12,402 nucleotides of DNA from an uncultured Rhodospirillaceae bacterium. GTDB lineage: Bacteria; Pseudomonadota; Alphaproteobacteria; Rhodospirillales; UBA2165. This document shows, one piece after another, positions 1 through 12,402 of the stretch. The notes beneath the pieces are model-generated. The model was not told the DNA's origin and ran no database searches. It saw only the letters and a program-made list of their open reading frames with translations. Position 1 is the first letter of the stretch. Each line of letters opens with the position of its first letter. Where the stretch lies: NCBI GenBank assembly GCA_913054205.1, contig CAJXJM010000036.1, positions 1-12,402 of the forward strand, in the 5' to 3' direction. A program made the translations under genes and the position numbers.

Positions 1-10
1 ATGAGTACAG

Positions 11-20
11 TTGTATACAA
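11..20. promoter_or_regulatory. 10-bp perfect palindrome, possible operator
   Basis: TTGTATACAA reads identically on both strands and lies in the AT-rich leader about 124 bases before the PAS-domain gene. It fits the general T-N-G-T...A-C-N-A shape bound by FadR-type GntR regulators, which is the only reason to suggest a function. No such regulator is visible in the window, and short AT-rich palindromes also arise by chance. The rest of 1-143 is very AT-rich and shows nothing else I can name. Confidence 0.25.
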
Positions 21-143
21 AATAAAAATCATCAAAATAAAGCAACTAAAGGTTGAAAATCGCATATAAAATAACAATATAATAATTATAAAAGTTAAAA
101 AAACGCACAGATTTTACTTTTTAGGGAAAATTGGTTTCAGATT

Positions 144-512
144 ATGCCAACAGCGTCGAAGGCATCTAGAGTTGCCGGTCTGTTTGACGATAAATTTGCG
201 ATCCTGCGTGACGAAGCGCTGGCACAACTGAGCGGCGAAGATACTTTGTGGGCGCTCGTTGAATACATACCCGATGCCGTCATTGTCCACAGCGATAATA
301 AAATTATTTATAACAATCCCGCTGCCGCCAAATTATTTGGCGCCAAAAAAGAAGATGATCTCCTAGGCGTTGATCCGAAGTCTCTTACCCATTCCGATGA
401 GCACAAAGAAATTTCAAAAAAGCGTAGCGAGGCTGTTCAAAACATTCGCGAAGGTGGCACTGCAGATCGTCGACATTTACGTCTCGATGGTACTGAGTTT
501 TTTTCAAGAAAT
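144..512 (+). pseudogene. PAS-domain sensor protein, 5' fragment
   Basis: The open frame runs from ATG 144 to a stop at 549-551 (135 residues), but only about the first 121 residues look genuine. Residues about 33-122 have PAS character: a YIPDAVIVHS strand, the NPAAAKLFGA helix, and a late RLDGTEFFSR strand typical of the end of a PAS fold. After residue 122 the frame runs antisense through a cheY fragment and ends in a meaningless tail. PAS domains sense ligands or redox state and usually precede a kinase, cyclase or second PAS domain; none is present. A weak AGGGA ribosome site lies 14-18 bases upstream. I read this as the front of a larger sensor gene cut by a deletion. A small standalone PAS protein with an altered tail is the alternative. 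Confidence 0.65.
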
Positions 513-716
513 ACCCGTCATAGGTTCCATATTCCAATCGGAAATGACTAAACCAAAATCTCCTTCATCGTCACGCAATTTACCCAGCGCTTCGGTTCCA
601 TCAATCGCTTCATCTACATTGTTAAAGTTCAACTGTTTAAGTAGATTACGCATAATGCGCAGCATGGTTTTGTAATCATCTACGATTAGAACACGCATGT
701 TCGTGTCAACAGCCAT
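504..716 (-). pseudogene. cheY: CheY-type response regulator, 5' fragment
   Basis: This is the first 66-69 codons of a chemotaxis receiver domain. Visible are the acidic pair D13-D14 in the IVDDYKTMLR motif, the phosphoacceptor aspartate D60 in VISDWNMEPMTG, and the typical NLLKQLNF helix. The match stops just after the MTG motif, about halfway through a normal receiver of roughly 120-130 residues. The switch Thr and the conserved Lys, which follow in the missing half, are absent, so the product cannot work as a phosphorylation switch. The start is ATG 716 with a GGAG ribosome site a few bases upstream. The 3' end collides with the PAS fragment on the other strand near 505-512. The motE remnant lies directly upstream on the same strand, consistent with a former motE-cheY operon. 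Confidence 0.85.
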
Positions 717-751
717 TAGTCACTCCATATTATCCGGCATCAGTTTAGAAC

Positions 752-775
752 AATATCTTTCTATAAGAAGATATT
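752..775. repeat. 8-bp inverted repeat between motE and cheY remnants
   Basis: AATATCTT at 752-759 pairs with AAGATATT at 768-775 across an 8-base loop. It sits in the cheY leader, between the motE stop and the cheY start on the minus strand. The stem is entirely AT-rich apart from one G-C pair and lacks a following T-run, so it is not a convincing terminator. It may be a leftover operator or an mRNA hairpin. Confidence 0.3.
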
Positions 776-839
776 ATGATAAATAGATAGTGATCCAACA
801 CCCATGTTTACAAGCTTTTTCAACGTCTTATCTTAGAAA

Positions 840-958
840 TTATGACCCAGGATTCGGTAAAGTGCGTAATTTAGCGAGTTCCACAGTCATTTCTTTAGCT
901 TTTTCAGGCCTCATTTTTGCCATAACAGGCGCTAACTTTCTTTCTTTCATGCGCTCAC
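840..958 (-). pseudogene. motE: MotE-type flagellar protein (MgtE N-domain-like), 3' fragment
   Basis: Reading the minus strand gives ERMKERKLAPVMAKMRPEKA followed by KEMTVELAKLRTLPN and a stop at 840-842, about 39 residues in total. This matches, from memory, the C-terminal end of the MotE family, whose MgtE intracellular-N-like domain ends with 'MKERKLAPVLAKM-P-KA-ELT-ELA'. MotE-type proteins act in the periplasm or at the inner membrane to stabilise the flagellar stator. The N-terminal membrane anchor, the coiled coil and most of the domain are absent. The homology stops at about 957, right where the flgH remnant begins on the opposite strand. No start codon with a ribosome site is present, so the piece is dead. 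It is too short for routine ORF calling, and the identification rests on this short motif. Confidence 0.62.
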
Positions 959-961
959 TGT

Positions 962-1267
962 ACGGAAGGTGACGGCGGGATTGATCGTGATGAGACCATC
1001 TCAGTTACACTCGCCGGCATTATTACCCAAATTCTACCAAACGGAAATTTGGTAATTTATGGACGCCAGGAATTAAAGGTAAACTTCGAGTTGCGTGAGG
1101 TGATGATCACAGGCGTCATTCGTTTAGAGGATATCGACTACACCAATACAGTTTCACACGACAAAATTGCTGAAATGCGCGTTGCTTATGGTGGGCGGAG
1201 AACACTCTCCGATCTACAGCAGCCTCGCTACGGAACACAAGTTATCGACATACTGTTCCCGTTCTAA
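962..1267 (+). pseudogene. flgH: Flagellar L-ring protein FlgH, 3' fragment
   Basis: From codon GAA 965 the frame reads EGDGGIDRDETI, then TQILPNGNLVIYGRQELKVN, FELRE, RLEDIDYTNTVS, and ends QQPRYGTQVIDILFPF. This is the hallmark C-terminal half of FlgH, the outer-membrane L-ring protein of the flagellar basal body. About 100 codons remain, whereas full FlgH is about 230-250 residues. The lipoprotein signal peptide and N-terminal half are gone. Upstream of 965 the frame no longer resembles FlgH and enters the antisense motE remnant, so the break lies near 957-964. Internal ATGs such as the one at 1058 have no ribosome site. The original C-terminus and the terminator just downstream are preserved, so the gene was cut only at its 5' side. 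Confidence 0.88.
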
Positions 1268-1292
1268 TTCCAAATACGGATTGGAACAACTT

Positions 1293-1325
1293 AGGGCCGA
1301 TGGGATTACCATCGGCCCTCTTTTT
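1293..1325 (+). terminator. Rho-independent terminator after flgH
   Basis: AGGGCCGATGG at 1293-1303 pairs perfectly with CCATCGGCCCT at 1309-1319 around a 5-base loop, followed by CTTTTTA. The 11-bp GC-rich stem plus T-run makes a strong intrinsic terminator 25 bases after the flgH stop. It presumably ended the ancestral flg operon and now ends only a remnant. On the minus strand the hairpin is followed by TAAGTTGTT, so it could at best weakly end dksA transcription. Confidence 0.88.
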
Positions 1326-1353
1326 ATGTGGGTAGGAGATCTGGATATTTATC

Positions 1354-1370
1354 TGCCATCCCCAATGGCA
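1354..1370 (-). other. Small hairpin after dksA
   Basis: TGCCAT at 1354-1359 pairs with ATGGCA at 1365-1370 around a 5-base loop, immediately beyond the dksA stop on the minus strand. No T-run follows, so a terminator role is uncertain. It may only stabilise the mRNA 3' end. Confidence 0.3.
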
Positions 1371-1373
1371 CCC

Positions 1374-1796
1374 TTAATCGTCTCGATGGATTTTTTCCAT
1401 CTTTTCGTGACGTTCTTGGGCTTCCAAACTTAACGTCGCAATCGGGCGGGCTTCTAGCCGTTTGATGCCGATTGGTTCATCGGTTTCCTCGCAATAGCCG
1501 TAGGAGCCATCTTCTACCCGCACTAAAGCCTCATCAATTTTACTGATCAGCTTACGCGCACGATCTCGCGTGCGTAATTCCAATGATCGATCAGTTTCCT
1601 TAGAAGCACGATCGGCAACATCGGGCTCCAGAATACTCGTTTCTTGCAAATTCTGGCGTGTTTCATTGGCATCGCCCAAAAGTTCAGACCGCCATTTCAG
1701 GAGCCTTTGTCGAAAATATTCCTTCTGCTTGGCATTCATAAACTTTTCTTTAGCAGTTGGCTTATAATCCGGCGGCAATGTTGTCATCATATCCAT
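1374..1796 (-). CDS. dksA: DksA/TraR-family transcription factor (one-cysteine type)
   Basis: Complete 140-residue protein. DksA enters the RNA polymerase secondary channel and, with ppGpp, tunes promoters of rRNA and stress genes. Visible are an N-terminal helical region, a coiled-coil hairpin whose tip carries VADRASKE (residues about 60-67), the RSLELRTRDR arm, and the C-terminal GYCEETDEPIGIKRLEARP segment (about 100-118). Of the four zinc-binding cysteines of E. coli DksA only C102 is recognisable, a pattern I recall as common in alphaproteobacterial DksA. The start is uncertain: ATG 1796 gives MDMMTT, and in-frame ATGs follow at codons 3 and 4; the upstream CCGGAA is a weak ribosome site. 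In related genomes a dksA-like gene sits inside the flagellar cluster between flgH and fliX, exactly as here, but unlike its neighbours this copy is intact, suggesting a function beyond motility. Confidence 0.9.
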   Translation of the reverse strand: MDMMTTLPPDYKPTAKEKFMNAKQKEYFRQRLLKWRSELLGDANETRQNLQETSILEPDVADRASKETDRSLELRTRDRARKLISKIDEALVRVEDGSYGYCEETDEPIGIKRLEARPIATLSLEAQERHEKMEKIHRDD

Positions 1797-1949
1797 AATT
1801 TATTCCGGACCCCGTAATACGTTGTTAAAACATTGAATTTGGCGGCATTTTATAGTTAGAGACAACGCATCGGACAAGCGCTGTTTTCGATGAAATTTCA
1901 CATTTAATTGAGAATCTGAAGAAAAACGCGGAATTCTGCGACTATGAGT

Positions 1950-2228
1950 TCAAATTTTTCGCGTAAATTTTGCGAGCTCGACCTCTGCGCGAAGCTCAAT
2001 ATCATTGATAATTTGCAATAACGCTGGATCTTTGACACTACTTTTCTTGGCGCGTAAGGTTTGAGCAAGGTTGGTTAGGCGATCTTTAGGTATCGCACCT
2101 ACCAATAGATCACGTTGAATTTCGTCCAAACGATCTAATACATCAGCACCATATTTTTGCATCTGTTGACGGGCTTTTTCGCCGTCATCATCGCTGACTT
2201 CCTGAGCGGCAAGGATCGATCCCACTCG
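1950..2228 (-). pseudogene. fliX: Flagellar assembly regulator FliX, 3' fragment
   Basis: About 91 codons with the FliX C-terminal signature: GSILAAQEV, then GADVLDRLDEIQRDLLVGAI, PKDRL, and IINDIELRAEVELAKF. FliX is an alphaproteobacterial protein that works with FlbD to couple basal-body assembly to late flagellar transcription; full length is about 140 residues. The first 45 or so residues are missing. The nearest possible start, GTG 2225, has no ribosome site, and an in-frame TGA lies 21 bases further upstream. The recognisable homology begins at this GTG, with unrelated AT-rich sequence before it. The normal neighbour of fliX is a divergent flgI, but here the region leads into flgE, so the 5' end of fliX and the intervening genes have been removed. 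Confidence 0.82.
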
Positions 2229-2383
2229 ACAACATATTAATAATCAGAGAAACAACGACAACAACTGAATAACAATCGACCCAAAATCAATAGTGGTCGA
2301 AATATAAAGAGAATTTTAGTGAGACGCGTGAAGAGCAAAGTAAACCGAGCCAACAGATTAATTAAGTTGGCCTCCGTAGGCAT

Positions 2384-2389
2384 AGGAGA
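2384..2389 (+). promoter_or_regulatory. Ribosome binding site of the flgE remnant
   Basis: AGGAGA lies six bases before ATG 2396, a strong Shine-Dalgarno that fixes the flgE start. The leader from about 2230 to 2383 is AT-rich, includes the palindrome TTAATTAA at 2358-2365, and shows no sigma-54 element with correct -24/-12 spacing. Since site and start are intact, the truncated flgE could still be translated if transcribed. Confidence 0.75.
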
Positions 2390-2395
2390 AGAAAA

Positions 2396-2689
2396 ATGAG
2401 CTTATACGGTGCAATGTTCTCGGGCGTTTCTGGCCTTAATGCGAATTCGCAGGCCTTGGGCGCTATCGCGGATAATATTACCAACGTGAATACGATTGGT
2501 TACAAATCCACTGAGGTGCGATTTCAAACCCTGGTGACGGCGCAAGCCAGTGCCAACAACTACTCACCTGTTGGTGTTCAGCAGCGTCCTTTTGCCGCCG
2601 TTGATGTCCAGGGTCTGTTCCAGTCGAGTACCAACTCGACTGATTTGGGCATTTCCGGTAGTGGTTTCGACCAACATGCCCAAGACTGA
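2396..2689 (+). pseudogene. flgE: Flagellar hook protein FlgE, 5' fragment
   Basis: The first 91 codons are a clean FlgE N-terminus: MSLYGAMFSGVSGLNANSQA, then NITNVNTIGYKSTEVRF, and later STDLGISGSGF. These are the flagellar rod/hook N-terminal helix and the conserved 'ISG-GFF' turn. FlgE is the hook subunit, exported by the flagellar type III system, and is normally 400 or more residues. Immediately after F91 the sequence switches to antisense fliI, giving a junk tail of six residues and a stop at 2687-2689. The D1/D2 domains and the C-terminal helix are lost, so no hook can be made from this gene. Confidence 0.9.
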
Positions 2690-2764
2690 TACGACCCGAC
2701 CATATTCGTGGAACGATGGCAGACGATCTATTTCGCTAATGATATTTTTTATTAAGACGGTCAC
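2666..2764 (-). pseudogene. fliI: Flagellar export ATPase FliI, 5' fragment
   Basis: The first 33 codons on the minus strand read IISEIDRLPSFHEYGRVVSV and then LGMLVE, matching the FliI N-terminal pattern 'EI--LP----YGRV--V-G-LVE' that precedes the beta-barrel. FliI is the ATPase of the flagellar type III export apparatus, usually about 430-450 residues. The Walker motifs and all catalytic regions are missing. Homology stops exactly where flgE begins: the triplet TTC at 2666-2668 encodes flgE F91 on one strand and fliI E33 on the other. The start is GTG 2764 or a nearby non-ATG codon, with an in-frame stop seven codons upstream. Head-to-head placement with ctrA at 2991 fits the fliI-ctrA arrangement I recall from Rhodospirillales. 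Confidence 0.75.
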
Positions 2765-2905
2765 GCATAATCCGTTTTTGATTCACCACTTAAATTCTTT
2801 TTTATTTTCGGGTCATTCTAATCACGACCCTTGTTTATCAGGTGATTTAGAAGCGACTGCCTGGACCACCCATTTTTGTATGTAAATATTATAACGCCAA
2901 ATTGA

Positions 2906-2920
2906 TTAACCAAGCTTGAA
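2906..2920. promoter_or_regulatory. Candidate CtrA binding site upstream of ctrA
   Basis: TTAA-N7-TGAA at 2906-2920 differs by one base from the CtrA consensus TTAA-N7-TTAA, and the first half extends to TTAACC as in good sites. It lies 71 bases before the ctrA start, in the region between fliI and ctrA. CtrA autoregulation is known in Caulobacter, so a site here is plausible. The AT-rich context makes chance matches fairly likely. Confidence 0.4.
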
Positions 2921-2990
2921 TATCTTAACTGTGGGCCTTATTGTTACTTTCTTAACGTTTTGAAAAATGCGGTTTCAGGTGAGCTAAGTC

Positions 2991-3719
2991 ATGCGCGTAC
3001 TTCTTGTAGAAGATGATCCAACAACAACAAAAAGCATTGAAATGATGCTGTCCTCTGCCGGTATGGTTCTGGATACCACCGACCTTGGTGAAGATGGATT
3101 GGAAATCGGTAAATTATACGATTACGATATAATTATTCTTGATTTAATGCTTCCGGATATGGACGGATATGAGGTGCTTCGAGGTTTGCGCGCCTCAAAA
3201 GTTGAAACGCCTGTTCTTATTCTCTCTGGCCTCTTAGAGGCTGAAAACAAAGTCAAAGGCCTCGGCTCAGGCGCCGACGACTATTTGACAAAACCATTTA
3301 ACAAAGACGAGCTAATCGCTCGCATCCATGCTATTGTAAGACGTTCAAAAGGGCATGCAGAATCTATCATTCGCACTGGCAAAATGGCTGTTAATTTGGA
3401 TGGCAGGACTGTTGAAGTCGATGATAAATCAGTACATTTGACTGGAAAAGAATACGGTATCCTAGAGCTCCTTTCTTTGCGCAAGGGAACGACCCTAACG
3501 AAAGAAATGTTTCTCAACCATCTATATAATGGAATGGATGAGCCCGAGCTTAAAATCATTGATGTTTTTGTGTGCAAACTACGCAAAAAACTTTCTAATG
3601 CATCGTCTGATGAAAGTTATATCCACACTGTATGGGGCCGTGGGTATGTCCTGCGTGAACCAGAAGAAAATGCAGAGGACGCTAGTTCGCAGAAGAAGCG
3701 CGCAAAAGCGTCAGCCTAA
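2991..3719 (+). CDS. ctrA: Cell-cycle and motility master regulator CtrA
   Basis: Complete 242-residue OmpR-type response regulator. The receiver (1-120) has the acidic pair E7-D8-D9, phosphoacceptor D51 in [13 protein letters not shown], and the KPFNKDEL lysine loop. The winged helix carries the highly conserved CtrA stretches [20 protein letters not shown] and [20 protein letters not shown], then the [14 protein letters not shown] wing. CtrA controls flagellar, chemotaxis, pilus, gene-transfer-agent and, in some lineages, division genes. It is phosphorylated through the CckA-ChpT relay, and chpT is the next complete gene here. AGGTGAG at 2977-2983 is a strong ribosome site seven bases before the ATG. 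The C-terminus ends in a charged tail finishing ASA, reminiscent of the alanine-ended ClpXP degron of Caulobacter CtrA. All key residues are intact despite the decay around it. Confidence 0.97.
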
Positions 3720-3785
3720 TTTCTGTGCCGAAAAATTTTTCATAAATGTGAAACTAATGGCTGCCAGTGAGCACGGCCGTTTTGT

Positions 3786-3815
3786 CGTCAAAAATTCGCT
3801 TAACAGATCATCCAT
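3786..3815 (-). pseudogene. cheA: Chemotaxis kinase CheA, first ten codons
   Basis: On the minus strand ATG 3815 begins MDDLLSEFLT, the characteristic opening of alphaproteobacterial CheA (MDDLL-EFLTET-E). It is preceded by a good ribosome site, GGAGAG at 3821-3826 in plus coordinates, five bases before the ATG. After codon 10 or 11 the frame runs into unrelated residues (KRPCSLAAIS...) and stops within 25 more codons just past the ctrA end. It lies directly downstream of chpT on the same strand, as expected for a chpT-cheA-cheW operon. The P1 histidine and every catalytic domain are gone. Ten codons are little evidence alone; the ribosome site and position make the case. Confidence 0.6.
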
Positions 3816-3877
3816 TTTCACTCTCCGGCGTATTTCTCATTAAAAGACGGATAAATTTACCCGATTACAATCACATG

Positions 3878-3890
3878 GGCATTTAATGCC
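3878..3890. repeat. Palindrome between chpT and cheA remnant
   Basis: GGCATT-T-AATGCC at 3878-3890 is a perfect 6-bp inverted repeat with a one-base centre, in the 151 bases between the chpT stop and the cheA start. It is more like an operator than a hairpin. The rest of 3720-3966, apart from the cheA piece and the AT palindrome GAAAAATTTTTC at 3730-3741, shows nothing recognisable. Confidence 0.3.
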
Positions 3891-3966
3891 AAATTCGAAC
3901 CTTTAAATTGCAATAAATTGTAACTTTTCGATTCTTGAGTCTGTCAGGCGTTGTTTATACGCGTTC

Positions 3967-4605
3967 TCACGACACCTTGAATACAATGAGAGGTGGGGAT
4001 TCATCGGCCAGTTTCAAGGTTTTCTCGCAACTTTTCGCTAATTTTCGGCAATAATAAGCAAGAATGTTTCGAACAGTTAATGAATCGGCTGAAATTTGCT
4101 CATCCAACCCAGATTTCACATCATCGCGTAAATTACATTTGTCTCCGTTTATCGAGGCTGTAAAGTCTGGGTTTCTACTATTACCTTCGAAAGAAAACTC
4201 TATCCGGCCACCGCGTGGCAGACAATCGGACGCCATCAAAACCAAATTTAACAACAGCTTCCCATTAAATTTTTCAACATTTGATTGTAAAAGTGTGTCA
4301 TCTCCGAGCCAATCAACGTCTATTTTCTTTTCAATTGCAAATTTCTCAATAAGTTCAACAACCGTTTTAAAGGCAATCAGATCATCCGATCCTCCGACTC
4401 CGAACGCCAATCTAAAATACGCCAACCGATCGGCTGCCTGTTTTGCGCTCGTATCGATTAGTTTTGATGCTTCATTGGCCATTTCAGAAGATTCATCTTG
4501 GAGAAACTCTAGACCATTATTTATGGCACCAATTGGACTGATCAAATCGTGACACAATTTGGAACACAACAATTCAGTCATTTTCATTTCGTTTTTGTCG
4601 ATCAT
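3967..4605 (-). CDS. chpT: Histidine phosphotransferase ChpT
   Basis: Complete 212-residue protein. ChpT relays phosphate from the hybrid kinase CckA to CtrA and CpdR in the cytoplasm. The signature is ELLCSKLCHDLISPIGAINN (residues 11-30) with the phospho-accepting H19 followed by D20, the same CHD-ISP-GAI-NGLE motif as in Caulobacter ChpT. A helical hairpin for dimerisation follows (about 40-70), and then a degenerate Bergerat-like domain (about 75-212) with GKLLLNLVLMASDCLPRGG in place of an ATP-binding fold. ATG 4605 is followed by MIDKNEMKM; an in-frame ATG seven codons later is possible. Downstream is the cheA stub, so chpT was probably the first gene of a chemotaxis operon. Its retention beside an intact ctrA indicates that the relay is still selected. 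Confidence 0.9.
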   Translation of the reverse strand: MIDKNEMKMTELLCSKLCHDLISPIGAINNGLEFLQDESSEMANEASKLIDTSAKQAADRLAYFRLAFGVGGSDDLIAFKTVVELIEKFAIEKKIDVDWLGDDTLLQSNVEKFNGKLLLNLVLMASDCLPRGGRIEFSFEGNSRNPDFTASINGDKCNLRDDVKSGLDEQISADSLTVRNILAYYCRKLAKSCEKTLKLADESPPLIVFKVS

Positions 4606-4660
4606 TTTAGTATTACTCGATTTAATGTTTTCGGCAGCTCACATCGATAAAATTGGTTAT

Positions 4661-5032
4661 TCATTCTGATTTTGAGGATTTTAGCGATAGGTAATGTCCG
4701 AATTCCTCAAGGTCTTGCATGACACCTTTTAAGGCTTTTGTTTCGATTTGACGATATCGCTCAATTATTTTTAAGCCCATATCAGTAACCACGGCACCGC
4801 CACCACCCTTGCCACCCGAGCTCGTGACCACAATCTGGTCAGTGAAGTCGTGATTAATACTATCAACCAAATTCCAGGCGCGCCGATATGACATATTCAT
4901 TGATTTGGCAGCACTAGAAATGGAACCGGTTTTTTCAATCGCATCAATCAATTCGATCTTACCGGGTCCAAGAGACACAGCATCCCCAAGCAATATTCGA
5001 ATTCGAGGTTTCTTTGGTTTAACCTTAGTCAT
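4661..5032 (-). CDS. ModE-type winged-helix regulator without Mop domain
   Basis: I choose ATG 5032 (123 residues) over the upstream TTG 5044. The N-terminal 95 residues match the LysR-like winged helix of ModE: IRILLGDAVSLGPGKIELID, the helix-turn-helix TGSISSAAKSMNMSYRRAWN (about 35-54), and the SSGGKGGGGAVVTDMG wing (71-86), which is very typical of this group. E. coli ModE has two further molybdate-binding Mop/TOBE domains; here the protein ends after a short helix, so metal would have to be sensed otherwise or not at all. Such single-domain proteins commonly sit near molybdenum and formate dehydrogenase genes, which agrees with mobA, fdhD and moaA nearby. It is divergent from the DUF364 gene, with 69 bases between start codons, so that gene is a likely target. 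Confidence 0.85.
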   Translation of the reverse strand: MTKVKPKKPRIRILLGDAVSLGPGKIELIDAIEKTGSISSAAKSMNMSYRRAWNLVDSINHDFTDQIVVTSSGGKGGGGAVVTDMGLKIIERYRQIETKALKGVMQDLEEFGHYLSLKSSKSE

Positions 5033-5043
5033 TTCACAACTCA

Positions 5044-5068
5044 AAAGTTACTTCTAGTATACCACTTT
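5044..5068. promoter_or_regulatory. Possible operator between modE-like and DUF364 genes
   Basis: AAAGT at 5044-5048 and ACTTT at 5064-5068 form an inverted repeat of 5 bp with 15 bases between, in the 69-base divergent region. The interior has TA-rich elements (TTA, TATA) loosely like ModE sites but does not match the E. coli ModE consensus. It is suggested only because a ModE-type regulator is adjacent. Confidence 0.25.
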
Positions 5069-5101
5069 AAATCAAATCGAGATCACCAAACCGAAAAACA
5101 G

Positions 5102-5815
5102 ATGATAACCAACAAATTAATTTTCGACACCCTTTTATCAGATATCCAGGATCACGAAATTCTGCGTGTCGTAATCGGGATTAATTGGACACTCGTTGAA
5201 ACTACAACCGGCTGCGGATTGGCACATACACCAAGACGAGACGAACCCGGCTGCAAACCAATCAGTCACGCCGGCAAGCTTGCTGATCTCCGACTTAAAC
5301 AAGCCGCAGAATTTGTACTGTCAAAAAATCCTATTGAAGTGGCAATTGGAATGGCCGCGATAAATGCCTCCTACAATCGTTACGACATTAAGGCCGACAA
5401 TAAAAACGGGCTGGATGCTTTTGCCAATATTGAGGGCCCCATAACGGTTATCGGGCGATTTCCCGGCATTGCCGATCACATCAAAAATTTGCGTGTCATA
5501 GAGAAAGAGCCTCGAGAAGGCGAATATGGTGAAAAGGATGCAGAAAAACTTTTGCCGGAAAGCGCTGGCGTCATTGTCACTTCTTCAGCGCTTGTAAATG
5601 GATCGGCAGGTAAATTGCTGGAGCTGGTGAAAGACACGCGCGTTGGTCTGGTCGGGCCAAGCACACCGTTTGCGCCCAAGCTTTTCGAAATAGGCATCGA
5701 ATTTTTAGCGGGAACAATTGTGACTGATGTTGAAGGAATGGCGATTGCCGTCGGTGAAGGCGGCGGCGTAAAAATGCTTAAGCCATACGGAGTATTTAAA
5801 ACATTAGTCCGATAA
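5102..5815 (+). CDS. DUF4213/DUF364 putative metal-chelation protein
   Basis: A 237-residue soluble protein with no signal peptide or membrane segment. Residues about 5-90 resemble the enolase-N-like DUF4213 domain, with the conserved ETTTGCGLAHTPR loop (33-45) and a late IGMAAINAS helix (82-90). Residues about 100-237 resemble the DUF364 Rossmann-like domain: ITVIGRFPG (114-122), a VTSSALVNGS segment, and VGLVGPSTPFAPKLFEIGIE (181-200). DUF364 proteins are annotated as putative heavy-metal chelatases from structural work; the true reaction is unknown to me. Homologues recur next to molybdenum, tungsten, nitrogenase and formate dehydrogenase genes, and this copy is divergent from a ModE-type regulator and convergent with mobA, overlapping its 3' end by 12 bases. 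A role in molybdenum or tungsten handling is inference. The ribosome site before ATG 5102 is poor. Confidence 0.82.
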   Translation: MITNKLIFDTLLSDIQDHEILRVVIGINWTLVETTTGCGLAHTPRRDEPGCKPISHAGKLADLRLKQAAEFVLSKNPIEVAIGMAAINASYNRYDIKADNKNGLDAFANIEGPITVIGRFPGIADHIKNLRVIEKEPREGEYGEKDAEKLLPESAGVIVTSSALVNGSAGKLLELVKDTRVGLVGPSTPFAPKLFEIGIEFLAGTIVTDVEGMAIAVGEGGGVKMLKPYGVFKTLVR

Positions 5816-6448
5816 ATCTGCCGCTATTTTCTCGGCCTGAGTCAAATCTTCCGGTCGATTTACATTAAAAAACGGATCATAGGGTTGGTTTGAAAATTCG
5901 AGTTCGGATATTTTATACCTGGAAGTCCAGAGATCAATTTTGCGCATATTTTCTTCGATCATCGCATTTCGAAGATCTTCGGCCAGTTCCACGCGCCAAA
6001 GTGCACAAACAGGGTGTGTTCGGCCACCAGATACAGCACAAACAACTTCTGCATCGTTCTCTACTGCACATTCATGCATCTTTCGGACACAATCAAGTGG
6101 CACAAATGGAGCATCTGACGGAAAGCTACCCAACCATTTGCATTCGCTTGCGTGTTCTCGAATCCATTCCAAACCGGTCAGTATCCCCGCAAGCGGACCT
6201 GCATATCCTTGGATTGTGTCTGCTACAATTGGGAGGCCATAGCTCGACAAGGAGATATTTTTATTGTTGGCATTAATTATTAAATGATCGACTTGGGGTT
6301 TAATACGTTCAATCACTCTATCCAATAGCGGTTTGCCGTTTAGATCTTTTAAAAATTTATCACCGCCACCAAAACGTCGCGACTGGCCTCCCGCTAGGAT
6401 GACTGCAGCGACATTATTGGCTTTTGGGCCGACCATTGTCTTAGGCAT
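5804..6448 (-). CDS. mobA: Molybdenum cofactor guanylyltransferase MobA
   Basis: MobA transfers GMP from GTP to Mo-molybdopterin, giving the guanine-dinucleotide cofactor used by formate dehydrogenases and other DMSO-reductase-family enzymes. With the start at ATG 6448 the product is 214 residues. A longer in-frame reading to 6541 would run deep inside fdhD and is rejected. Motifs: the nucleotide-binding loop VILAGGQSRRFGGGDK (16-31), GYAGPLAGIL (81-90), the metal-binding FPSDAPF with D112, and the C-terminal NVNRPEDL (195-202). The ATG overlaps the fdhD stop by eight bases, a classic sign of translational coupling, so the two are co-expressed with fdhD first. Length and motifs are normal for a single-domain MobA without MobB fusion. 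Confidence 0.93.
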   Translation of the reverse strand: MPKTMVGPKANNVAAVILAGGQSRRFGGGDKFLKDLNGKPLLDRVIERIKPQVDHLIINANNKNISLSSYGLPIVADTIQGYAGPLAGILTGLEWIREHASECKWLGSFPSDAPFVPLDCVRKMHECAVENDAEVVCAVSGGRTHPVCALWRVELAEDLRNAMIEENMRKIDLWTSRYKISELEFSNQPYDPFFNVNRPEDLTQAEKIAADLSD

Positions 6449-7259
6449 ATTCAATTCGGTGATCACCAGCGAGAACAACAAATCGCTCGCCGCGCGCGCG
6501 TCCCACGAGAGTAAGATCGGCTTGTTTTGCCAAATCGACACCCCAGGCCGTAAATCCAGACCTCGAGACCAATATTGGAATTCCCATTTGGACCGTCTTA
6601 ATCACCATTTCACTCGTTAGCCGACCCGTCGTATAAAATATTTTATCTCCGCCATCGATATTGTTGAGGAACATGTAGCCGGCAATTTTATCAACGGCAT
6701 TGTGGCGACCAACATCTTCCATATAAAGAATGGGCATCGAACCAACGCACAAGACGCAGCCATGAATGGCCCCCGCCTCCAGGTACAGGCTCGGTGCGGT
6801 GTTAATTTTTTTAAGTAGAACAGAAAGTTCAGATGTTGTGAGTTTCACATCGGGAGATAAATTTACGTCGTCAAACTTCTCCATCAGATCACCGAAAACG
6901 GTTCCTTGAGCACATCCGGAGGTGAGCGTTTTTTTCCTTAGTTTGTCTTCGAAGTTTGTCTCACTATTTGTCCGAACAACAACTGTTTCAATATCTTCTT
7001 CATATTCAATCGCTGTAATCTCATCTTCAGGTAACAACATATTCTGATTAACGAGATAACCAACGGCGAGAAATTCTGGATAATCACAAATCGTCATCAT
7101 CGTGACGATTTCACGGCTATTGAGAAAAAGCGTAAGCGGGCGCTCTACCGTTACCGAAGTCGTAACAGCTTGACCATGTTGATCCAGTCCCTCGACTTTT
7201 TCGGTCAATCGCTCGTCGGTAGGGTCCGGCTTTATTAAAAATTCAATGATTTTGGTCAT
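6441..7259 (-). CDS. fdhD: Formate dehydrogenase sulfurtransferase FdhD
   Basis: Complete 272-residue FdhD. This protein carries sulfur from a cysteine desulfurase to the Mo-bis-MGD cofactor of formate dehydrogenase, which needs it for activity. Seen here: ERPLTLFLNSREIVTMMTIC (39-58), PEFLAVGYLV (61-70), the loop TLTSGCAQGTVFGD (111-124), EDVGRHNAVDKIAGY (181-195), and TTGRLTSEMVIKTVQMGIPI (210-229) with SRSGFTAWGVDLA (232-244). The usual E. coli-type loop has a CxxC pair; this one keeps only C116, while a separate pair C168/C171 lies in GCVLC. I believe this is a known subfamily variant rather than damage, because everything else is well conserved. It starts at ATG 7259 and its stop overlaps mobA. 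Confidence 0.92.
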   Translation of the reverse strand: MTKIIEFLIKPDPTDERLTEKVEGLDQHGQAVTTSVTVERPLTLFLNSREIVTMMTICDYPEFLAVGYLVNQNMLLPEDEITAIEYEEDIETVVVRTNSETNFEDKLRKKTLTSGCAQGTVFGDLMEKFDDVNLSPDVKLTTSELSVLLKKINTAPSLYLEAGAIHGCVLCVGSMPILYMEDVGRHNAVDKIAGYMFLNNIDGGDKIFYTTGRLTSEMVIKTVQMGIPILVSRSGFTAWGVDLAKQADLTLVGRARGERFVVLAGDHRIEYA

Positions 7260-7293
7260 CTAACGATCTCAAATTCAACTCAACCTTAGTTCG

Positions 7294-7308
7294 TTAACTG
7301 TGTCGTAA
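7294..7308. promoter_or_regulatory. Possible CtrA-like site between fdhD and the small gene
   Basis: TTAA-N7-GTAA followed by CC at 7294-7310 differs from TTAA-N7-TTAA by one base. It is 35 bases before the fdhD start and 51 before the 7359 start. There is no other reason to link these genes to CtrA, and the match may be chance. Confidence 0.18.
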
Positions 7309-7320
7309 CCATTTTTCCCC

Positions 7321-7352
7321 TATCTTACTAATTCAGGTAGATAAAAAGGGGG
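7321..7352 (+). promoter_or_regulatory. Leader hairpin and strong ribosome site of the 7359 gene
   Basis: TATCTTAC at 7321-7328 can pair with GTAGATA at 7337-7343 (one bulged T), followed four bases later by the Shine-Dalgarno GGGGG at 7348-7352, six bases before ATG 7359. The hairpin so close to the ribosome site could influence translation, but is short. The strong ribosome site is the best evidence that the small downstream frame is a real gene. Confidence 0.4.
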
Positions 7353-7358
7353 TGTAGT

Positions 7359-7571
7359 ATGTCTGCACCAGGATGCATTAAAACGTCGGCTAAGCAATGC
7401 GAATTCCTAACACGTTTGGTTGAGGAGGCAGAGTACTGTGCCGATCCAGATCGCATGGCCCTTCTTTATGGCATGGCAAAAGACGAAACGGATAACCTCT
7501 CAAAATCTCTTCGGCAGTATTTAAACCGTAAACTGCCTTCATATAAAATTGGCCAAAAAGACGCCGCCTAA
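7359..7571 (+). CDS. Small hypothetical protein (70 residues)
   Basis: I do not recognise this protein. It is 70 residues, soluble, charged and predicted mostly helical, with cysteines at positions 6, 14 and 28 in the first half (PGCIK, KQCEF, EYCADP) and a basic, polar C-terminal half. There is no membrane segment, signal peptide or familiar helix-turn-helix. Support for a real gene is a very good ribosome site (GGGGG, six bases upstream), an ordinary ATG, and its own leader. It is divergent from fdhD and 119 bases ahead of moaA on the same strand, so it sits inside the molybdenum/formate dehydrogenase island. It does not resemble the small FdsD subunit. Three cysteines near metal-cofactor genes hint at metal or redox contact, but that is speculation. 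Confidence 0.65.
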   Translation: MSAPGCIKTSAKQCEFLTRLVEEAEYCADPDRMALLYGMAKDETDNLSKSLRQYLNRKLPSYKIGQKDAA

Positions 7572-7690
7572 ATTTATTACATTTATTTTTGCATAAAAGC
7601 ATGACAAAGGCCTGTTTGCGGACTATTTTAATTAATGTTCGTTATGCATGGTAATGCAAAACGCTTGGTAAAAAAAAGCAGAAATATTAA

Positions 7691-8689
7691 ATGTCTAAAT
7701 TAATTGACCCTTTTGGCCGCACTGTCTCCTATTTGCGCGTATCCGTGACAGATCGCTGCAATTATCGTTGTACTTATTGCATGTCAGAAAATATGACGTT
7801 TCTTCCAAAATCCGATCTGCTAACGCTTGAGGAATTGGACAGATTATGTAGTGCCTTTATTCGTAGAGGCGTTGACAAAATACGTCTAACGGGAGGAGAG
7901 CCATTGGTTCGGCGAAATGTCATGAGCCTCTTTCGCAGTTTGGGCGCACATGTCAAAAAGGGCGACCTCAGAGAGCTCACTTTGACCACTAATGGAAGCC
8001 AGCTTGCGAAGTATGCTCACGAACTAGCTGACTGCGGTGTAAAACGAATTAATGTTTCACTGGATTCTCTGGATGCTAAAAAATTCGAATCAATCACACG
8101 TTGGGGAAAACTTGCCGATGTCTTGAATGGTTTAGCTGCCGCGAAAGATGCAGGACTCGAAGTGAAAATTAACGCCGTCGCACTGAAAGACTTCAACGAA
8201 AATGAAGTTGATGAGATTATTGCGTGGTGTGGCAAAGAAGGGTTTGATCTGACATTCATCGAAACTATGCCGATGGGCGAAATTGATGAAGATAGAACTG
8301 ATCGATATTTACCGCTATCTATCCTTAAAGAAAAAATTCGCTCCAAATGGGATTTGAAAGCTACGTCCTATCAGACTGGTGGACCTGCCGATTATTTTAC
8401 CGTGCAAGAAACCGGAAAAAGAATAGGCTTCATTACACCGCTTACACATAATTTTTGCGAAAGCTGCAATCGAGTGAGACTGACCTGCACCGGAAAATTA
8501 TATATGTGTCTAGGTCAAGATGATTGGAAGGATCTTCTCGCCCCTCTCAGAATGAGTGAAAGCGATGAAGCCCTAATGTCCGCGATCGATGAAGCAATCA
8601 GCAGAAAACCAAAAGGTCATGATTTTATTATTGATCGGCCTGGGGCAGCGCCCGCCGTTTCTCGCCACATGAGCGTTACCGGCGGATAA
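7691..8689 (+). CDS. moaA: GTP 3',8-cyclase MoaA
   Basis: Complete 332-residue radical SAM enzyme. MoaA, with MoaC, converts GTP to cyclic pyranopterin monophosphate, the first step of molybdenum cofactor synthesis. The N-terminal cluster motif is CNYRCTYC (C23, C27, C30), followed by [11 protein letters not shown] (65-75) and the barrel strand INVSLDSLD. The second 4Fe-4S cluster uses C256, C259 and C273 in [19 protein letters not shown]. The C-terminus ends in Gly-Gly, as MoaA must for activity. The N-terminus [20 protein letters not shown] is standard, so ATG 7691 is secure despite a weak ribosome site. In the 119-base leader I see no clear Moco riboswitch. It completes, with mobA and fdhD, the cofactor functions in this window. 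Confidence 0.97.
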
Positions 8690-8777
8690 TTTTCAAATTC
8701 AGGTAAGGCTGGCACAACCTCGTTGCTTCGCTATACTCCCTTGAAATACAAACCTTCGTAAATATTGTTGAGAAATT

Positions 8778-9545
8778 ATGAAGTTCGAGTCTATCGCTTT
8801 GCTTGCAGACGATCATCCTCCGGCTCAGGAGGCAATCGAGAAACTAAAAGCAAATTATGAAACTGTTGCCGCTGAAGAAGCAGACATCATCGTTGCGCTT
8901 GGTGGCGATGGTTTCATGCTATCGACTGTTCACCAATTCATGGAACTGGGAACTCCTATCTTCGGAATGAATTTGGGCTCTGTCGGATTTTTGATGAACG
9001 AATTTAGGGAAACAGGGTTGCGCGACCGGTTGTTAAAGTCGGAACCAATTGAACTTCATGCTTTAAGAATGAAGGCGGAAACATTAGAGGGAACAGAACA
9101 CAACGCGCTGGCCATCAATGAGGTCTCCCTACTTCGGGAATTGAGGCTGGCCGCTAAAATACGAATTATTATTGATGGCATTGAGCGAATGGAGGAGATG
9201 ATTTGTGATGGTGTGCTGATCGCAACATCCGCTGGAAGCACTGCTTACAATCTTTCTGCCTATGGACCGATCATTCCACTCGGAACGGGATTGCTTGCGC
9301 TAACACCGATTAGTGCCTTTCGTCCCCGGCGATGGCGAGGTGCGTTACTACCTGAAAATACTGTCATAAAATTTGAAGTTCTCGATGCAAAAATTCGGCC
9401 GGTAAGTGCCGTTGCAGATTTTACGGAAATCCGAAATGTAACAAGCGTTGAAGTTCGGCAGGAAAAAGACATTTTTCCAACAATATTATTTGATCCAGAG
9501 CACAACTTGGAAGAACGTATTTTAAAAGAACAGTTTCTCCCTTAA
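8778..9545 (+). CDS. nadK: NAD kinase
   Basis: Complete 255-residue ATP-NAD kinase, the enzyme that phosphorylates NAD to NADP in the cytoplasm. Motifs: the GGDG nucleotide site (42-45) in [28 protein letters not shown], the NEVSLLR substrate strand, and the glycine-rich [20 protein letters not shown] loop with GPIIP. The length is short because the N-terminal extension of enterobacterial NadK is absent, which is normal for alphaproteobacteria. The start at ATG 8778 follows a modest TTGAG ribosome site. It is 88 bases after moaA on the same strand. The AbrB-family gene follows 45 bases later, so the two may be co-transcribed without an obvious functional link. Confidence 0.95.
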
Positions 9546-9590
9546 TGAACTGCACAAAAATTTCTCCATCAAATTCCCAAGGCGCATTTC

Positions 9591-10670
9591 GTGTCACTTG
9601 AATTAAAATCCAAAGTCATCGAGATTAAAGAAAATTGGCGCGATCTATCAATTACATTAGCCATTGGATTGATGGGTTCGCTATTTTTCGTCTACTTGGA
9701 ACTTCCCCTGCCTTGGGTCATAGGAGCACTTTTCACAACGACCTGCGCAGCGATCATGGGCCAAAGAATGTGGGTACCAAATTGGCTTCGCTCAAATAGC
9801 CATCTTGTATTAGGCGCTTTGTTTGGCACATCCGTATCGCCCGAATTTTTAGATAACATTGTAAAATGGCTTCCGAGCATGTTTGCGGTTACGGCCTACG
9901 TCGTGCTCGTTATGCCACCGATCATGCTATATCTGGTAAAAGTATCTCGCATAGACGCCGTTACCGCCTATTTTTCTGCTGCTCCCGGTGGTCTTTTACC
10001 AATGACCCTGCTGGGTGGGGCGATGGGAGGAGATGAAAAAACAATATCGCTCATCCAAAGCTCGCGAATTATTCTAACGGTTCTTCTAATTCCTTTTGCT
10101 TTCAATATTTTTGGGGGATATGAACCAACCGGAAGTGTCGGAACAGGCGGATCATTCAAAGATTTGGGCCTATCTGAAGGATTACTCTTACTCGCCCTTT
10201 CAATGGCGGGCTTTATGATTGCCCGTCCCTTGAAAATTCCAACACCCTATTTGATGGGGCCGATGATTTTCGTAGCTGTAGGCTCAGTGACAGGGTTCAA
10301 TACTGCTGAAGTTCCAGATTCACTTGTCGCCATTGCTCAATGGATTATTGGATCCAACATTGGCGCTATGTTCAACAACGTGAAGCCAAAAGTAGTTGCG
10401 CGAACGTTGGTCCACGGCTCAGTAACATCCGCATTTATGATTTTATTTGCAGCTGGTGCGGCAGCGTTAACACACCTTGTGACCGGGTTACCAACAAACG
10501 GATTGGTGCTCGCTTTTGCGCCAGGTGGATTTGCAGAGATGGCGTTGGTCGGATTTGCCCTTGGGATTGATATTGCTTTCTTGGTAACGCACCAACTGAC
10601 AAGATATTTCTTTGTGATCTTTATGATCCCATTGTGCTTTCCAATTTTAAAGAAACTGGACAAACGTTAA
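9591..10670 (+). CDS. AbrB-family inner-membrane protein
   Basis: A 359-residue polytopic membrane protein of the AbrB family (often labelled 'putative ammonia monooxygenase'; unrelated to the Bacillus AbrB repressor). After a short charged N-terminus come about ten hydrophobic segments arranged as two repeats. Each repeat has a similar loop: LPLPWVIGALFTTTCAAIMG near residues 38-57 and IPTPYLMGPMIFVAVGS near 217-233. The AAPGGLLPM and APGGFAEMALVGFALG motifs are typical. The family's substrate is not established; transport or export of small molecules is usually proposed. I place the start at GTG 9591, preceded by AAGG; the first transmembrane helix is preserved with this start. The 3' end overlaps pyrD by four bases on the opposite strand. 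Confidence 0.88.
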   Translation: MSLELKSKVIEIKENWRDLSITLAIGLMGSLFFVYLELPLPWVIGALFTTTCAAIMGQRMWVPNWLRSNSHLVLGALFGTSVSPEFLDNIVKWLPSMFAVTAYVVLVMPPIMLYLVKVSRIDAVTAYFSAAPGGLLPMTLLGGAMGGDEKTISLIQSSRIILTVLLIPFAFNIFGGYEPTGSVGTGGSFKDLGLSEGLLLLALSMAGFMIARPLKIPTPYLMGPMIFVAVGSVTGFNTAEVPDSLVAIAQWIIGSNIGAMFNNVKPKVVARTLVHGSVTSAFMILFAAGAAALTHLVTGLPTNGLVLAFAPGGFAEMALVGFALGIDIAFLVTHQLTRYFFVIFMIPLCFPILKKLDKR

Positions 10671-11728
10671 CGATGTTCAGCACCCACCGCCTCGGAAACG
10701 TTGGCATACCCCTCTCTTTTTAAAAGAACGGTGAGTTCCTCAGCAATGGCTGTAGCGATACCCGGTCCACGATAAATCATTGCAGAGTAGAGTTGAATGA
10801 GCGAAGCACCAGCCTTAATCTTGGCAAGTGCATCTTCGCCATTAGCGATCCCTCCAACACCAACCAGCGGAATTTTTCCGTTGGTTATTTTATACATGTC
10901 TCGCAAAACTTGGGTCGATATTTCAAACAATGGTATGCCACTCAACCCGCCGGTTTTACCCTTACTCTTATTTATTAGCGTGGCCGGACGTGCAATTGTC
11001 GTGTTACTCACAATGATGCCATCGATTTTTGTTTCCAGTGAAACTTCGGCAATATCAGTTTTGTCTTCATCTGTAAGATCAGGTGCCATTTTAAGAAGCA
11101 AGGGCGGTTGCTTTTGAGCCTCGGCTCTAGCTTGCATGACCGCTGTTAAAAGCGCCTGAAGATCATCTCGCGCTTCAAGGTCACGCAGACCCGGCGTATT
11201 TGGTGAAGACACATTCACCACGAGATAACTTGCATAGTCCGAAAGGGCCTTCACCCCTGCGACAAAATCATCCGGGCCATTTTCGGAGGATTTATTTTTT
11301 CCTACATTCGCCCCGACAATGCCAGCTCCGTTTCGATCACGCCATTCTTTAAATTTCTGCGTGTAGGAAACTAAACCCCGATTATTAAATCCCAGCCGAT
11401 TGATAACACCCTGATCCTCAAGCAATCGAAACATGCGAGGTTTATCATTTCCCGGCTGAGCCAAAGGCGTGACCGAACCGGTTTCGACAAACCCAAATCC
11501 GAGATCTAAAAGCGCTTCAAAAACCTCGGCGTTTTTATCAAAACCTGCCGCCATTCCAATGGGTGTTGGAAATTCAAGGTCCCATAATTCAGTTTTGAGT
11601 ACAGGATCCGAAGTCTTAGATGGACGGGAATAAACACCCATTTTTAAGGCTTGAATTGCGATGCTATGGGCGCGTTCCGCATCCAAGCAGAAGAGCATCG
11701 GCTTAAGCAACGAAGTGTAAAAACTCAC
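10667..11728 (-). CDS. pyrD: Dihydroorotate dehydrogenase (quinone), class 2
   Basis: PyrD oxidises dihydroorotate to orotate in pyrimidine synthesis, passing electrons to ubiquinone at the inner membrane. With GTG 11728 the protein is 353 residues. The N-terminal helix SFYTSLLKPMLFCLDAERAH is the membrane-associated quinone-tunnel segment that defines class 2. FMN and substrate motifs follow: GFDKNAEV, INRLGFNNRG, GANVGKNK, NVSSPNTPGLRDL with the catalytic serine, KMAPDL, SNTT, GGLSGIPLFEIST and GVGGI. There is no ATG near the start; TTG 11740 and GTG 11737 are alternatives, but GGTGA at 11734-11738 is well placed five bases before GTG 11728, and homologues begin at this point. The 3' end is convergent with the AbrB gene. 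Confidence 0.95.
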   Translation of the reverse strand: MSFYTSLLKPMLFCLDAERAHSIAIQALKMGVYSRPSKTSDPVLKTELWDLEFPTPIGMAAGFDKNAEVFEALLDLGFGFVETGSVTPLAQPGNDKPRMFRLLEDQGVINRLGFNNRGLVSYTQKFKEWRDRNGAGIVGANVGKNKSSENGPDDFVAGVKALSDYASYLVVNVSSPNTPGLRDLEARDDLQALLTAVMQARAEAQKQPPLLLKMAPDLTDEDKTDIAEVSLETKIDGIIVSNTTIARPATLINKSKGKTGGLSGIPLFEISTQVLRDMYKITNGKIPLVGVGGIANGEDALAKIKAGASLIQLYSAMIYRGPGIATAIAEELTVLLKREGYANVSEAVGAEHR

Positions 11729-11733
11729 AATGG

Positions 11734-11738
11734 TCACC
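11734..11738 (-). promoter_or_regulatory. Ribosome binding site that sets the pyrD start
   Basis: GGTGA on the minus strand is five bases before GTG 11728. The same bases contain the TGA that ends an upstream coding-like frame (see 11734-11820), the arrangement expected when pyrD is translationally coupled to a preceding gene. Confidence 0.6.
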
Positions 11739-11820
11739 AAATTCTGATCGAATAATCTGAAGGCCCAATATCGGCGAGAATGACCCCAGCGTCAAACGCC
11801 CGGACCAAATCGCCGACTAT
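11734..11820 (-). pseudogene. Unidentified 28-codon coding tail before pyrD
   Basis: Between the holin-like gene stop and pyrD the minus strand reads GDLVRAFDAGVILADIGPSD and then YSIRIW before TGA 11736-11734. It begins directly after the holin-like stop in the same frame and has no ATG or ribosome site. The composition (FDAG, ADIG) looks protein-like, and its stop sits inside the pyrD ribosome site, as for the last codons of an operon partner. I cannot name the family. It could be the 3' remnant of a gene whose front was replaced by the holin-bearing segment, or simply spurious. Confidence 0.3.
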
Positions 11821-12345
11821 TCATCTATTTTTTTGGTTCGGCGGCGTTAGTGCGCGATCACCGTACCACCAAACTGTTGCGGTTGAGGCGGAGAAAAACA
11901 CCGAATAAATCATATAACGGATAATGTCAGTGATATCAGATTCTCTGAGCCATTCGATCAGCGATCCGCCGATCACCAACCAAAATATCCAAGCAGCTAT
12001 TCCCCACAGGACAATCGTCAAAAAGGGCCGGAACAAGGCGCGGATATCGTTTACCCATAGATGAACTTTCTTGATGGATTGCTCCGAGCGATGACTTTCA
12101 CGGAGCCCCTCCCAGGAACCTTCCTGGGATACAATGGCGAGTTCCTGCTCCGTTTCTGCCGCGCGGGCCTCCATTTGCAACTCGAGCATAGTGGTTTCAT
12201 GATCCCATTTTTGCTTCTCCCAATTTTGGCGTTGCTTCTCTTGCAGATATTTTGCGCCGGCGCCTATTATTGAGCCCAGCAAGCCAAACAAGCCGCCACT
12301 GGCGACCGAGGCCAGACCACCGGCGAGACCACTTAAGATATCCAT
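11821..12345 (-). CDS. Holin-like phage membrane protein (3TM type)
   Basis: A 174-residue protein resembling the three-segment holins of alphaproteobacterial gene transfer agents and prophages (GTA_holin_3TM-like), from memory of the layout rather than a search. A glycine-rich hydrophobic N-terminus (residues 3-32, GLAGGLASVASGGLFGLLGS) is followed by a charged helical stretch of coiled-coil type (about 34-92, KQRQNWEKQKW). Two membrane helices follow: 106-128 (RPFLTIVLWGIAAWIFWLVI) and 141-161. The end, TATVWWYGDRALTPP, is typical of these phage proteins. Holins make the membrane lesion that releases endolysin. ATG 12345 has AAGGAG ten bases upstream, an excellent ribosome site. The gene looks more GC-rich than the genes to its left, which suggests acquisition. 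Neighbouring phage genes would lie beyond the right edge; none is visible here. Confidence 0.6.
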   Translation of the reverse strand: MDILSGLAGGLASVASGGLFGLLGSIIGAGAKYLQEKQRQNWEKQKWDHETTMLELQMEARAAETEQELAIVSQEGSWEGLRESHRSEQSIKKVHLWVNDIRALFRPFLTIVLWGIAAWIFWLVIGGSLIEWLRESDITDIIRYMIYSVFFSASTATVWWYGDRALTPPNQKNR

Positions 12346-12402
12346 AATGCTTTAGCTCCTTTGCTGTACCAGATGCGATTTGGTCGCGTATCTGTATGAA
12401 TG

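Follow-up and report, generated by a model that had tools for sequence, protein, structure and literature searches.

In an uncultured bacterium of a marine Rhodospirillales genus, a block of swimming genes of about 40 kb has become a row of cut gene ends with dksA, ctrA and chpT standing whole among them, which raises the question of how the cluster was lost and why these three genes were not lost with it. The window, that is the whole stretch of 12,402 nucleotides analysed here, belongs to a metagenome-assembled genome (G000; 510 contigs, 88.86% complete, 2.85% contaminated), and its positions 1-4605 are a collinear collapse of the flagellar-chemotaxis cluster.

Gene pieces and whole genes at the locus

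All eight gene pieces named by the original prediction (PAS protein, cheY, motE, flgH, fliX, flgE, fliI and cheA) were recovered using Pfam, NCBIfam and tblastn against intact homologues, and a ninth, the 3' end of flgD, had been overlooked between fliX and flgE (Table 1). All nine are interrupted within the coding sequence. The assignment of fragments to families held for the PAS, cheY, flgH, fliX and rod/hook N-terminal Pfam models, but the 42-residue motE piece by itself matched no NCBIfam model, and its name is taken from the MgtE_N domain of the full-length homologue. With NCBIfam, the FlgH, FliX and FlgE pieces scored about 90-105 bits; as fragments would, they stay under the equivalog cut-offs set for whole proteins, and the FlgE piece was above the FlgEFG subfamily cut-off (90.1 versus 70.25). 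The cheY piece is 94% identical to residues 1-71/131 of its G006 homologue and the flgE piece 87% identical to residues 1-91/570 of G001 FlgE, while the flgH and fliX pieces correspond to residues 146-257/257 and 75-165/165 of intact homologues, the fliX DNA match to G006 and G002 stopping at 2225. The short cheA stub aligned to the G002 and G006 starts with scores of 48 and 45 (the latter with small gaps), compared to 26 and 23 for the best of 238 non-overlapping tiles.

Gene order and strands match those of G005 and G006, and 3' of ctrA the order chpT, DUF364, mobA, fdhD, moaA, nadK, AbrB, pyrD is common to G000, G005 and G001. The intact cluster was read in G005, which like G001 and G007 is a flagellate relative of the same genus carrying flhA and fliF; in G001 the cluster is spread over three contigs. 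The comparison with this flagellate relative gives the scale of the loss, as the segment from the motE homologue to chpT spans 39 kb in G005 and that from cheY to chpT 4.1 kb in the window. The ancestral order originally proposed therefore agrees with the relatives, except for the missing flgD end and for the PAS gene, which is not flagellar and occurs in no flagellar cluster seen here. When eight other members of the genus were searched, the PAS gene had no close homologue (35% identity at best), and across nine other genomes its top match was 39% identical. The left flank, made of the PAS gene and of contig C246 reached via a 55-base overlap, gave no match to G002 or G005; it is rearranged, and the first junction is not a simple deletion.

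Of the three genes described as complete, DksA and CtrA pass their NCBIfam cut-offs, and ChpT, which appears complete, is above the PF10090 cut-off and collinear with its relatives. ChpT scored 156 with NF046018 against an NCBIfam whole-protein cut-off of 240, its position and length fit, and a ChpT scan of named genomes gave no match.

Table 1. Features of the collapsed locus, in window coordinates
Feature	Position	Strand	Evidence
PAS-domain gene, 5' part	144..509	+	PF13426 (PAS_9), 31.5 bits, model positions 1-76/103 only; cut within PAS domain
Junction PAS/cheY	~509/510		junction alignment
cheY, first 69 codons (intact homologue 131)	510..716	-	PF00072, Response_reg positions 1-58/111
motE-like (MgtE_N), 3' part	843..956	-	tblastn to G006 residues 198-239/239
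Junction motE/flgH	within ~950-968		G006 and G001 DNA matches stop at 956
flgH, 3' part including stop codon	957..1267	+	PF02107, 76 bits, positions 102-172/172
Inverted repeat plus T-run, terminator-like, between flgH and dksA	1293..1325	.	read from sequence
dksA, complete	1374..1796	-	TIGR02420, 146.6 bits versus cut-off 115.5
fliX, 3' part, C-terminal 91 residues	1950..2225	-	PF10768, 89.3 bits, positions 50-134/135
Junction fliX/flgD	~2216-2226
flgD, 3' end (IPLDNILIIRETTTTTE, then stop)	2219..2272	+	comparison with flgD C-termini of G001, G005
flgE, 5' part, ~88 codons	2396..2660	+	upstream leader from ~2318; NF040922, 103.6 bits
Junction flgE/fliI	~2657-2671		G006/G002 DNA matches start at 2666/2667
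fliI, 5' part, ~33 codons	2665..2764	-	77% identical to G001 fliI residues 1-35/517
Putative promoter element of ctrA, TTGAAT-N17-TATTGT	2916..2944	+
ctrA, complete	2991..3719	+	NF045991, 411.8 bits versus cut-off 350; 95% identical to G006
Junction ctrA downstream region/cheA	~3722-3777
cheA, 5' stub, ~13-17 codons ending at start codon	3777..3815	-	local alignment to cheA starts of G002, G006
chpT, complete	3967..4605	-	PF10090 (HPTransfase), 71.5 bits; collinear with G001, G002, G005, G006
Possible further junction chpT/modE, outside the finding	4606..4660	.	gene order

Probable mode and age of the deletions

At least five junctions, resolved to near-base level, separate these pieces. We consider it very likely that the segment is what remains of a flagellar-chemotaxis supercluster that underwent five or more separate large deletions, with the embedded dksA, ctrA and chpT spared. 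The leftmost deletion would have involved the rearranged flank, and the deletions could have arisen by illegitimate recombination, considering that, at the readable junctions, the parental sequences have no more than about 3-7 bases in common. They would then have been kept once motility was no longer useful, while those reaching dksA, ctrA or chpT would have been purged by selection because these genes may also act elsewhere, DksA in controlling transcription and ChpT-CtrA as a phosphorelay to targets outside the flagellum.

The proposal of a few large deletions rather than gradual decay was supported by the junctions and by the state of the relics, in which no stop or frameshift was found in 408 codons (a count without the cheA stub and the flgD end). 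Lineage-unique changes in the relics at codon positions 1+2 versus 3, counted three-way without flgE, which is absent in G002 and G006, were 28/66 in G000, 29/46 in G002 and 23/49 in G006 (Fisher p 0.40), and the pairwise ratios were 0.178, 0.202 and 0.209. In most comparisons, the relics are thus no more changed at positions 1+2 than intact homologues. Relics that are free of stops and frameshifts and mostly look constrained suggest that, relative to the species itself, the deletions probably happened recently, which speaks for recent large deletions and against slow decay.

The opposite order of events, with point-mutation pseudogenes first and large deletions later over a long time, is typical of old reductive genomes, and flagellar pseudogene decay occurs in host-restricted or streamlined bacteria. 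Those cases resemble ours in that the flagellum was lost in a lineage with flagellate relatives, but the window has large deletions, and its counted relic codons carry no stop or frameshift. Some data do lean towards gradual decay. With G001 as outgroup, and cheY left out of the counts because an orthologue is missing from that place in G001 (score 53), the G000 relics showed more position 1+2 change than G002 (30/31 versus 18/51, p 0.010), and flgH differs from G006 at 18/95 residues, more than expected from the 8/95 between G002 and G006; in another genus, described below, a flagellin gene and a fliI stub drift neutrally. By the G001-outgroup test, as much as about half of the branch, or more, could postdate the loss, which allows an older loss. 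However, the pairwise counts showed no position 1+2 excess, nor did those using G002 or G006 as outgroup, and under the G001 outgroup there was no excess over G006 (p 0.20). In this last test the intact copies of G006 also tend towards more position 1+2 change than those of G002 (p 0.19; for the same pair in the kept genes p 0.023), so that the excess may be a G002 effect. Taken with the unbroken relic codons, these comparisons leave slow decay a very unlikely account.

Flagellar genes in the rest of the genome and in relatives

Searches of the G000 assembly (88.9% complete, controls positive) returned no match for flhA, fliF or methyl-accepting chemotaxis proteins (MCPs), and no true fliG, the sole FliG_C match being a 150-aa gene. 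A 20-kb query from the left-hand side of the cluster matched only the contig of the window, and a 9.5-kb query from the right-hand side was matched at just two short places, both in the flbD stretch. For fliF, fliG and flhA, which were among the genes originally proposed for checking, the genome-wide picture fits a loss. For the che genes, only truncated stubs of the cluster copies could be found, but one stray full-length flagellin gene persists on another contig (G000:C88). MCP absence is not diagnostic because the flagellate G001, G005 and G007 lack MCPs as well, and the absence of single genes is not proof because the genome is fragmented, incomplete and slightly contaminated. The predicted loss of motility is thus supported by the missing core genes, although it is drawn from an incomplete assembly that still holds a flagellin gene; we infer that the cell no longer makes a flagellum and does not swim.

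The relatives G002 and G006 also gave no flhA or fliF matches. The flagellar genes that they retain are intact and under constraint (position 1+2 to 3 ratio 0.25, compared with 0.26 for the pair G001-G003), and both genomes keep cheA/B/R/Y, carry 4 and 6 MCPs, respectively, and have a full fliG elsewhere. The missing block runs from flgN to fliJ in G002 and from flgI to fliI in G006. Both fliI ends are retained in G002, split over two contigs (residues 1-112 and 252-444), and G000 has lost most of this gene. A flgE proper was not found at the G002 and G006 loci, nor among the 12/27 and 12/34 candidates scored in these genomes. A single ancestral deletion common to the three genomes was rejected, as the flgD and flgE ends of G000 fall within the blocks missing from the other two. 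We did not accept G002 and G006 as certain further losses, considering that their flagellar and chemotaxis genes and MCPs look functional and that relocation or missing contigs are possible.

These two genomes bear on the idea that the flagellar genes have moved, with the core genes on an unbinned replicon or contig and the cell still swimming. Their combination of missing core genes with constrained flagellar, che and fliG genes and MCPs fits a split, partly unbinned cluster as well as a very recent loss. In G000, however, the findable flagellar and che genes of the cluster are truncated stubs, including motE, flgH, fliX and cheA that are whole in G002 and G006; MCPs and true fliG are missing, and the flgD and flgE ends mark deletions different from those of G002/G006. 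Relocation is accordingly very unlikely for the window genome.

An assembly or binning artefact would instead imply chimeric assembler joins in a real genome with a full cluster. The fragmented metagenome assembly invites this reading, and the contig start has exactly 55 bases in common with the end of C246, a sign of a graph assembler. A false join would nevertheless need a shared 55-mer at k of about 55 (as deduced from the overlap), far from the few bases that the readable junctions share with both parents. Moreover, it is unlikely that five or more false joins within 4 kb would all preserve the ancestral order, searches of the other G000 contigs did not turn up the missing genes, and near-complete genomes of the second genus show an analogous collapse. 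We regard an artefact as very improbable, and large deletions in the genome itself remain the preferred explanation.

The surviving regulators and a second genus

The claim that the deletions spare regulatory genes stood for DksA, CtrA and ChpT but failed for FliX, CheY and CheA, which are cut. The spared regulators are the pleiotropic ones, while those specific to the flagellum or chemotaxis were not spared. Were survival equally probable for each of the 47 cluster genes, the chance that the three whole genes are these three would be 1 in 16,215, a calculation made post hoc. Their survival suggests that the three general regulators have a function apart from running the flagellum.

In a second genus, g11 (three genomes, 98-99% complete), the same locus has collapsed with dksA, ctrA and chpT kept, independently of G000 and apparently longer ago. 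An unrooted tree of ctrA, chpT and dksA places g11 and G015 apart from the genus of the window with support 100, while branching inside that genus is poorly supported (51-71). In G018 and G022 the order is dksA-flagellin-flbT-fliI stub-ctrA-chpT. Between these two genomes, changes at positions 1+2 versus 3 were 43/17 in flagellin, as expected for neutral drift, and 3/16 in ctrA, 1/13 in dksA, 23/30 in chpT and 8/13 in flbT (Fisher against flagellin: p 2.6e-5, 1.2e-5, 0.0039 and 0.0088, respectively). Retention of the fliI stub as a coding sequence was rejected, since in g11 it drifts and in G023 it carries a stop. In g11 the same three genes are therefore under purifying selection beside a neutrally drifting flagellin, which serves as an internal neutral control within the same few kilobases. 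As flagellin drifts while ctrA, dksA, chpT and flbT are constrained, selection probably maintains the CtrA/ChpT relay for a function beyond flagella.

A broader proposal is that the cluster of this marine Rhodospirillales family has undergone two or more collapses through different deletions, with DksA, CtrA and ChpT (and FlbT in one genus) kept in both readable cases and, in the older one, under selection after the flagellum was gone, and that the CtrA relay, possibly with FlbT and stray flagellins, has a conserved non-motility role; we advance it tentatively, at somewhat less than even chances. If true, such a role would exist in an early-branching order for which motility is regarded as the original function of CtrA. 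The proposal that the CtrA pathway ancestrally served motility leans on early-branching Rhodospirillales (Greene et al. 2012, as cited in the accessible text of PMC12363192 and PMC8116508). For the CckA-ChpT-CtrA phosphorelay, the same texts associate ctrA, cckA and chpT with flagellar genes in Rhodospirillum rubrum; ctrA and chpT likewise lay inside a flagellar cluster here and are whole in the window, but the surrounding flagellar genes are gone. According to the available part of PMC8116508, chpT, cckA and divL were identified in only 27-36% of Rhodospirillales genomes, and lower selection for retention was suggested. Convergent loss of flagellar motility is described for Caulobacteraceae (Phenylobacterium immobile, Acaudatibacter; PMC12700997). 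Those losses are also independent and nested in flagellate alphaproteobacterial lineages, but they concern another order and genomes entirely without flagellar genes, and the accessible text describes no junctions or relics. A literature search found no description of this locus in the text portions available. Cases in which the flagellum is lost and CtrA retained are already known; what is new is the base-level, replicated record. With ctrA and chpT whole after repeated collapse, the locus can be read as a natural deletion experiment whose survivors would mark needs other than swimming, and a non-flagellar role of CtrA in Rhodospirillales becomes directly testable.

Two smaller observations concern the surroundings of the kept genes. 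Formate dehydrogenase genes separate chpT from modE in G002 and adjoin chpT in G006, and are absent here; a candidate remnant at 4613-4654 was rejected (14 residues, 50% identical, E 9.6, not significant by DNA). Upstream of ctrA, no TTAA-N7-TTAA CtrA box was present in G000 and one was present in 1/9 genomes scanned, while the promoter-like TTGAAT-N17-TATT(G/A)T element recurred in all nine aligned upstream regions.

Remnants of the flagellar cluster in G000

The window is one entire contig (C36) of G000, a 2.89-Mb metagenome-assembled genome in 510 contigs (completeness 88.86%, contamination 2.85%). Pfam and NCBIfam searches bore out the gene families named in the original prediction, motE only through the MgtE_N domain of its full-length homologue; names not covered by these searches, in the G005 cluster, are our reading of translations. 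In G005, a relative from the same marine Rhodospirillales genus, a single 58-kb stretch carries fliO, fliP, a large TPR-type gene, motB-like and motE-like genes, fliM, fliL, flgF, flgG, flgA, flgH, dksA and fliX, followed by a second hook-like gene, flgI, flgJ, flgN, flgK, flgL, flagellin, flbT, flaF, fliK, flgD and flgE, and then by one further gene, fliF, fliG, fliH, fliN, motA, flbD, flhA, fleN, fliJ, fliI, ctrA and chpT. The genes after chpT in G005 are the same as those following chpT and modE in the window, no modE being seen there in G005, and in the relatives G006 and G002 cheR, cheB, cheY and cheA additionally sit between ctrA and chpT. Matched to these clusters, the window pieces keep the ancestral order and orientation. 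The interval running from the motE homologue through chpT measures 39.0 kb in G005; in the window, cheY through chpT occupies 4.1 kb.

Matched segments and junctions of the collapsed region
Feature	Window position	Remark
cheY, motE	510-956	ancestral order and orientation
flgH, dksA, fliX	952-2225	ancestral order and orientation
flgE	2318-2658	ancestral order and orientation
fliI, ctrA	2666-3722	ancestral order and orientation
cheA, chpT	3787-4605	ancestral order and orientation
Junction PAS-cheY	near 509/510	
Junction motE-flgH	~950-968	
Junction fliX-flgD	near 2216-2226	
Junction flgE-fliI	near 2657-2671	
Junction ctrA downstream-cheA	between ~3722 and 3777	

The rest of G000 agrees with the loss of motility originally proposed. 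In this 88.86% complete genome flhA, fliF and MCP domains gave 0 matches each, and no true fliG was found, the FliG_C match being a short unrelated gene. A 20-kb query covering the left-hand half of the cluster in G005 matched only the window contig, and a 9.5-kb query from fliG to fliJ found just two short stretches of similarity, both in the flbD region. Since the flagellate congeners G001, G005 and G007 likewise lack MCP matches, missing MCPs do not by themselves indicate that the flagellum was lost. G000 still has one full-length flagellin, beside metabolic genes (C88:5382-6203, L093). Its non-flagellar neighbourhood is conserved in G006 (C52, L127) and in another relative, G008 (C28, L128); all three genomes bear the stray complete flagellin without any fliF or flhA match, and it is constrained among them (positions 1+2 differ by 4-10%, position 3 by 40-53%).

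Mode and age of the loss

We compared the relic fragments with intact homologues codon by codon and found neither stops nor frameshifts in 408 relic codons. For the five relics common to G000, G002 and G006 (320 codons), lineage-unique changes at positions 1+2 versus 3 were 28/66, 29/46 and 23/49, respectively (Fisher p = 0.40), and this three-way test limits the unconstrained part of the G000 branch to at most ~8%, or 18% with a conservative baseline. Pairwise per-site ratios were 0.178 (G000-G006), 0.202 (G000-G002) and 0.209 (G002-G006). When G001 served as the outgroup, in counts over four relics (250-251 codons), positions 1+2 were more changed in G000 than in G002 (30/31 vs 18/51, p = 0.010), and G000 was not clearly above G006 (26/35 vs 21/46, p = 0.20). 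Because intact G006 leans likewise against G002 (28/31 vs 21/40, p = 0.19; kept genes 79/111 vs 36/90, p = 0.023), the excess of G000 appears to reflect G002 itself in part; accepted as it stands, the test would allow a post-loss share of the G000 branch of up to 0.5-0.8. flgH alone was somewhat more changed in G000 (18/95 residues from G006, vs 8/95 between G002 and G006). We conclude from these sequence comparisons that G000 reached its present state through large deletions rather than a build-up of point mutations, and that the loss was probably, though not certainly, recent.

As DNA identity to the relatives is ~75%, breakpoints are resolved only to a few bases; by our reading of the alignments, the parents share ~3-7 bases at junctions where both are readable. 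The left side of the collapsed region is no simple junction. A pyruvate carboxylase-like gene (named from its translation) lies there in G002 and G005; a search with it matched G002, G004, G006 and G008 and gave no match in G000. Window positions 1-55 are identical to the final 55 bases of contig C246, an assembly-graph overlap that puts an amino-acid ABC transporter-like operon (likewise named from translation) upstream. On the other side, formate dehydrogenase genes adjoin chpT in G002, G006 and g11, the second genus with a collapsed locus (in G002 between chpT and modE); none lies at window 4606-4660, where chpT is directly beside modE. Another formate dehydrogenase-like gene of G000 is in pieces on C250 and C150. 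Next to pyrD, a 174-aa protein (11821-12345, minus strand) matches phrog_6637, of unknown function (E 3.6e-11); this gene is not at that place in G005.

A separate loss in g11 and the genes that remain

The three g11 genomes, G018, G022 and G023 (98%, 98% and 99% complete), gave no match for flhA, fliG, fliF or MCPs. The locus of G018 and G022 holds, in order, dksA, flagellin, flbT, a fliI 5' stub, ctrA, chpT and two formate dehydrogenase genes; in G023, where all six locus genes were aligned gene by gene, flagellin, flbT, ctrA, chpT and the dehydrogenase genes are open frames in the same order. Both flhA and fliF occur in G015, which falls on the g11 side of an unrooted tree (support 100), and also in G001, G005 and G007 from the opposite side; thus, unless flagella were regained, g11 and G000 lost theirs separately.

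Between G018 and G022 the flagellin shows 43 first-or-second versus 17 third-position differences, the neutral 2:1 pattern, in contrast with ctrA (3/16, p = 2.6e-5), dksA (1/13, p = 1.2e-5), chpT (23/30, p = 0.0039) and flbT (8/13, p = 0.0088). The two G023 pairs agree (flagellin 79/42, 81/48; ctrA 6/30, 7/21; dksA 2/14, 1/15; chpT 34/35, 26/30; flbT 11/19, 8/18), and the fliI stub drifts, with a stop in G023. Within the same few kb, flagellar coding sequence is unconstrained and dksA, ctrA, chpT and flbT are constrained. Purifying selection on the flagellin-regulating flbT (PF07378; L126:12897-13295 in G018, also present in G022 and G023) persists in all three of these genomes, which have lost the flagellum and in which flagellin drifts neutrally.

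In the window, the relics presumably yield no product, and the working parts of the collapsed region are dksA, ctrA and chpT. A promoter-like element, TTGAAT-N17-TATT(G/A)T, lies upstream of ctrA in 9/9 aligned genomes. As both are constrained in g11, CtrA and ChpT probably have a non-flagellar function; the roles ascribed in PMC9430884 and PMC8116508 are motility, DNA repair, cell division and the cell cycle. Published work already describes convergent loss of flagella in Alphaproteobacteria (PMC12700997) and, for Rh. rubrum, CtrA relay genes located together with flagellar ones (PMC12363192). Our literature search found no description of the collapsed G000 locus, where the evidence is unusually clear for an already known sort of event.

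Independence from G002 and G006

G000 keeps flgD and flgE ends. Both fall within the block that G002 lacks, where flgN is joined to fliJ, and within the one absent in G006, where flgI (near residue 320) meets fliI (near residue 225-229); G002 retains both fliI ends. Neither the G000 nor the G002 state can be the ancestor of the other. True flagellar loss in G002 and G006 is uncertain: neither has a flhA or fliF match, while their remaining flagellar genes are whole and constrained, except for one stop in a G002 cheY, MCPs are kept (4 in G002, 6 in G006), and a complete fliG is common to both at another locus. This 339-aa fliG stands alone at a shared non-flagellar locus (G002:C43, L088; G006:C65, L086:4016-5035), the G006 copy scoring above the fliG equivalog cut-off (263.3 vs 226.7). 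In G004, approximately the last 28 codons of flhA lie next to a complete fleN with unrelated genes alongside (C249, L092), possibly another collapsed flagellar locus.
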